Of a stretch of 64,000 nucleotides of DNA, positions 1-64,000 are shown one piece after another. Position numbers and translations under genes: made by a program. The stretch is taken from positions 1-64,000 of IMG/VR virus record IMGVR_UViG_3300022858_000345, one strand, 5' to 3'. Positions within the stretch are counted from its first letter, which is position 1; each line of letters begins with the position of its first letter. The notes beneath the pieces were generated by a model that made no database searches, was not told where the DNA came from, and was given only the letters and a program-made list of their open reading frames with translations. This DNA is from a virus.

Positions 1-105
1 TTCATGCTTGGATGGGAGAGATGTGATAAATGCGGGAAGGAGAAATATACTGGAAAGAACATTCAATTCACCGAGATAAAGTTTCCTACAATCATACTTA
101 AATAA
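1..105 (+). CDS. C-terminal end of a protein cut by the window edge
   Basis: Frame 1 is open from the first base to a TAA at 103-105, giving 34 residues. It contains a C-x2-C pair (CDKCGK) of the kind seen in small zinc-binding phage proteins. A coding start two bases after the stop (108) fits an operon end-to-end arrangement. Whether it is the tail of a larger protein cannot be seen. Confidence 0.5.
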   Translation, partial: FMLGWERCDKCGKEKYTGKNIQFTEIKFPTIILK

Positions 106-107
106 CT

Positions 108-248
108 ATGCCTGAAGAAGAACCAACATTAAGCGAAGAGAAACTACTGTCTATTGAAAAACAGGTGGAGGATATAGCTTTAAAACATAAAGAAATGTTT
201 GAGCTAATAGATCAGATCAGAGAATTAATTAAACAACTTAATAAATAA
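108..248 (+). CDS. small acidic/helical protein, 46 aa
   Basis: ATG at 108 follows the previous stop by two bases and TAA is at 246-248, three bases before the next ATG. The product is rich in Glu/Lys/Leu and looks like a single amphipathic helix or short coiled coil. No family recognised. The tight spacing on both sides supports it as a real operon member. Confidence 0.5.
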   Translation: MPEEEPTLSEEKLLSIEKQVEDIALKHKEMFELIDQIRELIKQLNK

Positions 249-251
249 TAC

Positions 252-779
252 ATGAAAATTGCATTAGAAGGAGCAATGAGCACAGGTAAAACTACTATAG
301 GAGAACTTGTGGCAAAAAAATTAGGAGTGACTTTTATTGAAGAAGCTGCTCGAAAAGCTTTAAAGGCTGGTTTTGAATTAGATAAAGGAGCCACATTTGA
401 AAGTCAAATATGGATGCTTGCTTACCAGTATGTTGGAGAGTTTAAGTGTTCTGAGGGTTTTATAGCTGATAGAGGAATTATGAGTATTGCAGTATATACA
501 GCTTTAAATGATACTATAAAAAAATCATCTAAAGAGAATATTATAAATTTAATTAAGAATGAGTTAGTAGGAAATAAACAGTATGACAAAATAATTTATT
601 TTCCTCCAAATGTTTTAAAATTAGAAGATGATGGTGTTAGATGCGTAGATGAATCTTTTCAAAAAGCATTGCATGAAACTTATTTAAAACTCTTTTCAGA
701 TTGGGGATTAGATTATTATGTTCTTAAATCTGTAGAGATAGAAGATAGGGTTGAAGAAATTTGTAAGCTTATTATTTAA
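252..779 (+). CDS. P-loop kinase, AAA/NadR-like
   Basis: The 175-residue protein starts with a P-loop (GAMSTGKTT, residues 8-16) and is the size of small phage nucleotide or nucleoside kinases. The FIEEAARKA segment after strand 2 is typical of the NadR/AAA_28-like kinase family, in which an acidic pair binds the acceptor substrate. It probably phosphorylates a nucleoside, nicotinamide riboside or a related small molecule in the cytoplasm; the substrate cannot be read from sequence. It follows the 108-248 gene by three bases. The fold is clear, the exact substrate is not. Confidence 0.7.
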   Translation: MKIALEGAMSTGKTTIGELVAKKLGVTFIEEAARKALKAGFELDKGATFESQIWMLAYQYVGEFKCSEGFIADRGIMSIAVYTALNDTIKKSSKENIINLIKNELVGNKQYDKIIYFPPNVLKLEDDGVRCVDESFQKALHETYLKLFSDWGLDYYVLKSVEIEDRVEEICKLII

Positions 780-789
780 CTTTAAATAT

Positions 790-1011
790 ATGTTCGACAA
801 AAAATTTGCAGTATTACTAACCACAATACACGCATGGATGATGGCTTTCTTTGCAGGAGCGGGTATCCTGTTTGCTATTTCAGAAGCGAGTAAGTTCTAT
901 GATTTTGCTATAGGACTTGGATTTTTTATTGGTGTTATATTAGTAGGATTCATTTACCTTTCAATTTGGTATTTGATAATCTTTCTAATTAGAAAATCAA
1001 TTCTGAAATAG
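790..1011 (+). CDS. small membrane protein, two TM segments
   Basis: I chose ATG 790 (MFDKKFAV...) rather than the upstream in-frame start at 751, which lies inside the preceding kinase gene. The 73 residues form two hydrophobic segments (roughly 10-33 and 40-66) separated by a short polar turn, ending in a positively charged tail. No family recognised. A hairpin terminator follows at once, so this closes the first transcription unit. Confidence 0.6.
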   Translation: MFDKKFAVLLTTIHAWMMAFFAGAGILFAISEASKFYDFAIGLGFFIGVILVGFIYLSIWYLIIFLIRKSILK

Positions 1012-1016
1012 AACTC

Positions 1017-1048
1017 AGAAGCCCTATTCAAAAATGGGTAGGGCTTCT
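1017..1048 (+). terminator. hairpin terminator
   Basis: A perfect 10-bp stem (AGAAGCCCTA, 1017-1026, with TAGGGCTTCT, 1039-1048) encloses a 12-nt loop just after the stop of the membrane protein. The downstream tract is A/T-rich (ataataatta) rather than a pure T run, so termination strength is uncertain. Confidence 0.7.
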
Positions 1049-1062
1049 ATAATAATTATACT

Positions 1063-1263
1063 ATGGAACAAATTGTAAGTAAATTAATGGCAAATGTATT
1101 ATCAGGAGAAGGTAATGCTGATAGGTGTTTAGCTATATTGGGATGGAGAGGCCCGTCTTTTGCTTTTGTTCTGAAAGAAGAGATATTATCAATGGGGCCT
1201 GATACTCAGCAAATGTTTGTAAATAAAATACATAGTCAGGAATTAATTGGATTAGAATCTTTT
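1063..1263 (+). pseudogene. 5' part of a phage gene interrupted by the IS1595-type element
   Basis: The reading frame from ATG 1063 runs into the transposon's left inverted repeat at 1264 and stops by chance at 1296. Removing the element and one 8-bp duplication (AATCTTTT) joins codons at 1261-1263 in frame to 4853, giving a continuous protein of 67 + 41 residues that ends at TGA 4976-4978. The N-terminal part reads like a small helical hypothetical protein. Function unknown. The reconstruction is seen directly in the sequence. Confidence 0.8.
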
Positions 1264-1287
1264 GGGAATTATATACAATGTTACCCA
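1256..1287 (+). repeat. left target duplication plus left terminal inverted repeat
   Basis: AATCTTTT (1256-1263) is the left copy of the 8-bp target duplication. Bases 1264-1287 start GGGAATTATA and end GTTACCCA; they are the exact reverse complement of 4821-4844. Confidence 0.95.
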
Positions 1288-1346
1288 TTTACTTGACTTT
1301 TATCTTCAATTTGGGTAAGATTGCCCCATAAGTAACCAAACAACAA

Positions 1347-2267
1347 ATGAGCAATTCTAAGCAAAGGCAGAAAATCTCTATCCTACAAATCACATCGATG
1401 TTTCCCGATAACAAATCAGCCGAGGAATGGTTTATAAAAACTCGCTGGAATGATGAAATAAAATGTACAAGTTGTAATTCCTCAAGAATCTCAGAGCGTA
1501 AAACTAAAGCAAGATCATGGCGCTGTAAGGATTGTAGAAAGGATTTTAGTACAAAGACCGACACAATCATGCAGGGAAGCAATTTAGGCTTTAGGATTTG
1601 GGCAATCGCCATTTACCTTCTTACGACAAGTTTAAAAGGTGTTGCTAGTACAAAATTGGCAAGTGATTTAAATATAACTCAGAAATCTGCTTGGCATTTA
1701 GCAATGAGGATTCGAGAAACTTACAAGAGCAATGTAGGCAAGCTTTCAGGAACTATTGAAGTGGATGAGGCTTATTTTGGAGGTAAGGAGAGAAACAAAC
1801 ATGCTAATAAGAGGTTGAAAGCAGGTCGTGGGGCTGTTGGAAAGCAGGCAGTTATCGGAGCTAAGCAAAGAGGTGGGGAAATCGTAGCTCAAACACTCGA
1901 TAAGACGACAAAGGCTGAATTACAGGGGTTTATAAACGAAACAGTAGAAACAGGCTCTAATGTAATGACAGACGACCACAGGGGATATTTAAACATGAAC
2001 GGATACAATCACGATTCAGTTAGTCATAGCGTTGGTGAATATGTAAGAGATCAGGCACATACAAACGGTATAGAAAGTTTCTGGGCTTTATTGAAACGTG
2101 GTTACAATGGCACACACCATCATATGAGTAAAAAACATCTTGGTCAGTATGTAAGTGAATTTGCAGGGCGACACAATACTCGTTCTTTAGATACCATGTT
2201 TCAAATGTCCAGTATAATGTATAGTATGGTTGGGAAAAGACTAAAATATAACGACTTAATAGCATGA
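1347..2267 (+). CDS. IS1595-family (ISXO2-like) DDE transposase
   Basis: A 306-residue transposase that cuts and rejoins the element ends. The N-terminus has a zinc ribbon (C-x2-C at about residue 38, C-x2-C at about residue 59) that binds the terminal repeats. The catalytic core has the ISXO2 signature VDEAYFGGKE (first Asp), a second Asp in VMTDDHRGY, and the C-terminal NGIESFWALLKRGYNGTHH motif with the final acidic residue. The length matches the family. ATG 1347 gives a full zinc ribbon. The stop overlaps the next start (ATGA), so the passenger gene is probably co-translated. Confidence 0.95.
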   Translation: MSNSKQRQKISILQITSMFPDNKSAEEWFIKTRWNDEIKCTSCNSSRISERKTKARSWRCKDCRKDFSTKTDTIMQGSNLGFRIWAIAIYLLTTSLKGVASTKLASDLNITQKSAWHLAMRIRETYKSNVGKLSGTIEVDEAYFGGKERNKHANKRLKAGRGAVGKQAVIGAKQRGGEIVAQTLDKTTKAELQGFINETVETGSNVMTDDHRGYLNMNGYNHDSVSHSVGEYVRDQAHTNGIESFWALLKRGYNGTHHHMSKKHLGQYVSEFAGRHNTRSLDTMFQMSSIMYSMVGKRLKYNDLIA

Positions 2268-4666
2268 GTGAAAACACATTAAACGAAAGAAAGACTGAAA
2301 ATCTTGTTCGTGATATGTTGAGGAAGCGTGGGTACTATGATGACAGCTCTATTGTTATTGAGGAGCAAAAATCAGATAATCCAAAGATTGATAAACTCTT
2401 AAAAAGTGCTTCGAAATCAGGTAGTGGTCGTGGATACCCAGAGTTCATAATATCATTCAAAAATGAGCCAAGAAACTTAATCGTGATTGAGTGTAAAGCC
2501 TCCACAAAAGACCATCAAAGTAAAGATAGGAAGCAGTATTCAAGGTGTGCCGTAGATGGTGTGTTGTTATACGCTAATTACTTAAAAGATAGTTTTAATG
2601 TTATAGCCATAGCAGTCAGCGGAGAAACCGAAAGAGAAGTGAAGATATCGCACTTTTTATGGCTTCAAGAAAAGCACACATATAAAGATATAAGCGATAA
2701 GACTATTCTTGACCCAGAATCTATTTTTTCAATTGTTGAAAAACAATCTAAACCACTTAAAGAGGAAGAATTGGTTAAAAAAGCCATTGAGTATAACAAA
2801 AACTTACATAGCTATTCTACACCAGAAGTTGAAAGATGCACTTTGATTAGCTCAATCTTAGTAGCATTACAGGATATTTCATTCACAAACACCTTCCATA
2901 ATTATACTCACGATAAAGACGATGAAGATTACAACCCAAACATAGTACTACTAGATGAGTTGCTAGGAGCCTGTAAAAGAATTTTTAGAAAAAACAAGAT
3001 TAGTGATGATAAAATGGAGATTATTTTAAGAGAATATGAAAAAATCAAATCAAACCATACCTTTAGAAGTAAAGTAATTACCAAGAATAAGAAAAAAGAA
3101 CAAAACACTATTTTAAGAGATTTAATAGATGACATAAATACCAATATCATGCCATATATAAACAAGAATGTTTATGATGTTCTTGGTAAATTCTACACAC
3201 AATTCATTAGATACGCTGGAAGTGATAGTAAAACAGGGTTGGTATTGACACCTACGCACGTAGCCGATTTTTTTTGTGATATAGCAGAGATTAAAGATAA
3301 CGATATAGTTTTTGACCCTTGTTGTGGTACAGGTGGTTTTTTAGTATCTTCTATGAAGTATATGCTAGAAAAATCAGGCAATGACCTCAAAAGACAAAAG
3401 GAAATAAAATCAAATCAACTTATAGGAATTGAAAAAAGAGCAGATATGTTTGCACATGCCTGTTCAAATATGATGATGAGAGGAGACGGGAAAAGTAATA
3501 TCTATTTTGGAGATTGCTTTGATGAAGACTTAAAAGAAGAAATCAAAAAGAAAAAACCAACAAAGGCACTTCTCAATCCTCCTTACGACGTAGGAGAAGC
3601 TGGACAACTTGAGTTTATAGAAAACTCTTTAGAGTGCATAGAAAAGAGTGGTATTTGTGTAGCTATATGCCAAATGTCAACAGTCGTTTCTTCAAAAAAA
3701 GATCCTATAATAGTAAGGGGGCGATTACTTGAAAAGCATACGCTAAAGGCTGTTTTCTCTATGCCTAATGAGCTTTTTCATCCCATTGGTGTTGTCACTT
3801 GTATTTTGGTGTTTGAGGCACACAATCCGCATCCAAAGAATAAAGAGACTTTTTTTGGATACTTCAAGAATGATGGTTTTGTAAAACAAAAGGACAAAGG
3901 GAGGGTGGATTGTGATGAAAAATGGAGTGGCATTAAAAAGGAGTGGTTAAGCGCTTATGTAAATAATAAAGAGATTGCTGGGTTGAGTGCTACTAGAAAG
4001 ATAAAAGCAGAAGATGAGTGGTGTGCAGAAGCATATATGTCAACAGACTATAGTGATTTAACAAATGATAATTTTTCTAATGTTATTAGAGATTTCGTAG
4101 CGTTTAAAATATTAAGCAAGCAATCTACTAGTGGTAAAATTGGTTCTAAAGCTATAAATAAGTCTTATTCTCTTGGGGTAGAGAAGTGGGAATATTTTAA
4201 TATTAACAATATCTTTCCTACTATAGAAGCTACCAAGGGGGGAACAACAGGTGAATTAACTCAGGGAGATGAAATACCATATATTGCTGCTAAGAAAAAT
4301 ATTAACGGGCTAGATATGATGTGTGCAAAAAAGAGTAATGAACAATTTATCTCTGAAGGTAATTGTATTGTTTTTATACAATTAGGTGCGGGAAGTGCAG
4401 GATATACAACATATCAAGAAAAAGATTTTATTGGGATGAGTGGGAAAACATCATGTGGCTATAATGATAAACTTAATAAGTATAATGGACTCTTTCTTGT
4501 TGCAATTCTTGATAAAGAAAGACCGAAGTTTTCTTTTGGAAGAAGTTGGACTGGGCATAGGCTAACTTCAACAAAAATCAAACTCCCTGTTAATCAAAAA
4601 GGAGAGCCTGATTGGAAGTTTATGGAAGAATACATAAAATCATTACCTTATTCTTCAAATCTATAG
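2264..4666 (+). CDS. fused restriction endonuclease/N6-adenine methylase, type IIG-like
   Basis: An 800-residue protein combining three modules. The N-terminal PD-(D/E)XK nuclease shows Glu60 and the E76-C-K78 core. The gamma-type N6-adenine methylase in the middle has motif I DPCCGTGGFL at about residue 350 and motif IV NPPY at about 438. The C-terminal part (about 630-800) resembles a type I HsdS-like target recognition domain. This layout fits BcgI/type IIG enzymes that cut and methylate with one polypeptide. It is a transposon passenger, so it may act as an addiction or superinfection-exclusion gene; that is inference. All catalytic motifs are intact. Confidence 0.85.
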   Translation: MSENTLNERKTENLVRDMLRKRGYYDDSSIVIEEQKSDNPKIDKLLKSASKSGSGRGYPEFIISFKNEPRNLIVIECKASTKDHQSKDRKQYSRCAVDGVLLYANYLKDSFNVIAIAVSGETEREVKISHFLWLQEKHTYKDISDKTILDPESIFSIVEKQSKPLKEEELVKKAIEYNKNLHSYSTPEVERCTLISSILVALQDISFTNTFHNYTHDKDDEDYNPNIVLLDELLGACKRIFRKNKISDDKMEIILREYEKIKSNHTFRSKVITKNKKKEQNTILRDLIDDINTNIMPYINKNVYDVLGKFYTQFIRYAGSDSKTGLVLTPTHVADFFCDIAEIKDNDIVFDPCCGTGGFLVSSMKYMLEKSGNDLKRQKEIKSNQLIGIEKRADMFAHACSNMMMRGDGKSNIYFGDCFDEDLKEEIKKKKPTKALLNPPYDVGEAGQLEFIENSLECIEKSGICVAICQMSTVVSSKKDPIIVRGRLLEKHTLKAVFSMPNELFHPIGVVTCILVFEAHNPHPKNKETFFGYFKNDGFVKQKDKGRVDCDEKWSGIKKEWLSAYVNNKEIAGLSATRKIKAEDEWCAEAYMSTDYSDLTNDNFSNVIRDFVAFKILSKQSTSGKIGSKAINKSYSLGVEKWEYFNINNIFPTIEATKGGTTGELTQGDEIPYIAAKKNINGLDMMCAKKSNEQFISEGNCIVFIQLGAGSAGYTTYQEKDFIGMSGKTSCGYNDKLNKYNGLFLVAILDKERPKFSFGRSWTGHRLTSTKIKLPVNQKGEPDWKFMEEYIKSLPYSSNL

Positions 4667-4669
4667 CCT

Positions 4670-4816
4670 ATGAATAAAAATACTCACCAAAAACAAGCAG
4701 GTCGCCCGCCTCAAAACATAGTAGAGCCTATTAAAGATACCCCTGAGAATGTGGCAAGGGCAATTATGGCAGGCTCTAAAAAGCAAAATAAACTTATTCA
4801 GCAATCAAGTAGCTAG
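4670..4816 (+). CDS. small basic protein with AT-hook-like motif, transposon passenger
   Basis: 48 residues from ATG 4670, three bases after the restriction gene stop, to TAG 4814-4816 just inside the right inverted repeat. It contains a GRPP motif like an AT-hook core and is Gln/Lys rich. It could be an element-encoded DNA-binding regulator; no family recognised. Its position inside the element, with only 4 bp left before the repeat, supports it as cargo. Confidence 0.45.
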   Translation: MNKNTHQKQAGRPPQNIVEPIKDTPENVARAIMAGSKKQNKLIQQSSS

Positions 4817-4820
4817 GCAC

Positions 4821-4852
4821 TGGGTAACATTGTATATAATTCCCAATCTTTT
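4821..4852 (+). repeat. right terminal inverted repeat plus right target duplication
   Basis: Bases 4821-4844 (TGGGTAAC...AATTCCC) mirror 1264-1287 without a mismatch. They are followed by the second AATCTTTT at 4845-4852. Confidence 0.95.
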
Positions 4853-4978
4853 AGTGTTTATATAAATAGTACTTTAGACCCTGAAATAAAGGTATTAGTT
4901 GAACAGCATTTATTGAAATTTTTATTACCCAATTTTTTTAAAACATTAAAAAATGAAACGAAAAGCAATTATAGTTGA
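4853..4978 (+). pseudogene. 3' part of the gene interrupted by the transposon
   Basis: This stretch continues the frame of 1063-1263 for 41 codons to TGA 4976-4978, overlapping the start of the next gene (ATG 4953) by 26 nt in another frame. On its own it has no start. The join across one copy of the target duplication restores an ORF of about 108 codons. Confidence 0.75.
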
Positions 4979-5402
4979 TATTGACGGTACTTTAGCAAAT
5001 GTAGACCATAGGCTAAAATATTTAACTGCTCCTAAAGTAAGAGGATTAAAAAAAGCATTTCACGATAGGCTTCATTTAGACACTCCTAATGAATGGTGTA
5101 AAAAGATTATAGAGCTATTTATAGCTGAGGGAACTACAGTAATATTATTAACTTGCCGTCCTATTATATATAAAAGTCAAACTTTTGATTGGCTTAGAAC
5201 TAATAATATTGAGTACGATATTCTGTATATGCGCCCCCTAGACGATAGTAGACCTGATTGTGTTATTAAAAAAGAACTTTATAATAATTGTATAAAGGAG
5301 TACTATGATGTCAGCTTTATTTTAGAGGATAGAAAAGCGGTAGTACAAATGTGGAGGAAATTAGGATTAGTGTGCTTACAATGTGAAAAAGGAGAATTTT
5401 AA
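4953..5402 (+). CDS. HAD-superfamily phosphatase, PseT 3'-phosphatase-like
   Basis: A 149-residue HAD phosphatase. The nucleophile motif is IVDIDGTLANVDHRL (DxDGT at about residues 9-13), motif II is ILLTCRP, a Lys sits in the VIKKELYNN segment, and the acidic ILEDRK segment is motif IV. The order and spacing match the 3'-phosphatase domain of T4 polynucleotide kinase-phosphatase, which removes 3' phosphates from nucleic acid ends. The kinase domain is absent, so it may work in nucleic acid repair or on nucleotides. Family clear, substrate inferred. Confidence 0.75.
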   Translation: MKRKAIIVDIDGTLANVDHRLKYLTAPKVRGLKKAFHDRLHLDTPNEWCKKIIELFIAEGTTVILLTCRPIIYKSQTFDWLRTNNIEYDILYMRPLDDSRPDCVIKKELYNNCIKEYYDVSFILEDRKAVVQMWRKLGLVCLQCEKGEF

Positions 5403-5421
5403 ATAATAAAATATAAAATTT

Positions 5422-5706
5422 ATGTCTACAGAAAATAGCTATTCTACAACAGATTTTGGATTTTCCTGTTATCTATTAACTAACAACATTGATATTGTTG
5501 AAGTTATTTTAAAAGATAGAGATAGAGGTATTTGTGAATTTATTTTTTTAATATCTAAAGAGGATGAATTTTTTCAAGATATGGAAAATAAATGGTATAA
5601 CTCAAATGACACAAAAGCCATTAAAGACATTTTAAGGGCTAGTAGAATTTTAAAAGGCAAATTAAAAATATGTTTGCTTCAAAATAACGCCCCAAGAAAA
5701 ATATAA
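5422..5706 (+). CDS. hypothetical protein, 94 aa
   Basis: An acidic/basic mixed cytoplasmic protein that begins 20 nt after the phosphatase stop, with an A/T-rich leader and no Shine-Dalgarno sequence. No motif recognised. It is the last gene before a strong promoter at 5711-5739. Confidence 0.5.
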   Translation: MSTENSYSTTDFGFSCYLLTNNIDIVEVILKDRDRGICEFIFLISKEDEFFQDMENKWYNSNDTKAIKDILRASRILKGKLKICLLQNNAPRKI

Positions 5707-5710
5707 ATAC

Positions 5711-5739
5711 TTGATAATTTTTAAAAAATGTTCTATAAT
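5711..5739 (+). promoter_or_regulatory. sigma70-type promoter for the HNH gene at 5765
   Basis: TTGATA (5711-5716), 17-bp spacer, perfect TATAAT (5734-5739). The promoter is framed by an inverted repeat CTTGATA/TATCAAG (5710-5716 and 5739-5745), which could be an operator. It sits about 25 bp before the homing endonuclease start. Confidence 0.7.
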
Positions 5740-5764
5740 ATCAAGAGTATTATAACTAAGAACT

Positions 5765-6277
5765 ATGCCCGCAAAGGGTTCTAAACTTTCAGAAGAGCAA
5801 AAGGAGCATTTAAGACTAATTAATACTGGTAAAAAACACTCTGAAAAAACTAAGAAAAAAATGAGTAGTGCTCATAAAGGAGTAAACATTTGGTCGAAAG
5901 GTAGAAAATGGACAGACGAGCAAAAGAAAAGTTTAAAAGGAAGAAAAGTTTGGAACACTGGTAAGAAGTGTCCTAGTTTAGCAGCTAAAATATCTGGGGA
6001 TAAATGTCATTTTTGGAAAGGAGGCATAACGCCTGGGAGACTAAAAATTAGAAATAGTGCAGAGTTTAAAGAATGGAGAAGAAAAGTATTTAAAAGAGAT
6101 AATTACACTTGCCAGGAGTGTACTGATAAACGAGGAGGAAATTTAGAAGCCCACCATATAAAACCATTTTCTAAATACCCAAAATTAAGATTTGAAGTAA
6201 CCAATGGACAAACTTTATGTAAAGAATGCCATAAAAAAACAGATAGTTATGGTGGTCTCTCTAATAAAAAAATATAA
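5765..6277 (+). CDS. NUMOD3-HNH homing endonuclease
   Basis: A 170-residue free-standing homing endonuclease. The N-terminal half holds two to three short NUMOD3 DNA-binding repeats (GKKHSEKTKKKMSSAHKG type). The C-terminal half is an HNH nuclease with C-x2-C (CQEC), EAHHIKPFSKYP as the HNH core and CKECHK. The enzyme would nick or cut a related genome at an unoccupied site so that this gene is copied in. Three close relatives lie in the window (15326, 19407, 24400). It has its own promoter. Confidence 0.9.
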   Translation: MPAKGSKLSEEQKEHLRLINTGKKHSEKTKKKMSSAHKGVNIWSKGRKWTDEQKKSLKGRKVWNTGKKCPSLAAKISGDKCHFWKGGITPGRLKIRNSAEFKEWRRKVFKRDNYTCQECTDKRGGNLEAHHIKPFSKYPKLRFEVTNGQTLCKECHKKTDSYGGLSNKKI

Positions 6278-6292
6278 TATAAATATAACAAT

Positions 6293-7060
6293 ATGCAACC
6301 AAAACACATATCACCATCTCAGATTGGCACTTTCTTGACCTGTCCTCTTCAGTACAAATATTCTTATTTAGATGGTTTACCAAAACCACCTCCAAACATC
6401 TATATGATATATGGCTCTGCTTTTCATGCGGCTTTAGAGTTTAACTACCAGCAAAAAATAAAGAGTAGAAAAGATTTACCATCTTCAGAAGTTATATCAA
6501 AATTTGATGAAGTTTTTGAGAGAGAATTAAAAAAGCATAATATTTTTAATAATAAAATTAGGAATGACATGTTTATATCAGCTAGAAACTCTATTGTTTG
6601 GTATATGACTAATGAGTCTTATAAAATTCAACCTAAGTTAGTTGAAGAAGTATTTGAAATAAAATTAACAAATTTTCCTATTACTATAAAAGGTATTATG
6701 GATTTGGTTACTGAAGACGATATTATAGTTGATTATAAAACTGCGGGCTTAAATTGGAGGAGTCAGTATAAAAATTTATCTAATAATGTTCAGCTCATAA
6801 TGTATGCAGTTGCTTTTAGAAAGCTATTTGATAGAAAAGAGAAAGGAATTGAATTTAATATTTTCCCTAGAAATGACGAAGTAATGTATAGAAGGGGAAC
6901 AATGTTTGACGAAGAAACAATTTTAAGATGGTTAAATAATGCTACGAATATAGACAAGATAATAAAATTGGGGGTCTTTATTCCGAACTATAATAGCTGT
7001 AGTCAGTGTTTTTATAAGAATACCTGTCCTAAGCAAGTGATAGTAGACCAAAAAACTTGA
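6293..7060 (+). CDS. Cas4/RecB-type PD-(D/E)XK exonuclease with Fe-S cluster
   Basis: A 255-residue nuclease of the Cas4/AddB family. The ISPSQIGTFLTCPLQYKYSY start holds the first cluster cysteine. The catalytic core is GIMDLV (Asp) followed by IIVDYKTA (D-x-K). Three cysteines at the C-terminus (C-x2-C-x5-C near residues 238-247) complete the 4Fe-4S site. Such phage proteins process DNA ends during recombination and replication. It opens the replication module. The stop codon overlaps the -35 box of the promoter at 7057. Confidence 0.85.
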   Translation: MQPKHISPSQIGTFLTCPLQYKYSYLDGLPKPPPNIYMIYGSAFHAALEFNYQQKIKSRKDLPSSEVISKFDEVFERELKKHNIFNNKIRNDMFISARNSIVWYMTNESYKIQPKLVEEVFEIKLTNFPITIKGIMDLVTEDDIIVDYKTAGLNWRSQYKNLSNNVQLIMYAVAFRKLFDRKEKGIEFNIFPRNDEVMYRRGTMFDEETILRWLNNATNIDKIIKLGVFIPNYNSCSQCFYKNTCPKQVIVDQKT

Positions 7061-7085
7061 AAAAGTTAAAAGAGTATGATATATT
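7057..7085 (+). promoter_or_regulatory. sigma70-type promoter (cttgaaaaagtt family)
   Basis: TTGAAA (7057-7062), 17-bp spacer, TATATT (7080-7085). It belongs to a recurrent promoter type in this genome that shares the -35 region and the spacer start AAGTTAAAA, also seen at 12662, 20453 and 20699. It drives the small gene at 7095. Confidence 0.75.
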
Positions 7086-7094
7086 GGAGGCAAC

Positions 7095-7250
7095 ATGAAA
7101 ATAAAGCTAAAAGAACTGATTAAAAAAATAGGTTGGAAAAAAACCTGTAAAGTAATGGATTTTACAGGCGTTAGAGATAAAGATAACCTAGTGGACTATG
7201 ATGTGATTTTAACTACAGAAGAAGCTGAAAAATATAATTTATTAATTTAA
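7095..7250 (+). CDS. small protein with a strong Shine-Dalgarno site, 51 aa
   Basis: ATG 7095 is preceded at 5 nt by GGAGG (7086-7090). This clear ribosome binding site is rare in the window. The 51-residue product is Lys/Glu rich and soluble; no family recognised. With its dedicated promoter and site it may be made early and abundantly, which is inference. Confidence 0.6.
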   Translation: MKIKLKELIKKIGWKKTCKVMDFTGVRDKDNLVDYDVILTTEEAEKYNLLI

Positions 7251-7261
7251 CCCAACAAAAC

Positions 7262-7969
7262 ATGGGAAAAGCTTTAGAAGTTACAGAGTTTGAAGCTGAT
7301 GTGGCGGAGTACAAGTCTATGGAGACTAAAGTTACTCAGGATTTTTTAGGTGGAGTGATGAAGTTAGGAGAGATTTTAAAACGTCAACGTGCTAAATACA
7401 AACCACAAAAACAGTGGACAGAGTATTTAGAAAAAGTAGGGAGAACAATGACAGCGGCTAATCAAAATATTCGTATTTATGAATATGCTGAAGATAATTT
7501 GAAAACTCTTATGGAGTCAAATCTTACAGGATGGGAAAAGTTAAACACTTTCTTATCTTTACCAGAACCTTTAAGAGAAAAACTTGCTGAAGAGATTAAA
7601 GGGCAAGAATTAACTGCTGAAGAATTTAGAGAGAAAGTTGTTGATCTTAAAGGAGATGAAGCAGATGTAGTAGTTACTGATGAAATGGTTGATAATTTTC
7701 CTATAGAAGAGGGTTTTGCTGATATGATAGAACAATCAACTTTAGCTGATTTACATTTTATGGCTAAAAAATTAGTAGAAGAATTTAATAAAATTGGAAA
7801 AAGTTTCTCTACTGAGTGTGTAGTTATTGCTGAAGGATTTTTAGGGATGGAAAAAGCTATCAGAGATTTAGACAAAACTAATTTTAAAAAATTAAATGCT
7901 TCTGAAAAGAAGTATTGGAAAAAGGTTATTGAAAATCAATTAGACAGACTTCTTAATGCAGTAAAATAA
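7262..7969 (+). CDS. DUF3102-like coiled-coil phage protein
   Basis: A 235-residue soluble protein. Residues about 25-75 (GEILKRQRAKYKPQKQWTEY followed by TAANQNIRIYEYAE) resemble the helical DUF3102/ParB-associated region of phage proteins in which a sterile-alpha-like helix precedes a DNA-related domain. The remainder is acidic and helical. A possible nuclease partner follows after one base. The family match rests on general pattern and is moderate. Confidence 0.5.
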   Translation: MGKALEVTEFEADVAEYKSMETKVTQDFLGGVMKLGEILKRQRAKYKPQKQWTEYLEKVGRTMTAANQNIRIYEYAEDNLKTLMESNLTGWEKLNTFLSLPEPLREKLAEEIKGQELTAEEFREKVVDLKGDEADVVVTDEMVDNFPIEEGFADMIEQSTLADLHFMAKKLVEEFNKIGKSFSTECVVIAEGFLGMEKAIRDLDKTNFKKLNASEKKYWKKVIENQLDRLLNAVK

Positions 7970-7970
7970 T

Positions 7971-8504
7971 ATGGTTAGTACACAAACATTTAATCGCCAA
8001 CTTAAATTAGGGAAGGCGGGAGAAAAGAAAGTATTTGAATATCTTAATAATTTACCAGAAACGATTGATGTATTAGATTTATCTATGCACAAATTATTTC
8101 AGCATTATGGTGTAGATGGTTTACTTATTGAGGATATAGAAGATTTACAATTAAATAGTACTTTCTTTGACGTAAAAACAGACTTTCAGCACCATATGAC
8201 AGGTAATTTATTTATGGAAACTACTTCAAGTACGGGGAAGGAAGGAGGAATACTATCCACTAAGGCACAGGTATTTTATTACTATGACCCCTTTGAAGGA
8301 ATACTATTTAAAGTACCTATATATAGTGTTAAACAGTGGTATAAAAGAGAAGGTATATCTTATGCCCATAAGAAAGTTAAAACGCTTACAGGGCAAGATG
8401 AGGGCACTATCGGGATAGCAATATCTCCTAAGCAGTTAATGGATGATGGTGTTCCTATAACAATAACGCAAATAGGGCATTTATCTGAAGAGGATTACAC
8501 TTAA
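7971..8504 (+). CDS. PD-(D/E)XK nuclease-like protein
   Basis: A 177-residue protein. GKAGEKKVFEYL is an alpha-helical start typical of Holliday-junction-resolvase-like folds. VDGLLI supplies a likely metal-binding Asp and FFDVKT the D-x-K pair; the following FMETTSS could contribute a further acidic residue. It probably cuts branched or foreign DNA in the phage replication module. The stop overlaps an A/T palindrome at 8500-8519. Confidence 0.55.
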   Translation: MVSTQTFNRQLKLGKAGEKKVFEYLNNLPETIDVLDLSMHKLFQHYGVDGLLIEDIEDLQLNSTFFDVKTDFQHHMTGNLFMETTSSTGKEGGILSTKAQVFYYYDPFEGILFKVPIYSVKQWYKREGISYAHKKVKTLTGQDEGTIGIAISPKQLMDDGVPITITQIGHLSEEDYT

Positions 8505-8519
8505 AAAATTTTTAGGTTT
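8500..8519 (+). terminator. A-rich palindrome at gene end
   Basis: The sequence CTTAAAAAATTTTTAGGTTT overlaps the preceding stop codon. Its C(T/C)TAAAAA/TTTTTAGG arms and following T-rich tract form a short hairpin. Related copies at 26502, 31139 and 49472 all sit at gene ends and most are followed by a promoter, so a terminator role is likely but weak in stem strength. Confidence 0.5.
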
Positions 8520-8545
8520 AAATTTTTGCTAAAATAACATATAAT
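8517..8545 (+). promoter_or_regulatory. sigma70-type promoter for replication initiator operon
   Basis: TTTAAA (8517-8522), 17-bp spacer, perfect TATAAT (8540-8545), 24 bp before the replication initiator start. The -35 box overlaps the end of the palindrome, so transcription ends and restarts here. Confidence 0.6.
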
Positions 8546-8568
8546 ATAATTCCATTAAAAATAAAAAT

Positions 8569-9555
8569 ATGGCACAAGAAAAACATCAAGGTACATTTTA
8601 CATTATTCCTGCAATATTAGCAGAAGAAGGAAATTTAACTAAGGCAATGTTATTTGGGCTTATTACTAGTTTAACTAATAGAAAAGGATATTGTTATGCA
8701 AGTAATAAATATTTAGCTGAAAAATTTAATAGAAAAGATAAATCTATTATTAGTAAGTACATTTCAGAGCTGGAATCAGGGGGCTGGATAATTACTGAAA
8801 TAGATAAAGAAGCTGGCAATAAGCGAAAAATTTGGCTAGTAATGGGCTATATGGAAAAAACCAATAAGGTATACGGAAAAAACCTTATAGGTAATGGGAA
8901 TAAACCTAAGAGCTATAAGGAAAAAACCGAGGATATTAATATAAGAGAAAATAATAAAGGAGTAATAAAAGAGAAAAGTTCTCCTAAAGGAGATCAGCGA
9001 AAAGAAAATTCTGATCAGAAAGAGAAAGCTGATATCAGAACTAGCTCCCCCGAAATTTCTATAAAATCTAAAATTAATTTGTCAAGTATTAGTAAAGAGG
9101 CACCTATAGAAAGGAAAGTAAATGCTTTAACTGATCCAGATCATTTAAAAGTCTTTGAAGTTTATCACGAATTGTTTGGCTATGTGAGGTGTAGTATTAA
9201 AACTCCAAGCATCTTAGTAGGTATACCTAGAGCGGTTAAAATTTATAAAGAGTTTTATCGTGAGGAGGCGGCTGATAAACTAGTAGAAGCTTTAAAGAGC
9301 TTTGAAAAATCGGAATTAATGACTTGGATGATGGATAAAGATATTCGTACGATGGCTCCTAAAAGCATTTTCAGCGAATCTTTCGTTTCAGACCATTTAT
9401 TAACTTTTAATATACAAAATAAAGATGGGAACAATAGTAACCAACATCCGCAGACGGATGAAGAACTACGGAAAATCTCGCAAGATAACAAAGAGCGTTA
9501 TCAAAAGTGGATGGAAAGACGTAGTGGAAAACAAGATACAGAAGCCAGGGTGTAA
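8569..9555 (+). CDS. replication initiator-like winged-helix protein
   Basis: A 328-residue protein. Residues about 8-100 form a winged-helix domain (YCYASNKYLAEKFN, then KSIISKYISELESGGWI), as in phage replication organisers and DnaD-like initiators. A charged linker (about 110-180) leads to a helical C-terminal domain. The next gene is a DnaC-like helicase loader, a usual pairing in which the initiator opens or marks the origin and recruits the loader. The 3' end overlaps that gene. Confidence 0.65.
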   Translation: MAQEKHQGTFYIIPAILAEEGNLTKAMLFGLITSLTNRKGYCYASNKYLAEKFNRKDKSIISKYISELESGGWIITEIDKEAGNKRKIWLVMGYMEKTNKVYGKNLIGNGNKPKSYKEKTEDINIRENNKGVIKEKSSPKGDQRKENSDQKEKADIRTSSPEISIKSKINLSSISKEAPIERKVNALTDPDHLKVFEVYHELFGYVRCSIKTPSILVGIPRAVKIYKEFYREEAADKLVEALKSFEKSELMTWMMDKDIRTMAPKSIFSESFVSDHLLTFNIQNKDGNNSNQHPQTDEELRKISQDNKERYQKWMERRSGKQDTEARV

Positions 9556-10213
9556 AGAATGCCAAAAAGGTTATATCAAAGTATATAATCCTAATGGCTT
9601 TGGTTTCAAGAATAGAATCTGTAGTTGTTTAGTTGAATATGAAAGTTTTAGACATACTAAAAAATTACTAGAAGAGTCTAATATGCCAGAGCGACCAAAA
9701 AAATTTTTTAGGTTGGAAAATTGGGAACAAAATGATTTAGTTAATTTTGACCTTTTAAAATCTATTGTAGAAAGCAAGGAAGGAGAAGAGAATTGGTTAT
9801 TTTTACACGGCGATGCAGGTACAGGGAAAACTTTTGCTAGTATAATTCTAGCTCAGATAGCTTTATTAAAAGAAATGAGCGTTTATTTTGTAAATGTCAC
9901 AAACTTGTTAGACAGTCTTAGACCTAATACTCAGGATGGAGTAGAACCTCAATCGGTTATGGACAAGTGTGCCTCCTCAGACGTGCTTATACTAGACGAC
10001 ATAGGACATGAAAAAAGTTCCCAATGGGTTAGAGAGAGATTATATAGAATTATTAATGATAGATGGAATGCAGCAAAAATCACAGTATTTACAAGTAACT
10101 TTAATATAGAGCATTTAAGAGATACTATCAGCCCAGCAGTTTATTCAAGAGTAAAAGGTGAGAGTTTAGAAATAGAAATGAAATCTAAAATTGATAAACG
10201 TATAAAATTATGA
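9524..10213 (+). CDS. DnaC-like AAA+ helicase loader
   Basis: An AAA+ ATPase: zinc-ribbon-like start (CKEC...CSC), Walker A HGDAGTGKT, Walker B VLILDDIGHE, sensor I TVFTSNFN and arginine-finger region VYSRVKG. It loads the replicative helicase (primase-helicase at 10800). The open frame extends up to ATG 9425, but that start would overlap the initiator by 131 nt with a low-quality N-terminus. GTG 9524 keeps the zinc ribbon and cuts the overlap to 32 nt. Start uncertain, function firm. Confidence 0.8.
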   Translation: MENKIQKPGCKECQKGYIKVYNPNGFGFKNRICSCLVEYESFRHTKKLLEESNMPERPKKFFRLENWEQNDLVNFDLLKSIVESKEGEENWLFLHGDAGTGKTFASIILAQIALLKEMSVYFVNVTNLLDSLRPNTQDGVEPQSVMDKCASSDVLILDDIGHEKSSQWVRERLYRIINDRWNAAKITVFTSNFNIEHLRDTISPAVYSRVKGESLEIEMKSKIDKRIKL

Positions 10214-10452
10214 CTAAGACAATAACAAAACAAGATTTAGAAGATAATTCTCCTGTAACTAAAAAAATATTCAAAGAAGAAATGGAAGATTTGAAGAATA
10301 GTATTATAAAAAGTAATAATATAGATGAAAAAACTATTCAGCTAAAAACTACCTATAATAGAGATACTAGGCTAACTACTGTAGTTGCTTTATCTAATAA
10401 AGGAAATATTTATAATGGCTATATACAAGATCAATATTCTACTATTTGCTAG
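10210..10452 (+). CDS. hypothetical protein, 80 aa
   Basis: It starts in the ATGA overlap with the helicase loader stop. The N-terminal half is a charged helix and the C-terminal half a predicted beta structure. No family recognised. The position between loader and helicase suggests a replication accessory role, by context only. Confidence 0.5.
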   Translation: MTKTITKQDLEDNSPVTKKIFKEEMEDLKNSIIKSNNIDEKTIQLKTTYNRDTRLTTVVALSNKGNIYNGYIQDQYSTIC

Positions 10453-10492
10453 AATGGAATGATACCACCAATAATTTATTAACCATAAAACT

Positions 10493-10798
10493 ATGGAACA
10501 AACAAAGAAACAAAAGATGGTAGCAATGATTGAAAAATTGCGTCTATCTTTAAAAAATCACCCGAAAGAATGGGTATGTACAGAATGTGTTTTAAAGCAT
10601 AAAGGAAGCGGCGTAGAGCTATGGATGTGTAATGGGAGGTTATATTTTAGGATTTATAAGCCAAGTAAAGTAGATTTACCTTTTTTTAAGGCGCGTAAAT
10701 TGTATAAAGATGCTTGCAAATTTTGGACTAAAAACACAATGGATTATAATGAGAAACAATTAGACAAAAGTTTTAAAATTATAAAAAACTTAAAATAA
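10493..10798 (+). CDS. hypothetical protein, 101 aa
   Basis: A soluble basic protein with a WVCTECVLKHKGSGVELWMC segment holding a C-x2-C pair and a further Cys. No family recognised. It ends one base before the primase-helicase start, so the two are probably co-translated. Confidence 0.5.
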   Translation: MEQTKKQKMVAMIEKLRLSLKNHPKEWVCTECVLKHKGSGVELWMCNGRLYFRIYKPSKVDLPFFKARKLYKDACKFWTKNTMDYNEKQLDKSFKIIKNLK

Positions 10799-10799
10799 T

Positions 10800-12635
10800 A
10801 TGTATAAATACCTCATACAATATTTCAAAGATAAGAGTATAGAATTTAAAACTTCTGGAGAGCAGTTTGTATTAAAAACATGTCCTAGTTGTGGAGATTC
10901 TGCTTTTCACCATTTTTATATGGCTCAAGATACTGGGTTATGGGATTGTAAAAAATGTCTAGCAAAAGGAAATTTTAATCAATACAGAAAGTTCTTTGGG
11001 GATTCAGAAATAGATTTATCTAAGTTTGAAAATACAAAAAAAGTATCTAAAAAAGAATATAGAACTTTGAATTATAGTGTACCTATACAATATGCTTCTA
11101 GGTTATGGGGGATAGATGAAAAGTATAAAGACTATTTGCAAAAAGAAAGGAAGTTATCAGAAAAAGTTTTAAAGGAGTTTCAGATAGGTTGCACAGGCAG
11201 GAGTATTTCGATCCCGATTTTTGAAAATAGTAAATTAGTAAATATCAGATATAGACGAAATCCCTTTATAGATAAGAATAAAGAAGCAGGGCCTAGATAT
11301 TCGCAAGAAAAAGGATGTAAACCAACTTTATTTAATGGAGACATATTAAAAGAACCTTTGAAAAGAGTTTTCTTATGTGAAGGAGAATTTGATGCGCTGC
11401 AATTAGTACAAAAAGGTTTTAGAAATACCGTTTCAGTAACATTAGGAGCGGGTTATTTTCCAGATGACTGGGTTGATAAGTTTAAAGATGTTCAAACTAT
11501 TTACTTAGTTTATGATGCTGATGAAGCAGGTAAGGAAGGGGCTAAGATGACAGCAAATAAACTAGGAATTGATAGATGTAAAATAATATTATTACCAAAG
11601 AAGGACGGTAGAACAAAGACAGATATTACAAATTACTTTGTTGATGATGGTTTAACAAAGGCTGACTTCAATGAATTAATTAAGAATGTAAAACCTATTA
11701 GAAGTGTTCAGAGTGATAGTGTTAAGCATATTTCAGAGTTTAGAGAAGAGATTAGAAAGAGATTAATAGAGGGGGAGTACATAGGTATAAGTACTGGATA
11801 TGACGGTATAGATGAAAAAATGGGAGGTATGAGAAAAGGAAGATTAATAATTCTTTCAGGATTATCTAGTACAGGTAAAACTAGTATGTGTTTAAATATA
11901 GCTTTAAATGTTGCTAAGAATAAAAACCCAATATTTTATTTTAGTTTAGAGATGCCTCCAATAGATATTGTTAGGAAATTCTTAATGCTAGAATCTAAAC
12001 TAACTAATTCACAATTAAAAAAAGTTGATGATCCTTCTAAGGTTTTAGAAAAAGTAGATGAGGCTTTAGTAGCTTTTGATAGCGAAGCGGAAAGACCAAT
12101 ATATTTATATAATGGTTCTGGTATGGTTAAGTTTAATATATTGGCTGAGTGTGCAAGAATAGTTAAAGAGGAATACGGTTGTCAGTGTATTTTTGTAGAT
12201 CATTTACATTATTTTGCACACGGGTCTTATAATTTAACAGCAGAGACATCACAAGTAGTTAGACAAATTAAACAGTTAGCTATAGAGCTTGATTTACCGA
12301 TAGTATTAGTAACGCATTTGAATAGGTCTGGTAGGCAGAAACAAAAGAAAGGACTCTATGTACCTTCTTTGTCAGATTTAAGAGATACAGGGGCATTAGA
12401 ACAAGATGCAGATCAAGTATTATTTGTTTGTAGAGATAGTGAGAATGAAGAGCCAGAAGAGAGAAAAAAATCTTTTATTAAAGGAGCTAAAAATAGAGAT
12501 GGATATGCAGGGTGGAGTGTTAGTTGTGAATTTGATGAAGAGATTACTACATTTATTGAAGAAGCTCCAGGAGTTGACCATGCGGGAGAAGCAAAGAAAG
12601 TAGAAGTAGAAATGAAAGAGGAAGTAGAATTATAG
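10800..12635 (+). CDS. gp4-like primase-helicase
   Basis: A 611-residue fusion like T7 gp4/Twinkle. The N-terminal zinc finger is CPSCGDS...CKKC. The TOPRIM primase domain has LCEGEFDAL (about 200) and YDADEAGKEG (about 242). The RecA-like DnaB helicase domain has Walker A GLSSTGKTS (about 355), Walker B FVDHLH (about 465) and the H4 motif VLVTHLNRSGR. It unwinds the fork and lays primers for the polymerase at 21246. An acidic C-terminal tail ends the protein, as in T7 gp4 where it contacts the polymerase. Complete, with all motifs present. Confidence 0.93.
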   Translation: MYKYLIQYFKDKSIEFKTSGEQFVLKTCPSCGDSAFHHFYMAQDTGLWDCKKCLAKGNFNQYRKFFGDSEIDLSKFENTKKVSKKEYRTLNYSVPIQYASRLWGIDEKYKDYLQKERKLSEKVLKEFQIGCTGRSISIPIFENSKLVNIRYRRNPFIDKNKEAGPRYSQEKGCKPTLFNGDILKEPLKRVFLCEGEFDALQLVQKGFRNTVSVTLGAGYFPDDWVDKFKDVQTIYLVYDADEAGKEGAKMTANKLGIDRCKIILLPKKDGRTKTDITNYFVDDGLTKADFNELIKNVKPIRSVQSDSVKHISEFREEIRKRLIEGEYIGISTGYDGIDEKMGGMRKGRLIILSGLSSTGKTSMCLNIALNVAKNKNPIFYFSLEMPPIDIVRKFLMLESKLTNSQLKKVDDPSKVLEKVDEALVAFDSEAERPIYLYNGSGMVKFNILAECARIVKEEYGCQCIFVDHLHYFAHGSYNLTAETSQVVRQIKQLAIELDLPIVLVTHLNRSGRQKQKKGLYVPSLSDLRDTGALEQDADQVLFVCRDSENEEPEERKKSFIKGAKNRDGYAGWSVSCEFDEEITTFIEEAPGVDHAGEAKKVEVEMKEEVEL

Positions 12636-12661
12636 CAAACAGGAATACCTATATAAAAAAC

Positions 12662-12690
12662 TTGCAAAAGTTGAAAAAGTAATATATACT
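12662..12690 (+). promoter_or_regulatory. sigma70-type promoter (cttgaaaaagtt family)
   Basis: TTGCAA (12662-12667), 17-bp spacer, TATACT (12685-12690). It shares the AAGTTGAAAAAGTA spacer start with the copies at 20453 and 20699. It precedes the small gene at 12714. Confidence 0.65.
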
Positions 12691-12713
12691 TAATTAGAAT
12701 TTAATTAAAAAAT

Positions 12714-12923
12714 ATGGCAGATAAAACTATTAAAATAAAAATAACAATACAGTATGGAGAAGATGATTTTTGGGTAGAGGAGATTAATTTACAAGACCCT
12801 AATATACCTTATATGAGAGAAGGGGAATTTATAATATCTCATAAGATTCAAAATATGGGAGACAAAATTATTCCGTTAGCTTTAAAAGAAATAACAAAAA
12901 AATTCCCAAATGCCAATACTTAA
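12714..12923 (+). CDS. hypothetical protein, 69 aa
   Basis: A small beta-rich protein (KIKITIQYGEDDFWVEEINL). Its end overlaps the next start by 14 nt. No family recognised. Confidence 0.5.
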   Translation: MADKTIKIKITIQYGEDDFWVEEINLQDPNIPYMREGEFIISHKIQNMGDKIIPLALKEITKKFPNANT

Positions 12924-13230
12924 AGAAGTACATACAGTGCAGACAGTAGTATGCGATAGATGTGGACAAAGAAAAGAGTTAGATAAAGTAAAACCTTATA
13001 AACAATTGATTATATTTAAGTTTACAGAAAAAGACGGATTAAGATTATTTGAAAAAAAGACTAAAATTAAACATTATGAAAGTTTTCAAATTCCTAATAG
13101 GAAAGAAGTTATTTTTTGTTCATTAGATTGTGCAAAGAAATGGATACAACATACAACGGATTTATTTTTAGCAGAAATAAAATCAGATCATCATACTATT
13201 TCAGGATTAAAACGTAAGCAACTTAACTAA
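12910..13230 (+). CDS. zinc-binding hypothetical protein, 106 aa
   Basis: Contains CDRCGQR near residue 15 and a second C-x3-C (CSLDC) near residue 80, consistent with one structural zinc site. A basic tail follows. No specific family recognised. It lies between replication genes. Confidence 0.5.
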   Translation: MPILKEVHTVQTVVCDRCGQRKELDKVKPYKQLIIFKFTEKDGLRLFEKKTKIKHYESFQIPNRKEVIFCSLDCAKKWIQHTTDLFLAEIKSDHHTISGLKRKQLN

Positions 13231-13261
13231 ATATATAACTAAATTTTTAACCAAAAAAATT

Positions 13262-14041
13262 ATGAATGACAGTAGTATTGTCCCTATTGAAAAGGGATTA
13301 GATTCTCAGAGTGAGGAGGAGTTATTATCTGAGTGGCAAAAAAGTAATGTATCTCAGAAATCTAGGTTTAATATTATCTCTCTCGATAATACTAAGCTAT
13401 CAAAAGACGGGCAAAGTACAAATGCAAACTTCGGTAGTTTATCTGCTACAAAGTTTGACGGTGATGATGCTGTATCTGAAATATTACCTGCGGGCTTTTC
13501 GTTCTTTGTAGTTAAAAGCAGAGTTCAAATTGTTTGTAATAGTTATCCTACAGATCAGTCAGTAAAACAGTATCCACAATATATTTGTAAAGAGGTAGAC
13601 CCTTTTGAAGATATTGAAGTAATAGATTATTTAACAAAGGAAATTGTAGCTAGAGGACCTTATAAAAGTTTGAAAGAACAGTATAAACTGAAGTATAAGG
13701 TTGCTCTTTATGTTTATTATAAAGAGAGTATGTATAGGTGGCTAATTGGAGGAAAGAGTACGCTAGGAAGTTGGTTTGGTGTTTCTAATGAGATAAACGA
13801 ACTTCAAAGACCTTATCAGCTTAAATTAAAATCTGTTACTGAGAATCAAAATTCTGGTATATTTTGGAATGATTTAGAATTTGAGTTAGGAGATAAAATG
13901 GATGTTAAACTAGCTGTAGGATTGCAGAGAAGTTTAAATAATGTTAAGCCTATAGAAAGTAAAGAAATTTCTAAACCTGCTTCTGAAGTTCCAACGCAGA
14001 TAGAAGAAATGTCAATTGAGGGGGATGAAGTACCAGTTTAA
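13262..14041 (+). CDS. replication-module protein, possible ssDNA-binding type
   Basis: A 259-residue protein with an aromatic, basic central region (about 85-220) and an acidic C-terminal tail (EEMSIEGDEVPV). That layout is common in phage single-strand binding proteins, where the acidic tail contacts partner enzymes. I do not recognise a defining motif, so the role is inference from layout and from its place between primase-helicase and resolvase. Confidence 0.4.
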   Translation: MNDSSIVPIEKGLDSQSEEELLSEWQKSNVSQKSRFNIISLDNTKLSKDGQSTNANFGSLSATKFDGDDAVSEILPAGFSFFVVKSRVQIVCNSYPTDQSVKQYPQYICKEVDPFEDIEVIDYLTKEIVARGPYKSLKEQYKLKYKVALYVYYKESMYRWLIGGKSTLGSWFGVSNEINELQRPYQLKLKSVTENQNSGIFWNDLEFELGDKMDVKLAVGLQRSLNNVKPIESKEISKPASEVPTQIEEMSIEGDEVPV

Positions 14042-14053
14042 CCAAAAAGCATT

Positions 14054-14206
14054 ATGCCTTACAGATTTATAGGAGGGAAGAGAGTTAAAACAAGTTTAGA
14101 AACTATTGATAAAGTTTTAGCTACGCCCTCCTATGTAGGGCAAGCCCCTTTAGTATCAGAAAACTTAGCAGGACCAAAAAAACCTAAAAAGAAACCTAAA
14201 AAATAA
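14054..14206 (+). CDS. small basic protein, 50 aa
   Basis: ATG 14054 follows an A-rich leader and TAA is at 14204-14206. The C-terminus is a Lys/Pro repeat (PKKPKKKPKK), suggesting nucleic acid contact. No family recognised. Confidence 0.45.
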   Translation: MPYRFIGGKRVKTSLETIDKVLATPSYVGQAPLVSENLAGPKKPKKKPKK

Positions 14207-14209
14207 ATT

Positions 14210-14536
14210 ATGATTAGTTTACTAAAAAAATATAACTCTGCATTACAAGATATATACGCTCATGTTGGGTTTAAAGAAGATTGGGTAGTGTGTCCTATAG
14301 ATGATCTATCTGAATGTTATTGGAGATTGTCAGGAAATCCTGCTATAGATGTTATATATGGGGATAAAAAAGATGTTGAGGAAGAAAACGGAGAGCATTA
14401 TAGTGCTGAAATCTATACACAAAGATTTTATAATAAATGGATATATGAAGGAGAGTTATTTACTATGATTTTCATAGATACTCATACAGATGGTATGAAA
14501 TATTTTGCTGTTTTTGATAACTCAAAAAAATTATGA
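14210..14536 (+). CDS. hypothetical protein, 108 aa
   Basis: An acidic, aromatic-rich soluble protein starting three bases after the previous stop. It overlaps the next gene start by 4 nt (ATGA). No family recognised. Confidence 0.55.
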   Translation: MISLLKKYNSALQDIYAHVGFKEDWVVCPIDDLSECYWRLSGNPAIDVIYGDKKDVEEENGEHYSAEIYTQRFYNKWIYEGELFTMIFIDTHTDGMKYFAVFDNSKKL

Positions 14537-14709
14537 CACTTAAATCAGATAAATTAACAGAAATTATATCACAGTTTGTAGATAAAAATTTTCCTAAAGG
14601 GAAAGAGGATAGAGGGTTTGTGATTCTAGTTCTTGCTTCATTTCTAATAGAATTTGAAAATAATAAAAAATGGAAAATAGTAAAGAAGAAGGTGTTACCA
14701 AAGAAGTAG
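14533..14709 (+). CDS. small helical protein, 58 aa
   Basis: ATG 14533 overlaps the previous stop as ATGA; TAG is at 14707-14709. Its last 40 nt overlap the HNH gene starting at 14670 in another frame. The product is helical with a hydrophobic stretch (FVILVLASFLIEF). No family recognised. Confidence 0.45.
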   Translation: MTLKSDKLTEIISQFVDKNFPKGKEDRGFVILVLASFLIEFENNKKWKIVKKKVLPKK

Positions 14710-15053
14710 GTGAATTACTTTTTAGACTACAGCCTAGATGTATAAACTGTGGAAGTACTAATATGATTGCGGCTCATCATAGAATATTTAGGAGTGAAGG
14801 GAATGAAGTATTGAAAGAATGGTTAGAAAAAATGGCAGGAGTATTCCTACATAGCCGAGGGAGAGATTTAATTATTTGGGAGTCAATACACAGCATTCAG
14901 AATTTATGTGTTTTATGTCAGAATTGCCACACAGGAAATATTAAAGCAGTGCATGGAGGAAATGAGAAATTGAGGCAAGTATTAAAAAATAGTTACACAG
15001 ATCCAAAAACTGGGTTTAATATAGCTTATTACAAAAAAACATTACCATATTAA
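14670..15053 (+). CDS. HNH endonuclease
   Basis: A 127-residue protein with C-x2-C (CINCGS), the AAHHRIF histidine pair and C-x2-C-H (CQNCHTG), the zinc-HNH layout of phage endonucleases. Unlike the NUMOD3 genes it has no DNA-binding repeats, so it may be a recombination or packaging-associated HNH rather than a homing enzyme. The start overlaps the preceding gene by 40 nt. Confidence 0.75.
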   Translation: MENSKEEGVTKEVGELLFRLQPRCINCGSTNMIAAHHRIFRSEGNEVLKEWLEKMAGVFLHSRGRDLIIWESIHSIQNLCVLCQNCHTGNIKAVHGGNEKLRQVLKNSYTDPKTGFNIAYYKKTLPY

Positions 15054-15054
15054 A

Positions 15055-15234
15055 ATGATAGATAGATTCCCAATACCTTCTTACAAGATTAAAAGTGTAG
15101 TTGAGTATCCAAATTCGGATAGAGTAGAATTTATTTTAAAAAATGGTTTTAGAATTATAGCTTCTAAAAAACAGTTTCAAGACTATAAGGCTTTTAAAAA
15201 TAGTGTAGAGATGCACAATAAAAAAAGAACATAA
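15055..15234 (+). CDS. hypothetical protein, 59 aa
   Basis: ATG 15055 overlaps the end of the leader after the HNH stop; TAA is at 15232-15234 and overlaps the next ATG (TAATG). The product is beta/basic and soluble. No family recognised. Confidence 0.5.
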   Translation: MIDRFPIPSYKIKSVVEYPNSDRVEFILKNGFRIIASKKQFQDYKAFKNSVEMHNKKRT

Positions 15235-15317
15235 TGAATAGAGAAAGAATAACAGTTGCTTTTAATACTAGTATTGCTATTTTTGTTTTTATAATATACA
15301 GTGTTAAAGTAATTTAA
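15234..15317 (+). CDS. tiny membrane peptide, 27 aa
   Basis: Begins in a TAATG overlap and encodes one hydrophobic helix (VAFNTSIAIFVFIIYSV) after a charged start. It may be a single-pass membrane micropeptide. Reality rests on the overlap and the hydrophobic pattern only. Confidence 0.35.
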   Translation: MNRERITVAFNTSIAIFVFIIYSVKVI

Positions 15318-15325
15318 GAATAGTT

Positions 15326-16024
15326 ATGACAATGAAAGGAAAAAAACATTCAGATAAAAGTAAGAAAAAAATGTCTATTAGTCATTCAGGGCATGGAACA
15401 AGTGAGGATACTAAGAAGAAGTTAAGCCAAGCTTTAATAAAGGCTTATACAGAAGGTAGAAAGAGTAAACATAAATCTTTAGAGCAAAGGAAAAAAATTA
15501 GTAATACATTAAAGGGTAATATACCTTGGAATAAAGGAAAGAAATTATCTGAGGAACATAAGAAAAAAATAGGTATGGCTAGAGAGGGTAAAAAGTTTCC
15601 AAATTTAAGTAGAGCTATGCTAGGTAGAAAGGTTAGTTTAGCAACTAGAGAAAAAATTGGGTTGGGTAATAAGGGTAAAATAGAATCTATAGAAACTAAG
15701 AAGAAAAAAAGTATTGCTAATACTAAGGAAAAAAATCCAGCTTGGAAAGGAGGTATTTCTCAAGAGAATCTAAAATGTAGGCAAGGATATAAGTATAAAA
15801 CTTGGGTTAGACAAGTATTAAAAAGAGATAATAATTCTTGTAAAGTATGTCAGAGAGCTACTGACATAGTGTGCCATCATTTAGAAGGGTTTGATACTAA
15901 TATAAAACTAAGATTTGAGGTAAGTAATGGAGTGTCTTTATGTAGGGATTGTCACGCAAAGTTTCATAAAAAATATGGATATGGTAATAATACTAAACAA
16001 CAAATAAATGAGTTTATTAAATAA
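15326..16024 (+). CDS. NUMOD3-HNH homing endonuclease with expanded repeats
   Basis: 232 residues. About five NUMOD3 repeats (GKKHSDKSKKKMSISHSG, then KISNTLKGNIPWNKGKKLSE and so on) span residues 1-140. The HNH domain follows, with CKVCQRA, VCHHLEGFD and CRDCHAKFH. Its last 17 nt contain the start codon of the RuvC-like gene (16008), so the insertion sits right against that gene. No convincing promoter was found upstream, unlike its relatives. Confidence 0.88.
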   Translation: MTMKGKKHSDKSKKKMSISHSGHGTSEDTKKKLSQALIKAYTEGRKSKHKSLEQRKKISNTLKGNIPWNKGKKLSEEHKKKIGMAREGKKFPNLSRAMLGRKVSLATREKIGLGNKGKIESIETKKKKSIANTKEKNPAWKGGISQENLKCRQGYKYKTWVRQVLKRDNNSCKVCQRATDIVCHHLEGFDTNIKLRFEVSNGVSLCRDCHAKFHKKYGYGNNTKQQINEFIK

Positions 16025-16538
16025 AGATAGCATAGTTATTGCTTGCGACCCTAGTTTTTGTAGTACAGGAATTGCTATTTTTAAAGGGGAAGATTTAATT
16101 CATAAATGTACTATAAAAACTAGTACTAAAGATGAGTATAGGTTTGAGATTATAGGAATAGAGTTTAAAAAGCTTTTAGCTTATTTTCCAACTGTATTAG
16201 TAATAGAGTCACAGTATATTAGCCCAAAATTTTCTAATATAAATACATTAAGGGTTGTGGAGGTAAAAGGATTTATGGAAGGGCTTTTTATGTATCATTG
16301 CTTAGAATCAGGAATTAAACCTTTAATGGTAGAAGTAGCTCCAAAGGAAGCTAAGAAATTTATAGGAGTTATTGGTAATAATGACACTAAGAAGCAGGTA
16401 CAGGTTTTAGTAGAGCAGAGATTTCCTGAACTAAAAAAAGTTAATCAAGATGAAGCAGATGCAATTGCTATTGGATTAACAGGTATTGAAAAGCTTAATT
16501 CTCAGCAATTATTACAAAAATATAAAGATAAAATATGA
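16008..16538 (+). CDS. RuvC-like Holliday junction resolvase
   Basis: A 176-residue RNase H-fold resolvase: first Asp in IACDPSFCSTGIAIF, Glu in LVIESQYI, and the C-terminal DEADAIAIGL pair of Asp residues. It cuts four-way junctions made during phage recombination and replication. The start lies inside the HNH gene and the stop overlaps the helicase start by 4 nt. Confidence 0.85.
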   Translation: MSLLNKDSIVIACDPSFCSTGIAIFKGEDLIHKCTIKTSTKDEYRFEIIGIEFKKLLAYFPTVLVIESQYISPKFSNINTLRVVEVKGFMEGLFMYHCLESGIKPLMVEVAPKEAKKFIGVIGNNDTKKQVQVLVEQRFPELKKVNQDEADAIAIGLTGIEKLNSQQLLQKYKDKI

Positions 16539-19351
16539 CCAAATTTATACTAAGAGATTATCAGGAACAATGTTTAGATAAGATTATTTCTAACGCCAGA
16601 AAAGGAGCTTTGAAACAGGTAATAGTTCTTGCTACAGGATTAGGTAAGACTGTTATTTTTGGGCATTTACCAACAAAGGTAAAAGAGAAATCAGGAAAGA
16701 AAACTCTTATTTTAGCTCATAGGGAGGAATTGCTTGACCAAGCCGCAGATAAATTAAGGTTAATTGACTCTGATTTAAAAGTAGATATAGAACAAGGAAG
16801 TAGAAAAGTGGAGGGAGATGTAGACGTTGTTGTAGCTAGTGTTCCGACTTTGGGGAGAGAAGGTAGTGAGAGAATAAAGAAATTTAATCCAGAAGAATTT
16901 GGTTGTATAATTGTAGATGAGTGCTTTGTAGCAGGAACTAAGATAGATGGAAGAAATATAGAAGATATTAAAATAGGGGATTATGTAAATAGTTTTAATG
17001 AGAAAACAAGGAAGGTAGAAAAGAAAAAAGTATTAAGGTTGTTTAAGAATAAGGTGAAAGATAAACTAGTTAAAGTATATTTAGATAATGGTAATCATAT
17101 AGTATGCACACCCAATCATCCATTTTTCTGTGGGGGTAGGTATATTTCTGCTATAAATTTAAAAGAGCATTATGTATTGACAAACATCATGCAATTTGCT
17201 AATTATATAAGAGATGCAAAAAAGATATATAAAACCAAAAAAGTGTATAGTTTGCCAAAAGACTTATCAACCGAAGTCTTGGAATTGTTATATGGTCCCG
17301 ATTTGTTCAGAAGATTGCAAAAAGGTGAGGAGGAAAGAGAGAAGAAAAAAAGTAGTTTTACCTTGTTTAAATTGTGGGAAAAAGGTTGTAGCTTGTGGCA
17401 TAAATCAGTTGTCTTTAGCTCGAAGAGGGAGGGCATATTGTTCAGAGTCATGCAAGAAGACATACTTGAGCAAATTGAGTTCGACTACAATGAGCAAAAC
17501 AAACAAAAAATATGCCTCAGAAAGAATGCGAAAAAACAATCCTATGAAAAATCCAGAGTCAGTGGAGAAGATGAGGAAAAAAATGATTGGAAGAACATTT
17601 CTCAGTCGAGGAGGAAATGGGAAAATGACGAAACAACAAATAAAATTATGGCTCTCTTTAGGTTTACCGATAGAGGCATTAGAGTATCCAATAAAGACCT
17701 CAAAAGTAAAACATTTGTTTATTTCCTTACCAAATTACTATTCTCCAGACATAGGAATAAAAGATGTAAAATTAGCTATAGAGGTAGATGGGAAGACCCA
17801 CAAGTTAAAGAAATGGAGGTTTTTGGACAAGAGAAAGACAGAAGTTCTACAAGCGTTAGGGTGGTCAGTACTGAGGTTTTGGAACGAGGAAGTAGATTCC
17901 CGGCTAGAGGAGTGTGTGAAGACGGTTACGTCTACAATTTTGAAGTTGAGGGAAACAACAACTACTTTGCCAACGGAATCTTAGTACATAATTGCCACCA
18001 CTCAATAGCTAGTACTTATGTTAATATATTTAGATATTTTGGGGTATTAAAAGGGGAAGAACATGGAAGCCCTAAATTGCTTGTAGGGTGTACGGCCACT
18101 CCTAGTAGAGCCGATCATGAAGGATTAGATAAAATATTTGATAGAATTACTTTCACTTATACTTTAAGACAAGGAATTGAGTCTAGTTATTTAGCCCCTA
18201 TCAAAGCGTATACAGTTAGTACCTTAGCGGATTTAACTAAAGTTCATACTAGAATGGGGGATTTTGTAGAAAAAGAATTATCAGAAGCTATTAATACAGA
18301 GGAGAGAAATAAAATAGTGGTTAATAGTTACTTAGACATAGTTTCAGGCGGTAAAGCCCTAGTATTTGCTTCTGATGTACAGCATACAAAAGACTTAACG
18401 TCTTATTTTAGAGGAGTAGGGGTAAAAGCTAGTTGTGTGTTAGGGGAAACAGATAGAGGGGTTAGAAAAGGGATAATAGAAGATTTTGCTAGTGGAAAGA
18501 TAAAAGTATTAATTGGATGTGGTGTTTTTACAGAAGGATTTGATGAGCCTTCTATTGAAGCGGTTATGATGGCTAGACCTACTAAAAGTTCTGTTCTTTA
18601 TCAGCAAATGGTAGGTAGAGGAACTAGGCTATGTGAAGGAAAAGCAGAATTAAAATTAATAGACTTTGTAGACAATACAGGTAAAAATTCAATAATGTCT
18701 TTGCCTCAGTTGTTTGGAGTACCTAAAACATTAAAAGCAAAGAAGGGGAAAGATATTATGGAATGGGTTGGGCAAGCAGAACAAATAACTGATTTATATC
18801 CAGAGTATCCTTTAGATACCATAGACGATTGGAGCGAGGAAAATATCGAAAAAATAGTAAAAGAGATAGATATATTTGCCAAAGCTGAATTACCAGAAGA
18901 AGTAAAAACAAATTCTCAATTTACTTGGGAGAAGCAAGGAGAGGATTCTTATAAATTACAATTCCCAGCTTTAGAAGGAATAAAACAAGAAATTACTATT
19001 AAATCAAATATGTTAAATACATATAATATAGAGGTAGTCAGCTTAATAGAAGTTGCTCCTGATTACATAAATGGATATAAAAAATGGAAAAAAACAGATA
19101 CTATAGATGTAGGATCTTATGGTGATTTATCAGAAGCTTTAAAGCAAGGAGATACTTGGATAAAAGAAAATAAACCAGAGTTTGAAAGAATGTTTGACCA
19201 AAAAAGTCAATGGCGTTCAAATTCTGCGACTGAGAAGCAGATTAGTTTATTAAAAAAATTAGGAGTTCCTATACCTAAAATTGGATTTAATTCTGGCCAA
19301 GCGTCAGTTCTCATAGGGCGTGCTTTGTCTGAAAGTAAAAAAAGAAGTTGA
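16535..19351 (+). CDS. SF2 DEAD/DEAH-type helicase interrupted by an intein
   Basis: A 938-residue precursor. The extein is a SF2 helicase: Walker A LATGLGKT, DE|CHH Walker B split by the intein, motif III GCTATPS, motif V and motif VI QMVGRGTRL. The C-terminus (TEKQISLLKKLGVPIP) is a domain seen in phage and bacterial SF2 helicases. Removing residues 130-486 leaves 581 residues, a normal size. It probably acts in recombination or replication restart, like UvsW. The intein sits exactly between Glu and Cys of DECH, so activity requires splicing. The start overlaps the RuvC gene. Confidence 0.93.
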   Translation: MTKFILRDYQEQCLDKIISNARKGALKQVIVLATGLGKTVIFGHLPTKVKEKSGKKTLILAHREELLDQAADKLRLIDSDLKVDIEQGSRKVEGDVDVVVASVPTLGREGSERIKKFNPEEFGCIIVDECFVAGTKIDGRNIEDIKIGDYVNSFNEKTRKVEKKKVLRLFKNKVKDKLVKVYLDNGNHIVCTPNHPFFCGGRYISAINLKEHYVLTNIMQFANYIRDAKKIYKTKKVYSLPKDLSTEVLELLYGPDLFRRLQKGEEEREKKKSSFTLFKLWEKGCSLWHKSVVFSSKREGILFRVMQEDILEQIEFDYNEQNKQKICLRKNAKKQSYEKSRVSGEDEEKNDWKNISQSRRKWENDETTNKIMALFRFTDRGIRVSNKDLKSKTFVYFLTKLLFSRHRNKRCKISYRGRWEDPQVKEMEVFGQEKDRSSTSVRVVSTEVLERGSRFPARGVCEDGYVYNFEVEGNNNYFANGILVHNCHHSIASTYVNIFRYFGVLKGEEHGSPKLLVGCTATPSRADHEGLDKIFDRITFTYTLRQGIESSYLAPIKAYTVSTLADLTKVHTRMGDFVEKELSEAINTEERNKIVVNSYLDIVSGGKALVFASDVQHTKDLTSYFRGVGVKASCVLGETDRGVRKGIIEDFASGKIKVLIGCGVFTEGFDEPSIEAVMMARPTKSSVLYQQMVGRGTRLCEGKAELKLIDFVDNTGKNSIMSLPQLFGVPKTLKAKKGKDIMEWVGQAEQITDLYPEYPLDTIDDWSEENIEKIVKEIDIFAKAELPEEVKTNSQFTWEKQGEDSYKLQFPALEGIKQEITIKSNMLNTYNIEVVSLIEVAPDYINGYKKWKKTDTIDVGSYGDLSEALKQGDTWIKENKPEFERMFDQKSQWRSNSATEKQISLLKKLGVPIPKIGFNSGQASVLIGRALSESKKRS
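16922..17992 (+). other. intein in helicase, with nested out-of-frame endonuclease
   Basis: 357 codons, residues 130-486 of the helicase precursor. Block A starts with Cys1 (CFVAGTKI), block B is VCTPNHPFF, block F is GYVYNFEVEGNNNYFANG and block G is ILVHN followed by extein Cys+1. All splice residues (Cys1, the block B His, the penultimate His, the final Asn, Cys+1) are present. Between blocks B and F the in-frame protein matches no known endonuclease. The nuclease is instead read from the +1 frame (17214-17984), which runs through blocks F and G. Splicing should therefore be active while the homing function is encoded elsewhere in the same DNA. Confidence 0.92.
17214..17984 (+). CDS. Vsr/DUF559-like homing endonuclease nested in the helicase intein (+1 frame)
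   Basis: 256 codons in the +1 frame of the helicase gene, wholly inside its intein. The N-terminus carries zinc-finger-like Cys pairs (CIVC...CSEDC, CLNC...CSESC). The C-terminal Vsr-like core is LPNYYSPDIGIK, LAIEVDGKTH and LGWSVLRFWNEEV, the EDxHD/PD-(D/E)XK pattern of Vsr-like homing nucleases. Its last 25 or so codons share DNA with intein splice blocks F and G; the TAG stop is 8 nt before the intein end. A perfect TTGACA (17177-17182) lies upstream, but no good -10 box is at standard spacing. Confidence 0.8.
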   Translation: MQKRYIKPKKCIVCQKTYQPKSWNCYMVPICSEDCKKVRRKERRKKVVLPCLNCGKKVVACGINQLSLARRGRAYCSESCKKTYLSKLSSTTMSKTNKKYASERMRKNNPMKNPESVEKMRKKMIGRTFLSRGGNGKMTKQQIKLWLSLGLPIEALEYPIKTSKVKHLFISLPNYYSPDIGIKDVKLAIEVDGKTHKLKKWRFLDKRKTEVLQALGWSVLRFWNEEVDSRLEECVKTVTSTILKLRETTTTLPTES

Positions 19352-19375
19352 TTTTTAAATTTAAGGCTATATAAT
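19348..19375 (+). promoter_or_regulatory. sigma70-type promoter for the HNH gene at 19407
   Basis: TTGATT (19348-19353, overlapping the helicase stop codon), 16-bp spacer, perfect TATAAT (19370-19375). It gives the homing gene its own transcript. Confidence 0.65.
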
Positions 19376-19406
19376 ACTAGTATAGATAAACAATTAAATA
19401 GGAGCT

Positions 19407-20243
19407 ATGGGAAAGTATATAGTGACCGAAGGGCATAAACAAAAAATAGCAAAAGCTAGAAAAGGGTTTATACCTTCTAAAGAGCATAGGGAAAAGCTGT
19501 CTAAGGCTAGTTTAGGTAAGAAAAAGACTCTGGAACATTGTAAAAATATTAGTAAAGCTCATTTAGGGCAGAAAGCCTGGAATAAAGGAGTTCCTATGAC
19601 AGTGAAAGCTAAAGAGAAATTATCTAAAAGTTTAAGTGGAAAGATTCCTTGGAATAAAGGTAAAAGAATGTCTAAGGAATATAGAAAGAAGTTGAGTGAT
19701 AGTCATAAAGGTTATAAGGTTTCTGAAGAAACTAAGAAAAAAATATCTAAAGCGCATAAAGGAAAAAAAATATCTGAGGAGCAGAAAGAGAAAATAAGTA
19801 AAACTTTGACAGGCAGAAAAAGAACTAAAGAAGAACGAAAAAATATTAGTTTGGGGTTGAAAGGTAGAAAAGCTTGGAATAAAGGAATACCTGTATCGGA
19901 AGAACAGAGGATACAACTATCCCTAGCAAATAAGGGTAAAAAATTATCTACAGAACAAAGATTAAAAAGACTTAAAACTTGCCCTAAAGGGGCAGATGTT
20001 TGGAATTGGAAAGGTGGAGTAACTTCAGAAAATGCTAGAATTAGGGGAAGCTTAAAAATGAGATTATGGAGAGAAGCAGTATTTAAGAGAGACGACTATA
20101 CTTGTCAAGAGTGCGGTAAAAGAGGGGTTTATTTAGAAGCACACCATATTAAAAAGTTTTCTACGCATCAAGAGTTAATGTTTGAAGTTAGTAATGGAGT
20201 TACATTATGTAAGGAGTGTCACAAAATAGAGACATTTAAGTAA
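19407..20243 (+). CDS. NUMOD3-HNH homing endonuclease, largest repeat array
   Basis: 278 residues. The first 190 are about eight NUMOD3 repeats, each ending in a G-K/R-x pattern (for example SEETKKKISKAHKGKKISEE). They form an extended DNA-reading array. The HNH domain has CQECGKRG, EAHHIKKFS and CKECHK. Of the four related free-standing genes here it has the longest array, so recognition length probably differs between them. It lies just after the intein-bearing helicase gene with its own promoter and an AGGAG close to the ATG. Confidence 0.9.
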   Translation: MGKYIVTEGHKQKIAKARKGFIPSKEHREKLSKASLGKKKTLEHCKNISKAHLGQKAWNKGVPMTVKAKEKLSKSLSGKIPWNKGKRMSKEYRKKLSDSHKGYKVSEETKKKISKAHKGKKISEEQKEKISKTLTGRKRTKEERKNISLGLKGRKAWNKGIPVSEEQRIQLSLANKGKKLSTEQRLKRLKTCPKGADVWNWKGGVTSENARIRGSLKMRLWREAVFKRDDYTCQECGKRGVYLEAHHIKKFSTHQELMFEVSNGVTLCKECHKIETFK

Positions 20244-20264
20244 TAAATTTTAACCAAAAACACT

Positions 20265-20426
20265 ATGATTCGTATGTCATTAAATGAAGAAGACTTTAAT
20301 ACTTTAATCACAGGAGGGGAAGTAGTTAAAGAAGGAGTTACACTAATATTAAAAGATATTGGGTATGCAACTATGTGTGAAAAGCTAAAAAAAGCTATGG
20401 TAAAAGACGGATTTATTAAACAATAA
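20265..20426 (+). CDS. small acidic protein, 53 aa
   Basis: ATG 20265 after an A-rich leader; TAA 20424-20426. Soluble alpha/beta protein with LITGGEVVKEGVTLILKD. No family recognised. It is followed by a strong promoter. Confidence 0.5.
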   Translation: MIRMSLNEEDFNTLITGGEVVKEGVTLILKDIGYATMCEKLKKAMVKDGFIKQ

Positions 20427-20452
20427 AATTATAATAACACAAGTGTAAAAAC

Positions 20453-20481
20453 TTGAAAAAGTTAAAAAAGTATATTATAAT
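20453..20481 (+). promoter_or_regulatory. sigma70-type promoter (cttgaaaaagtt family)
   Basis: TTGAAA (20453-20458), 17-bp spacer, perfect TATAAT (20476-20481). It is nearly identical over 28 bp to the copy at 20699, only 246 bp downstream. Confidence 0.8.
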
Positions 20482-20514
20482 GTAAATGTTAAATAATTAA
20501 ATAACTAACAAAAA

Positions 20515-20661
20515 ATGAATTTAGTTTTTTACGCCACAGTAATACAGTTAATCGTAATTATTTGGTATTTATCTACTAGGACTGAATATGATTTAGTTAT
20601 ATTAGTGGGTAATTTTTTTACTACAATATTATTAATATTTGTACTTATTTCACAATCTTAA
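20515..20661 (+). CDS. small membrane protein, 48 aa
   Basis: ATG 20515, TAA 20659-20661. Two hydrophobic segments (about 2-18 and 28-46) separated by a short polar loop. It is the only gene between two near-identical promoters. No family recognised. Confidence 0.5.
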   Translation: MNLVFYATVIQLIVIIWYLSTRTEYDLVILVGNFFTTILLIFVLISQS

Positions 20662-20698
20662 CTATACAATATTTTTATAAAAATGCAAGTTTAAATAC

Positions 20699-20727
20699 TT
20701 GAAAAAGTTGAAAAAGTATATTATAAT
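20699..20727 (+). promoter_or_regulatory. sigma70-type promoter (cttgaaaaagtt family)
   Basis: TTGAAA (20699-20704), 17-bp spacer, perfect TATAAT (20722-20727). It drives the genes from 20762 through the DNA polymerase. Confidence 0.8.
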
Positions 20728-20761
20728 GTATATGTTAGATAAATAAATAACCCACAAAAAA

Positions 20762-20896
20762 ATGCCTAAAGAAGTAAATAAAAATAAATTTAAAGAGTTA
20801 GTAGATGAGACTTTGGAAGCACAAATGGATGCTCTAAGAGATGATGAAGGATTTGTGCAAAGTTTACCAGATGCTATTGTTAGTATTTTAAAATAA
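20762..20896 (+). CDS. small acidic protein, 44 aa
   Basis: ATG 20762, TAA 20894-20896. Its start (NKNKFKELVDETLEAQMD) resembles that of the next gene (GKEFGELVDNTIALQ), so the two may share a short interaction motif. No family recognised. Confidence 0.5.
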   Translation: MPKEVNKNKFKELVDETLEAQMDALRDDEGFVQSLPDAIVSILK

Positions 20897-20914
20897 TTTA
20901 TAACCAACAAAAAA

Positions 20915-21253
20915 ATGAATCATTTACAAACAAATGAAGTAGGAAAGGAGTTCGGAGAGCTAGTAGATAATACTATTGCTCTACAAAAACAAATTAAAAA
21001 ATTAGAGAATGGAAAACTAGCGGAGTTGAAAAAGGAAATTGGAGGGCATAAAGAAGAATTAAGAAAAGAAATGGATAGAAGAGGTATAAATAAATTAGAT
21101 GGAGGTAAAGGTAATGTTTTATTAATAGATAGAAAAGGGTCTATAGTAGTAGATTTTGATGATATTATGAAAGATTTAGGAGTATCTGATTTGAAAAAAT
21201 ACCAGACTCAAAAAGAAGGATCACAATTCATTAAAGTAACAGCTAATGTCTAA
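20915..21253 (+). CDS. coiled-coil protein preceding the polymerase, 112 aa
   Basis: Residues about 5-60 form a Lys/Glu-rich coiled coil; the C-terminal half is a small alpha/beta segment (GGKGNVLLIDRKGSIVVDFDD). It overlaps the polymerase start by 8 nt, so translation is probably coupled. It may be a polymerase accessory factor, by context only. Confidence 0.55.
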   Translation: MNHLQTNEVGKEFGELVDNTIALQKQIKKLENGKLAELKKEIGGHKEELRKEMDRRGINKLDGGKGNVLLIDRKGSIVVDFDDIMKDLGVSDLKKYQTQKEGSQFIKVTANV

Positions 21254-24200
21254 GTTCATTGTAAAAAATAAGGAGGAGTATAAAAAGATTATAGATAAAA
21301 TTTTAGTTTCATCTTCTGAATATGTGGCTTTAGATACAGAGACAGAAGAATTTGATAAGGAGAAGACGCACGCATTTGATTTAGGGTTGTATGGAATAGG
21401 GTTATATGGGAAGGACTTTAAGATTTTTATTCCTGCTAAATTTGTAAAGAAAGACTTTCAGAAGGTTTTAGATAAATTTATTTTTATTTTTCATAACGCA
21501 AAATTTGATTTATTAATTTTAGAAAAGCACGGGTTTAATATAGATAAGTTAAAATATCACGATACTTTAATAATGAGTTGGTTACTAAATGAAAATAGAC
21601 GCTCACATAAATTAAAAGATTTAGCTCATTCGGTTTTAAGAGTTAAAGAAGAAAAGATTATTAAATATGGGGATGTTATTAAAAAGCCTATATTAGAGGA
21701 GTATGGTATGTTTCCTGAGGAATTTAGAATGGATTTGGCTAGGTGGATGATAAAGTTAGGGCTTTATTGTATAGATGATTGTACTTATACATATAAGTTA
21801 TTTTTTAAATTTAAACCTAAACTTGAAGAACAAAGTATATGGAGTATTTATGAAAGATTAGAATTAGAAACAGTAAAAGTTTTAATGTATATGGAATTGA
21901 GAGGAATAAAAGTAAATTGTAAGTATTTGGAAAAATTAGGAAAGAAAATTGAAACTGAGCTAATTCAGATTCAGGCAGATATTTGGAAAGGAGCGGGAAA
22001 AGAGTTTGATATAAATAGCCCAAAACAACTATCTCAGGTTTTATTTACTGAAAAAGGTTTTAAGTTAACAGATGATTATAGAACACCAACGGGGGCTTAT
22101 TCTACTAATGAAGCGGCTTTGAAGTATTTAAAAGAGGCGTACCCTAAAGATGAAGTGTTAGGGGGTATTTTAAAATATCGGGAATTATTTAAGCTACACA
22201 GTGCTTTTATTGTAGGGCTTTTAAGCAAACAAAGAGATGGAGTTATACATACTTCATTTAAACAACATGGAACAGTCACAGGTAGGCTTTCATGTGTAGC
22301 TAAAGATACTCCTATTTTAATATTAGAGGGGCATGTGCCTATTTCAAAAATAGACTTGCATAATAAGAACCACCAATATACAATAGGTAGCGGAGGGGAG
22401 TTAAGAAAGATAAAGAATTTAATATTTAATGGGTATGGAAAATTGTATGATGTTAAAACAGGAGATTCAAAGCTTAGATGTTCAGGAGACCACAGATTGT
22501 GGACAAGTTCTGGGTGGCGGAAAGCTGAAGATTTGCGAGAGGGAGATAAAGTATTCTTTAATAGAAGCTCCTTTAAAGTTCAAGGATTTGGGGTTGGGGA
22601 GAATAATATTAGACGAAAACAGTTTTGTGCTTTTAAGAATAAAGGAGAAGTTGACTCATCAAAAGATACGTCAGCTATCAAACAATGTTATAAAAAGAAG
22701 GTGGATACTTTTATCTCAAAAAGTTTATTTAAAAAAATACGGGAAAGATTTAAAAAAGATTCACAAGATAAATCTAAGTCTTGCGGCGTTGGGAAACAAA
22801 AATGGAAAGGGGAAAGGGAAAGTTTCTTTAGACGCAAAACAACTATTAGAGAAAGTTCAGATGGGAAAAAGTATAGGGAGGATAGCAAAAGAGATGCATT
22901 CTACAGAATTTATAGTGAAGTCAAATCTTATGTTGTTAGGTATGCCATTAAGGTATGCAAAAACCCCAAAGCAAGTAGGCACTTGGAGCAAAGAAGATGT
23001 CAGGTTGGTAGAGAAAATTTTTCCAGAGTTTTTAGAAATAGCAAAGAAATTCAAGAAGAACCCCGCGGAATTTTTAGACTTAGTATATGGAAAAGTGTTA
23101 GATACTTACAAAATTTTATGGTTATTAAAAAAATTGGGGGGTTTGCATGGGCATTATATGGAAACTGGGGCTATAGAGAAATCTCATATATGTTGGGGAA
23201 CGAACAGTTCAGCCAATACTTTATTAGCGAGGGAGTTAAGAATGCAGAGTATAAAGCACATGAGAGAATTCCCTATTGGAAAAAATTATTCTGTAGATTT
23301 TTATTTCCCGATTTCAAATTTAATGGTGGAATTAGATGGAAAACACCACGAAACAGATATAAAAACTTTAGAGAGGGACAAAGAGAAAGAGAAAATTATA
23401 AAAAAGATGGGGATTCGGTTAAAGAGATTTATGTCTACGGAGGGGAAAAACCCAAAATTGCTGTTAAAGAAAATCAAGAAGTTACTATAGATAGCATTGA
23501 ATATATAGGTAGAGGGGAATTATGGGACTTAACAGTAGATGGAGATTCTTCATATATTACAGAAGGGCTAATTAGTCATAATTGTAGTGCTCCTAACTTA
23601 CAACAGTTACCTAGAAGGGATGATGAGTATGATATTAGAAAGGCTTTTATACCTAGAGAAGGGTATACATTTGTTATTTCAGACTTATCTCAAATAGAAT
23701 TAAGGATAGCAGCTTCTATCAGTCAAGACCCTACTATGCTTAAGATATTTAATGAAGGTGGAGATATACATGGGGAGACCGCTAAACTGCTCGATTGTGA
23801 AAGAGTAATAGCTAAACAAATTAATTTTGGAATTTTATACGGCACCGCTGCTTTTGGAATGTCAAAAGGTTTAGAAGCCAAAGGAGTGAAGCTAGATGTT
23901 AAAGAAGCAGAGAAGTTTATTAATAGATATTTCTCTAAGTTTAAAAAATTAGAGATACTTATAGAGCAAGCTAAAAATACTTTGAGAAAAAAATACGCAA
24001 TTACTACTGTTTTTAATAGAAAAAGAAGATTCCCAAAATATGCAGAAGCCAGAAAAAATAGAGATTGGAAGTTAGTAGCTCACTGTGAAAGGCAAGCTAT
24101 AAATTCTATTATTCAGGGAAGTGCTGCTGATATTATTAAAGTTCAAATGAGAAATTTAAGTAGGGAGTTACCTAAATATGGAGCGTATCTTTTAGTTCAG

Positions 24201-24347
24201 GTGCACGATGAAGTAATTTGTGAAGTTCCTAAGGAAAAAGCTGAGGAAGTTTTAAAGATTGTAGTAGATATTATGGAAAATTCTTATCATCTTAAAGGGG
24301 TTCCAATAGTGGCTAATGGATTTATTAGTGAGGTATGGAAGAAGTAG
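21246..24347 (+). CDS. polA-like: family A DNA polymerase interrupted by an intein
   Basis: A 1033-residue precursor. The N-terminal 3'-5' exonuclease has D30-x-E32 (LDTETEE), a second Asp in FHNAKFDLL and DDCTYTY. The polymerase part begins before TVTGRLS, the intein follows, then come motif A ISDLSQIELRIAA, motif B ERVIAKQINFGILYG and motif C VQVHDEV. Removing residues 350-779 leaves 603 residues, usual for phage family A enzymes. The segment before motif B (TAKLLDC) is shorter than in typical Pol I. This is the replicative polymerase of the phage. The intein splits the conserved GRLS^CxxPNLQ motif. Confidence 0.94.
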   Translation: MSKFIVKNKEEYKKIIDKILVSSSEYVALDTETEEFDKEKTHAFDLGLYGIGLYGKDFKIFIPAKFVKKDFQKVLDKFIFIFHNAKFDLLILEKHGFNIDKLKYHDTLIMSWLLNENRRSHKLKDLAHSVLRVKEEKIIKYGDVIKKPILEEYGMFPEEFRMDLARWMIKLGLYCIDDCTYTYKLFFKFKPKLEEQSIWSIYERLELETVKVLMYMELRGIKVNCKYLEKLGKKIETELIQIQADIWKGAGKEFDINSPKQLSQVLFTEKGFKLTDDYRTPTGAYSTNEAALKYLKEAYPKDEVLGGILKYRELFKLHSAFIVGLLSKQRDGVIHTSFKQHGTVTGRLSCVAKDTPILILEGHVPISKIDLHNKNHQYTIGSGGELRKIKNLIFNGYGKLYDVKTGDSKLRCSGDHRLWTSSGWRKAEDLREGDKVFFNRSSFKVQGFGVGENNIRRKQFCAFKNKGEVDSSKDTSAIKQCYKKKVDTFISKSLFKKIRERFKKDSQDKSKSCGVGKQKWKGERESFFRRKTTIRESSDGKKYREDSKRDAFYRIYSEVKSYVVRYAIKVCKNPKASRHLEQRRCQVGRENFSRVFRNSKEIQEEPRGIFRLSIWKSVRYLQNFMVIKKIGGFAWALYGNWGYREISYMLGNEQFSQYFISEGVKNAEYKAHERIPYWKKLFCRFLFPDFKFNGGIRWKTPRNRYKNFREGQRERENYKKDGDSVKEIYVYGGEKPKIAVKENQEVTIDSIEYIGRGELWDLTVDGDSSYITEGLISHNCSAPNLQQLPRRDDEYDIRKAFIPREGYTFVISDLSQIELRIAASISQDPTMLKIFNEGGDIHGETAKLLDCERVIAKQINFGILYGTAAFGMSKGLEAKGVKLDVKEAEKFINRYFSKFKKLEILIEQAKNTLRKKYAITTVFNRKRRFPKYAEARKNRDWKLVAHCERQAINSIIQGSAADIIKVQMRNLSRELPKYGAYLLVQVHDEVICEVPKEKAEEVLKIVVDIMENSYHLKGVPIVANGFISEVWKK
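22293..23582 (+). other. intein in DNA polymerase, with nested out-of-frame endonuclease
   Basis: 430 codons (residues 350-779). Block A starts with Cys1 (CVAKDTPILI), block B is CSGDHRLWTSSGW, block F is GELWDLTVDGDSSYITEG and block G is LISHN followed by extein Cys+1. Between them the in-frame protein (Lys/Arg-rich, low complexity) matches no nuclease. The +1 frame encodes a Vsr-like endonuclease at 22429-23490. Splice residues are intact, so splicing should work. Confidence 0.92.
22429..23490 (+). CDS. Vsr/DUF559-like homing endonuclease nested in the polymerase intein (+1 frame)
   Basis: Up to 353 codons in the +1 frame, inside the intein. The centre holds a helix-turn-helix-like region (KSIGRIAKEMHSTEFIVKSN). 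The C-terminal catalytic part is FPIGKNYSVDFYFP, LMVELDGKHHE and MGIRLKRF, the Vsr-like ExDGxxH pattern shared with the other two nested genes. The true start may be later than ATG 22429, because the first 45 or so codons share DNA with splice block B and look less like a folded domain. Expression route unknown. Confidence 0.75.
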   Translation: MGMENCMMLKQEIQSLDVQETTDCGQVLGGGKLKICEREIKYSLIEAPLKFKDLGLGRIILDENSFVLLRIKEKLTHQKIRQLSNNVIKRRWILLSQKVYLKKYGKDLKKIHKINLSLAALGNKNGKGKGKVSLDAKQLLEKVQMGKSIGRIAKEMHSTEFIVKSNLMLLGMPLRYAKTPKQVGTWSKEDVRLVEKIFPEFLEIAKKFKKNPAEFLDLVYGKVLDTYKILWLLKKLGGLHGHYMETGAIEKSHICWGTNSSANTLLARELRMQSIKHMREFPIGKNYSVDFYFPISNLMVELDGKHHETDIKTLERDKEKEKIIKKMGIRLKRFMSTEGKNPKLLLKKIKKLL

Positions 24348-24348
24348 C

Positions 24349-24377
24349 TTGTTTTTGAGAGAAGTTTAATTTATAAT
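24349..24377 (+). promoter_or_regulatory. sigma70-type promoter for the HNH gene at 24400
   Basis: TTGTTT (24349-24354, just after the polymerase stop), 17-bp spacer, perfect TATAAT (24372-24377). It lies 22 bp before the homing gene start. Confidence 0.65.
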
Positions 24378-24399
24378 AAGGTTATAGTAAAAAAATAGT

Positions 24400-25002
24400 A
24401 TGTCTAGAAAGTTATCAGAGCAACATAAGAAAAATATATCTAAAGGATTAAAAAAAGCTTATTCAAAGGATAGGGTTGGTTATTGGAAAGGTAAAAGTAG
24501 AAAAGGAATTATTACAGAAGAAGGTAAGAAAAGTATTAGTGATGCTAGAAAAGGTAAAAAACTTTCAAAGGAGCACAAAAAGAAATTAAGTGATAGCCAT
24601 AAAGGTAACGCTGGCTACTGGACAGGTAAGAAAGGGCCTAAAAGAACATCAGATACTAGAAGAAAGATGAGCGAGGCTCATAAGAAACACCCAGAAAGAC
24701 ATTGGGCATGGAAAGGCGGAGTTACAGAGGGTAATAATAAAATTAGACATTCTTTAGATAACAGGTTATGGAGAGAAGCAGTATTTAAAAGGGATGATTA
24801 TACTTGTCAGAAGTGTTGTAAGAGAGGAGAAAAAATAGTATCTCACCACATATTAAATTTTGCAGAGCACCCTGAACTAAGATTTGAGATAAGCAACGGA
24901 GTAACTCTATGTAAGGAATGCCATATTTTATTTCATGCTGTTTATAGAAAGAAAGGGAATTGTGAAAAGCAATTAAAAGAATTCAGATACACGATGAAGT
25001 AA
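24400..25002 (+). CDS. NUMOD3-HNH homing endonuclease inserted behind the polymerase
   Basis: 200 residues: about four NUMOD3 repeats (residues 1-100, SKEHKKKLSDSHKGNAGYWTG), then the HNH domain with CQKCCKRG, VSHHILNFA and CKECHILFH. Its 3' end (codons for EFRYTMK) overlaps, in another frame, a relic copy of the polymerase C-terminus. That shows where the element entered the ancestral polymerase gene. Own promoter. Confidence 0.9.
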   Translation: MSRKLSEQHKKNISKGLKKAYSKDRVGYWKGKSRKGIITEEGKKSISDARKGKKLSKEHKKKLSDSHKGNAGYWTGKKGPKRTSDTRRKMSEAHKKHPERHWAWKGGVTEGNNKIRHSLDNRLWREAVFKRDDYTCQKCCKRGEKIVSHHILNFAEHPELRFEISNGVTLCKECHILFHAVYRKKGNCEKQLKEFRYTMK

Positions 25003-25133
25003 TAGTTGAAGTACCTAAGAAAAAAGCAGAAGAAGTTATGAAGGTTGTAAAAGATATTATGGAAAATGCTTACCATTTAAAAGGAGTACCTATAATAGCT
25101 GATCCTTTTATTTCAAATTGCTGGAAAAAATAA
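24981..25133 (+). pseudogene. relic second copy of the DNA polymerase C-terminus
   Basis: 50 codons (IQIHDEVIVEVPKKKAEEV... to ...ISNCWKK, TAA 25131-25133) closely match the last 50 residues of the polymerase at 24198-24347 (VQVHDEVICEVPKEKAEEV...), including motif C HDEV. It has no start codon and overlaps the HNH gene end by 22 nt. Many codons differ at synonymous positions, so this is a diverged allele rather than a recent duplication. It is best read as the original polymerase tail, displaced when the HNH element came in with a donor tail. Confidence 0.88.
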
Positions 25134-25148
25134 TATAACAATAAAAAT

Positions 25149-26006
25149 ATGAAAAAGATTAATGAGGAAGGAGCTAAAAAATTAATACAGTATGGCTCTA
25201 AAGATGTAAAACATTTAGCTATTAAACAAATTAAGGATAAGAAAGGTGTATATAGAAAGCAGAAAGATACTTACTCTGATAAAATTATAGACTATCCAGA
25301 TAGCCCTACAGGAAAAGCCTACATTGGTATTAATAAGTTGCCATTAATGCCTAATGATAATGGTATTGGGTTTAAAGGAGTAGTTCTACAGGATGATGAT
25401 AGACGATTTATTCAGTGTTGTGGTTGTGGTAAATGGGCTAAAAAAATTGTCTCTAGTCATATACAAACGTGTTTAGGTATAAGTACTTTTGAATATAAAG
25501 AGAGATTTGAATTAAATAGAACACAAGGATTAGTTAGTGACGAGACTTCTTTAAATTGTACTCAAGCAGCATTAAAAAACAAAAAGTCTGGTGAAAGAAT
25601 GAAAAAATATAATAAGGAGTATAGAGAGAAACATGGTCATCATCCGCATTATGTTAAAAATGGTATTAAGTATAGGATACAGAGATTCAATGAGACTAAT
25701 AATGGTAATTGTCCTGAGCAATTAAAAACCAGGTTATATGAATTTATCAGGTGTAATAGAGAGCTACCTAATTCTCATAATAGAGTGTCTTCTATTTATA
25801 AAGCTTTATATAAGAGATTTGGTAGTTTAGGCAAAGCTTTTAAACATATGGGATTACCCGAGTTTATAAGAGTTGGAACTAATTATCATTTAATTTTTGA
25901 AGACGGTACTAATTATAAATTTAATATTAATAAATTTGGAGAAAGAGAAGAAATGTATAAGGTGTTGATGAGTAGATGCTCTGTTTTAAAAAATTCCCAA
26001 ACCTAA
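25149..26006 (+). CDS. MucR-like zinc finger protein with homing-associated repeat
   Basis: 285 residues. Residues about 90-125 contain CCGCGKWAKKIVSSHIQTC, a C-x2-C...H-x4-C finger as in MucR-type proteins, followed by a FEYKERF segment. Residues about 195-235 (RELPNSHNRVSSIYKALYKR, then FGSLGKAFKHMGLP) resemble the homing endonuclease-associated repeat that reads DNA. No nuclease core is seen. It may be a DNA-binding regulator or a degenerate homing protein. It lies among homing genes. Confidence 0.55.
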   Translation: MKKINEEGAKKLIQYGSKDVKHLAIKQIKDKKGVYRKQKDTYSDKIIDYPDSPTGKAYIGINKLPLMPNDNGIGFKGVVLQDDDRRFIQCCGCGKWAKKIVSSHIQTCLGISTFEYKERFELNRTQGLVSDETSLNCTQAALKNKKSGERMKKYNKEYREKHGHHPHYVKNGIKYRIQRFNETNNGNCPEQLKTRLYEFIRCNRELPNSHNRVSSIYKALYKRFGSLGKAFKHMGLPEFIRVGTNYHLIFEDGTNYKFNINKFGEREEMYKVLMSRCSVLKNSQT

Positions 26007-26011
26007 TAATT

Positions 26012-26506
26012 ATGAAAAAAATTAAACTTACAAAAGGAAAGTATGCAGTAGTAGATGATGAAGATTATCTTTATTTGAATAGATTTAAGTGGTACGCACA
26101 TAAAGTTAATACGCTTTTTTTTGCTTATAGAGCTTTTACGGGATTAAAGGGGAAAAAGGCGTTTTTAAAGATGGAAAATTTTATTGTTTATTGTCCAGTG
26201 CAAAAAGGTATAGCACATTGTAATAGAGACAATTTAGATTGCAGAAAAAGTAATTTAAAAATAGTTTCTTGGTCTGATACTAGGCATAAAAAAACTAGGG
26301 TATCTTGTAAAAATAGGACTTCAAAATACCAAGGAGTTAGTTTTAATAATAGAATGAAAAATAATAAATGGAGAGTACAAATTCAAAAGAATTATAAACA
26401 GTATAATTTAGGGTATTATAAAACAGAAAATAAAGCTGCTTTAGCATATAATGAAAAGGCTAAAGAGTTGTACGGAAATTTTGCTTGTTTAAATAAAGTG
26501 ACTTAA
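26012..26506 (+). CDS. HNH-AP2 homing endonuclease
   Basis: I chose ATG 26012 (MKKIKLTKGK), since the upstream in-frame start lies inside the previous gene. The N-terminal part matches HNH homing enzymes of the YLNRFKWYAHK type, with IAHCNRDNLDCRKSNLKI as the HNH core. The C-terminal AP2 domain (YQGVSFNNRMKNNKWRVQI, ALAYNEKAKELYG) binds the target. About 164 residues, usual for this class. It is unrelated to the NUMOD3 group. Confidence 0.88.
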   Translation: MKKIKLTKGKYAVVDDEDYLYLNRFKWYAHKVNTLFFAYRAFTGLKGKKAFLKMENFIVYCPVQKGIAHCNRDNLDCRKSNLKIVSWSDTRHKKTRVSCKNRTSKYQGVSFNNRMKNNKWRVQIQKNYKQYNLGYYKTENKAALAYNEKAKELYGNFACLNKVT

Positions 26507-26521
26507 AAAATTTTTAGGTTT
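26502..26521 (+). terminator. A-rich palindrome at gene end
   Basis: CTTAAAAAATTTTTAGGTTT overlaps the stop of the HNH-AP2 gene. It is the same 20-mer as at 8500-8519. Confidence 0.5.
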
Positions 26522-26547
26522 GATTTTCTTCGAGAGAGGTGTATCTT
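26520..26547 (+). promoter_or_regulatory. sigma70-type promoter for the QueE-like cassette
   Basis: TTGATT (26520-26525), 16-bp spacer, TATCTT (26542-26547). It starts inside the palindrome and lies 56 bp before the QueE-like start. Moderate match. Confidence 0.45.
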
Positions 26548-26603
26548 GTAAATGAGGTTTCTTGGGGTGTTTGCAATTTAAAGCAATACCTAACCATTTT
26601 TAT

Positions 26604-27350
26604 ATGGAAAAAATAAAGAAACCGACACAAATCTGCGAAATATACCCTACATTAAATAGTGGGGGACATTTTTTTGGGCATCCTATTATGCTTATAAGGC
26701 TATTTGGAGTTAATTTTAGCGACAAGAATGACTTATATAAGTATACTTGGCAGTTCGGGCAGCAACGGAAGGATTTAGAGATTAATAGAATGCTGATGTC
26801 TAGTGAAGAAATTATCAGTAAAATAAATAGTTTTAAGAAAGGAGATATTTTTAAATGGTGTATTACAGGAGGAGAGCCTTTAAGACAGCAAGAGCAGTTA
26901 ATAGATTTAATAGAGAAGTTTATAGAGTCTCATGGAAAACCTCCAAAGATTGAAATTAGAACAAGAGGACATATAGCTCCTGTAAAAGAATTGGATAAAT
27001 ATGTAACTAAATATATAGTAAGCGTTCCTCTATCAAATAGCATGGATGGAGTAGCAAGAGAAACTTTTTCGCATAGAATTAAAGAAGATATTTTAAAAGA
27101 ATTTATTGGTAATAAGAAAGCTTTATTTTTATTTGAGATGAAGCATGATAATGATTTAAAAGAAATAAGAGAGCTACAGCAAATGTTTAATATTTCTGAC
27201 AATAGAATTTGGGTATCGCCTTTAGAGACTAAATTAGGAGCGATGAAAGTAAATGAAGTTTGTGCGTGGAAAGCTTGTTTAAATTTTGGATATAAATATT
27301 TTAATAGATTGTCAGTACAAATATTTGGACCTAATAAAAGAAATGTATAA
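26604..27350 (+). CDS. QueE paralogue lacking the Fe-S cluster cysteines
   Basis: 248 residues from ATG 26604 (MEKIKKPTQICEIYP). It aligns end to end with the QueE at 34652: RLFGVNFSDKNDLYKYTW against RTAGCSLRCTFCDTSYTW, ITGGEPLRQQEQ against FTGGEPLLQQDE, IEIRTRG against IEIETNG, and the matching C-terminal R-L-x-V-Q/L-x-x-x-G segment. All three cysteines of the CxxxCxxC cluster motif are replaced, so it cannot bind the radical-SAM cluster in the usual way. The substrate-facing GGEP and EIxTxG motifs remain. It may be a non-radical binding protein, a regulator, or an enzyme of new chemistry. Confidence 0.85.
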   Translation: MEKIKKPTQICEIYPTLNSGGHFFGHPIMLIRLFGVNFSDKNDLYKYTWQFGQQRKDLEINRMLMSSEEIISKINSFKKGDIFKWCITGGEPLRQQEQLIDLIEKFIESHGKPPKIEIRTRGHIAPVKELDKYVTKYIVSVPLSNSMDGVARETFSHRIKEDILKEFIGNKKALFLFEMKHDNDLKEIRELQQMFNISDNRIWVSPLETKLGAMKVNEVCAWKACLNFGYKYFNRLSVQIFGPNKRNV

Positions 27351-27366
27351 TTTAACCCATTAAAAT

Positions 27367-27948
27367 ATGGATTTAAAAGCAGCACCAATTAAAAAAGTAA
27401 TTTTTGCGGAAGGGGCTTCGGCGGGTATTCCTTGTATTTTGCTAGATTGTTTAAGTAAAGAAGCTAAAACTAGGGATGTAAATGAAGTTATTTCAGAACT
27501 TTTAACTATTTCTAAAATTAAAACAGTTTTAGTTAAAGGTAAAATAAGTGAACAAACTGAGATCAAGACAGTTTTAAGTGGTTTATCAGCTAGAGGTAAA
27601 TCTCTTATTTTTATAACACCAGCTTCAGAAGATATTTCTGTTGTAAGAATGGTAAGGAATTTAGCAATTACTTTAGTAGCAAAACCTCCAACAAAAGATG
27701 AAAATAATATAAAACAAAGTAATTTTGGGTATTTAATGGAAACAGACACAGTAAAATTTAATATTAAAAGCTTAGAAGATTATGAGAAAGCTAAAGATTT
27801 TATACTTATAAAGAAGTTGAAAATTCCAAGTATTGATTTTAGTATTAATAACTGTAAAGATTTTGTAGAGGTATTAACTAAATATTTAGAAGATTGTGAG
27901 CAATTTCTTTTTAAGACAAGAATTACTAAAATATTAACTGATGAGTAA
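27367..27948 (+). CDS. unknown protein of the QueE-like cassette, 193 aa
   Basis: A soluble alpha/beta protein. VIFAEGASAGIPCILLDCL, LISKIKTVLVKGK and SLIFITPASEDISVVRM look like a Rossmann-type arrangement of strands and helices. I do not recognise a family. It overlaps the phosphoribosyltransferase by 8 nt, so it belongs to the same operon and probably the same pathway or complex. Confidence 0.6.
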   Translation: MDLKAAPIKKVIFAEGASAGIPCILLDCLSKEAKTRDVNEVISELLTISKIKTVLVKGKISEQTEIKTVLSGLSARGKSLIFITPASEDISVVRMVRNLAITLVAKPPTKDENNIKQSNFGYLMETDTVKFNIKSLEDYEKAKDFILIKKLKIPSIDFSINNCKDFVEVLTKYLEDCEQFLFKTRITKILTDE

Positions 27949-28411
27949 AAAAATTATTTTAACTTGGAAAGATATTGAAAGGGATATTCGTAAATTAGCT
28001 AAAGAATTACGAAAGCATAATAATTTTACTAAGATTGTAGCTGTTGCTAGAGGAGGTCTAATACCTGCTTATTTATTAGCAAGAGCTTTGGGCATTAAAT
28101 ATATAGAAGTTATATGTATGAGCCATTACAATGATACAGAGATGAAGAGTAAAGTTAGTGTGATGCCTATGAGTAGGAAAGTTGATATTAGAAAAAATTG
28201 GTTAATAATAGACGATTTAGTGGATACAGGAGAAACTGCGTTATTGGCGCAAAAGTATTACCCAGAATCAAAATTAGCAGTTTTATATAAAAAACCTACT
28301 TCAAAAGTTACTCCTGATTTTTATCTTAAAGAGGTAGAAGGATGGGTAGTTTTTCCTTGGGAGAATATGATTTTTGATGATTATAAATTAAAGCACTTAA
28401 CTAATGAATAA
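27941..28411 (+). CDS. Gpt-like purine phosphoribosyltransferase
   Basis: A 156-residue type I phosphoribosyltransferase similar in layout to E. coli xanthine-guanine PRTase: ITWKDIERDIRKLA-like N-terminus, VARGGLIPAYLLARALGI, and the PRPP loop WLIIDDLVDTGETA. It joins a purine-type base to PRPP to make the nucleotide. Beside QueE- and QueC-like genes, its base could be a 7-deazaguanine such as preQ0 rather than guanine; that is inference. Overlaps both neighbours by 8 nt. Confidence 0.85.
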   Translation: MSKKIILTWKDIERDIRKLAKELRKHNNFTKIVAVARGGLIPAYLLARALGIKYIEVICMSHYNDTEMKSKVSVMPMSRKVDIRKNWLIIDDLVDTGETALLAQKYYPESKLAVLYKKPTSKVTPDFYLKEVEGWVVFPWENMIFDDYKLKHLTNE

Positions 28412-29510
28412 GGTTATAGAAATTATGCCTCCTGAGATAGAGGAAATAGAGGATAGACTTAAAATATCTATTATTTTTAAATTGGATGGGAAGGAAATAC
28501 CTTTATGGTATGAGGCTCCTAAAAAATTTGTAAATATGGAGCAGTTATCAACAGCATTTTTTAATGCTCTTTATATTCCTGCTATAAATATGACAGGAAC
28601 ATTAAAGGTACATGGAGAAGTTTCTCCAAAACTTTTATCTAATATAGAAACAATACAAGATATGATGAAGAATTGGTTTCCTGTAAGATTTCCAGATTCA
28701 GTAGAAGTGAAAGCTAGAGCTTTAATTCCTAAAAATTCTTATTACAAACCTAAAGTAGCTGCTTTTTTTACAGCGGGTGTGGATTCTCTGAACACTTTTT
28801 TAAAGCATAAAGATGAAATTGATTATTTAGTTTATCATCATAAATTTATAGACGAGAAAGGAATGAAAATTAGTAATAAGAAGGAAACTAATAATATTAA
28901 AGAGTTTGCTAAAAAATACGGAAAAGAAGTTATAGAGGTAAAAACTAATATCAGCGGGTTTGTAGTTCCTCATGCGGAATGGACTGCTCAATATCATGGT
29001 TCAGCTTTTGCGAGTGCAGCTATTTTATTATCAAAAGATATAGGTAAATTTTATTTAGGTTCTTCACATTGTTATAGTAGTTTAGTTAAATATGGTTCTC
29101 ACCCAGCTTTAGATTATTTATTTGAGGTAGAAGGTATGCGACTTATTCATGATGGTGCAGAGTCTACTAGAATAGATAAAATTAGAAGAATTAGTCAGCA
29201 TCCAGAAGTTTTTAAATATTTAAATTATGGTTGCGGGAAAGAAATTTGTTCTAAACCCGAAAAATGTATAAGAACAATGATAATGTTAGATTTATTTGGT
29301 ATAAGAGATAAATGCGACCACTGCAATAAACACGATTACACCTTGGAAGAAGTAAGAAATATGTATATATCAGGAGAAAGTAATTTTTCTAAAGCAGTTG
29401 AAAATTATAGAGCACTATCAAAACGTCCAGATAAAGTAGAATTAAGGAAAGCTTTAAAAGTTTGTATGGATAATTATAAAAGAAAACGTGCTTGGAAATT
29501 TACTACTTAA
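28404..29510 (+). CDS. QueC-like PP-loop ATP pyrophosphatase
   Basis: 368 residues. The PP-loop is AAFFTAGVDSLNTFL (about 121-135), a variant of SGGxDS. A conserved block SSHCYSSLVKYGSHPALDYL and LIHDGAESTRIDKI follows. Cysteines in CGKEICSKPEKCIRTM and CDHCNKH are in a position similar to the QueC zinc site. QueC turns carboxy-deazaguanine into preQ0 using ATP and ammonia; this longer relative belongs to the same superfamily but need not have the same substrate. Last gene of the four-gene cassette. Confidence 0.75.
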   Translation: MNKVIEIMPPEIEEIEDRLKISIIFKLDGKEIPLWYEAPKKFVNMEQLSTAFFNALYIPAINMTGTLKVHGEVSPKLLSNIETIQDMMKNWFPVRFPDSVEVKARALIPKNSYYKPKVAAFFTAGVDSLNTFLKHKDEIDYLVYHHKFIDEKGMKISNKKETNNIKEFAKKYGKEVIEVKTNISGFVVPHAEWTAQYHGSAFASAAILLSKDIGKFYLGSSHCYSSLVKYGSHPALDYLFEVEGMRLIHDGAESTRIDKIRRISQHPEVFKYLNYGCGKEICSKPEKCIRTMIMLDLFGIRDKCDHCNKHDYTLEEVRNMYISGESNFSKAVENYRALSKRPDKVELRKALKVCMDNYKRKRAWKFTT

Positions 29511-29519
29511 CTTTAAATT

Positions 29520-29690
29520 ATGGACTACACACCAGGATTTTATAAAGATATAGATAAATCTTACAGAATGGAAGCTATTGAAAAGCTTTTAGGTACAATA
29601 CCTAATGAAAATAATATAATAGCTTATTTACAGGCTGCTAAGTTTGTCACAAGATTATGGGAAGCTAGAGGTATAACATTTAATAATTAA
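29520..29690 (+). CDS. small protein, 56 aa
   Basis: ATG 29520, nine bases after the QueC-like stop; TAA 29688-29690. Soluble helical protein (DYTPGFYKDIDKSYRMEAIE). No family recognised. Confidence 0.5.
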   Translation: MDYTPGFYKDIDKSYRMEAIEKLLGTIPNENNIIAYLQAAKFVTRLWEARGITFNN

Positions 29691-29709
29691 TTAATTAATC
29701 ATAAATACT

Positions 29710-30468
29710 ATGGAAGTCAAAACAATCGCAGTAGATAGACTGCACCCAAACAGCTATAATCCGAATGTAGTTGATGAGAACATTATGGAGCAGTTAGAAG
29801 TCTCTATTAAAAGAGATGGAGTTCAGCAACCTATTATTGTTAGAAAAAGCAAAACAGAAGAAGGGAAATTTGAAATTATAGATGGTGAGCATAGATGGCT
29901 AACCGCAAAACAATTAGAATTAACTGAGGTTCCATATACCGTACAAGATATATCAGACGCAGAAGCAATGGTTATGACTATTAATATGAATAAGCTTAGA
30001 GGAGAGTTTGATACTATCAAATTAGCTGAATTGCTTAAAAATTTGCAGGAGACTTATACAGCAGAAGAACTACAAGGATTAGTTGGTTACTCAATAGAAG
30101 AAATTGCTAGTTATAATGATCTACTAACTTTTGACCCAAAAGATTTAGCGGATGATGGTGATGATTTAAAAGGAGCTATATCTTTAAGTGAACAGCAAGA
30201 ACAACTGCCTAATATATTTGAGCTTAGTCTTTCGCTAGAACAGTTAGAGATAGTAGAAGCAGCTATAAATTTTCGCGTAAAAGATGATAGAGCTAAAGGA
30301 CTCACAGCAGTATGTAGAGACTATCTATTAACAAGCGCACCAGATAAATATAAAGAGATACAAGAAAGAATGCGAAAATTAAACGCAAAAGTAGTACAAG
30401 AAGAAGTAGAAGTACCTAGTAAAGAGATACCAGTAGAGAGTATTGACAAGAATACTAATAAAGAGTAG
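29710..30468 (+). CDS. ParB/Srx-domain protein
   Basis: 252 residues. The N-terminal ParB-like nuclease/CTPase fold has IAVDRLHPNSYNPN, GVQQPIIVR and the GEHRW motif; a helical DNA-binding region with EELQGLVGYSIEEIASY follows. Phage proteins of this class act in partition-like DNA binding, regulation, or as fold variants that act on nucleotides. It lies next to an unusual intergenic segment (30477-30593) that might hold its site. Confidence 0.8.
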   Translation: MEVKTIAVDRLHPNSYNPNVVDENIMEQLEVSIKRDGVQQPIIVRKSKTEEGKFEIIDGEHRWLTAKQLELTEVPYTVQDISDAEAMVMTINMNKLRGEFDTIKLAELLKNLQETYTAEELQGLVGYSIEEIASYNDLLTFDPKDLADDGDDLKGAISLSEQQEQLPNIFELSLSLEQLEIVEAAINFRVKDDRAKGLTAVCRDYLLTSAPDKYKEIQERMRKLNAKVVQEEVEVPSKEIPVESIDKNTNKE

Positions 30469-30476
30469 GGTACTAC

Positions 30477-30593
30477 TTGAAAAAGTTAAAAAAGTTTTTG
30501 GAATTATTAACTTGGATAAGCCAAGGTGGTCTGAAAATAAATGTCATAAATGTCACATTAGGGGGGGGGTAAATAATTAACAAAATATCAATT
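30477..30593 (+). promoter_or_regulatory. odd intergenic segment: partial promoter, hairpin and G9 run
   Basis: TTGAAAAAGTTAAAAAAG (30477-30494) matches the promoter family, but a good -10 box is missing at normal spacing. It is followed by the inverted repeat CTTGG/CCAAG, a repeated aaATGTCA/aaATGTCA pair and nine consecutive G (30561-30569). A run of G this long is unusual in such A/T-rich DNA. It could be a ParB-related or regulatory site; function unknown. Confidence 0.35.
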
Positions 30594-30842
30594 ATGGATA
30601 TAAAACTCTATGAACAATTAGAAACAATGTATTGCTTGAAGAAATGTATTGGGGAAGAGATGCAATACTACACAACTATCTATAATGAAGCGGCTACTTA
30701 TAAAGACCCAGATCATCATTCAAAAGCTTTAGGATTTGAAAGCCTAATAGATATACAAACTTATTATGGGGTTAAAACATCTATGGCAAAAAGATTAGCT
30801 TTAGATATTAAAAATTTAGAAAGTAGAATATTAGGAGTATAA
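30594..30842 (+). CDS. hypothetical protein, 82 aa
   Basis: A soluble helical protein with two Cys and Tyr-rich segments. No family recognised. A-rich leader, no Shine-Dalgarno sequence. Confidence 0.5.
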   Translation: MDIKLYEQLETMYCLKKCIGEEMQYYTTIYNEAATYKDPDHHSKALGFESLIDIQTYYGVKTSMAKRLALDIKNLESRILGV

Positions 30843-30861
30843 AAATATAACTAATTTAAAA

Positions 30862-31143
30862 ATGGGTAACTGGCCTACAAGAGCTGAAAAGCTAAAACAA
30901 TTTAAAGACAGAATATTAGAAGACTTAGAAGTAGAAACAGATGAAGGATTAATAGTTCATCTAAAAGGAGGAGGTTCAATAAATTTTGAGGTATTGGTAG
31001 ATTGTTTTATCAGGACAAGAAAGTTTACACTTTATAGTTTAACAGATAGAATACATGACGCAGACAAAATAGATAGAAATAGTGTGTTTAAAATGATACG
31101 AGAAGAACTTAATGATATAGATAATGAATCAAGCCCGACCTAA
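30862..31143 (+). CDS. hypothetical protein, 93 aa
   Basis: Acidic/basic alpha/beta protein. The TAA stop lies within the palindrome at 31139. No family recognised. It is the last coding gene before the structured RNA cluster. Confidence 0.55.
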   Translation: MGNWPTRAEKLKQFKDRILEDLEVETDEGLIVHLKGGGSINFEVLVDCFIRTRKFTLYSLTDRIHDADKIDRNSVFKMIREELNDIDNESSPT

Positions 31144-31156
31144 AAAATTTTTTAGA
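31139..31156 (+). terminator. A-rich palindrome at gene end
   Basis: CCTAAAAAATTTTTTAGA overlaps the stop codon of the preceding gene. Third copy of the palindrome family. Confidence 0.5.
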
Positions 31157-31185
31157 TTCGATCATTAAAATATTGTAGGTATGAT
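31157..31185 (+). promoter_or_regulatory. sigma70-type promoter for the RNA cluster
   Basis: TTCGAT (31157-31162), 17-bp spacer, TATGAT (31180-31185). Transcription would start near 31192, just before the structured RNA region. Confidence 0.5.
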
Positions 31186-31216
31186 TCTCAAGAGAAATCT
31201 TGAGGTCTCGGAAAGC

Positions 31217-31384
31217 CTCTCAGATTAGCTGGTGGCGGAATAGGTAGACGCGTTACGTAGCGTCATTGCCCAATATTGATGTTATACGTGGTGTTATTGT
31301 AGGGTGACTATACGAGTTACCACCCCGCCTGAAACGGGGAACGGCAAAAGATCTCGTCAAATCCCTACCCAGCTAACTTGAGAG
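31217..31384 (+). ncRNA. structured RNA with tRNA-Leu-like D-arm, unidentified
   Basis: A closing helix pairs CTCTCA (31217-31222) with TGAGAG (31379-31384) and TTAGCTGG (31225-31232) with CCAGCTAA (31369-31376). Next comes TGGCGGAATAGGTAGACGC, the D-arm signature of bacterial tRNA-Leu. GTAGGG (31299-31304) pairs with CCCTAC (31363-31368), stacked on the outer helix as a T-stem would be. The would-be T-loop ends in TCAAAT but is opened by about 50 nt holding CGAG/CTCG and a CCCCG/CGGGG hairpin. No clear anticodon arm is found. It could be a tRNA with an insertion or intron, or a new tRNA-like RNA. Confidence 0.55.
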
Positions 31385-31402
31385 TCATGTCTACAAATTA
31401 TG

Positions 31403-31464
31403 TGGGGGTGTAGCCATTGGGGGCTAATAGCACTGCTATCGGTTCAAATCCGCACCCTCGACCA
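31403..31464 (+). ncRNA. compact tRNA-like cloverleaf ending in CCA
   Basis: GGGGGTG (31404-31410) pairs with CACCCTC (31453-31459), with one G.U. Inside, three hairpins follow without linkers: TAGCC/GGCTA (loop ATTGGG), ATAGC/GCTAT (loop ACT) and CGG/CCG (loop TTCAAAT, the canonical T-loop). A further T403.G460 wobble, then A461 and CCA (462-464), complete a tRNA-like end. The middle arm has a 3-nt loop, so there is no anticodon loop. It may be a degenerate tRNA or a tRNA mimic. Confidence 0.55.
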
Positions 31465-31478
31465 AATTATTGGTATAG

Positions 31479-31539
31479 TTCTTAATAGGAACGGTGGTAA
31501 TCTTGATTATGGCTCACCAACTAAACTTCCTATTAAGAA
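31479..31539 (+). other. long hairpin with perfect 13-bp stem
   Basis: TTCTTAATAGGAA (31479-31491) and TTCCTATTAAGAA (31527-31539) are perfect inverted repeats. The 35-nt loop contains GGTG/CACC and AATC/GATT, which can pair further. It directly follows the tRNA-like element, with no T run. It may be a third RNA domain or a processing/termination structure. Confidence 0.6.
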
Positions 31540-31592
31540 TCGTGCTTATAATCAATCAACTATGAAGAAACTAAGTAAATTAACAAAAATAT

Positions 31593-31784
31593 ATGCAAAC
31601 ATTAGAAGACAAATTAGATAGACCCCAGCAAGTGTGGTGCTCAAAATGTAAAGATTGGAAACATTTTGATAGAGTATTACCTAAATTAGTATGCGAGTGT
31701 GGAGAAGTATTTACTAAGAAGTCACACCCTTTAACAGTACCAAATGAAAAAAAATATAGTAAAAATAAAGTGTGGGTGTTGTAA
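31593..31784 (+). CDS. small zinc-ribbon protein, 63 aa
   Basis: C-x2-C (CSKCKDW) and C-x-C (CECGE) pairs make a small zinc ribbon. ATG 31593 follows an A-rich leader. It overlaps the next gene by 41 nt in another frame, so one of the two starts may be wrong. Confidence 0.5.
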   Translation: MQTLEDKLDRPQQVWCSKCKDWKHFDRVLPKLVCECGEVFTKKSHPLTVPNEKKYSKNKVWVL

Positions 31785-32025
31785 AGACACTTTAGAAATA
31801 TATTGTGGGCAAGGGCAAACAATATTCAGTATAGAGTTAGATAAATGGAGATTACTAGGTAGAATAAAATATGCCTTTGGAATAATATTTAGACCAAGTG
31901 TGTATAAATATGGAGGAACATTATGGATAGAGCCAAAGAGATTCAAAAAATATTTAAAAAGATTAGAGAAATTAAACGATGAAGCTATAAAAAAAGGGGA
32001 GGAGTGGGATAAGGAAAATCTTTAA
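31744..32025 (+). CDS. hypothetical protein, 93 aa
   Basis: CGCCKD near the start and a later single Cys suggest a possible metal site. A central aromatic stretch and a charged helical C-terminus follow. No family recognised. Confidence 0.5.
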   Translation: MKKNIVKIKCGCCKDTLEIYCGQGQTIFSIELDKWRLLGRIKYAFGIIFRPSVYKYGGTLWIEPKRFKKYLKRLEKLNDEAIKKGEEWDKENL

Positions 32026-32044
32026 TAATTTAACCAATATAATT

Positions 32045-32314
32045 ATGCTAGATGAAAAAGCTAAAAAAATTCAGGAGCAGGAAAGGCTATCTAAAATAAA
32101 AGATATTAAAATTCTGCGAAATAGTATGCAGGAAGTAATAGAATTATTACAAAGTATATGGCGTACAAGAGAGATGAGTATTGCTATAACTAAATTTCAG
32201 GAAGGAAAGATGTGGTTAGGAATGGAGCTATCAAATTTAGGAGCAAAAGACTTAAATGCTGAAAGAGATAAAAAAGAAGTATCTAAAGACATAGAAAATT
32301 CTAATAATCAATAA
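32045..32314 (+). CDS. phage helical protein, 89 aa
   Basis: Coiled-coil protein. The LQSIWRTREMSIAITKFQEGKMW segment resembles the Acb2/Tad1-sized small helical proteins with an R-E-x-S-x-A-x-T-K-x-x-x-A/G-x-M-W/F-L/G pattern (cyclic-nucleotide sponge Acb2 family). That similarity is from memory of the motif and is tentative; if right, it would counter host CBASS defence. Short soluble protein in an accessory region. Confidence 0.5.
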   Translation: MLDEKAKKIQEQERLSKIKDIKILRNSMQEVIELLQSIWRTREMSIAITKFQEGKMWLGMELSNLGAKDLNAERDKKEVSKDIENSNNQ

Positions 32315-32319
32315 ATTAT

Positions 32320-32502
32320 ATGAAGCAAGTAATTAAAAAAGGTGTGCCAGTTATAGCAGAGTTTAACTGTCCTTTATGCAAAGAGTGTTGGTTAACAGAT
32401 GAATATACTTTGTTTGGATTAGCAGAAGGAGGACATGAATTACATGATACTTGTGCAACTTGCAAAACTATGTCACAGGGTGTTAAACAATCTAATAAAT
32501 AA
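32320..32502 (+). CDS. small zinc-binding protein, 60 aa
   Basis: CPLCKEC and CATCKT give two Cys pairs for one zinc. It starts five bases after the previous stop. No further family recognised. Confidence 0.55.
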   Translation: MKQVIKKGVPVIAEFNCPLCKECWLTDEYTLFGLAEGGHELHDTCATCKTMSQGVKQSNK

Positions 32503-32504
32503 TT

Positions 32505-32837
32505 ATGAAAATAGCCTTTGATATTGACGACACAATTTGGAAGGTGCGTACAGAGAAGCCTTTTGGGCAAGTACCTGATTATAATTTAATATTAGTACTT
32601 AAATGGTTTTATGATAATGGAGATACTGTTTATGTTTGGTCAGCAGGAGGAGTGAACTACGCACAACAAATAGTAGAGAAGCTAGGATTAGAAGGAATGG
32701 TTACAGTTATACCTAAAGGAGAGTTAAACACTCCACACCCAGATAATCCAAAGATTGACATTGCATTCGATGATTGTGAAACAAACCTAGCTACAGTAGA
32801 CGTTAAAGTAAGACGAAAACATATTAACAATAAATAA
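32505..32837 (+). CDS. HAD-superfamily phosphatase, 110 aa
   Basis: Starts with MKIAFDIDDTIWKV (DxDDT nucleophile motif), followed by VYVWSAGG (motif II) and DIAFDDCETN (motif IV). A minimal cytoplasmic HAD phosphatase with little cap domain; substrate unknown, possibly nucleotides. Confidence 0.7.
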   Translation: MKIAFDIDDTIWKVRTEKPFGQVPDYNLILVLKWFYDNGDTVYVWSAGGVNYAQQIVEKLGLEGMVTVIPKGELNTPHPDNPKIDIAFDDCETNLATVDVKVRRKHINNK

Positions 32838-32839
32838 TT

Positions 32840-32923
32840 ATGAAAATTCAATTAGACACAAAAGCTAAGACAATTAAAGTAGAGGATAATGTTCAACTAT
32901 CTGAACTTCTAACCAATAAATAA
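32840..32923 (+). CDS. tiny protein, 27 aa
   Basis: ATG 32840 just after the phosphatase stop; TAA 32921-32923 overlaps the next ATG. The sequence KIQLDTKAKTIKVEDNVQLS is like the start of small phage proteins that carry a single beta hairpin. Support comes mainly from spacing. Confidence 0.4.
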   Translation: MKIQLDTKAKTIKVEDNVQLSELLTNK

Positions 32924-33060
32924 TGATTAAGATAAACACAAAACAGATAGAAGAGTGTGACAAATGTTATTGTATGACTAATATATTAATGGATGAGGAT
33001 GGAAATAGATTTTGCGGGAAATGTAAGAAGCCTAAAAGTAAAATTAATATAACCAAATAA
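32923..33060 (+). CDS. small zinc-ribbon protein, 45 aa
   Basis: Starts in the TAATG overlap and ends at TAA 33058-33060. It has CDKCYC and CGKCKK, a two-pair zinc ribbon. No specific family. Confidence 0.5.
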   Translation: MIKINTKQIEECDKCYCMTNILMDEDGNRFCGKCKKPKSKINITK

Positions 33061-33062
33061 AT

Positions 33063-33404
33063 ATGTTAAAAGATGTAGAAAAAAAGCCACCAGTAGTTCC
33101 TGTGGAAATTACAGTACCTAAAGTAGATAGTATCCAGTATACAAAAGTTACTATGAAGATGTCAGATAATACAGAGCAGGATGGATATAGGCTTGTATGC
33201 CCTTGTGGTAATTATGATAGACAGAAATATGGAGATTATATAAAAACAATAATAGAGGAAGACGATAGAGGTAGGAAGTATTTTATAAAGGTTATGGCTT
33301 TGTTATGTAATAAATGTCGTAGCCAAGATATTCTTCTTTCAGAATTTAAGAAGGAATATGGAAGGATAGTAAAACCAGCTAGTAAAGAAAAGGTTAAAAC
33401 TTAA
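33063..33404 (+). CDS. zinc-binding hypothetical protein, 113 aa
   Basis: CPCGNYD and a later CNKCRS form a zinc site within a beta-rich protein. It sits directly before QueD. No family recognised. Confidence 0.5.
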   Translation: MLKDVEKKPPVVPVEITVPKVDSIQYTKVTMKMSDNTEQDGYRLVCPCGNYDRQKYGDYIKTIIEEDDRGRKYFIKVMALLCNKCRSQDILLSEFKKEYGRIVKPASKEKVKT

Positions 33405-33422
33405 TTATTAAAGTACAAATTT

Positions 33423-33851
33423 ATGAAAGTAACTAAAAAATTTAAATTTGAAATGGCTCATAGACTCCAACACCACGAAGGGCTATGTTTCAATATTCAC
33501 GGGCATTCTTATGTAGTGGACGTAACAATAGAGAAAGAGGAAGTTAATACAGAGGGACCAGAAACAGGAATGGTAATGGACTTCGGTAATGTTAAAGAAA
33601 TAGGTAATAACTTATTTGACCAGTTAGATCATGCTTTTATGGTTAACACAGATGACAAAGCTGTAGCAGGATTCTTTAGAAAGCAGGAGTTTAAAACTTA
33701 TGAGGTAAACTTTGAGCCTACAGCAGAGAACATGGCTAAATATATTTATAATCAATTAAAACCAGCTTTTAGAGATGTTGGGATTAATATATATAATGTT
33801 AGAGTATGGGAAACATCAACAGCTTATGCAGACTATAATCCAATAAAATAA
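33423..33851 (+). CDS. queD: QueD, 6-carboxy-5,6,7,8-tetrahydropterin synthase
   Basis: 142 residues of the PTPS/QueD family: FEMAHRLQHHEGLCFNIHGHSYVVDV holds the zinc histidines (H in AHR; HGH) and the catalytic Cys (in GLCFNIHGH). It converts dihydroneopterin triphosphate to carboxytetrahydropterin, the substrate of QueE at 34652. A GTP cyclohydrolase I (FolE) is not in the window and may come from the host. Together they make 7-deazaguanine precursors, used by several phages to modify DNA against restriction. Confidence 0.9.
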   Translation: MKVTKKFKFEMAHRLQHHEGLCFNIHGHSYVVDVTIEKEEVNTEGPETGMVMDFGNVKEIGNNLFDQLDHAFMVNTDDKAVAGFFRKQEFKTYEVNFEPTAENMAKYIYNQLKPAFRDVGINIYNVRVWETSTAYADYNPIK

Positions 33852-34627
33852 TGGGAATAAAATTAATTAATGGTGATTGTATAAAAGAGTTAAAAAAACT
33901 TGAAGATAATTTTGTTGATTTAATAGTTATTGACCCACCATATAATTTACATAGATTTGATTATGGAAATAAAAGTGATTTTCAAGAAGATATAAAATAT
34001 AGAACTTGGAGTAAACAATGGATAGCAGAATTAGTAAGAGTATTAAAAGCTACTGGAAGTTTATATTGTTGGATAGACCATAATTATTTAGGATTTTTTC
34101 AGGAAGAATTTAATAAGGTATTACAGTATAAAAATACAATTATATGGTCTAAATCTCAAGGAGTATCCTATAAGCAGAAAAATTACATAGATAGATATGA
34201 GTGTTGTTTATTTTATACAAAATCAGAAAATTATATATTTCATAGTGACAAGTATTTTATTCCTTTAGGAATTGAACAATTATTGAAAAATATAAAAAAT
34301 TTAAAATACATGAACTGGTATAAAAATAATCCTAAAAAGGCTAAAGAAACATATGAAAGATTAAAAAAGAAAGGTAAGTTTATGGTAAATGTTTGGGATG
34401 ATGTAGGGAGTAAGGTTAAAAAACATACTAAACACTTGAATGAAAAGCCTTTAGAATTGATTAAAAGATGTGTCTTGATGAGCAGTAATAAAGAAGATTT
34501 AGTATTAGATTGCTTTATGGGAAGCGGGACTACTGGAGTTGTATGTAATGCATTAAAAAGAAATTTTATTGGGATAGAATTAGAAAAAGAGTATTATGAT
34601 ATTTCAGTCAAGAGAATTAGTATATAA
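33851..34627 (+). CDS. DNA adenine/cytosine-N4 methyltransferase, beta class
   Basis: 258 residues. Motif IV DPPYNL comes first (about 28-33) and motif I DCFMGSGTTG near the end (about 217-226), the beta-class order. It methylates the amino group of adenine or cytosine in DNA; the target site is unknown. No partner endonuclease is adjacent, so it is probably an orphan methylase protecting phage DNA. It overlaps QueD by one base, tying DNA methylation and deazaguanine synthesis in one operon. Confidence 0.9.
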   Translation: MGIKLINGDCIKELKKLEDNFVDLIVIDPPYNLHRFDYGNKSDFQEDIKYRTWSKQWIAELVRVLKATGSLYCWIDHNYLGFFQEEFNKVLQYKNTIIWSKSQGVSYKQKNYIDRYECCLFYTKSENYIFHSDKYFIPLGIEQLLKNIKNLKYMNWYKNNPKKAKETYERLKKKGKFMVNVWDDVGSKVKKHTKHLNEKPLELIKRCVLMSSNKEDLVLDCFMGSGTTGVVCNALKRNFIGIELEKEYYDISVKRISI

Positions 34628-34651
34628 ATTATTTATTAAAAGACTTAAATT

Positions 34652-35431
34652 ATGTTAATATCAAAAATGCCAGATGGATCGCCAGAAGTATATAAAGCCT
34701 TTCAGGGAGAAGGTACTACTATGGGTGAATTATGTGTATTTGTTAGGACAGCAGGATGCTCATTAAGATGCACTTTCTGTGATACTTCTTATACTTGGTT
34801 GTTTGATGGAGATAAACTAAAGCATAAATACTCTGAGCCAGTTAATAGAGAGAAGCATGTAGGAAGAGTTACTCCTGAAGAGTTAGGCTTAGAAATAAGA
34901 AAAGCGGCAGGCCCTATCAGAAGAGTAATATTTACAGGAGGGGAACCTTTACTACAACAAGATGAAATATTAAAAGTAATTGATTTCCTAGAAGAGGACG
35001 GAGAATTTTGGGTTATTGAAATAGAAACGAATGGTACTATAAAATTTAATGAAGATTTAATACCTTTTGTTGAGTATATTAATTGTTCCCCAAAGATGGA
35101 GAATAGCGGTAATCCTAAATCACAAAGAAATAAACCAGAAGTAATAGAACAGTTTTTCGACTTAGCTAAAGATGTTCAAGGACCAGAAATGGTAATATTT
35201 AAGTTTGTAGTTGGTATTGATACTTTTAAAGGAGATTTAAAAGAGATAAGAGCTTGGCAAAAGGAGCATGATATACCTAATAATATGGTTTATTTAATGC
35301 CTGAAGGTATAGAGCCTGAACAAATAATAGAAGGAACTAAATATTTATTTGAAAACGCTTGTAGTAAGTATGGCTATCAGCTAAGTACAAGATTACAGGT
35401 ATTACTATATGGTTCTCAAAGAGCTACTTGA
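34652..35431 (+). CDS. queE: QueE, 7-carboxy-7-deazaguanine synthase
   Basis: A 259-residue radical-SAM enzyme. YKAFQGEGTTMG is the QueE start, RTAGCSLRCTFCDTSYTW has the CxxxCxxC cluster site, and FTGGEPLLQQ and IEIETNGT bind SAM and substrate. It converts carboxytetrahydropterin from QueD into 7-carboxy-7-deazaguanine. Complete and with all motifs, unlike its paralogue at 26604. Confidence 0.92.
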   Translation: MLISKMPDGSPEVYKAFQGEGTTMGELCVFVRTAGCSLRCTFCDTSYTWLFDGDKLKHKYSEPVNREKHVGRVTPEELGLEIRKAAGPIRRVIFTGGEPLLQQDEILKVIDFLEEDGEFWVIEIETNGTIKFNEDLIPFVEYINCSPKMENSGNPKSQRNKPEVIEQFFDLAKDVQGPEMVIFKFVVGIDTFKGDLKEIRAWQKEHDIPNNMVYLMPEGIEPEQIIEGTKYLFENACSKYGYQLSTRLQVLLYGSQRAT

Positions 35432-35456
35432 TTTACACATTAATATCTTATATTAT
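35428..35456 (+). promoter_or_regulatory. sigma70-type promoter for the HNH gene at 35480
   Basis: TTGATT (35428-35433, over the queE stop), 17-bp spacer, TATTAT (35451-35456). Confidence 0.6.
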
Positions 35457-35479
35457 ATATTTATACTTAACTATATAAT

Positions 35480-36055
35480 ATGGATTCAAAAGAAGTTTCT
35501 AAAAGGTACAGGTCAATCAGAAAAAGTAAAGGAGTTTGTATGACATGTGGTAAACCTAAGGAAGATAATCGAAAAAATAGAGTTACCTGTCAAAAATGTG
35601 CTGATAAGTGTGTAGCGTATAATAAAAAAATTAGAGACCAGAGATTGAAGAATAAGCAATGTGTAGAGTGCGGAGATAAAGAGGTTGTAAATGAGTTTAA
35701 TTATTTAGATTCCAAGAGAGCTAATAAAGAAATTAAGTGTTTAAGATGTTATTTAAAACACTTATCTAGGAATTATCTAGGAACAAATACTAGGTGGGGA
35801 GAGCTAAAAAGGTTATATGATAACCAAGGAGGTAGATGCTACTATTCTAATTTACCTATTATAGTAGGGGAGGGAGCCACATTAGACCATACTATACCAT
35901 CTAAAGGAGGCACTAAAATAACTGAAATTAAAAATTTAAAGTGGGTAGATAAAAATGTTAACTATATGAAAAGAGATTTATCAGAGAAAAAGTTTTTACA
36001 ATTAATTAACTTAATACATAAGCAGTATGAACCAACAAAATATAGGGCTTCCTAA
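35480..36055 (+). CDS. HNH endonuclease with N-terminal zinc fingers
   Basis: 191 residues. Two zinc-finger pairs (CMTCGK...CQKC, CVECGD...CLRC) precede an HNH domain: RCYYSNLPI, ATLDHTIPSKGG and NLKWVDKNVNYMK. It looks like free-standing homing or endonuclease VII-like phage enzymes. Own promoter. The 3' end overlaps the small gene at 36027. Confidence 0.85.
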   Translation: MDSKEVSKRYRSIRKSKGVCMTCGKPKEDNRKNRVTCQKCADKCVAYNKKIRDQRLKNKQCVECGDKEVVNEFNYLDSKRANKEIKCLRCYLKHLSRNYLGTNTRWGELKRLYDNQGGRCYYSNLPIIVGEGATLDHTIPSKGGTKITEIKNLKWVDKNVNYMKRDLSEKKFLQLINLIHKQYEPTKYRAS

Positions 36056-36149
36056 AATTCAGGATAAAAGAAAAACTAAAACTACTTTGCCAAAGATAAA
36101 ACAGCAAAGGCATAAAGTTAGGAAAGATTACAATTCATTTAAAAAATAA
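36027..36149 (+). CDS. small basic protein, 40 aa
   Basis: ATG 36027 lies inside the end of the HNH gene; TAA 36147-36149. Very rich in Lys/Arg/Gln. No family recognised. Overlap with a homing gene is again seen. Confidence 0.4.
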   Translation: MNQQNIGLPKIQDKRKTKTTLPKIKQQRHKVRKDYNSFKK

Positions 36150-36168
36150 TTTATTAACACCAAATATT

Positions 36169-36489
36169 ATGGGGAAAAACAAGAAAAACAGAAACACATC
36201 TAATATGAAAGATCAGCTACCTATTAAAGCATTAACTCCTCCTACTATTAAAAGGAAGACTATGGAGGTACCTGCTCAAGTACATGATAGATATCTTTTA
36301 GATATTAATGCTAATGGTGAAGGGCTTAAGTCAATGTTGTATCATACATTTTTTCATATTCTTATGTTTTTATTAGTACCTTTGGCTATTATAGTCAGCA
36401 GGGTACTTGGTAGAAGAATAAAATGGTTTAATGTAGGGCCAGTACCAAAAGAAAGATTTATGGCAAACAGAACGGATCAAGTTAGATAA
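36169..36489 (+). CDS. membrane protein, one TM segment, 106 aa
   Basis: A basic N-terminal half is followed by a strong hydrophobic helix (FFHILMFLLVPLAIIVSRVL, about 63-82) and a charged C-terminus. It sits just before the cell-wall peptidase, so a lysis or membrane role is possible but unproven. Confidence 0.55.
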   Translation: MGKNKKNRNTSNMKDQLPIKALTPPTIKRKTMEVPAQVHDRYLLDINANGEGLKSMLYHTFFHILMFLLVPLAIIVSRVLGRRIKWFNVGPVPKERFMANRTDQVR

Positions 36490-36512
36490 TTATTTTAATA
36501 ATCAATTTTATT

Positions 36513-37406
36513 ATGTTTGAACGAAAGTCAAAAGATACTTTACCTTTAGGAGCTTTAAAGGGTGAAGAAGATTCTAGGGATTATATAGCGGGTCATATTT
36601 TAGGAGATATTGATCCTAAGTTTGTAATGCCAGAAGAAGTTAGATTAGATATAGAGGAAGGCAATCAAGGTGCTTTAGAGGAGACTAGAGTGGCTTGTAC
36701 TTGTTTTGCGGCTTATCATGTAGCTCAAGCAATTAATGAGTTAGAGCACCAACAAGAGCTATCTGTTGATTTTGTAAAAGGTTGGAGATTGCAAAAACAT
36801 TTAGGTACTGCTTCAGAAAAAGGAGATTATGTAGTAACAGCTTTAAAAAGTCTTGTAAAAAATGGATTAATTACTGAAGAAGGAACATACCCTATTAAAG
36901 CTTTTGCTCGTATTAGTTTAGGAAAGAGCACACCAGAAGAAATTAAATACTGGTTAGCTAAAGGGTATCCAATAGTTACTTCAGCTAGAACTACATCTAC
37001 TAATTTTAAAAGAGCCAAGACAACAGGTTATTGGACAGGATTAGATGGTACCATAAGAGGTGGACATGCTTTCGCTTTAATGGGTTATACAGGTAGTAAT
37101 AAAGATATTGTAGCCTCTCAGAGTTATGGAAGTAATTATGGATTTTATGGAGATGGTACATTTAGAATTGAAGATAAATTTGTTAAGAATTTAGATAGTT
37201 GTTATTTAGTATATGATATGAGAGAAGTAAAGAATATTTTTACAGATGTAACAGAGGATAGCTGGGTAGCTGAGGCTCTTAAATGGGCTAAAGATAAGAA
37301 AGTAATAAAAGGATATGAGGATGGTTCTTTTAGACCCGATCAGCCTATGACAAGAGCTGAAGTAGTTCAAGTAATGTATAATTATCATAAAAAATTTAAA
37401 AAATAA
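36513..37406 (+). CDS. papain-like (C1) peptidase with C-terminal SLH domain
   Basis: 297 residues. The catalytic domain has ACTCFAAYHVAQA (Cys, about 70), GGHAFALMGY (His, about 187) and QSYGSNYGFYG (Asn), the C1A order. The C-terminal SLH domain (about 242-290; DSWVAEALKWAKDKKVIKGY, FRPDQPMTRAEVVQVMY) binds secondary cell-wall polymer or S-layer sites. No signal peptide is seen. It could be a lysin-like or virion-attached peptidase acting on the host surface layer. The SLH module points to a host with an SLH-type S-layer. Confidence 0.85.
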   Translation: MFERKSKDTLPLGALKGEEDSRDYIAGHILGDIDPKFVMPEEVRLDIEEGNQGALEETRVACTCFAAYHVAQAINELEHQQELSVDFVKGWRLQKHLGTASEKGDYVVTALKSLVKNGLITEEGTYPIKAFARISLGKSTPEEIKYWLAKGYPIVTSARTTSTNFKRAKTTGYWTGLDGTIRGGHAFALMGYTGSNKDIVASQSYGSNYGFYGDGTFRIEDKFVKNLDSCYLVYDMREVKNIFTDVTEDSWVAEALKWAKDKKVIKGYEDGSFRPDQPMTRAEVVQVMYNYHKKFKK

Positions 37407-37407
37407 T

Positions 37408-38007
37408 ATGGCAGGAAGAATAGAAATATCGGTAGCGTTAGTAGAAAAAAGAAGGGAGAGAGCCTCCGCATTAAAAATGAAGGGTCTCAGTATTAATAGT
37501 ATTATGAATCTTGTTAATCAAGAAGCTACTATAGAGCAATGGGGAGTGGTTAGTAGGAGGACTATAATGAGAGATATAGCAGCTTATTTTAGTAAGAATA
37601 AATTAACAGGTGTTGAAGCTAATGAGGAGATGTCTATGTTAAGAGATGCTTATATTTCACAGTATGAGGGTCTTATAGAAAAGATGCACATTAAATTATC
37701 TACTAAACAAAATTGGAAACCATTTGAAGAGTTTGCAGCTATGGATATTTTAAGAAGGACTCTAGCGGATTTTGCTGAGATAATGAACTGGAATGAAGGA
37801 AGAAAGAATACAAATATACTTTTCCAGCAAAATAACATTTTAACTCCTTACGAAAACGCAGCAAATATAGTGAACAAGCCTAAAGAATTAAAAGCTATTT
37901 CAGCTCTTTGCGATATGATGCTAGATAAGAGACCTATTGATGAAATTGGAGTTGAGGTGCTAGGTGATAGCTATATAAAAGAAGATACAAATGACAACAA
38001 TACTTAA
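37408..38007 (+). CDS. terminase small subunit-like protein
   Basis: 199 residues. The N-terminal helix-turn-helix (ASALKMKGLSINSIMNLVNQ, VSRRTIMRDIAAYF) is like DNA-recognising small terminase subunits. A helical oligomerisation region follows. It overlaps the large terminase start by 17 nt, a usual pairing. It would bind the packaging start site. Confidence 0.65.
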   Translation: MAGRIEISVALVEKRRERASALKMKGLSINSIMNLVNQEATIEQWGVVSRRTIMRDIAAYFSKNKLTGVEANEEMSMLRDAYISQYEGLIEKMHIKLSTKQNWKPFEEFAAMDILRRTLADFAEIMNWNEGRKNTNILFQQNNILTPYENAANIVNKPKELKAISALCDMMLDKRPIDEIGVEVLGDSYIKEDTNDNNT

Positions 38008-40861
38008 AAATCCAAAGTTAGCGGATAATCTTTCAGAAAGGACTGTTGTCTTTCTGCAAAATCATATTGCTAGTTTATCACATACTCAAAAAGACGCTTT
38101 ATTATTAAAGGATTGGGCTGATAATTCAAATAAGATTTGGAAATACCCAAGAGTGTGTTTTGATACCTTTATTGATAGCCCTCAGTATTTAGGGCTAGTG
38201 AAAGAAGGGGGTGCAAGTTTAGTTTATCCAGAAATTAGAAATATATGTAATGCTGTTATAGATGGAGACTATAGAGAGCTTGTAATGGTTGCTGGTATTG
38301 GGGGAGGTAAAACAACTGTATTAGAGCTATTAGCTTGCTATTACGCCTATGAACTACTTTGCTACTGGGACCCGCATGGGTATTTTAGTTTACTATCAGA
38401 TAAACCCATTACTCTAATTAATATGGGTACTACTGCTACTCAGGCTTTAGATAATGCCTTTTCAGGTATTAAGTCTTTTATTAAAAAAAGCCCATTCTTT
38501 ATGGGTCACACACCAATTATATTACAAGGTAGTATAAGATTCCCAAAACAAAACATACTTTTACTTTCAGGTAATAGTAAAGCTACCACACCTTTGGGAT
38601 ATAATATTTATTATGCAGGATTAGATGAAGCGGCTTTTTATATGGATAATGATAATAAGTGTGTAGCTGAGGATATATATACAGCATTGCAAAGACGTAT
38701 TGTATCCAGGTTTAAAGATAAAGGATTAGCTCTAATGATTAGTTCGCCTCAGTATGATGGAGATTTTGTTATGAGAAAATTACAGGAAGCCCAACAAGTA
38801 CCTAAACAAATTTTCTCTACTCATTCGCCTACTTGGAAACTAAAACCTATAAGTGAGGAAGATAAAAAAGATATATTTTATCTTAACTCTAAGACTAATA
38901 AGATTGTAGATACTATTTCACCAGCACAGACTATTTCTAAAATAGGAGACCCGTTTGAGGTAGGAGCTACTATTTGGGAAATACCTAAGCAGTATAAGAG
39001 AGATTTTATAGTTGATCCTGAAAAAGCTAAAAGAGATTATGCGGCAGTACCAGGGAAAGCTATTGATGCCTTTATGCCTCAAATAGATTTAATAGAGAAA
39101 ATGTTTACTGACAGGGAAAGTCCTTTACAAGCAAACGGAAGTTATACTTTTCCTGATGAAGACCCTTTAAGAGCTAATTATTATATTCATGTGGATTTAG
39201 CTTTAAACAGACATAATAAAGGAGATTTTGCTGGTCTAGCTATGTGCCATTTTGAGGGATTTGAAGAAGACAAAGAGCTAGGGGAACGTAGAAAGAAAGT
39301 AGTAATAGATTTAGCGGAACGAATAGAGGCTGGAGCTGGTGGTGAAATAGATTTTGAAGAAGTTAGAAAAAAGATTTATGTTTTAAAAACAATGGGATTT
39401 GCTATTAAGAAAGTTACTTTAGATGCTTTTCAGTGCTGTCGTCGGAACACTAAAATATTAACTATTGAAAATAGTGTGGCGTCACTATATAATAAAGGTA
39501 GTATCAATAACCAAAAAGATATGCCTTTAAAGAATGAATCAAAAGTACCTTTACTAGCGGGGGAAGAAAAAAACATACAGGATTTAAAAGAAGGTGATTA
39601 TGTATATAGTCTGGACAGAGATAAAAGTATTAAAGCGGGGAGGGTTAAGGCGGTATGGTGTTCAGGGCATAAGGAAATATATAGAGTTCATATAGATAAT
39701 GGAAAGTTTGTAGATTGTTCGGATAATCATCCATTTATGTTACGAGATGGGAGTTATGTTAGGGCGGATAAATTACAAGAGGGTGCTAATTTAATGCCTT
39801 TATATAGACAAAGAGAAAGGGTTGGTTATGAAAAAACATTTAATCCTAAAACTAAATCTTATAGACATACTCATAGATTAGTTATGGGGGCTTCTGGTAG
39901 GAGCAATATAGTCCATCATAAAGATGAAAATAAATCAAATAATATTCCAGATAACTTAGAGATAATGAAGAACTCAATTCATTGTAAGCATCATTGGACA
40001 GAGGAGAGGAAAAGATTAACTAGTAAGCAAAGAAGTATATCGAATAAATTAATAAAGCCTCGTTTAGGGACTAAAACTAGTGGGCAGGGAAGAAAGAATC
40101 TTTCAGAAGCGAGTAAAAAGATATGGCAAGACCCTAAACATAGAGCAAAAATGATGCTTAGAGATACGGCACATCATGGGGAGGACCATCCACAATATGA
40201 TAAAAATTTAACTATAGATATTTTACAGCAATATAAAGATAAAAAATTAGTAGAGGTATGTCGTATATTAAATACAACTCCTCGTAAAGTACGAAATCGT
40301 ATTAATACTTTAGGGTATAAGACTTGGAAAGAGTTTAGTAGTTCTCCTGTAAATCATCGAGTAGTTAAAGTAGAAAAATTAAATATTCAAGACGAAACTT
40401 GGGATATTGAAATAGAGGGAACTCATAATTTTGCTACTTCGGCGGGAGTATTTGTCCATAATTCAGTTGATACTATTCAGATTTTAAAGAAAAAAGGAAT
40501 AAGAGCAGAGTATTTATCAGTAGATAGAGGGATAGAGCCTTATCAGACTCTAAAAGAATGTATTTATGGGGGTAATATACAATGTCATAAAATGGATGTA
40601 CTTTTAGATGAGCTAAGTAGGCTAGAAATAACTAAAGCCCAAAAGGTTGACCATCCGCCTGGTAGTTCTAAAGATGTAGCAGATGCGGTATGCGGAGCGG
40701 TATATATGTGCGTAAAAGAATCTGGAGAAGAGATGGGAATGTCAGCAGGTGCTTATTATCCTAAAAATGAGGGAGAAAGTGCATCTATGGGAGTGCCAGA
40801 GAGTAAAGAGGATTATTATAGACGATTAGAAGAATTAAATAGTAAAGGATTATTGGCATAA
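37991..40861 (+). CDS. terL-like: terminase large subunit with an intein
   Basis: A 956-residue precursor. ATPase: Walker A MVAGIGGGKTT, Walker B YYAGLDEAAF, coupling motif near LMISSPQ. RNase H-like nuclease: HVDLALNRHNKGD, TLDAFQ|SVD and KDVADAV acidic residues. Removing the intein (residues 482-824) leaves 613 residues, normal for phage packaging motors. The intein splits DAFQ^S next to a catalytic Asp, so uncut protein should not cleave DNA. Confidence 0.93.
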   Translation: MTTILKNPKLADNLSERTVVFLQNHIASLSHTQKDALLLKDWADNSNKIWKYPRVCFDTFIDSPQYLGLVKEGGASLVYPEIRNICNAVIDGDYRELVMVAGIGGGKTTVLELLACYYAYELLCYWDPHGYFSLLSDKPITLINMGTTATQALDNAFSGIKSFIKKSPFFMGHTPIILQGSIRFPKQNILLLSGNSKATTPLGYNIYYAGLDEAAFYMDNDNKCVAEDIYTALQRRIVSRFKDKGLALMISSPQYDGDFVMRKLQEAQQVPKQIFSTHSPTWKLKPISEEDKKDIFYLNSKTNKIVDTISPAQTISKIGDPFEVGATIWEIPKQYKRDFIVDPEKAKRDYAAVPGKAIDAFMPQIDLIEKMFTDRESPLQANGSYTFPDEDPLRANYYIHVDLALNRHNKGDFAGLAMCHFEGFEEDKELGERRKKVVIDLAERIEAGAGGEIDFEEVRKKIYVLKTMGFAIKKVTLDAFQCCRRNTKILTIENSVASLYNKGSINNQKDMPLKNESKVPLLAGEEKNIQDLKEGDYVYSLDRDKSIKAGRVKAVWCSGHKEIYRVHIDNGKFVDCSDNHPFMLRDGSYVRADKLQEGANLMPLYRQRERVGYEKTFNPKTKSYRHTHRLVMGASGRSNIVHHKDENKSNNIPDNLEIMKNSIHCKHHWTEERKRLTSKQRSISNKLIKPRLGTKTSGQGRKNLSEASKKIWQDPKHRAKMMLRDTAHHGEDHPQYDKNLTIDILQQYKDKKLVEVCRILNTTPRKVRNRINTLGYKTWKEFSSSPVNHRVVKVEKLNIQDETWDIEIEGTHNFATSAGVFVHNSVDTIQILKKKGIRAEYLSVDRGIEPYQTLKECIYGGNIQCHKMDVLLDELSRLEITKAQKVDHPPGSSKDVADAVCGAVYMCVKESGEEMGMSAGAYYPKNEGESASMGVPESKEDYYRRLEELNSKGLLA
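39434..40462 (+). other. intein in terminase with in-frame HNH endonuclease
   Basis: 343 codons. Block A begins with Cys1 (CCRRNTKILTI), block B is DCSDNHPFMLRDG, block F is TWDIEIEGTHNFATSAG and block G is VFVHN before extein Ser+1. The middle holds an HNH core HRLVMG...IVHHKDENKSNN...LEIMKN and a helix-turn-helix-like VEVCRILNTTPRKVRNRIN. It is the one intein here whose nuclease is in the normal frame, so it serves as a control for the other three. Confidence 0.93.
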
Positions 40862-40897
40862 ATTGCCAAATAGAATATATTATGTTAACTTTTATAT

Positions 40898-41083
40898 ATG
40901 AAATTATACAAATTTAGTGATATTAAAGACCTGAATACAGCTATGAAAACTTTCTCAGAAGATGGAGTTAGAGTCGTATATACCCAAATAAAAATAGTAG
41001 ATAAAGAAGAAAAATATTATGTATTTACTGATGAGTATTCTGTATATAGAGGTACAAAATTCTCTAAAGATAATAATTTTTAG
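40898..41083 (+). CDS. hypothetical protein, 61 aa
   Basis: A small alpha/beta protein with VVYTQIKIVDKEEKYYVF strands, between terminase and portal. No family recognised. Confidence 0.5.
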   Translation: MKLYKFSDIKDLNTAMKTFSEDGVRVVYTQIKIVDKEEKYYVFTDEYSVYRGTKFSKDNNF

Positions 41084-41106
41084 TATATGTTTAAACCCAA
41101 TTAGAT

Positions 41107-42471
41107 ATGAAAAAACCAAATGTTATCCAAAAAGCTTACAAAAGCTTAACTGAGCTATTCTCTTTTACTAAAGATGGTCAAAAGAAAGCTATTGCTACGT
41201 TAGGAGGAACAGGTGTTTCTTACTTTGGAAGATTACAAGACCCTTCAAAAACAGGGCTAAAAAAACCAACGAAAGTAACTTTTAATCAGTTACGGGAAGC
41301 AGCTAGGTATGATGCTATTATCAGAATTTGTGTAAATGTTATTAAGAAATCAGTTAGTCAAGCAGAGTGGGCTATAATCCCAAAACAGGAGAGAAAAGAA
41401 GTTAATAAGGCTCAAGTAGATCAAGCTACTAATTTATTTGAAACGATTAATAATCGAGGAGAGAATTTAAGACAAGTATTAGATATGGTATTAGAAGATT
41501 TATTAGTATTAGATGCTGGAGTAATTGAGAAAGTTTATAATGCTAAAGGAGAGATAGTAGAATTAAATGCTGTAGACGGAGCTACTATCAGACCTAAAAT
41601 GGATAAGTATGGAGATTTAGACCCGACTAGTGCTTATGTGCAAGTGATAGGAGACAAAGTAGTAGCTGAATTTGCATTAAATGAATTAATTTATATGGTG
41701 CAAAGTCCGCAAAGCGATATACGATTGTATGGGTATGGGATGTCGCCTATTGAGAGTATTTTATTACAAGTACAGGCAGCTTTAAATGCTGATCTGTATA
41801 ATGCTGAAATGTTTTCTAAAGATAATATCCCTCCAGGTATGTTAGATTTAGGGGATATGTCCCAATCAGAAGCACAACAATTTATATCTGTATGGGATGC
41901 CACAGTAGTCGGTAGTACTCAGAAGTTAAAATTCCTTTGGGGTGGAGGAGAAAAAAATAATAAAAAGTATATTCCTTTTAACCAAAATAATAAAGATATG
42001 CAGTTTGTGGAATATACAGATTGGCTATCAAGAATTAAATTAGCTACTTATGGTCTTACAGGAATGGACGCAAATATTACTCAAGATGTTAATAGGGCTA
42101 CAGCAGGTGTTCAAGAATCTGTTACAAGTTCTAGAGGTGTAGGAAGTATTTTTAAGTTAGTTGAGGAGTATATTAATAGAGAGATATTTATGCCAATGGG
42201 ATGGGACGATATACAGTTTAAATTTCAAAAGGCTTTAAATATTTCCGAAAAGAAACAGCAAGCAGAAATAGATAAAATTTATGTAGAGGCAGGAATTCTA
42301 GACCCAGCAGAAGTAGCTATCAGAGAAGGATTTGAAATACCTGAACAAGATGAAGAAGAGATAGATTACTTAGCACCAGCTCCCGAAGAAAAGATTGAAG
42401 GTAAAGAAGATGTGTTAGTGCCAGAAGAAAAGAAGTCTCACTCACATAATTTTAAACCTTTATATGAATAA
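41107..42471 (+). CDS. phage portal protein
   Basis: 454 residues of the portal fold: LREAARYDAIIRICVNVIKK, a VLDAGVIEKVYNAKGEIVEL beta segment and a C-terminal long helix region with ITQDVNRATAGVQESV. It forms the ring through which DNA enters the capsid. The end overlaps the head morphogenesis gene by 8 nt. Order terminase-portal-morphogenesis is standard. Confidence 0.88.
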   Translation: MKKPNVIQKAYKSLTELFSFTKDGQKKAIATLGGTGVSYFGRLQDPSKTGLKKPTKVTFNQLREAARYDAIIRICVNVIKKSVSQAEWAIIPKQERKEVNKAQVDQATNLFETINNRGENLRQVLDMVLEDLLVLDAGVIEKVYNAKGEIVELNAVDGATIRPKMDKYGDLDPTSAYVQVIGDKVVAEFALNELIYMVQSPQSDIRLYGYGMSPIESILLQVQAALNADLYNAEMFSKDNIPPGMLDLGDMSQSEAQQFISVWDATVVGSTQKLKFLWGGGEKNNKKYIPFNQNNKDMQFVEYTDWLSRIKLATYGLTGMDANITQDVNRATAGVQESVTSSRGVGSIFKLVEEYINREIFMPMGWDDIQFKFQKALNISEKKQQAEIDKIYVEAGILDPAEVAIREGFEIPEQDEEEIDYLAPAPEEKIEGKEDVLVPEEKKSHSHNFKPLYE

Positions 42472-44968
42472 ACTTGTACAAAAACAAGTAGAAGAAGATG
42501 CAGAGTTTTTTGATACTTTAGAAAGTACTCCTGAGTTTAAAAGAATGAAGAAGTTAATTGAGAAAGCTTTATTAGACCAATGGAATGATGTTCTTTTTTC
42601 AGGAATAATAAATACTATGTTTAATAAGTATAAGGATTTTATTGTAAAGGGAGGCAAGAAGATACAGATTAAAAAGACAGTTGCTAAAGCTACTAATGAA
42701 GAAGAATTAGATGAAGCCATATTGGATAGCTTACAGCAGGATAAATTTTTAGTAGGGGAAAAGGGTATGAAGATGAAACTTTATTTAGCTTTTCTATTAA
42801 CTTTAGTAAAAACTAATATGAAATCTATTGGTAGTTATTATGATTTTAGAAAGAATATGAATACTTTCTTAAAAACAATGGCAAATAAAGGAGGGCAAGA
42901 CATAGTATCTGATATAAAAACGCCTAAGCCTATTAAATTTAGATTATCTAATGTTGCTCTAAAAGCAAAAATAACAAAAAGAGTAAATGTATTAATAAAA
43001 GATTTAGACAAAGTTACTAGAAAAATTTTAGTGAGACATTTAGCTTTAGGTATTAAGAATGGAGAAACAAAAACACAAATAATTAAAAGGCTACAGAAAA
43101 CAGGAAAGCAATTTTCAAAGACTAGAGCAAAAAGGATAGTAGATACAGAAACAGAAGCGGCAGCAGAATTTATGAGATATGAGACCGCTAGATTAAATGG
43201 AGTTACTACGAGAACTTGGGAAACAGCGGGAGATGATAGAGTTTGTTTTCCAAAAGATACTCAAGTAGTTACTGATAGAGGGGAGAGGGGGATACAAGAA
43301 CTTAAAATAGGAGATAAAGTATTGACTCGAAACGGTTATAGAAAAGTTACTGCAACTAATAAAAGAAAATATAGTAAGAGTATGACTAGTATAACTACAA
43401 CTAAGGGGAAGCTAGTGTGTACTAGCGATCATCCGATTTGGGAAAAAGGTTATGGTTGGTTATGTGCGGGAGATTTCAATGTTGGAGATTTCGTTAAGTC
43501 TAAGGAGAATAAATATTTCAGGGTGGATAAGGTGAGTAATTTCAGTATCAAGTATGCGTACAACTTTCCATCCATTTTTTATAAGAAAATTATTTTTCCT
43601 TTTATCTCTTTGTGCATTAGAATGCCAATATGCTCCATCTGCTTCGAGAGCAATTTTATATTTAGGCAAAAGAAAGTCAACACTATATCTTCCGACTTGT
43701 CCTTCTTGGATAAAGGGAATACCAAGTTTGTACAGACTAAGCCTGAAGAGCTTTTCAAGAGAAGTTTCTCCAGTAAATTTACGGTAGCACGAGAAAGAGC
43801 AAAAACGCCTAATATCTTTTGCATAAGGCATTACTCTAAATTGTTTAGCACATTGCTCACAAGTTTTATAAGTAGGAGGACGATAACATTTTTCAGAGCA
43901 ATATGTTTGTATTCCTATTTTATCTCTAAAAACTTTTTTACATCTTTTACAAATAATGTTTCCCATATTTATCCAACGACAGGCGAGGCTACAAACTGTA
44001 TACCTATGAGAAATACTTTTATTAATTTGAAAAGATTTAGTACATACAGGGCATATTTTAGTAACCTTTTTAGGAGTTCTAGCTTTTTTATAACATTTAG
44101 AAGAGCAGTACTTTTCATTTCTGGCTACTCGACTTTTGTTAAGATAAAAGGATTTATTACACCCCTTACAGAGGAGAATCTTACCTTGTTTAGTGCTTTT
44201 GTGATAACATTTAGGAGAACAATAGGCATTTTTTCCTCTTATTTTCTTTTCTTTTTTAATGGCTTTACCACATTGATAACAGATATATTGGAACATGCCA
44301 CACAATTAAGGATTGATTTACTTATAGTATATAGTAGATTGTTAGGCAAATCAATATTTGTTTATGACATACAGGTAGAAGAATACCCAGAATTTTATGC
44401 AAATGGGATACTTGTACATAATTGTCCTATATGTGCTCCCTTGGATGGAGTTACTAAAAAAATGAGTCGTAATTTTAATTCAGGAGATTTTTCTGGTAAG
44501 TATCCACCAGCTCATGCAGTATGTAGATGCTCAGTTACTTATGATATAGAAGGTAATGAGGCGAGTAATTTTGTATTAAAAAGAGGGGTATTTGAAACTA
44601 TTGATGATTTGTTTACAAAAGCGAAACAATTAATTTTTTATACTCCTATAAAGACTACTGCAATAAGTGTTGTTAATCCTAATGCGGTATGGGCAGGAGG
44701 CAAAACTTTAATAGGTCCCGATAGAGGTATTAGTAAGTTTATTGAAGATATAAAAATATTTAGAGATTATAAGAGAAATTTAAAAAATATATTAATAATG
44801 AAAGAAGGGAAATTGGTAGTGGATATATTAAGAGAACAATCAATTTTAACTTTTGGAGTGGATAAGATTTTAGTAGATGCAAGAGATAAATTAACAGATG
44901 AAGGATTTGTTCAATTAATCAGGAGTTTTGGAGTTACTAAGAAGATACCAAGTAAAAATATAACTTAA
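42464..44968 (+). CDS. SPP1 gp7/Mu F-like head morphogenesis protein with an intein
   Basis: An 834-residue precursor. The extein has the Mu F/gp7 signature: RAKRIVDTETEAAAEF, TWETAGDDRV^CPICAPLDG and YPPAHAVCRCSVTY. It is a minor head protein bound to the portal and can eject with DNA. Removing residues 261-653 leaves 441 residues. The intein splits the conserved DRVCPIC motif. An antisense gene (43460-44296) lies inside the intein. Confidence 0.9.
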   Translation: MNKLVQKQVEEDAEFFDTLESTPEFKRMKKLIEKALLDQWNDVLFSGIINTMFNKYKDFIVKGGKKIQIKKTVAKATNEEELDEAILDSLQQDKFLVGEKGMKMKLYLAFLLTLVKTNMKSIGSYYDFRKNMNTFLKTMANKGGQDIVSDIKTPKPIKFRLSNVALKAKITKRVNVLIKDLDKVTRKILVRHLALGIKNGETKTQIIKRLQKTGKQFSKTRAKRIVDTETEAAAEFMRYETARLNGVTTRTWETAGDDRVCFPKDTQVVTDRGERGIQELKIGDKVLTRNGYRKVTATNKRKYSKSMTSITTTKGKLVCTSDHPIWEKGYGWLCAGDFNVGDFVKSKENKYFRVDKVSNFSIKYAYNFPSIFYKKIIFPFISLCIRMPICSICFESNFIFRQKKVNTISSDLSFLDKGNTKFVQTKPEELFKRSFSSKFTVARERAKTPNIFCIRHYSKLFSTLLTSFISRRTITFFRAICLYSYFISKNFFTSFTNNVSHIYPTTGEATNCIPMRNTFINLKRFSTYRAYFSNLFRSSSFFITFRRAVLFISGYSTFVKIKGFITPLTEENLTLFSAFVITFRRTIGIFSSYFLFFFNGFTTLITDILEHATQLRIDLLIVYSRLLGKSIFVYDIQVEEYPEFYANGILVHNCPICAPLDGVTKKMSRNFNSGDFSGKYPPAHAVCRCSVTYDIEGNEASNFVLKRGVFETIDDLFTKAKQLIFYTPIKTTAISVVNPNAVWAGGKTLIGPDRGISKFIEDIKIFRDYKRNLKNILIMKEGKLVVDILREQSILTFGVDKILVDARDKLTDEGFVQLIRSFGVTKKIPSKNIT
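43460..44296 (-). CDS. Vsr/DUF559-like homing endonuclease, antisense inside an intein
   Basis: 278 codons from ATG (44294-44296 on the - strand; the frame extends to a TTG at 44305). The N-terminal half has at least five repeated zinc-finger-like C-x2-C...C-x3-C units (CYQCGK...CSPKCY, CKGCNK...CSSKCY, CPVCTK...CSLAC, CKRCKK...CSEKCY, CEQCAK...CSFSCY). The C-terminal Vsr-like nuclease has RYSVDFLLPKYKIALEADG, YWH and NGWKVVRILDTEI. Codons are in exact register with the sense intein, so none may be TTA, CTA or TCA; the leucines I checked are CTC, CTT or CTG. It is the only gene on the - strand. Confidence 0.85.
   Translation of the reverse strand: MFQYICYQCGKAIKKEKKIRGKNAYCSPKCYHKSTKQGKILLCKGCNKSFYLNKSRVARNEKYCSSKCYKKARTPKKVTKICPVCTKSFQINKSISHRYTVCSLACRWINMGNIICKRCKKVFRDKIGIQTYCSEKCYRPPTYKTCEQCAKQFRVMPYAKDIRRFCSFSCYRKFTGETSLEKLFRLSLYKLGIPFIQEGQVGRYSVDFLLPKYKIALEADGAYWHSNAQRDKRKNNFLIKNGWKVVRILDTEITHLIHPEIFILLRLNEISNIEISRT
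44326..44354 (-). promoter_or_regulatory. antisense sigma70-type promoter for the nested endonuclease
   Basis: On the - strand: TTGATT (44354-44349), 17-bp spacer, TATACT (44331-44326). Transcription would start near 44318, about 20 nt before the ATG at 44296. The promoter lies in DNA coding for intein block F on the other strand. Confidence 0.6.
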
Positions 44969-44977
44969 CATAACAAT

Positions 44978-45265
44978 ATGGAAGACTACAGGTGTTTAAA
45001 TTGCAAAACCCTACTTTACAAAGCTGCGGGAGATATAGATGTTGAAATTATATGTCCAAAATGTCGGAGGGTTAACTACCCCAACAGAGGAGACCAAGGA
45101 GTTGGGTTGAGAGGAATTGACTTTTTTAATAAAGCCAGACAGCTCTCATGCAATGGTTGTAGTAGACCATTATTAAGTTTTATGGGGGTAGGTTTTGTTG
45201 AAACTAAATGTAGATATTGCAAAACTGTAGTAGAGTATGGTAGTGTGAAGAATGTAAAAAGTTAA
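44978..45265 (+). CDS. Com-like tandem zinc-finger protein, 95 aa
   Basis: Two similar zinc fingers in tandem: YRCLNCKTLL...ICPKCRRVNYPNRG and LSCNGCSRPLL...KCRYCKTVVEYG. Each has the C-x2-C...C-x2-C layout of Com, the Mu translational regulator that binds mRNA. The duplication is clear by eye. It sits between head morphogenesis and the capsid operon, so it might regulate late gene translation; inference. Confidence 0.7.
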   Translation: MEDYRCLNCKTLLYKAAGDIDVEIICPKCRRVNYPNRGDQGVGLRGIDFFNKARQLSCNGCSRPLLSFMGVGFVETKCRYCKTVVEYGSVKNVKS

Positions 45266-45281
45266 GAAAGAGAAAAAAGTA

Positions 45282-45310
45282 TTGCTATTTATTATAAATA
45301 TAAATATACT
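45282..45310 (+). promoter_or_regulatory. sigma70-type promoter for the capsid operon
   Basis: TTGCTA (45282-45287), 17-bp spacer, TATACT (45305-45310). The start near 45317 gives a 140-nt structured leader before the protease-scaffold gene. Confidence 0.6.
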
Positions 45311-45314
45311 GAAC

Positions 45315-45458
45315 TCGTAAAGTAGGGCAAAGCCCCGAGGACCTCAAGAAGGCCACAAGCATAAAGTTATATAATACTGTTATAAAGCTATTCTGTACGT
45401 GGCCTTTTCCTTTATATAAGGTAAGGCAAGAATATTTCAATATTTTAAGCCCACCTTT
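45315..45458 (+). promoter_or_regulatory. structured leader with terminator-like hairpin before capsid genes
   Basis: GGGC-AAA-GCCC inside CTCG/CGAG forms a compact first hairpin (about 45315-45340). AAGGCCAC (45349-45356) pairs with GTGGCCTT (45399-45406) and is followed by TTCC. The second hairpin's loop holds the promoter-like ttatataatact. Two successive structures, the second terminator-like, suggest attenuation or a cis-acting RNA element. No known riboswitch recognised. Confidence 0.5.
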
Positions 45459-47411
45459 ATGTTTAAATTATCAATACCGATTACAAAGTCATTTCAGAAG
45501 AAGAATGGCAAATTTATTGTAGAAGGAATTGCTTCAGACCCAACAATAGATAGAGATGAAGAAAGATTTGATGAAGAGGCAATAGCAAAAATGGTTAAGG
45601 GAGTAAATGGAGGTAGTTTACCTATTAGAATTGAGCATGAAGATAAAGTTTATACAGATGTAGGTACTTGGACAAAAGCGTCAATGGTTGATGATAAATT
45701 ATATGTTAAAGGGGAAATAGATACTGAGATGTCACTAGGAAAAGATATTTCAGTTCTTTTAAAAAGAGGCACTCCTTTATCATTATCCGTTGGTGGTAAG
45801 GTTCTAGACGCAGTTTATGAATATGTAACTGAGTTAGGAAAGAATATCAAGATATATAAAGATGTAATTCTTGAAGAAATATCAGTAGTTAAAAACCCTT
45901 CTAATTATAATACTTCCCTAGCAATGGCTAAGTCTGTTGATTGGGAGAAAAGTAAAGACGAGGTTGAATACACTACACAAGCACAGCAATTGATTGATAC
46001 ATATAAGAGTATAAGTAAAATTGATGCTGATAAATTTGTTGAAGTATCTAAAGACGAGGAAGAAGTAAAAGCGACAAAAGATAGCTTTAATACTTGGATG
46101 GCTGAAGTAGAGCCTAAAGTGATTAGTCTTTTTAAAGATTATTATGAAGACGAATGTTATTGTGAAGATGAGTATAGAGGATTAACTCCTGAGGATTTAA
46201 AACTTATTGCTCAGTTGACTACTATATTAAGTGAAGTTGATTTACCTGATGATAATACATGGCCTGCAATATTTGATGATGATGCTTATTGGGAGAATTT
46301 AACAGAAGAGATGCAAATTGTTTTATTTAATAGAACAATGACAATGCCTCATCATAATACAGACTTTAGTGTTAATAAAGAGTTATTACTTTATCAATTA
46401 AAGAAAGTCGTTGACGGAGTTGGTTGGTATACACCTAAGGAATATACAGCTATCGTTAATCATTTATATATACATTTAAAAAAGTTACAAATTGTTAAAT
46501 CTAAAACTATGCTTGAAAAACCTAAAGACAATATGAGCGATATTAAAAAACATATCGCAGAACAAGATATCAGTAAGGAGCAATTAAACTTGTTACAAAG
46601 TTGCCATAACTTCTCCGTAGGCAAAACAACAGTAGTACCAAGTAACGAAGGCAAAGAAATGACAAAGGAAGAAATTGCCAAATGTTTTGAAGCTTATAAG
46701 GAACTGTTGAAAAGCCCACATTTTAATCAAATTATTAACCAATCAGAAACTATGGATAAAACAACTAAAAAGGTTGAAGAAAAAACTGAAGTAGAAGAAA
46801 CTCCTGTAAAGAAGGAAGAAACTACTGAAGAAAAAACTGAAACCACTGAGGTAGAAAAAGCTGACTCTGCAACAGAGGAAGAAGAAACTACTGAAGAAAC
46901 TTCTGAAGAAAAAGCTGACTCTGAAACAGAGGAAGAAGAAACTAAAGAAGAAGAAGTTGAGGAAGAAAAGGAAGAGGAAAAAGAAGAAGAAGTTGAGGAA
47001 AAGGAAGAAGAAACTACTGAGGAAGAAGCTCCAGTAGAAGATGCTGAAGTTGAGAAAAAACTTACAAAAAGCATCACAGCGAACGTGGAAAAAAGTATGG
47101 TAGCAAGGTTTGATAAATCTCTCAAGAAATTGACAGAAATTGTAGACGTTCTTGTTACAAAGTCAGAAGATGTTACTGCTACAGAGGACATTAACGGTCT
47201 TAAAAAAGACATAGGAGCTATTAGTGAGACTTTAGAATTAATGTCTAAAGCTTCATTAGGTCGTAAATCTTACGCTACTAACCAAGTGGTTGAAAAATCA
47301 TTTACAGAAGGAGCGTTAAATAAGACTGAGCAAGAACAAATTGATGCTGGCATGAAAAAAGGCGACACTTTTACTGAAGCTTATAAAGCAGTATTGGCTA
47401 AAAGAGTCTAA
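45459..47411 (+). CDS. prohead protease fused to scaffold domain
   Basis: 650 residues. The N-terminal protease (about 1-165) resembles HK97-like prohead proteases: FIVEGIASDPTIDRDEERF, IEHEDKVY (His) and RGTPLSLSVGGKV (Ser). The middle is charged and helical; about 440-530 is a Glu/Lys/Thr-rich low-complexity stretch, and the C-terminus a helical scaffold tail. Scaffold and protease in one chain, with a possible internal start at ATG 46752, resembles lambda gpC/Nu3. It shapes and then clears the capsid interior. Confidence 0.8.
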   Translation: MFKLSIPITKSFQKKNGKFIVEGIASDPTIDRDEERFDEEAIAKMVKGVNGGSLPIRIEHEDKVYTDVGTWTKASMVDDKLYVKGEIDTEMSLGKDISVLLKRGTPLSLSVGGKVLDAVYEYVTELGKNIKIYKDVILEEISVVKNPSNYNTSLAMAKSVDWEKSKDEVEYTTQAQQLIDTYKSISKIDADKFVEVSKDEEEVKATKDSFNTWMAEVEPKVISLFKDYYEDECYCEDEYRGLTPEDLKLIAQLTTILSEVDLPDDNTWPAIFDDDAYWENLTEEMQIVLFNRTMTMPHHNTDFSVNKELLLYQLKKVVDGVGWYTPKEYTAIVNHLYIHLKKLQIVKSKTMLEKPKDNMSDIKKHIAEQDISKEQLNLLQSCHNFSVGKTTVVPSNEGKEMTKEEIAKCFEAYKELLKSPHFNQIINQSETMDKTTKKVEEKTEVEETPVKKEETTEEKTETTEVEKADSATEEEETTEETSEEKADSETEEEETKEEEVEEEKEEEKEEEVEEKEEETTEEEAPVEDAEVEKKLTKSITANVEKSMVARFDKSLKKLTEIVDVLVTKSEDVTATEDINGLKKDIGAISETLELMSKASLGRKSYATNQVVEKSFTEGALNKTEQEQIDAGMKKGDTFTEAYKAVLAKRV

Positions 47412-47466
47412 GCCTAAAAAATATTAATATTATTATTATAGTAAAAATTATATAACAACTTAAATT

Positions 47467-48432
47467 ATGGATCTAGATCAAACATTAGCTAATGTAAAGA
47501 AAACACTATCAACTCCTGTTTATATACAGGGTGCGATTATCACAAGAGAAAACCTTTCAGGATTTGTTAACAGACTTACTGAAAAAGAAACGCCTATTAG
47601 AGACAGATTAATGCGTAAACCTGGTAGCGGACTTGCTGCTTCATGGAATGTTCTTACAAGTATGGGTGTAGGTAACTCTCCTTTTGCGGAAGGTGGTACA
47701 CCGACAGAAGACGCTTCAAACTACGCTAGAAGAAGTGCTATCTATAAAGAATTAGGTAAAACTAAATCTATTACAGATAAAATGCTTGCGGCAGGTAAGA
47801 CTTTCATGGATCAAGAAGCTGAACAAACAGAAGTAGCTATGAGAGAAGTAATTCAAGACGAGGAAAGCTTGATTGTTACGGGAGATAGTGGAGCAGTTGC
47901 TACCCAATTTGATGGGTTAGACACACTGATTACTACTAATCTTACGAATGATAACAACAACGCGCTTGGATTCAGAACTGACTTGCTTGATGCTGAGATC
48001 AGCAACCTTATTAATACTTACGGAGTAAGACCTACAGCAGTTTACTGCTCATACGGTATGAAACGTGCTATTAACCAAAGTTTAGCTGGTGATGTTCGTG
48101 TTAACATCAACCAAGGGCCTCAAACAGAACTAGGAACTGGATTAGACATTACTTATTACCAAAGTATGGTAGGTAAATTACCTATTGTAGCTTCATTTGG
48201 TATTGCAGACGATACTACTACATACGCAGGGTTCACAGTAGGTAGTATTTATATCGTAACAGAGAAATGGGCTGGTTCTGAAGTTTTATACATGGAAGAT
48301 TTATATGGTTTAGGAAAATCAATGCTTGACAGAACAGGAGCAGCGATTAAATTTATGGTAACTGAGGCAACAGTATTAGTGTGCCGAGCAGAAGAATTCC
48401 AAACTGTAATTTCGAATATTAGAATTGCTTAG
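47467..48432 (+). CDS. major capsid protein
   Basis: 321 residues, HK97-like in size and pattern: N-terminal helix, EKETPIRDRLMRKPGSG, the A-domain and P-domain regions (SLIVTGDSGAVATQFDGLDTL) and a C-terminal VLVCRAEEFQTVISNIRIA strand. The gene follows the protease-scaffold and is followed by a strong hairpin, as for highly expressed capsid genes. Codon use here contains more C/G-ending codons than neighbours. Confidence 0.85.
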   Translation: MDLDQTLANVKKTLSTPVYIQGAIITRENLSGFVNRLTEKETPIRDRLMRKPGSGLAASWNVLTSMGVGNSPFAEGGTPTEDASNYARRSAIYKELGKTKSITDKMLAAGKTFMDQEAEQTEVAMREVIQDEESLIVTGDSGAVATQFDGLDTLITTNLTNDNNNALGFRTDLLDAEISNLINTYGVRPTAVYCSYGMKRAINQSLAGDVRVNINQGPQTELGTGLDITYYQSMVGKLPIVASFGIADDTTTYAGFTVGSIYIVTEKWAGSEVLYMEDLYGLGKSMLDRTGAAIKFMVTEATVLVCRAEEFQTVISNIRIA

Positions 48433-48451
48433 TAGAATTTGTCAAGGGGGT

Positions 48452-48466
48452 GGGTAGTATCTACCC
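48452..48466 (+). terminator. hairpin after the capsid gene
   Basis: GGGTAG (48452-48457) pairs with CTACCC (48461-48466) around a 3-nt loop. Outer G/C bases and tttgt...acaaa lengthen the stem. It lies 20 nt after the capsid stop. Confidence 0.6.
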
Positions 48467-48502
48467 CCATTGGCACAAATATTTAATTAAACATTTTAAA
48501 CT

Positions 48503-49120
48503 ATGAATAGAACGCTAAGAAAGCTATCACAAATTTTAGGTGGTATAGGAAAAGATTATATTGTGGATACCGTTCAAGGAGGGTTTCCCGTTATACAGTC
48601 AATGATTGATGTAGAAGCTGCGGAAGCGGCTGATGTGTTAACATCTACTGTATTAGCGGCAGCAGTCACTACAACGGTTGACGGATTAAGCGGAGAGCCA
48701 GATGCCTATAGATGTGTGTCTGTTACAGGTAATCAAGGTACAGTAGCAGGTACAGTAATTGTTCGTGGGTATGATTGGTCTCGACAAGTAGTAGAAGATC
48801 ACATAGTTGCCTCAGGGGTATCTACTGTGGAAGGAGTAGTTCCATTTGATGAAGTATTTGAAGTTGTTCTACCTGCAAGGGTAGCTTTGGCAGATGCAAT
48901 TTCAGTAGGTACTTCAGACAAATTAGGAGCGTATCGACCTGTTAAAGATTTTGCGGATATTAGTTGGATTCAATTAGAGAGAAAAGCGACTGGTGTAGGT
49001 GCGTATTCTGTAGAAGGTGCTCCACCAACAGTTGATTCAGAGTATGGAACTTTCAAACCAAATGGAGGTATAGTAGGAGATGATTCGTTCAAAGCGGCGT
49101 ATTTAACAGAGTTATTCTAG
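48503..49120 (+). CDS. structural protein, possibly decoration protein, 205 aa
   Basis: Beta-rich and Ala/Val/Thr-rich protein directly after the capsid gene, with high expression signals (hairpins on both sides). It may decorate the capsid or form part of the head. No family recognised. Confidence 0.5.
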   Translation: MNRTLRKLSQILGGIGKDYIVDTVQGGFPVIQSMIDVEAAEAADVLTSTVLAAAVTTTVDGLSGEPDAYRCVSVTGNQGTVAGTVIVRGYDWSRQVVEDHIVASGVSTVEGVVPFDEVFEVVLPARVALADAISVGTSDKLGAYRPVKDFADISWIQLERKATGVGAYSVEGAPPTVDSEYGTFKPNGGIVGDDSFKAAYLTELF

Positions 49121-49128
49121 TCCTATAG

Positions 49129-49157
49129 TATCCGTCTTTTTACATTAAAGGCGGATA
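49129..49157 (+). terminator. hairpin terminator
   Basis: TATCCGTCTTT (49129-49139) pairs with AAAGGCGGATA (49147-49157), with one G.U, around a 7-nt loop, 8 nt after the stop. Confidence 0.65.
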
Positions 49158-49194
49158 TTTAGGAGAGTATATAACTCATTTAACACTCAAAAAT

Positions 49195-49452
49195 ATGGCT
49201 GAAGGAGTAACAGGCTTTCGATCTATTACAATGACAACAATGATGCAGGACTATAATAGTCCAAAGATAAAAAAGTTTTTTGTCAGTGATGTAGATGGGG
49301 ACGCTACAGATATATATTATATTCAGGCGGCAGGAGTAGATGGAGAAAAATGTCTTCGTCAGAGGTTATCGTATATTACAGCAAGTGGTATTAAGAGCAT
49401 ACAAAAAGAAACTTGGGAATCTAGCGTATGGAGTAGTGCTTGGGATTTATAA
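49195..49452 (+). CDS. structural protein, 85 aa
   Basis: Small beta-rich protein (KKFFVSDVDGDATDIYYIQAA) between the putative decoration protein and the fibre genes. No family recognised. Confidence 0.5.
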   Translation: MAEGVTGFRSITMTTMMQDYNSPKIKKFFVSDVDGDATDIYYIQAAGVDGEKCLRQRLSYITASGIKSIQKETWESSVWSSAWDL

Positions 49453-49471
49453 AACAATTAGAGTACCCCGA

Positions 49472-49493
49472 CCTAAAAAAAGTTTTTAGGTTT
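49472..49493 (+). terminator. A-rich palindrome at operon end
   Basis: CCTAAAAA-AAG-TTTTTAGG followed by TTTAGATTT. Best-formed copy of the palindrome family seen at 8500, 26502 and 31139. Confidence 0.6.
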
Positions 49494-49553
49494 AGATTTC
49501 TGACTACAAGCTAACGCTTGCATACAAAATAATATTTTGATCACAGAAACTAT

Positions 49554-50102
49554 ATGAGACAAGTGATACACAAGGGACAACACCTTTTAAGACACAAAGC
49601 GGAGGAAGTAGGCTATCTGAATGCTACCTTAGGAGCTAGTATTAAGACTGTTAAAGACGCATTAGATTTGTTTGCGACTCTTAATATTAATTTTAGTTGG
49701 AAAGACCCCGTAGCTACTAAAGCGGCTTTACCTTTAACAGGAAATACTTTAAGTGATGCTAGAATGGTTCAAGATGATGGAGATGGTAATACGTCTTTGT
49801 ATGTTTGTATAGCTACTTCAGGAGATGTTGATGCACAATGGCAGAAAATAGCGGATGTAGATTGGGAAGGAGATATTAGTCAATTACAGAGTGATGTTTC
49901 TACATTGCAAGGTGAAATGGCGGCAGTAGAAATAGATGTTTTCGGGCTACAAAATGCAGTTAGTATATTACAGGGAGAGATGACTGATGTTCAGGAGGAA
50001 GTGATAGATAAGATGACGCTTACAATTAATGATGATTTATCTGGGTTATTATATCTTAGGGTTGGTGTTGGTAGTAAGATAGAAAATAGAACAACAAAAT
50101 AA
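49554..50102 (+). CDS. tail-fibre-associated protein, paralogue A1
   Basis: 182 residues. The N-terminus RQVIHKGQHLLRHKAEEV and TVKDALDLF match the next gene. A helical coiled-coil tail (residues about 100-165, repeated LQ-E patterns) suggests a trimeric shaft. It probably forms part of the adsorption apparatus. The shared N-terminus may be a virion anchor. Confidence 0.6.
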   Translation: MRQVIHKGQHLLRHKAEEVGYLNATLGASIKTVKDALDLFATLNINFSWKDPVATKAALPLTGNTLSDARMVQDDGDGNTSLYVCIATSGDVDAQWQKIADVDWEGDISQLQSDVSTLQGEMAAVEIDVFGLQNAVSILQGEMTDVQEEVIDKMTLTINDDLSGLLYLRVGVGSKIENRTTK

Positions 50103-50118
50103 TTTAATAACTTAATTT

Positions 50119-51126
50119 ATGAGACAAGTAATACATAAAGGGCAACATCCATTGAGGCATAAATCGCAAGACGTTAATTATACTTATGCAGGACTCCCTT
50201 CATTAAAAACTGTTAAAGATGCTTTAGATACCGCTTTAGGAGTATCTTCTACATCTTGGAAAGCTCCAGTAGCCGATAAACCTTCCTTACCTTTGGCAGG
50301 TAATTCTATTAATGATGTTAGGGCAGAACAGTCAGGGTCAGCCATTTATCTATGTATTGCTACGGCAGGTGTTGTAGACGTACAATGGCTAGAGATTACT
50401 AGTCCAGGAGCGACATTTGATTTAGGAACGCCAGACGGTGCAATTTTAAAGAAGACAGGAGCTAATACAATGGGAGAAGTTACAGCTATACCAGAAAGCT
50501 TAATTGTAGCTAATCATGCTCTTTCAAGTTTTACTAATGATGCAGGGATACAAGAAAAAGGAGTAACATTAAATGCTTTTAATTTAAATTGGGCTTTTAA
50601 TAGAAATTCGGATGACCCTACTTCACAAAATATTACTCCAATTTCAGGAGCTTCTTGGACTAATCCAATTGCAGTGGCTTTGAGAACTATATCAGTAACA
50701 GGCGCGGCTTTAACAGCTCAACAAATTTATACTTTTGCGGGAGTTGGAGATGATACTACAGTATTATCAGGAAGTACGACTGTTTATTTTAGAAGTAAAA
50801 GATATTGGGGACCAAGTGGTACTGTATTAAATGCTTCAAGTACAGGAGCACAAGTTAGAGCGGCTCTTTCAGGAAGTGAATTTGGTACATCTAAAGCAGT
50901 ATCAAAGACTTTTGATGCTAGTGCGGGTAATCAGTATTTATACTTTGCTTATCCGAAATCTTGGGGAGCACCTTCAGGTACTCTTTTTGGAGGATTTGAA
51001 TTCTCAGATTATACTTTATATACAATAACTAACTTTGAGAATGCTAGTGGTCATACTGAAGATTATTATCTTTTGAAAACAAATGGTCAATATAATGGTT
51101 CAAGTTTGAATTGGGAAATTTATTAG
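50119..51126 (+). CDS. tail fibre-like protein, paralogue A2
   Basis: 335 residues. The N-terminal 75 residues are paralogous to 49554 (RQVIHKGQHPLRHKSQDV, LKTVKDALDTA, WLEITSPG in place of WQKIADVD). The C-terminal half is beta-rich with Gly/Ser/Thr/Tyr patterns (TTVLSGSTTVYFRSKRYWG), like receptor-binding tips. Confidence 0.65.
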   Translation: MRQVIHKGQHPLRHKSQDVNYTYAGLPSLKTVKDALDTALGVSSTSWKAPVADKPSLPLAGNSINDVRAEQSGSAIYLCIATAGVVDVQWLEITSPGATFDLGTPDGAILKKTGANTMGEVTAIPESLIVANHALSSFTNDAGIQEKGVTLNAFNLNWAFNRNSDDPTSQNITPISGASWTNPIAVALRTISVTGAALTAQQIYTFAGVGDDTTVLSGSTTVYFRSKRYWGPSGTVLNASSTGAQVRAALSGSEFGTSKAVSKTFDASAGNQYLYFAYPKSWGAPSGTLFGGFEFSDYTLYTITNFENASGHTEDYYLLKTNGQYNGSSLNWEIY

Positions 51127-51138
51127 TAACTAAACAGT

Positions 51139-53181
51139 ATGACGTTAATTCAAGGAATAAATGTAGGTGCTCCTGTAGTGCCTTACGACTCAGCAGATAA
51201 CCAGGCTTCCCATAGAGCAACTTATGGTGAGGGAGGTTTGCGAACAGTTACAAATAACACAAATAGAAACGCCATTTATGGTAATAGGTCTGAAACTGGA
51301 ATGATGGTGTATGTATCAGATGACGATAAATACTACAAATTAAAAAGTGGCTATACACCAGGAGGATTAGTAGATGCAGATTGGGAAGAATTAACTTTTG
51401 GAGGTACTTCTTATTGGCAAAGAACTGGTACAAATTTAAGCCCTCTTAATTTAGGTGATGATGTAGGTATTGGAACAGCTACTCCAGGTGAAAAATTACA
51501 AATTTATGGAGATAAAGCAGGTATGCTAGTTTGTGGTATTGAGAATCCAAGTAGTGATGCTGGGGTTGTAGTTGGTTCTTTATATAAATTAACTAATGAC
51601 GATTCTTTTTGGGCTGGAATAATGTTACTTAATAGTGGGTCTACTATAGGATCAGGTGCTTTTGCTAATTCTTTTGCTGTTTATAATCAAGGATATGCGG
51701 ATACTGTTTTTGCTGTAGATGGTAATAAAGATTTTGTATTTTATTCAGACCCTTCAGATAGTCATGATTTTTCTTCTTTAGCAAATGAAATCGCAAGATT
51801 AAAGGCTTCTGGAAAGTTTGGTTTGAGCGTAGCAATACCAAAAGCAGGGTTGCACGTAGCAGACGGGGCTACTTCAAATATAACTGAGGGATTATTAGGG
51901 GAAATGGCGATATCTAGTGCTACAATGCCTAGAATTTGGTTTGAAGATACAGGAGAGGGGGCAGGAGACAAGGTAATGGCTATTAGTTATTTTAATGAGA
52001 GAATAGAAATTTCATCTTTAAATGATGTAGGAGACACTTATGATAAACAAGGTATTTTAGTAATTGATAGAGATAATAAAGTAGGTATTGGGGAAACTTT
52101 CCCTGAGTATCAGTTAAATTTAGCATCCGCAACAGCGGACAATGCTATTATTTCACTTGACCAATATAATGATGACAGTAATCGTCCTCCTTATATTTAT
52201 CTTAGAAAATCGCATGTAGATAATATTGAAGGTTTGGTTTCTACTATAGATGAAGAGATGTTAGGAGGTATTTATGCTATGGGTGTAAATTCTTCAAATG
52301 CAAGAGATTTACAAGGCTCTGCTGGTATTTTATTCAGGCAAGTAGGAGCGGCTGGTACTTATGTAGGAGGAGAAGTTATATTTAAAACTAAAGAGAGTAC
52401 TGACATGGTACTAAGGAATAGAGTAGTAATTTCTGACACAGGTTTAGTGGGTATTAATACATTAACCCCAGATTATGCTTTATCAGTAGTAGGAGATGAT
52501 GCTACTACTAGTTCTATAGAATTACAAAGATATAGTAATAATGTTGGTGGTTCTGCTTTTAGGTTTAGAAAATTTAGAGGTACTATTGGAAGCCCAGCAC
52601 AAGTACAAGATGATGATTTAGCAGGAACTTTAAATTTTGCAGGTTATATAGATGGGGATATGAGAGATTTGGCATATTTTCATGCTCTAGTAGACGGTAC
52701 GCCTTCTGCGACAAGTTACCCTTCAAGATTTGAATGGTGGACGACTACAGAAAATTCTGTTAGTCCCGATAAGAAAATGGTTTTGACTAATGCTGGTCAA
52801 CTAGGGTTAGGTACAGCTACACCAGTAGCAGATAGTGAAGTAAATGGTTCTATTGGTTATAAAGTTACAACTGTCTCTGCAACTACTTATATTATTTTAG
52901 TTACAGATAATACTATTGAGGTTGATAGAACTGCGACTGATTCTGTTATTTTATACTTACCTAGTGCGGCTCTGTGTTATAATGCGACTGACGGCATAGG
53001 AATAAGATTTTTAATTAAAGATACAGGGTGTAATGCGGCATTAAAGAACATTACTATACAAAGAAATGGTAGTGATACTATAATTAATACTGCTCTAGCG
53101 CAAACATCACATCTTGTAAGTACTGATGGAGCGAGTGTTTGGGCACAAGCTATCAGTGCTACTGAATGGATAATATGTTAA
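51139..53181 (+). CDS. tail fibre/receptor-binding protein, paralogue B1
   Basis: 680 residues. The N-terminal 85 (SGINVGAPVVPYDSADNQAS pattern, then VYVSDDDKYYKLKSGYTPGG) are nearly identical to those of 54157. Repeated GIGT/GINT-LTPDYxLxVxGD segments in the shaft and Gly/Thr-rich beta repeats suggest a trimeric fibre. The C-terminal region (NTIEVDRTATDSVILYLPSA, ITIQRNGSDTII) is typical of phage fibre tips. Confidence 0.75.
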   Translation: MTLIQGINVGAPVVPYDSADNQASHRATYGEGGLRTVTNNTNRNAIYGNRSETGMMVYVSDDDKYYKLKSGYTPGGLVDADWEELTFGGTSYWQRTGTNLSPLNLGDDVGIGTATPGEKLQIYGDKAGMLVCGIENPSSDAGVVVGSLYKLTNDDSFWAGIMLLNSGSTIGSGAFANSFAVYNQGYADTVFAVDGNKDFVFYSDPSDSHDFSSLANEIARLKASGKFGLSVAIPKAGLHVADGATSNITEGLLGEMAISSATMPRIWFEDTGEGAGDKVMAISYFNERIEISSLNDVGDTYDKQGILVIDRDNKVGIGETFPEYQLNLASATADNAIISLDQYNDDSNRPPYIYLRKSHVDNIEGLVSTIDEEMLGGIYAMGVNSSNARDLQGSAGILFRQVGAAGTYVGGEVIFKTKESTDMVLRNRVVISDTGLVGINTLTPDYALSVVGDDATTSSIELQRYSNNVGGSAFRFRKFRGTIGSPAQVQDDDLAGTLNFAGYIDGDMRDLAYFHALVDGTPSATSYPSRFEWWTTTENSVSPDKKMVLTNAGQLGLGTATPVADSEVNGSIGYKVTTVSATTYIILVTDNTIEVDRTATDSVILYLPSAALCYNATDGIGIRFLIKDTGCNAALKNITIQRNGSDTIINTALAQTSHLVSTDGASVWAQAISATEWIIC

Positions 53182-53199
53182 TAATTTTAATTTATATAT

Positions 53200-54135
53200 A
53201 TGGGAATGAATGAAAGATTAAATACTAAAGAGGATATGGTTATTACTGAGGGATTATTTTTAAGAGAAAATATCCCTAGTGATTTAGATATGCTTTATGA
53301 AAAAGGGATTGTTAGAAATGGGTTAGATTATTATTTTACATTTTCAAGTGGAAGTGTAACTCTAACTCCTGCTTCAACAGGTTTTGAAAAATTAGCTATT
53401 GTGCAAAAAACTAAAAATTCTAGTGCGCCTCCAGCTATTAAAGATGGGCCAGAAGTAGCGACTTCTACAACAAACATTGCGACAACATCTTCTTCACCTA
53501 CAGTAAGACCTTTATTTGTTAATGGAGCACCAGATATTTATAGGTATCATGGTTGGAGATATGCTAATACTAGCGGGACAAATCTTAAAATAAATTACCT
53601 AGAAACTAATTCAGAATCTAATTCAGGTACTATCGATATTAGTTTATATGCGGTACCCGATGATGGATTTAATAATCCTGATTGGGCTAATAAGGTACTT
53701 ATAGAAACAAAAGTAGGAGTAGGGGCAGGAACATTAACACAAACTTGGGCTGATTTCAGTATTGATCTTGATAATGGAAGTAATGTATGGATTGTTTTTA
53801 TAGGTTCAAATGCTTCCGATACTGATTCAGATTGGAATTTATATTGTGCTCAATCAGCGACTACGACTTTAGCGGCTGGAATAGCTACTATAAGTAAAAT
53901 ATCAGATGATAGCGGAGCTAATTGGAGTGCGGGTTTACCTAATAATGGTTCTTGGAAAACAGCTAAGTCAGGAGGGGTATCTTTAGTTTACCCAGATGCA
54001 GATACAGATAATGTTAATTTGTCTTATATAGGAGATTTGACAACGCCTATTGATGAGAATACTGATGATGTTGTGGTAGATGCGCCTACGGGGACTGAAG
54101 TACAATTTTTACCGATACACAAATATAGACTTTAA
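53200..54135 (+). CDS. beta-sandwich structural protein between fibres, 311 aa
   Basis: Thr/Ser/Asn-rich protein. The YRYHGWRYANTSGTNLKINY segment and the following WADFSIDLDNGSNVWIVFIG look like a carbohydrate-binding or fibre-accessory domain. It sits between two paralogous fibres. No specific family recognised. Confidence 0.55.
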   Translation: MGMNERLNTKEDMVITEGLFLRENIPSDLDMLYEKGIVRNGLDYYFTFSSGSVTLTPASTGFEKLAIVQKTKNSSAPPAIKDGPEVATSTTNIATTSSSPTVRPLFVNGAPDIYRYHGWRYANTSGTNLKINYLETNSESNSGTIDISLYAVPDDGFNNPDWANKVLIETKVGVGAGTLTQTWADFSIDLDNGSNVWIVFIGSNASDTDSDWNLYCAQSATTTLAAGIATISKISDDSGANWSAGLPNNGSWKTAKSGGVSLVYPDADTDNVNLSYIGDLTTPIDENTDDVVVDAPTGTEVQFLPIHKYRL

Positions 54136-54156
54136 ATTTATCAATAATTAAATAGT

Positions 54157-56649
54157 ATGACTTTAATAAGTGGAATAAATGTAGGAGCACCAGTAGTACC
54201 ATACGATTCTGCGGATAACCAAGCCTCCCATAAAGCAGTTTATGGAGAAGGGGGTTTAAGAACCGTTGTGGATAATACGGCTAGAAACGCTATTTATGCA
54301 AATAGGGCTGAAGTAGGGATGATGGTTTATGTTTCAGATGATGATAAATATTTTAAATTAAAAAGCGGTTACACGCCTGGAAGTATTGTTGATGCCGATT
54401 GGCAAGAATTAGCTTTGGGTGTTGAAACTTATTGGCAAAGAACATCAACTTTTTTACACCCATTAAATGCTGGAGATAGTGTTGCCATACCAAGTGGTAA
54501 GCTTTATGTTGGAGAAGCTGTAGATGCAGCAGCAGATTTTTCTGGAGCGACTGCTGTATTTAATCATACAGATACAGGATACATTAATCCTATAAATGTG
54601 GGTGCAGTTGGAGCAGCTACCTCTGGCGCTGTGGAAGGGGCTGGGCTATTAGGATTTGGAGCTGCTAGTGGTATTGTTGCGGCAATGGGTGTTTATGGGC
54701 AAGCTGGGGTGAGTGATGGTGCTACCGATACAGGAGAGGCGCATGGGGTTCATGGGGTAGCTATTAGTGGTAGGACTAATGGAAATAATATTGGTGTATA
54801 TGGATTTGCTACAGGTTCTTCTGTAGCAGATGATAATTATTCTTTTTATGGTTCTGGAGGAAGATTATTTAATAATGGTAAAGTATTAATTTCGCATGAA
54901 ACAAGTGTTTCAGGTTTTGTGGGAGTAACTTTTGACTTTACGCATTCAGGACTACACAACCAACCAACCGCCTTTACAGTAAATCTAACCAATCAGACTA
55001 ATGCTAATGCTAGTATGCTTGGTCAGAAGATTAATATTGACCCTCAAGTATCTAATGCTGGTTTAAAGGCTGATACTACTGGTTTATTTATAGAAAATAT
55101 ATCGGCGGCAAATACAGGTGAAAGTGCTCTTAAACTTGGAGGCCCTTGGAAATATGGTATATATTACTATACTGATGAATCTGGAGTGACAGATGTTCTT
55201 GCTCCTCAGTCAATTTATGTATATCAAAAAACATATACTGGTGGAGCTAGTGCTAAAGGTTTAAATATTAATGTAGTAGATGGAAGTGCGGCAGGAGCAG
55301 ATTCTTTAACTGGGTTAAATCTTATACTTACAGCGAAAGAAGTAGGCACTACTATTAGAGGTATAGATTTAAACCAAAATGGAGTGACTCCTGACACAGC
55401 GGCTACTGGTATGAGATTGTTAGGAGATTGGATTTATGGAATACAATTTTCAGGTGATTTTAGTACAAATGTTATTACAATGACTACATCCACACCAACC
55501 TACGCTATTAATATGGGAGCGGGTACTGGTGGTGGTATTCATATATTAAATGCAGTTAATACAAATGCGGTAAACGCTTGGGGTATTCGTGTTAAGAGTT
55601 CTGGTCAAACCAATCTTAGTTCACCTTCCAGCAAGTCAGGTAGTATTTGGGGAGAAAATGACCACGAAGATGGTGTTGGTGGGTACTTCAGTAATACTGG
55701 TATAGCGGGAACAGGAGTCGCATTAATGGCTGTTTCTACTAACAATATATTATTCCAAGCAAGAAATAATAGTAATATAGAAGCAGAAATCGGTAATCTA
55801 GGGCAATTAGGTCTTGGTGGTGCTTCTGTTCTTAATATGGGTATTAAAATGCAAGGAGATGTTACAGTAATTGCCAATTATGCGGCAGGTATTCAGATGT
55901 ATTCTAATTTTGAAGATTTAGCGGATAATGATATTTTCTATGGATTAGACATAGCGGCTAATTTCTCTAATAATTCACATTCAGGAATTGCTTTATATGG
56001 AGCTAGAATAATAGCAGGATTGACTCAGCAAGCTTCTTTATTGATTTCAGATGTAGTAACAGATAGTACAGATAAGTATCCAGTTATCAGTTGTTTACAA
56101 AGAGATTCAACCGACACTAAAGTAGGTTTAATATCAGGAGATTTAGATGCTACAACTAATAAAATGTATATTGGTGCGGGTTGGGGAGATGATGTTTACG
56201 ATTCTGTAACAGATATTTATTTTATGGCGGCGGCGGATATAGGGACAAAAGATGGTTCTGCTGTAAATGTTGGTTATATGGACAATACAGCGATAGTAGC
56301 AAAAAAAGCATTATGTCTAGACCCATTGGCTACAACAATTACTATGTTTGTAGGAACTACTTTATCTTCTGACAATTCTTATGCTAGAGTGGTAGGTAGT
56401 GGGGGTGCTATTACTTTGACAAGTACTCCTAATATTTCGGCTGGTAAATACGATGGGCATATACTTGTAGTGCAAGGGACAGACGACTCTAATACAGTTA
56501 CTTTCAGAGATGATAATAATTTAGTAGGGTCTACTCTAAGATTAGATGGAGGTGCGGATGCTACGTTAGGAGATGGAGATACACTTATTTTAATTTGGCA
56601 TTCTTTTTCAGGAGGAAGTTGGTATGAACTATCAAGATCAAATAATTAA
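54157..56649 (+). CDS. tail fibre/receptor-binding protein, paralogue B2
   Basis: 830 residues. It shares the N-terminal 85-residue anchor with 51139 and then diverges into a long Gly/Ala/Thr-rich shaft (GAVEGAGLLGFGAASGIVAA; GEAHGVHGVAISGRTNGNN). The C-terminus (VVQGTDDSNTVTFRDDNNLV) is a short beta tip. Two fibres with the same base and different shafts may let the phage recognise two receptors. Confidence 0.75.
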   Translation: MTLISGINVGAPVVPYDSADNQASHKAVYGEGGLRTVVDNTARNAIYANRAEVGMMVYVSDDDKYFKLKSGYTPGSIVDADWQELALGVETYWQRTSTFLHPLNAGDSVAIPSGKLYVGEAVDAAADFSGATAVFNHTDTGYINPINVGAVGAATSGAVEGAGLLGFGAASGIVAAMGVYGQAGVSDGATDTGEAHGVHGVAISGRTNGNNIGVYGFATGSSVADDNYSFYGSGGRLFNNGKVLISHETSVSGFVGVTFDFTHSGLHNQPTAFTVNLTNQTNANASMLGQKINIDPQVSNAGLKADTTGLFIENISAANTGESALKLGGPWKYGIYYYTDESGVTDVLAPQSIYVYQKTYTGGASAKGLNINVVDGSAAGADSLTGLNLILTAKEVGTTIRGIDLNQNGVTPDTAATGMRLLGDWIYGIQFSGDFSTNVITMTTSTPTYAINMGAGTGGGIHILNAVNTNAVNAWGIRVKSSGQTNLSSPSSKSGSIWGENDHEDGVGGYFSNTGIAGTGVALMAVSTNNILFQARNNSNIEAEIGNLGQLGLGGASVLNMGIKMQGDVTVIANYAAGIQMYSNFEDLADNDIFYGLDIAANFSNNSHSGIALYGARIIAGLTQQASLLISDVVTDSTDKYPVISCLQRDSTDTKVGLISGDLDATTNKMYIGAGWGDDVYDSVTDIYFMAAADIGTKDGSAVNVGYMDNTAIVAKKALCLDPLATTITMFVGTTLSSDNSYARVVGSGGAITLTSTPNISAGKYDGHILVVQGTDDSNTVTFRDDNNLVGSTLRLDGGADATLGDGDTLILIWHSFSGGSWYELSRSNN

Positions 56650-56659
56650 TTTATAAACT

Positions 56660-56935
56660 ATGGAAATATTTATCAAAGATTGGCTTATACCTTTAGCTAC
56701 TTTAGGAGGAATCCTTACAGCTATTATTCTGTTTGTTACTAAGAAAGATTCCAATCAAGATATAGATATTTCTACGTTAAACGTAACTGTAAAGAATATG
56801 TCAGGGAATGTGGAAAAAATAATGACTAATCATTTACCACATATTCAAGCAAAATTAGAAGATGTATGTGAGAAAGTAATTAGGACTGAAGTTAAATTAG
56901 ATGAACACGTAAAAAATCATTCTAAAAAAAGATAA
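56660..56935 (+). CDS. holin-like/XhlA-like membrane protein, 91 aa
   Basis: One TM helix (LIPLATLGGILTAIILFVT, about 9-27) then a long amphipathic coiled coil. The layout, with TM at the start, differs from XhlA (TM at the end) but the length is alike. It could be a holin, a lysis-associated protein or a fibre-adjacent membrane protein. Confidence 0.5.
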   Translation: MEIFIKDWLIPLATLGGILTAIILFVTKKDSNQDIDISTLNVTVKNMSGNVEKIMTNHLPHIQAKLEDVCEKVIRTEVKLDEHVKNHSKKR

Positions 56936-56940
56936 AAAAC

Positions 56941-56968
56941 TTGTAAAAGTTAAATAATAGAGTATGCT
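56941..56968 (+). promoter_or_regulatory. degenerate sigma70-type promoter (cttgaaaaagtt family)
   Basis: TTGTAA (56941-56946), 16-bp spacer, TATGCT (56963-56968). Weaker match than the replication-module copies. It precedes the connector genes. Confidence 0.45.
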
Positions 56969-56997
56969 GAAGGTATTATTTATTAACTAGAATTAAT

Positions 56998-57354
56998 ATG
57001 TATCTAGTAAAAAACATTACTGATCCCTTAAAAGCTTTTAATGGAGAAAGTATCAAAGACATGAAAGGCAACGAATTACACATTAAAGAAGTTCTTACTA
57101 ACCAATTAGGTTCTTATTCAGGAAAAGGGGTTACAGGGGATAAGCTTATAAAAGCGTATGATTTGGGATTAAAAATTTATGGTTCTAAAACAGAAGTAGA
57201 GTTAGATGATGAGCAAATTAAATTTATTAAATCTGTATTAGAAGCTAATCCTATGTATACTTCTATTGTAGTAGGACAAGTTTTAACTATCTTAGAAAAT
57301 TCAAAAAAATCTGAAAAAAAAGATGATAAAGAAGAAGTACCTGCTAATAAATAG
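56998..57354 (+). CDS. hypothetical virion-region protein, 118 aa
   Basis: Helical protein with a charged low-complexity C-terminus (KKSEKKDDKEEVPANK). It precedes the head-tail connector genes. No family recognised. Confidence 0.5.
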   Translation: MYLVKNITDPLKAFNGESIKDMKGNELHIKEVLTNQLGSYSGKGVTGDKLIKAYDLGLKIYGSKTEVELDDEQIKFIKSVLEANPMYTSIVVGQVLTILENSKKSEKKDDKEEVPANK

Positions 57355-57374
57355 TTTTCTAAAAATTTAGGTTT

Positions 57375-58046
57375 ATGGCAACAATATTAACTTTAGCTGA
57401 ATATAAAATAGCAAAAGATATTACAGTAGCGACTTATGACGCTCAATTGACTCTTATTATTGATATGATAAATGAGTTTATTATTTCATATTGTAATAGA
57501 GAATTTGGAGTAGATACATATACGGAACAGAAAGAAGGAGTAATGAATAACTTAAGCCAATATGTATTTCAAGTAGATCAGCCCCCAATAACGAGTGTTA
57601 CTAGTGTTGAGATTACTTTTAAAGGAGTTCCTAGCACACCTCTTTCAGTAGATATAACAAGATTAGATTTATTTTCTAAAGCAGGTTACGCATATTATTC
57701 ATATGTTTTAAATCCAAGCGTGTCAGTTATTAGACCTGAATATAGATATGATTTTTATTATACTATTGTTTATATAGGAGGGACTGCTGTACCTGGGCCA
57801 GTAAAATTGGCGGCTATTATGATGGTTTCAGATACTTTTGAATATTTCACTAGAACGGATAGCATTAAGACAGGGACTAAGACTGACGATTTGAAATCAA
57901 TTAAGATAGGGGATTATCAAGAAACTTATAAAGAAGGGCATAATACATTATTTGCTAGTATGCACAATACCGAAACAGGAGTAGTAGTTTCACAAACAGT
58001 AAGAGATTTATTAGCTCCTTATTTGAATGAGGGGCAAAGTTGGTAA
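57375..58046 (+). CDS. head-tail connector (gp6-like)
   Basis: 223 residues. LTLAEYKIAKDI...LIIDMINEFIISYCNREFG is the helical start of HK97 gp6-like adaptors. It would bind beneath the portal. Order with the following closure, gp10-like and terminator genes supports it. Confidence 0.72.
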   Translation: MATILTLAEYKIAKDITVATYDAQLTLIIDMINEFIISYCNREFGVDTYTEQKEGVMNNLSQYVFQVDQPPITSVTSVEITFKGVPSTPLSVDITRLDLFSKAGYAYYSYVLNPSVSVIRPEYRYDFYYTIVYIGGTAVPGPVKLAAIMMVSDTFEYFTRTDSIKTGTKTDDLKSIKIGDYQETYKEGHNTLFASMHNTETGVVVSQTVRDLLAPYLNEGQSW

Positions 58047-58063
58047 AATAACCTAATAATATT

Positions 58064-58441
58064 ATGTCTTTAACTGAAATTATAGCAAAATATCTTAATA
58101 CTAAAGTAACTGTAAGAAGGCGTTCTTTAGTGTCAGATGATATTGGAGGATTAACTGAGACTTGGAATAATATTACAACTGATTTAGCAGCTACAATTCA
58201 AGCAATGACTACAAGAGAAATAAATGATTTATCTCAGGGTAAAGAATTTTTTGCTACTTTTAAAATGTATTGCCCAAATAATGTAATAGTAATAAAGAAT
58301 GGAGATAGAATTTACGATGAAGAGACTACAAAAGAATTTGAGGTTGTGGGAGTTGAAGATAGAAAAGCGTCAAGATCAGATGTCACTACAGGACATCACT
58401 ATAAATTATATTTAAATATTCCTAAAGAAGATAAAACTTAA
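58064..58441 (+). CDS. head closure protein (SPP1 gp16-like)
   Basis: 125 residues of the phage head-tail adaptor family: LNTKVTVRRRSLVSDDIGGL, WNNITTDLAATIQAMTTREI and GDRIYDEETTKEFEVVGVED. It closes the portal channel after packaging. Confidence 0.8.
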   Translation: MSLTEIIAKYLNTKVTVRRRSLVSDDIGGLTETWNNITTDLAATIQAMTTREINDLSQGKEFFATFKMYCPNNVIVIKNGDRIYDEETTKEFEVVGVEDRKASRSDVTTGHHYKLYLNIPKEDKT

Positions 58442-58443
58442 TT

Positions 58444-58830
58444 ATGCCAAGACAAGCTTTAAGTATCAGAATTGTTGGATTAGAACCAATAATCAAAGGA
58501 TTATCTGTTTTAGGAAAAATTAAAATACCAGCAGCAATAGCTAAAGGTTTAGATCTTAGTAGTAGGTATGTACTTACGAATTTAATACAAAATACACCTG
58601 TAGATACAGGGAATTTAGCTCTTAGTGAAACAATCTTTCCAGAGAGCGATCAAAAAGTTTTAGTAGGGCCTGATTTAAGTGTTGCCCATTATGCCCCTTT
58701 TGTTGAAAGAGGCCACCACACAACTGGTGGAAGTTTTGTTCCTGGTCAATTTTTTATTGAAAAAACAGCGATTGAAACTAGATCAGGAGTTATTGAGATA
58801 TTTAATCAATTAATTAAAAACGTAGTATGA
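58444..58830 (+). CDS. HK97 gp10-like tail completion protein
   Basis: 128 residues: NLIQNTPVDTGNLALSETIF, VAHYAPFVERGHHTTGG and a C-terminal helix. These are the signatures of HK97 gp10-like neck proteins. It overlaps the next gene by 4 nt. Confidence 0.85.
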   Translation: MPRQALSIRIVGLEPIIKGLSVLGKIKIPAAIAKGLDLSSRYVLTNLIQNTPVDTGNLALSETIFPESDQKVLVGPDLSVAHYAPFVERGHHTTGGSFVPGQFFIEKTAIETRSGVIEIFNQLIKNVV

Positions 58831-59252
58831 GTAGAGATACAGATGAATTAAATAAGATAGTTTATGACGCATTAAAAAATAATGCGGCCTTACTAATTGC
58901 TTTAGGAGGTGATGCGACAAAAATAAAACATGCAGGACCAATGAATCTTTCAGAGTATCCTTGTGTTACTTATAAAATTTTAGGAGAAGAAGACAATGCT
59001 TACAATTCCGATCAGAAATCTGATATTACTAATACTTATATAATAGTACAATCTTTTTCGACAGACGCTTCACCTAAAGAAGTTTATAACATAAATGATG
59101 CTGTTTTTGGTGCCTTAGATGGAAAAAGCTTGTCTAATGCAAGTCTATTAGTATATACTGCATATAGGCAGTTATCTACTCCAGTTTACGAGCCTAGTGT
59201 AAAAGTGTGGAGGGTGGACGCTACTTTTAGATTAGTAAATGCCGCTTTATGA
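58827..59252 (+). CDS. tail terminator-like protein
   Basis: 141 residues. VYDALKNNAALLIALGGDAT, YPCVTYKILGEEDNAY and FRLVNAAL match the alpha/beta fold of tail terminators (lambda gpU/HK97 minor neck). It would cap the tail and join it to the head. Confidence 0.75.
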   Translation: MSRDTDELNKIVYDALKNNAALLIALGGDATKIKHAGPMNLSEYPCVTYKILGEEDNAYNSDQKSDITNTYIIVQSFSTDASPKEVYNINDAVFGALDGKSLSNASLLVYTAYRQLSTPVYEPSVKVWRVDATFRLVNAAL

Positions 59253-59692
59253 ATTACTCAAATAACAAAGATAATAGAGATAGAAAATTTCCGTTTTCTA
59301 AGTTTATTTTAGGGAGATTTCATAAGTGGACTGGCATAAAAGATGACAATGTAGAAGAAGCTTTAATAGAATTAACAGGGGATACTTATCACGAAATGCG
59401 GCGTTTAGTATCACAAGTTTTAGATAAAATAGAGAAGATGGTTGAAGACGATGTATACCCAGGATATTTAAATGGGAAACCTTTGACTACAGATCAAAGA
59501 AAGTGTATAAGAGAGATAGGTAATGAAGATTTAAAAGCGTATCTCAGGGTTACTATCACTGACGCATGGAATGATATATTGGATAAACAGAAATATGGAA
59601 TTGATAAATTGGGTTTAGCTTTAAAACCATATTTAAAACCTAACGAAGAAGATAATGATGTTGGAACTGAACAGTCTGGCAGTAAATCCTAG
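59249..59692 (+). CDS. hypothetical neck/tail-region protein, 147 aa
   Basis: Soluble helical, charged protein, overlapping the terminator by 4 nt. KWTGIKDDNVEEALIELTG and VLDKIEKMVEDDVYPGYLNG look like a helical bundle. No family recognised. Confidence 0.5.
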   Translation: MNYSNNKDNRDRKFPFSKFILGRFHKWTGIKDDNVEEALIELTGDTYHEMRRLVSQVLDKIEKMVEDDVYPGYLNGKPLTTDQRKCIREIGNEDLKAYLRVTITDAWNDILDKQKYGIDKLGLALKPYLKPNEEDNDVGTEQSGSKS

Positions 59693-59861
59693 AAAGATAT
59701 TTATATACGGAGAGTATATATTCAGGTACGGAGAAGACCTGAAACCAGTACCCTTAGAGGTACCAAGTTATGTAGCAGACATTTTACTTCAAATGACAGG
59801 GAGGGTCAGTAGTTGTTGCGGACCGAAAGTACCCCCACCACTCTTTAGAGTAGTGAAGTAA
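59655..59861 (+). CDS. small hypothetical protein, 68 aa
   Basis: ATG 59655 overlaps the previous gene by 38 nt (ATG 59658 is possible). Beta-rich start (KIFIYGEYIFRYGEDLKPVP) and a short CC pair. The position just before the tail tube suggests a structural role. Confidence 0.5.
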   Translation: MMLELNSLAVNPRKIFIYGEYIFRYGEDLKPVPLEVPSYVADILLQMTGRVSSCCGPKVPPPLFRVVK

Positions 59862-59902
59862 TGAGGCGGAAGCGTATGAAATAATTTTTAACACACTAAT
59901 TT

Positions 59903-60469
59903 ATGGCTATTGACATTACAAATATCAATACCAAAGGAGCAGTTGTGACAATCGGTGGTGTAATACCTCTAGCAACTAATCCAGACGGGGACGGATACTA
60001 TTGGGGTACAGTTTCAGGAACAGATGTAGGATGTACCGCAGGCGGAGTGACAGTTAGTTATAGTTTTGAAAAGAATGACATTTTCTGTGACCAAACACTT
60101 GCTGCCGTTACTAGTTCGATCATTTCGGAAACAGTTGAAGTGGCTTTTAATATGCTGGAAACAGATGCGGCTAATTTAGCGTTAGCTATTCAACAATGTG
60201 TTACGGCTACAACTCCTGGTACTGAGGCTAAAATAGGAGTAGGTGGAATTACTACTATTACGTATGTTCCATTGAAACTTGAAATACCTGATAATGACAC
60301 AGGAAATTTGACTACTTGGACTTTCTTCAAAGTACTATCTAGTGGAATGGAAATTAACTTTGAAAGAGACAATCCTTCTCAAATTACTGTAACCTTTACT
60401 GCTTATGCTGATACATCTCACGCAGTAGGACATCAGTTATTCTCAATCCACGAGGACTTAACACCTTAA
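59903..60469 (+). CDS. major tail tube protein
   Basis: 188 residues. Gly/Thr-rich beta fold (PDGDGYYWGTVSGTDVGCT, VSYSFEKNDIFCDQTLAAV, MEINFERDNPSQITVTFTAY) is typical of phage tail tubes. It lies just before the frameshifting chaperones and tape measure, the conserved tail order. It forms the hollow tail; the absence of a sheath gene implies a non-contractile tail. Confidence 0.85.
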   Translation: MAIDITNINTKGAVVTIGGVIPLATNPDGDGYYWGTVSGTDVGCTAGGVTVSYSFEKNDIFCDQTLAAVTSSIISETVEVAFNMLETDAANLALAIQQCVTATTPGTEAKIGVGGITTITYVPLKLEIPDNDTGNLTTWTFFKVLSSGMEINFERDNPSQITVTFTAYADTSHAVGHQLFSIHEDLTP

Positions 60470-60504
60470 TCTAGGTCTATAAATAACCTGTAATATTTAA
60501 TGTT

Positions 60505-61044
60505 ATGAGTGATACAAAAAAAGAAACGGAACAATTAGAAACTAAAACTGGGATAACTGAGGTTGTAAAACCAGTAGTAGCTAAGGAAGAAGATTCTAAT
60601 GTTCCGTTTCTAACAGAGAAAGAAGTTAAATTTCCCTCTTCAGGAGAGACTAGGCTTATTAAAAAGCTGAAAGCAGGAAAGCATTATGAGGCTCAACAAA
60701 TTTATGCAAATTGGATTAATTCATTGCAGAAGATTTTGTTAAAAGCTCGTGTTGATCTTGATACAGGCTTTGATAAAGAAGGTAAAGCTGATATGAAGAA
60801 GCTAACTGATTTAATTGAAAAGAATAAAGAATTAAATGCAGATGCTTTATTGGAAAAAGCTCAAGAAGCGGCAAAAATGCGTATAGCTTTATTATCAGTG
60901 TGCTTAGGAGAAACTGAGAAGGAAATTGAAGAAAATTATTATGCAGAAGATTTAGAAGTTTTATTAGATGCTTCTATAGAGCTAAATAATTTTCTTGGAA
61001 CGCTAAAAAAATCCGTAGCCCCTATTACTGGCGGAGGGGCTTAG
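60505..61044 (+). CDS. tail assembly chaperone (gpG-like)
   Basis: 179 residues: N-terminal acidic region, then a helical chaperone core (EVKFPSSGETRLIKKLKAGK; RIALLSVCLGETEKEIEENY). It binds the tape measure during tail assembly. A slippery A7 near the end (61005-61011) moves some ribosomes to the -1 frame to make a longer GT-like form. Confidence 0.85.
   Translation: MSDTKKETEQLETKTGITEVVKPVVAKEEDSNVPFLTEKEVKFPSSGETRLIKKLKAGKHYEAQQIYANWINSLQKILLKARVDLDTGFDKEGKADMKKLTDLIEKNKELNADALLEKAQEAAKMRIALLSVCLGETEKEIEENYYAEDLEVLLDASIELNNFLGTLKKSVAPITGGGA
61005..61011 (+). other. -1 ribosomal frameshift site (A AAA AAA)
   Basis: In the chaperone frame the codons are CTA AAA AAA (61003-61011). Slipping back one base puts the ribosome at 61011 in the frame of 61107-61493. 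This is the canonical G/GT layout of long-tailed phages. Confidence 0.85.
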
Positions 61045-61493
61045 ATCAAGAAGTAGGAATAATTACTAGTATTCCTAACCCTATTACTGATTTATTTAAG
61101 ATAATAGTGGATACTCTAGCCAGTAGATATGGTTGGTCATTTTCAGAAATATCTGAAAACATGTATTGGGAAGATGTATATGAGATGTATGAGTTATCAG
61201 CGAATACCCAAGTATTAGAGCGAAACGAGAAAATGAAATTTGACTATATGATACATGCCACATCTAAAAAAGCGTTAGACGGTTGGAAGGACTTATCAAT
61301 ACCTTTTCCAAATAGGAGTTGGGTTCCGCCAAAAGAAAATAAGATTGATGATTTACCTCAGTCGTTTAGAAGATTTAAAAATGCTAGTAAAGCATCCCCA
61401 GAGCAAGTGAAACGGGCCAAATATGTTAAGAAGCGAGTAGAAGAAAATTATAAAAGAATGATGGCTATACAGCATGGCACCTTAACAGAATAA
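61011..61493 (+). CDS. tail assembly chaperone T domain, made by -1 frameshift
   Basis: The -1 frame is open from the slip site through 61107 to TAA 61493. It has no proper upstream start; GTG 61107 is the only nearby candidate. FSEISENMYWEDVYEMYELS and the basic C-terminal helix are typical of T domains. The GT fusion would be about 330 residues and recruit tail tube subunits to the tape measure. Confidence 0.8.
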   Translation: MRSPYYWRRGLDQEVGIITSIPNPITDLFKIIVDTLASRYGWSFSEISENMYWEDVYEMYELSANTQVLERNEKMKFDYMIHATSKKALDGWKDLSIPFPNRSWVPPKENKIDDLPQSFRRFKNASKASPEQVKRAKYVKKRVEENYKRMMAIQHGTLTE

Positions 61494-61503
61494 CTAAACT
61501 CAA

Positions 61504-64000
61504 ATGGCAGTTTCCGCAGAGACATCAATTATTATAGAAGCGATTAATAGAGCTTCAACAGAAATAAGACAAGTTCAAACGGACTTAATTGGTTTAGGGA
61601 AAACTGTAGGAGCTACTAATACAGGGATGGCGGCTTTCAGTTCTAAGTTAAAAAACATAGGAGGACAATTAAGAGGAATAGGTTTAGGTTTAACAGCTTC
61701 TTTGACGTTACCTTTGGTTTTATTAGGGAGAGCAGCATTAAAAACTTCTGAGGAATTTGAACAAAGTATTACGAATGCTTTCTCAGTAATGCAAGGGGCT
61801 TCTGAAAGTGCTAGAGAGGAGCTAACGCTATTCGCAAGACAATTAGGTAAAGATACTGCTTTTACAGCTAGTGAGGCGGCAGACGGTATATATAAACTAG
61901 CTTCAGCAGGTTTAGACACAAAACAAATAATAAAGACTCTTAATCCAGTATTAGCTTTAGCGGCAGCTACTCAATCAGAATTAGCAGATGTAGCAGAACA
62001 AGCTACTGTTGCTATGAAAGTATTTGGTTTAGAAGCTACTGAGGCTGAAAGGATTATGGATACTTTTGCGGCTGGTATTGCTAACACAAATTTAAATTTT
62101 AGTCGTATCCAAGAGGCTATGAAATTTGCTGCTCCTTCAATGGCGGCATTTGGGAAGACAGTAGAAGAAACAACTGCGGCATTAGGGCTATTTGCCAATG
62201 CAGGTATATTTGGAACTAGGGCGGGTACTGGGTTAAGAAGAATTTTATCAAGACTAGCCGATCCAACAGCAGAAATGGTTAAAGTATTTGGTGAATTAGG
62301 AATAGCAATGGATGAGGTTAATCCAGCTACTAAGGATTTAGGAGAAATATTTGATGTACTTCAAGAAAGCGGTATCAATGCTACACAAACATTTCGAGCG
62401 TTTGGACAAATTGCGGCTACTCCTGTGGTAGCTGTGTTAAAATCTGCGGCAGGACAAGGGCAAGCTGTAAGTGAAGTATTAGACGAGCTTGAAGGAAAAA
62501 TGGGTAAGACAGGATTAGCGGCTAAAATAGCGGCAGAACAGATGGATACAGTTTCAGGAGAAATGAGAAAATTAAAATCATCCTTAGATGAGGTATTTCT
62601 TTCTTTTAAAGAAGATGTATTTGGAGACTCAATTAAAGAATTTATAAAAGATGTTAGAATATTTGTTAATGGCTTAGGGGAAATACCCGCAGCCACTAAA
62701 AGAACTATTGTAGAACTTGGTGGATTATTAGCAATAATAGGGCCATTAACTTTATTAATAGGGGGATTAACGGCGGCTATAGGTACTTTACTAACAACCG
62801 CAGGAGCTTTAGTAGGAGCGGTAGTCGCTATTTCAGCGGCTTTAATATTTTTCAGGGATAGTGCAATAGCACCACTTATAGCAGTATTAGCTACTTTTGG
62901 AGCTAGTTTATTAATAATAAATAAATTAGTAGGGTTTTATAAAGTGATACAAAAATCTGTAGTAGCTATGGCAGTTTATCAAAAAGCTATACAGGCGGGA
63001 ACGGTAGCAAATTTAGCTTTTGGTAAAAGTTTATTAGCTTTAGCAGTAAATCCTATTGTTTTAGCGGCGGCAGTTATTACTAGTTTAGTAGCTCTGTTTA
63101 TTAGAGCTAAAAATAAAGCTACTGAATTAGCAGTAGCCAACGAAAACTTAACAGAGTCTTTTAAACTTTTAAGTTCTGCTGGAGTTAAAGCACAGCAAGT
63201 CGTTACTCCTTTACAGGATGCTATAGATAAGACTAGAGAAGCTAGTGATGAGGTTAGAAGACTAGAAACACAACTTCAAAAGACTGATTTAGCTTTGGAT
63301 ATTAAAACTCAGTCTTTTGATGATTTAAGAAAACAAATTTTAGATTTTTTAATAGCTACAGGTAGTACTAATGTAGAGATTCAAACTATAACGGGAAATA
63401 TGAGGTTATTTGGAAAAGCTGTAAATAAGTCTACAGACGATATTAATAAATTTGGTAGTAATGTTGAGTTAACTACCGAAGATTTAGCTGCTTTAGAAAA
63501 AGTATCTAAAGCTACAGCAATAACTATATCTCAGAATCTTAGTAAGGCTTTTGATTTTAATGTAAGTACTTTATTAAAATCAGGGGATACTTTAAAAGAA
63601 GCTCTGAATAAAACATTAGACGGGGCTAGAAAAGAGCTAGGCAAATTTCCTCAAGATGTTGAGTTAATGTTTGATGCTTTAAATACTCAATTTTTGGCTA
63701 GAATAGCTAACCAAGAAGGCATTGGGGCAGCCTATTCTTTTGCTTTTGGTAGAGGTATGACTTCTCAAGATGCTAAACAAAGTTTAGAGTCTGCTGGAGC
63801 TACTATATCAGATACTACTATAGGAGCTATTTTAGCTAAAAGTAAGGACATTGAAGAGGCGGGAGAAATTGATGGTCTTTTATTTGCTTTAGCATTTGAA
63901 GATGCAGGAGAAAGAGCTGCTATTAGAAGTGCTCCTAACGTATTAGCGGCTACCATAGATGCTTTAGATGCTAAAAGACAAGGTTTAGTGCAAGAAGGTA
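61504..64000 (+). CDS. tape measure protein, truncated by window end
   Basis: Open from ATG 61504 to the window end (at least 832 codons). The N-terminal helical coil is followed by the PhageMin_Tail/TP901 core: FARQLGKDTAFTASEAADGI, LAAATQSELADVAEQATVAM, SMAAFGKTVEETTAALGLFA and GTRAGTGLRRIL. Hydrophobic segments near residues 400-480 (LAIIGPLTLLIGGLTAAI) are likely membrane-penetrating parts used at DNA injection. Its length sets tail length. Confidence 0.93.
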   Translation, partial: MAVSAETSIIIEAINRASTEIRQVQTDLIGLGKTVGATNTGMAAFSSKLKNIGGQLRGIGLGLTASLTLPLVLLGRAALKTSEEFEQSITNAFSVMQGASESAREELTLFARQLGKDTAFTASEAADGIYKLASAGLDTKQIIKTLNPVLALAAATQSELADVAEQATVAMKVFGLEATEAERIMDTFAAGIANTNLNFSRIQEAMKFAAPSMAAFGKTVEETTAALGLFANAGIFGTRAGTGLRRILSRLADPTAEMVKVFGELGIAMDEVNPATKDLGEIFDVLQESGINATQTFRAFGQIAATPVVAVLKSAAGQGQAVSEVLDELEGKMGKTGLAAKIAAEQMDTVSGEMRKLKSSLDEVFLSFKEDVFGDSIKEFIKDVRIFVNGLGEIPAATKRTIVELGGLLAIIGPLTLLIGGLTAAIGTLLTTAGALVGAVVAISAALIFFRDSAIAPLIAVLATFGASLLIINKLVGFYKVIQKSVVAMAVYQKAIQAGTVANLAFGKSLLALAVNPIVLAAAVITSLVALFIRAKNKATELAVANENLTESFKLLSSAGVKAQQVVTPLQDAIDKTREASDEVRRLETQLQKTDLALDIKTQSFDDLRKQILDFLIATGSTNVEIQTITGNMRLFGKAVNKSTDDINKFGSNVELTTEDLAALEKVSKATAITISQNLSKAFDFNVSTLLKSGDTLKEALNKTLDGARKELGKFPQDVELMFDALNTQFLARIANQEGIGAAYSFAFGRGMTSQDAKQSLESAGATISDTTIGAILAKSKDIEEAGEIDGLLFALAFEDAGERAAIRSAPNVLAATIDALDAKRQGLVQEG

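Follow-up and report, generated by a model that had tools for sequence, protein, structure and literature searches.

A probable homing endonuclease gene on the opposite strand, and in the codon register, of an intein in a phage head morphogenesis gene

Textbook mobile inteins carry their homing nuclease, a LAGLIDADG or HNH enzyme, as an in-frame domain. The intein in the head morphogenesis gene studied here has no match to a LAGLIDADG or HNH Pfam profile (proteins P0001 and P0003 searched), and its opposite strand holds a long open frame. The question is whether this frame is a gene in its own right, what it encodes and how it relates to the intein. The features found in the window, meaning the whole 64 kb stretch of viral DNA that was analysed, are listed in Table 1. 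Very probably the locus is a mobile intein with its homing endonuclease encoded apart, by an opposite-strand gene in codon register, and not as a domain of the intein.

The head gene (42464-44968, plus strand) is open throughout and encodes 834 aa. Family profiles assign its product to the Phage_Mu_F / SPP1 gp7 (MuF/gp7) head morphogenesis proteins, and these matches stop and restart precisely at the borders of an insert at residues 261-653 (AGDDRV/CFPKDT...GILVHN/CPICAP, with slashes at the borders). The insert matches the intein profiles TIGR01443, TIGR01445 and PF14890, and has the motifs of the HINT superfamily: Cys1, a TxxH-type block B, block F, the terminal His-Asn and Cys+1. A complete intein had been predicted here, and its extent holds to the base. 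The motifs suggest that it splices itself out of the head protein. The AlphaFold model of the sense intein, built from three sequences, has a pLDDT of 31, too low to back a fold in which the splice halves close around the reverse-translated middle. Unlike a canonical bifunctional intein, this one has no endonuclease domain in its own frame; the nuclease is on the opposite strand.

Table 1. Positions of the inteins, their host gene segments and the nested nuclease genes in the window
Feature	Position	Strand	Evidence or remark
N-extein, MuF/gp7-type head morphogenesis protein	42464..43243	+	PF04233, TIGR01641 and PHROG head-family matches stop at residue 261
Intein, 393 residues, Cys1 to His392-Asn393, then Cys+1	43244..44422	+	TIGR01445, TIGR01443, PF14890
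Intein block B (GKLVCTSDHPIW)	43406..43441	+	Motif; His63 also in the L007 and L012 inteins
Intein block F (FVYDIQVEEYPEFY)	44357..44398	+	Motif
Intein block G (ANGILVHN)	44399..44422	+	Motif
C-extein of head protein and stop codon	44423..44968	+	Head-family profiles restart at residues 652-655
Putative antisense homing endonuclease gene, same codon register	43460..44305	-	TTG start at 44305 gives 281 aa; ATG at 44296 gives 278 aa
Five CxxC...C[ST]xxC finger units, putative DNA-binding	43787..44281	-	Motif scan; PHROG 1271 and 559 finger matches
EDxHD/Vsr-like nuclease core (TSLE, SVDF, EADGAYWH)	43535..43777	-	DUF559 1e-9; I-Bth0305I 3r3p 6e-15 (profile), top Foldseek match
Promoter-like site TTGATT-17-TATACT, 5' of antisense gene, weak	44326..44354	-	Not above chance
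Second intein, in SF2 helicase gene (16535-19351), motif II (VDE/C..HN/CHH)	16922..17992	+	PF14890 1.3e-14
Nuclease gene in helicase intein, same strand, +1 frame, Cys fingers and DUF559	17214..17984	+	DUF559 4.5e-12
Third intein, in DNA polymerase I gene (21246-24347), GRLS/C..HN/CSAPNLQQLP	22293..23582	+	PF14890 8e-11
Nuclease gene in polymerase intein, same strand, +1 frame	22429..23490	+	DUF559 5.8e-9

The antisense gene ends just past block B and starts before block F, and its codons are in exact register with the sense codons across the overlap. The original prediction of a 278-codon gene with five Cys-rich finger units is correct on both points: the ATG start gives 278 aa, and the motif scan finds exactly five units. 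It was also expected that a same-register overlap would bar TTA, CTA and TCA, and none of the three occurs on either strand within it. The genome is AT-rich (GC about 32% in the window), and in the rest of the window TTA makes up 60% and CTA 11% of the Leu codons and TCA 23% of the Ser codons. Under this codon usage, and given the antisense protein, the absence has a probability of about 4e-13. When the antisense codons are redrawn from genome usage, 17.8 sense-frame stops are expected, and the minimum in 5000 draws is 9. The runner-up among antisense open stretches inside any other gene of the window has 191 codons. The nuclease gene is purged of TTA, CTA and TCA because the host frame must stay open, and the earlier idea that antisense codons are shaped to that end gains support here and extends to the other loci described below. 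It is possible that the nuclease gene invaded a mini-intein in reverse, and that its antisense placement separates nuclease expression from late gene expression. Three other viral contigs carry the gene with 0 differences, and a DNA-level search for it among phages gave no match.

The antisense product appears to be a nuclease of known fold. A profile built from it and its relatives matches the catalytic domain of I-Bth0305I (PDB 3r3p) first and Vsr second (3e-5), which agrees with the proposed Vsr/DUF559 affiliation (Table 1). Its AlphaFold model has a pLDDT of 78, and the best Foldseek match of the model is again 3r3p, with a TM-score of 0.72-0.78 on the target. In the alignment of relatives (A1), E184, D210, E221, D223 and H228 are invariant, and across the antisense nucleases the catalytic residues are invariant or nearly so. 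A Vsr-type fold in which E, D, (x)H and D are conserved marks the EDxHD, or Vsr-like, homing endonucleases, and the antisense product has it. The curated Vsr cut-offs are missed (TIGR00632, 33 bits vs 97.85; PF03852, 23.1 vs 27). Because of the 3r3p match, the fold and the invariant catalytic residues, and with the Vsr cut-offs not reached, the product is classed from sequence and model as a predicted homing nuclease of the EDxHD type and not as a Vsr repair enzyme. I-Bth0305I shares the nuclease fold and catalytic residues, but is encoded in a phage group I intron, whereas the gene described here lies antisense in a translated intein and belongs to a family with Cys4 fingers or HTH modules.

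Homologues of the antisense protein also occur outside such overlaps, and they provide a natural control for codon use. In Acinetobacter phage IME285 the homologue is a free-standing gene that adjoins an intein-less MuF gene. It contains 8 TTA, 1 CTA and 3 TCA codons, and its opposite strand is closed. IME285 was considered as a counterexample to the open overlap and dismissed, since its homologue is free-standing next to an intein-less gene. The same nuclease family is found in frame in the DUF559/EDxHD inteins of HK97-gp10-like genes (L013-L016, L018, L022, L025, L027, L028), one of which has a DUF559 match (3e-8) within its HINT domain (L016). Unlike the antisense gene of the window, these nucleases lie in the intein's own frame with TTA and CTA unrestricted, and TTA is in free use in those from AT-rich contigs. 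As IME285 and the in-frame DUF559 inteins use TTA freely, the codon avoidance tracks nesting and not the protein family.

The antisense layout recurs. In-register antisense nuclease genes were examined in 33 distinct inteins, and both strands are open in all of them. The nuclease motif YNxDxAVGxVAVE is mirrored in the sense frame as FHGD...(D/E)(V/I)(D/E)(V/I), a pattern expected to mark inteins of this layout. The set consists of the window locus, the viral contig L007, 18 intein-bearing phage loci and 13 environmental loci (L101-L113). The phage loci come from six Guernseyvirinae, fEg-Eco06, Aaphi23, two Vividuovirus, three Vibrio phages, Pseudomonas, Klebsiella and Edwardsiella phages, virus Rctr197k and Gordonia phage Malisha. 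Relatives in which the antisense frame is broken while the intein stays intact would speak against a gene on that strand, and there are none among the 33. The Rctr197k record (L081 1165-2517) names a head morphogenesis protein, and the flanks of its intein resemble dCMP deaminase (PCVAC/...HN/CAKRLI).

Within this set the window family and a sister family can be told apart. L007 has the same antisense layout as the window in a high-GC portal-MuF fusion; its antisense nuclease (4998-5969) shows no obvious ATG, GTG or TTG start ahead of the first Cys finger. Contig L012 has a related nuclease in the same kind of intein, but its gene runs in the +1 frame of the same strand and has a Shine-Dalgarno sequence of its own (AAAGGAGACAGTCTTG). 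Malisha gp5 leads to the sister family, which has HTH modules and a distant EDxHD core and matches the window family in profile comparison (97%, E 9e-11). The Malisha-type antisense protein has matches in 128 phage records; beyond the loci examined in detail these rest on tblastn rows, and some (Acinetobacter) are free-standing genes. The MuF domain is interrupted at two sites, site a in the window, L007, L012 and fEg-Eco06, and site b (HxN/CRC) in most others. A tree of the nuclease core, which lost many rows in motif extraction, does not separate or count the origins of the antisense layout. Inserts of the Fishburnevirus phages (Techage) and of L008 were also considered as inteins; no intein motifs are seen in them, and they are left out of the count.

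The sister family, the better populated of the two, differs from the window in where its gene begins and ends. At 17 phage loci the His codon of block F (G-H-V-Y-N-L-E/Q), read as its complement, supplies the start codon of the nuclease. Nearly all of them have GGAGGT, GAGGT or a similar sequence 5' of this start (TAGGT in PhiSTP2), as the complement of the block F Asn-Leu, with Leu mostly CTC. The same ribosome-binding signal precedes most of the environmental nuclease genes. The start and ribosome-binding site of sister-family genes thus lie inside block F, and the tail of the gene spans blocks B and A. The proposed fit of the nuclease between blocks B and F therefore stands for the window and fails for the sister family. 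The window antisense gene has no Shine-Dalgarno sequence upstream. This counts less because its genome hardly uses them, with such motifs at 2/49 genes vs 21% of random positions, and their near-absence suggests a host such as a member of the Bacteroidota. The promoter scan found 5 sites vs 5.9 expected, which is no excess over chance.

Substitution tests were run on sister-family pairs from Guernseyvirinae (genes of equal length), Gordonia and Vibrio phages, the window's own relatives being identical over the gene. Between SaI_NFG and PhiSTP2, substitutions in the insert at sense positions 1/2/3 number 61/13/33, vs 25/21/127 in the exteins (Fisher p 1e-14). The Gordonia phages Angelicage and Vivi2 give 46/12/28 vs 7/3/73 (p 1e-12), and the Vibrio pair 17/4/5 vs 30/12/108. 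In the Salmonella/E. coli, Gordonia and Vibrio phages alike, the inserts vary chiefly at sense position 1, the third position of the antisense codon. The dN/dS comparison of both strands, proposed as a check and carried out on these relatives, gives 0.12-0.2 for the antisense frame of the insert and about 0.9-1.4 for the sense frame, with the reverse pattern in the exteins. Since the changes fall on its third codon positions and its dN/dS is 0.12-0.2 vs a sense value of about 1, the antisense protein is the one under purifying selection, in three independent phage groups.

These results bear on whether the sense strand holds an ordinary, perhaps decayed, in-frame endonuclease domain of which the antisense frame is merely the shadow. 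In-register antisense shadows can indeed stay open, above all at high GC, and in the deep set the sense middle has an identity of 0.385, higher than the 0.268 expected from pure codon shadowing at 49% nuclease identity. However, the window has a low GC content, every nuclease, finger and HTH profile match falls on the antisense products and none on the sense middle, and the sense middle is near-neutral while the antisense frame is constrained. A shadow origin is therefore hardly credible. High GC alone is a plausible cause of the open frames in L007, Malisha and the Gordonia phages taken singly; as a general cause it is ruled out by the AT-rich loci and the substitution pattern. Since the identity of the sense middle exceeds the shadow expectation, weak sense constraint or shared ancestry may also contribute.

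The sister-family inteins carry the expected mark of mobility, presence and absence at one site with the intein less diverged than the exteins. The gene of PST-H1 has 498 matching phage records of Guernseyvirinae type. At least 80% of it is covered in 70 of the 498, while in many others both exteins are matched and the insert is not; the Shelanagig gene has exactly the length of the exteins. Between Snoke and PST-H1, the flanking exteins show 13-18 differences per 60 bases and the intein about 1 per 60. Comparison with UPWr_S5 finds the left flank partly homogenised too, as co-conversion would predict. With intein-bearing alleles next to empty ones, and with exteins that have diverged around nearly identical inteins, these loci bear an apparent signature of homing in the Guernseyvirinae.

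Two other roles for the antisense gene have to be weighed. It could be a homing gene of the ordinary free-standing sort whose insertion into a head gene leaves the sense frame open only because the protein tolerates it, with no splicing. Such a case appears to exist, since gp65 of Mycobacterium phage ShiLan has an out-of-frame nuclease gene within an intact host ORF that contains no intein. But in the window Cys1, all four splicing blocks (A, B, F, G) and the His-Asn/Cys+1 junction are intact, and intein borders delimit the recurring inserts, which makes a tolerated insertion very unlikely. Alternatively, the gene may act mainly as a regulator of the late head gene, through antisense RNA or as a DNA-binding repressor, and not as a homing enzyme. 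The HTH or finger modules and the antisense placement would permit this, but it is a slim prospect in view of the invariant or nearly invariant catalytic residues and the mobility signature of the inteins.

The preferred reading, a mobile intein with a separate opposite-strand nuclease gene, implies the following mechanism. The sense transcript would yield the head-protein precursor, from which the intein is predicted to splice itself, taking along a meaningless reverse translation of the nuclease gene. The antisense gene would be expressed independently, in the sister family probably from its own Shine-Dalgarno sequence and the ATG in block F; these signals are present in the sequence, from which expression is inferred. 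Its product is, according to profile and fold, an endonuclease of the EDxHD/Vsr fold that carries Cys-finger or HTH modules. This enzyme presumably cuts intein-less alleles at the insertion site, and repair from an intein-bearing copy would spread the intein, consistent with the presence/absence alleles and the near-identical inteins in diverged exteins. The need for an open host frame strips the nuclease gene of TTA, CTA and TCA. One stretch of DNA would thereby encode a self-splicing protein part on one strand and the mobility enzyme on the other, and separate encoding would allow the nuclease to be expressed independently of the head gene. Homing can be tested now, because alleles with and without the intein are both found among cultured phages of Salmonella and E. 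coli.

The arrangement resembles several known systems. These elements share with bifunctional inteins the splicing blocks (A, B, F, G), an endonuclease in the B-F region and a scattered occurrence at fixed positions in essential genes. They differ in that their nuclease comes from a second gene, which has its own start and lies on the other strand or in the +1 frame. Dassa et al. reportedly described, in 2009, split inteins whose halves flank a Vsr-like endonuclease gene. There too a Vsr-like nuclease gene adjoins intein halves, but the host gene is fractured, whereas in the window it is contiguous and the nuclease overlaps it. Antisense homing genes also occur within self-splicing nuclear group I introns (I-DsqI and Dir.S956-2; PMC9548176). 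Such introns can accommodate a closed sense frame opposite the gene, whereas in an intein every codon must stay open. No published report of an antisense or out-of-frame nuclease gene in an intein was found in open-access full text, an absence that is not proof. Many antisense-bearing inteins lie in cultured phages, including those of Salmonella, E. coli and Gordonia, with the head gene alone annotated. In the accessible part of a Salmonella phage paper (PMC8425127) the intein is annotated and the antisense gene is not. An antisense nuclease explains why some phage inteins appeared to lack one, and for the study of overlapping-gene evolution the free-standing sister gene makes this a clean natural case with a built-in control.

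A motif scan of the entire window finds three inteins, and the other two also contain nuclease genes out of the host frame (Table 1). With random codon choice, 28.6 host-frame stops are expected from the nuclease gene in the helicase intein and 36 from that in the polymerase intein; 0 are seen in either. Immediately 3' of the polymerase gene lies a free-standing NUMOD3/HNH homing endonuclease gene (24400-25002).

Nesting of this kind extends to an insertion without an intein. The 'ShiLan domain' of actinophage methylases has been described as mobile and without matches (PMC9957025). In ShiLan gp65 (L114 8594-9100) a same-strand HNH gene is nested in the +2 frame, with an HNH_3 match (7e-8) and its own Shine-Dalgarno sequence. 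Judged from these matches, the 'ShiLan domain' of DNA methylases is in all appearance the out-of-frame reading of that gene. Alternate-frame nesting is probably general for homing endonucleases: throughout the tailed phages their genes would lie antisense or in the +1/+2 frame within inteins or other in-frame insertions, and splice motifs would also encode their start signals. This would include all three inteins of this virus and the 'ShiLan domain'. Such genes are likely overlooked because annotation keeps one frame per locus, and standard annotation would thus miss a class of mobile elements in common phages.

In Techage gp59 (L070 1860-2648) and other Fishburnevirus phages, a Cys-finger/DUF559 nuclease match lies between methylase pieces on the strand opposite the annotated gene. 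The annotated strand of the Techage gp59 locus is probably wrong.
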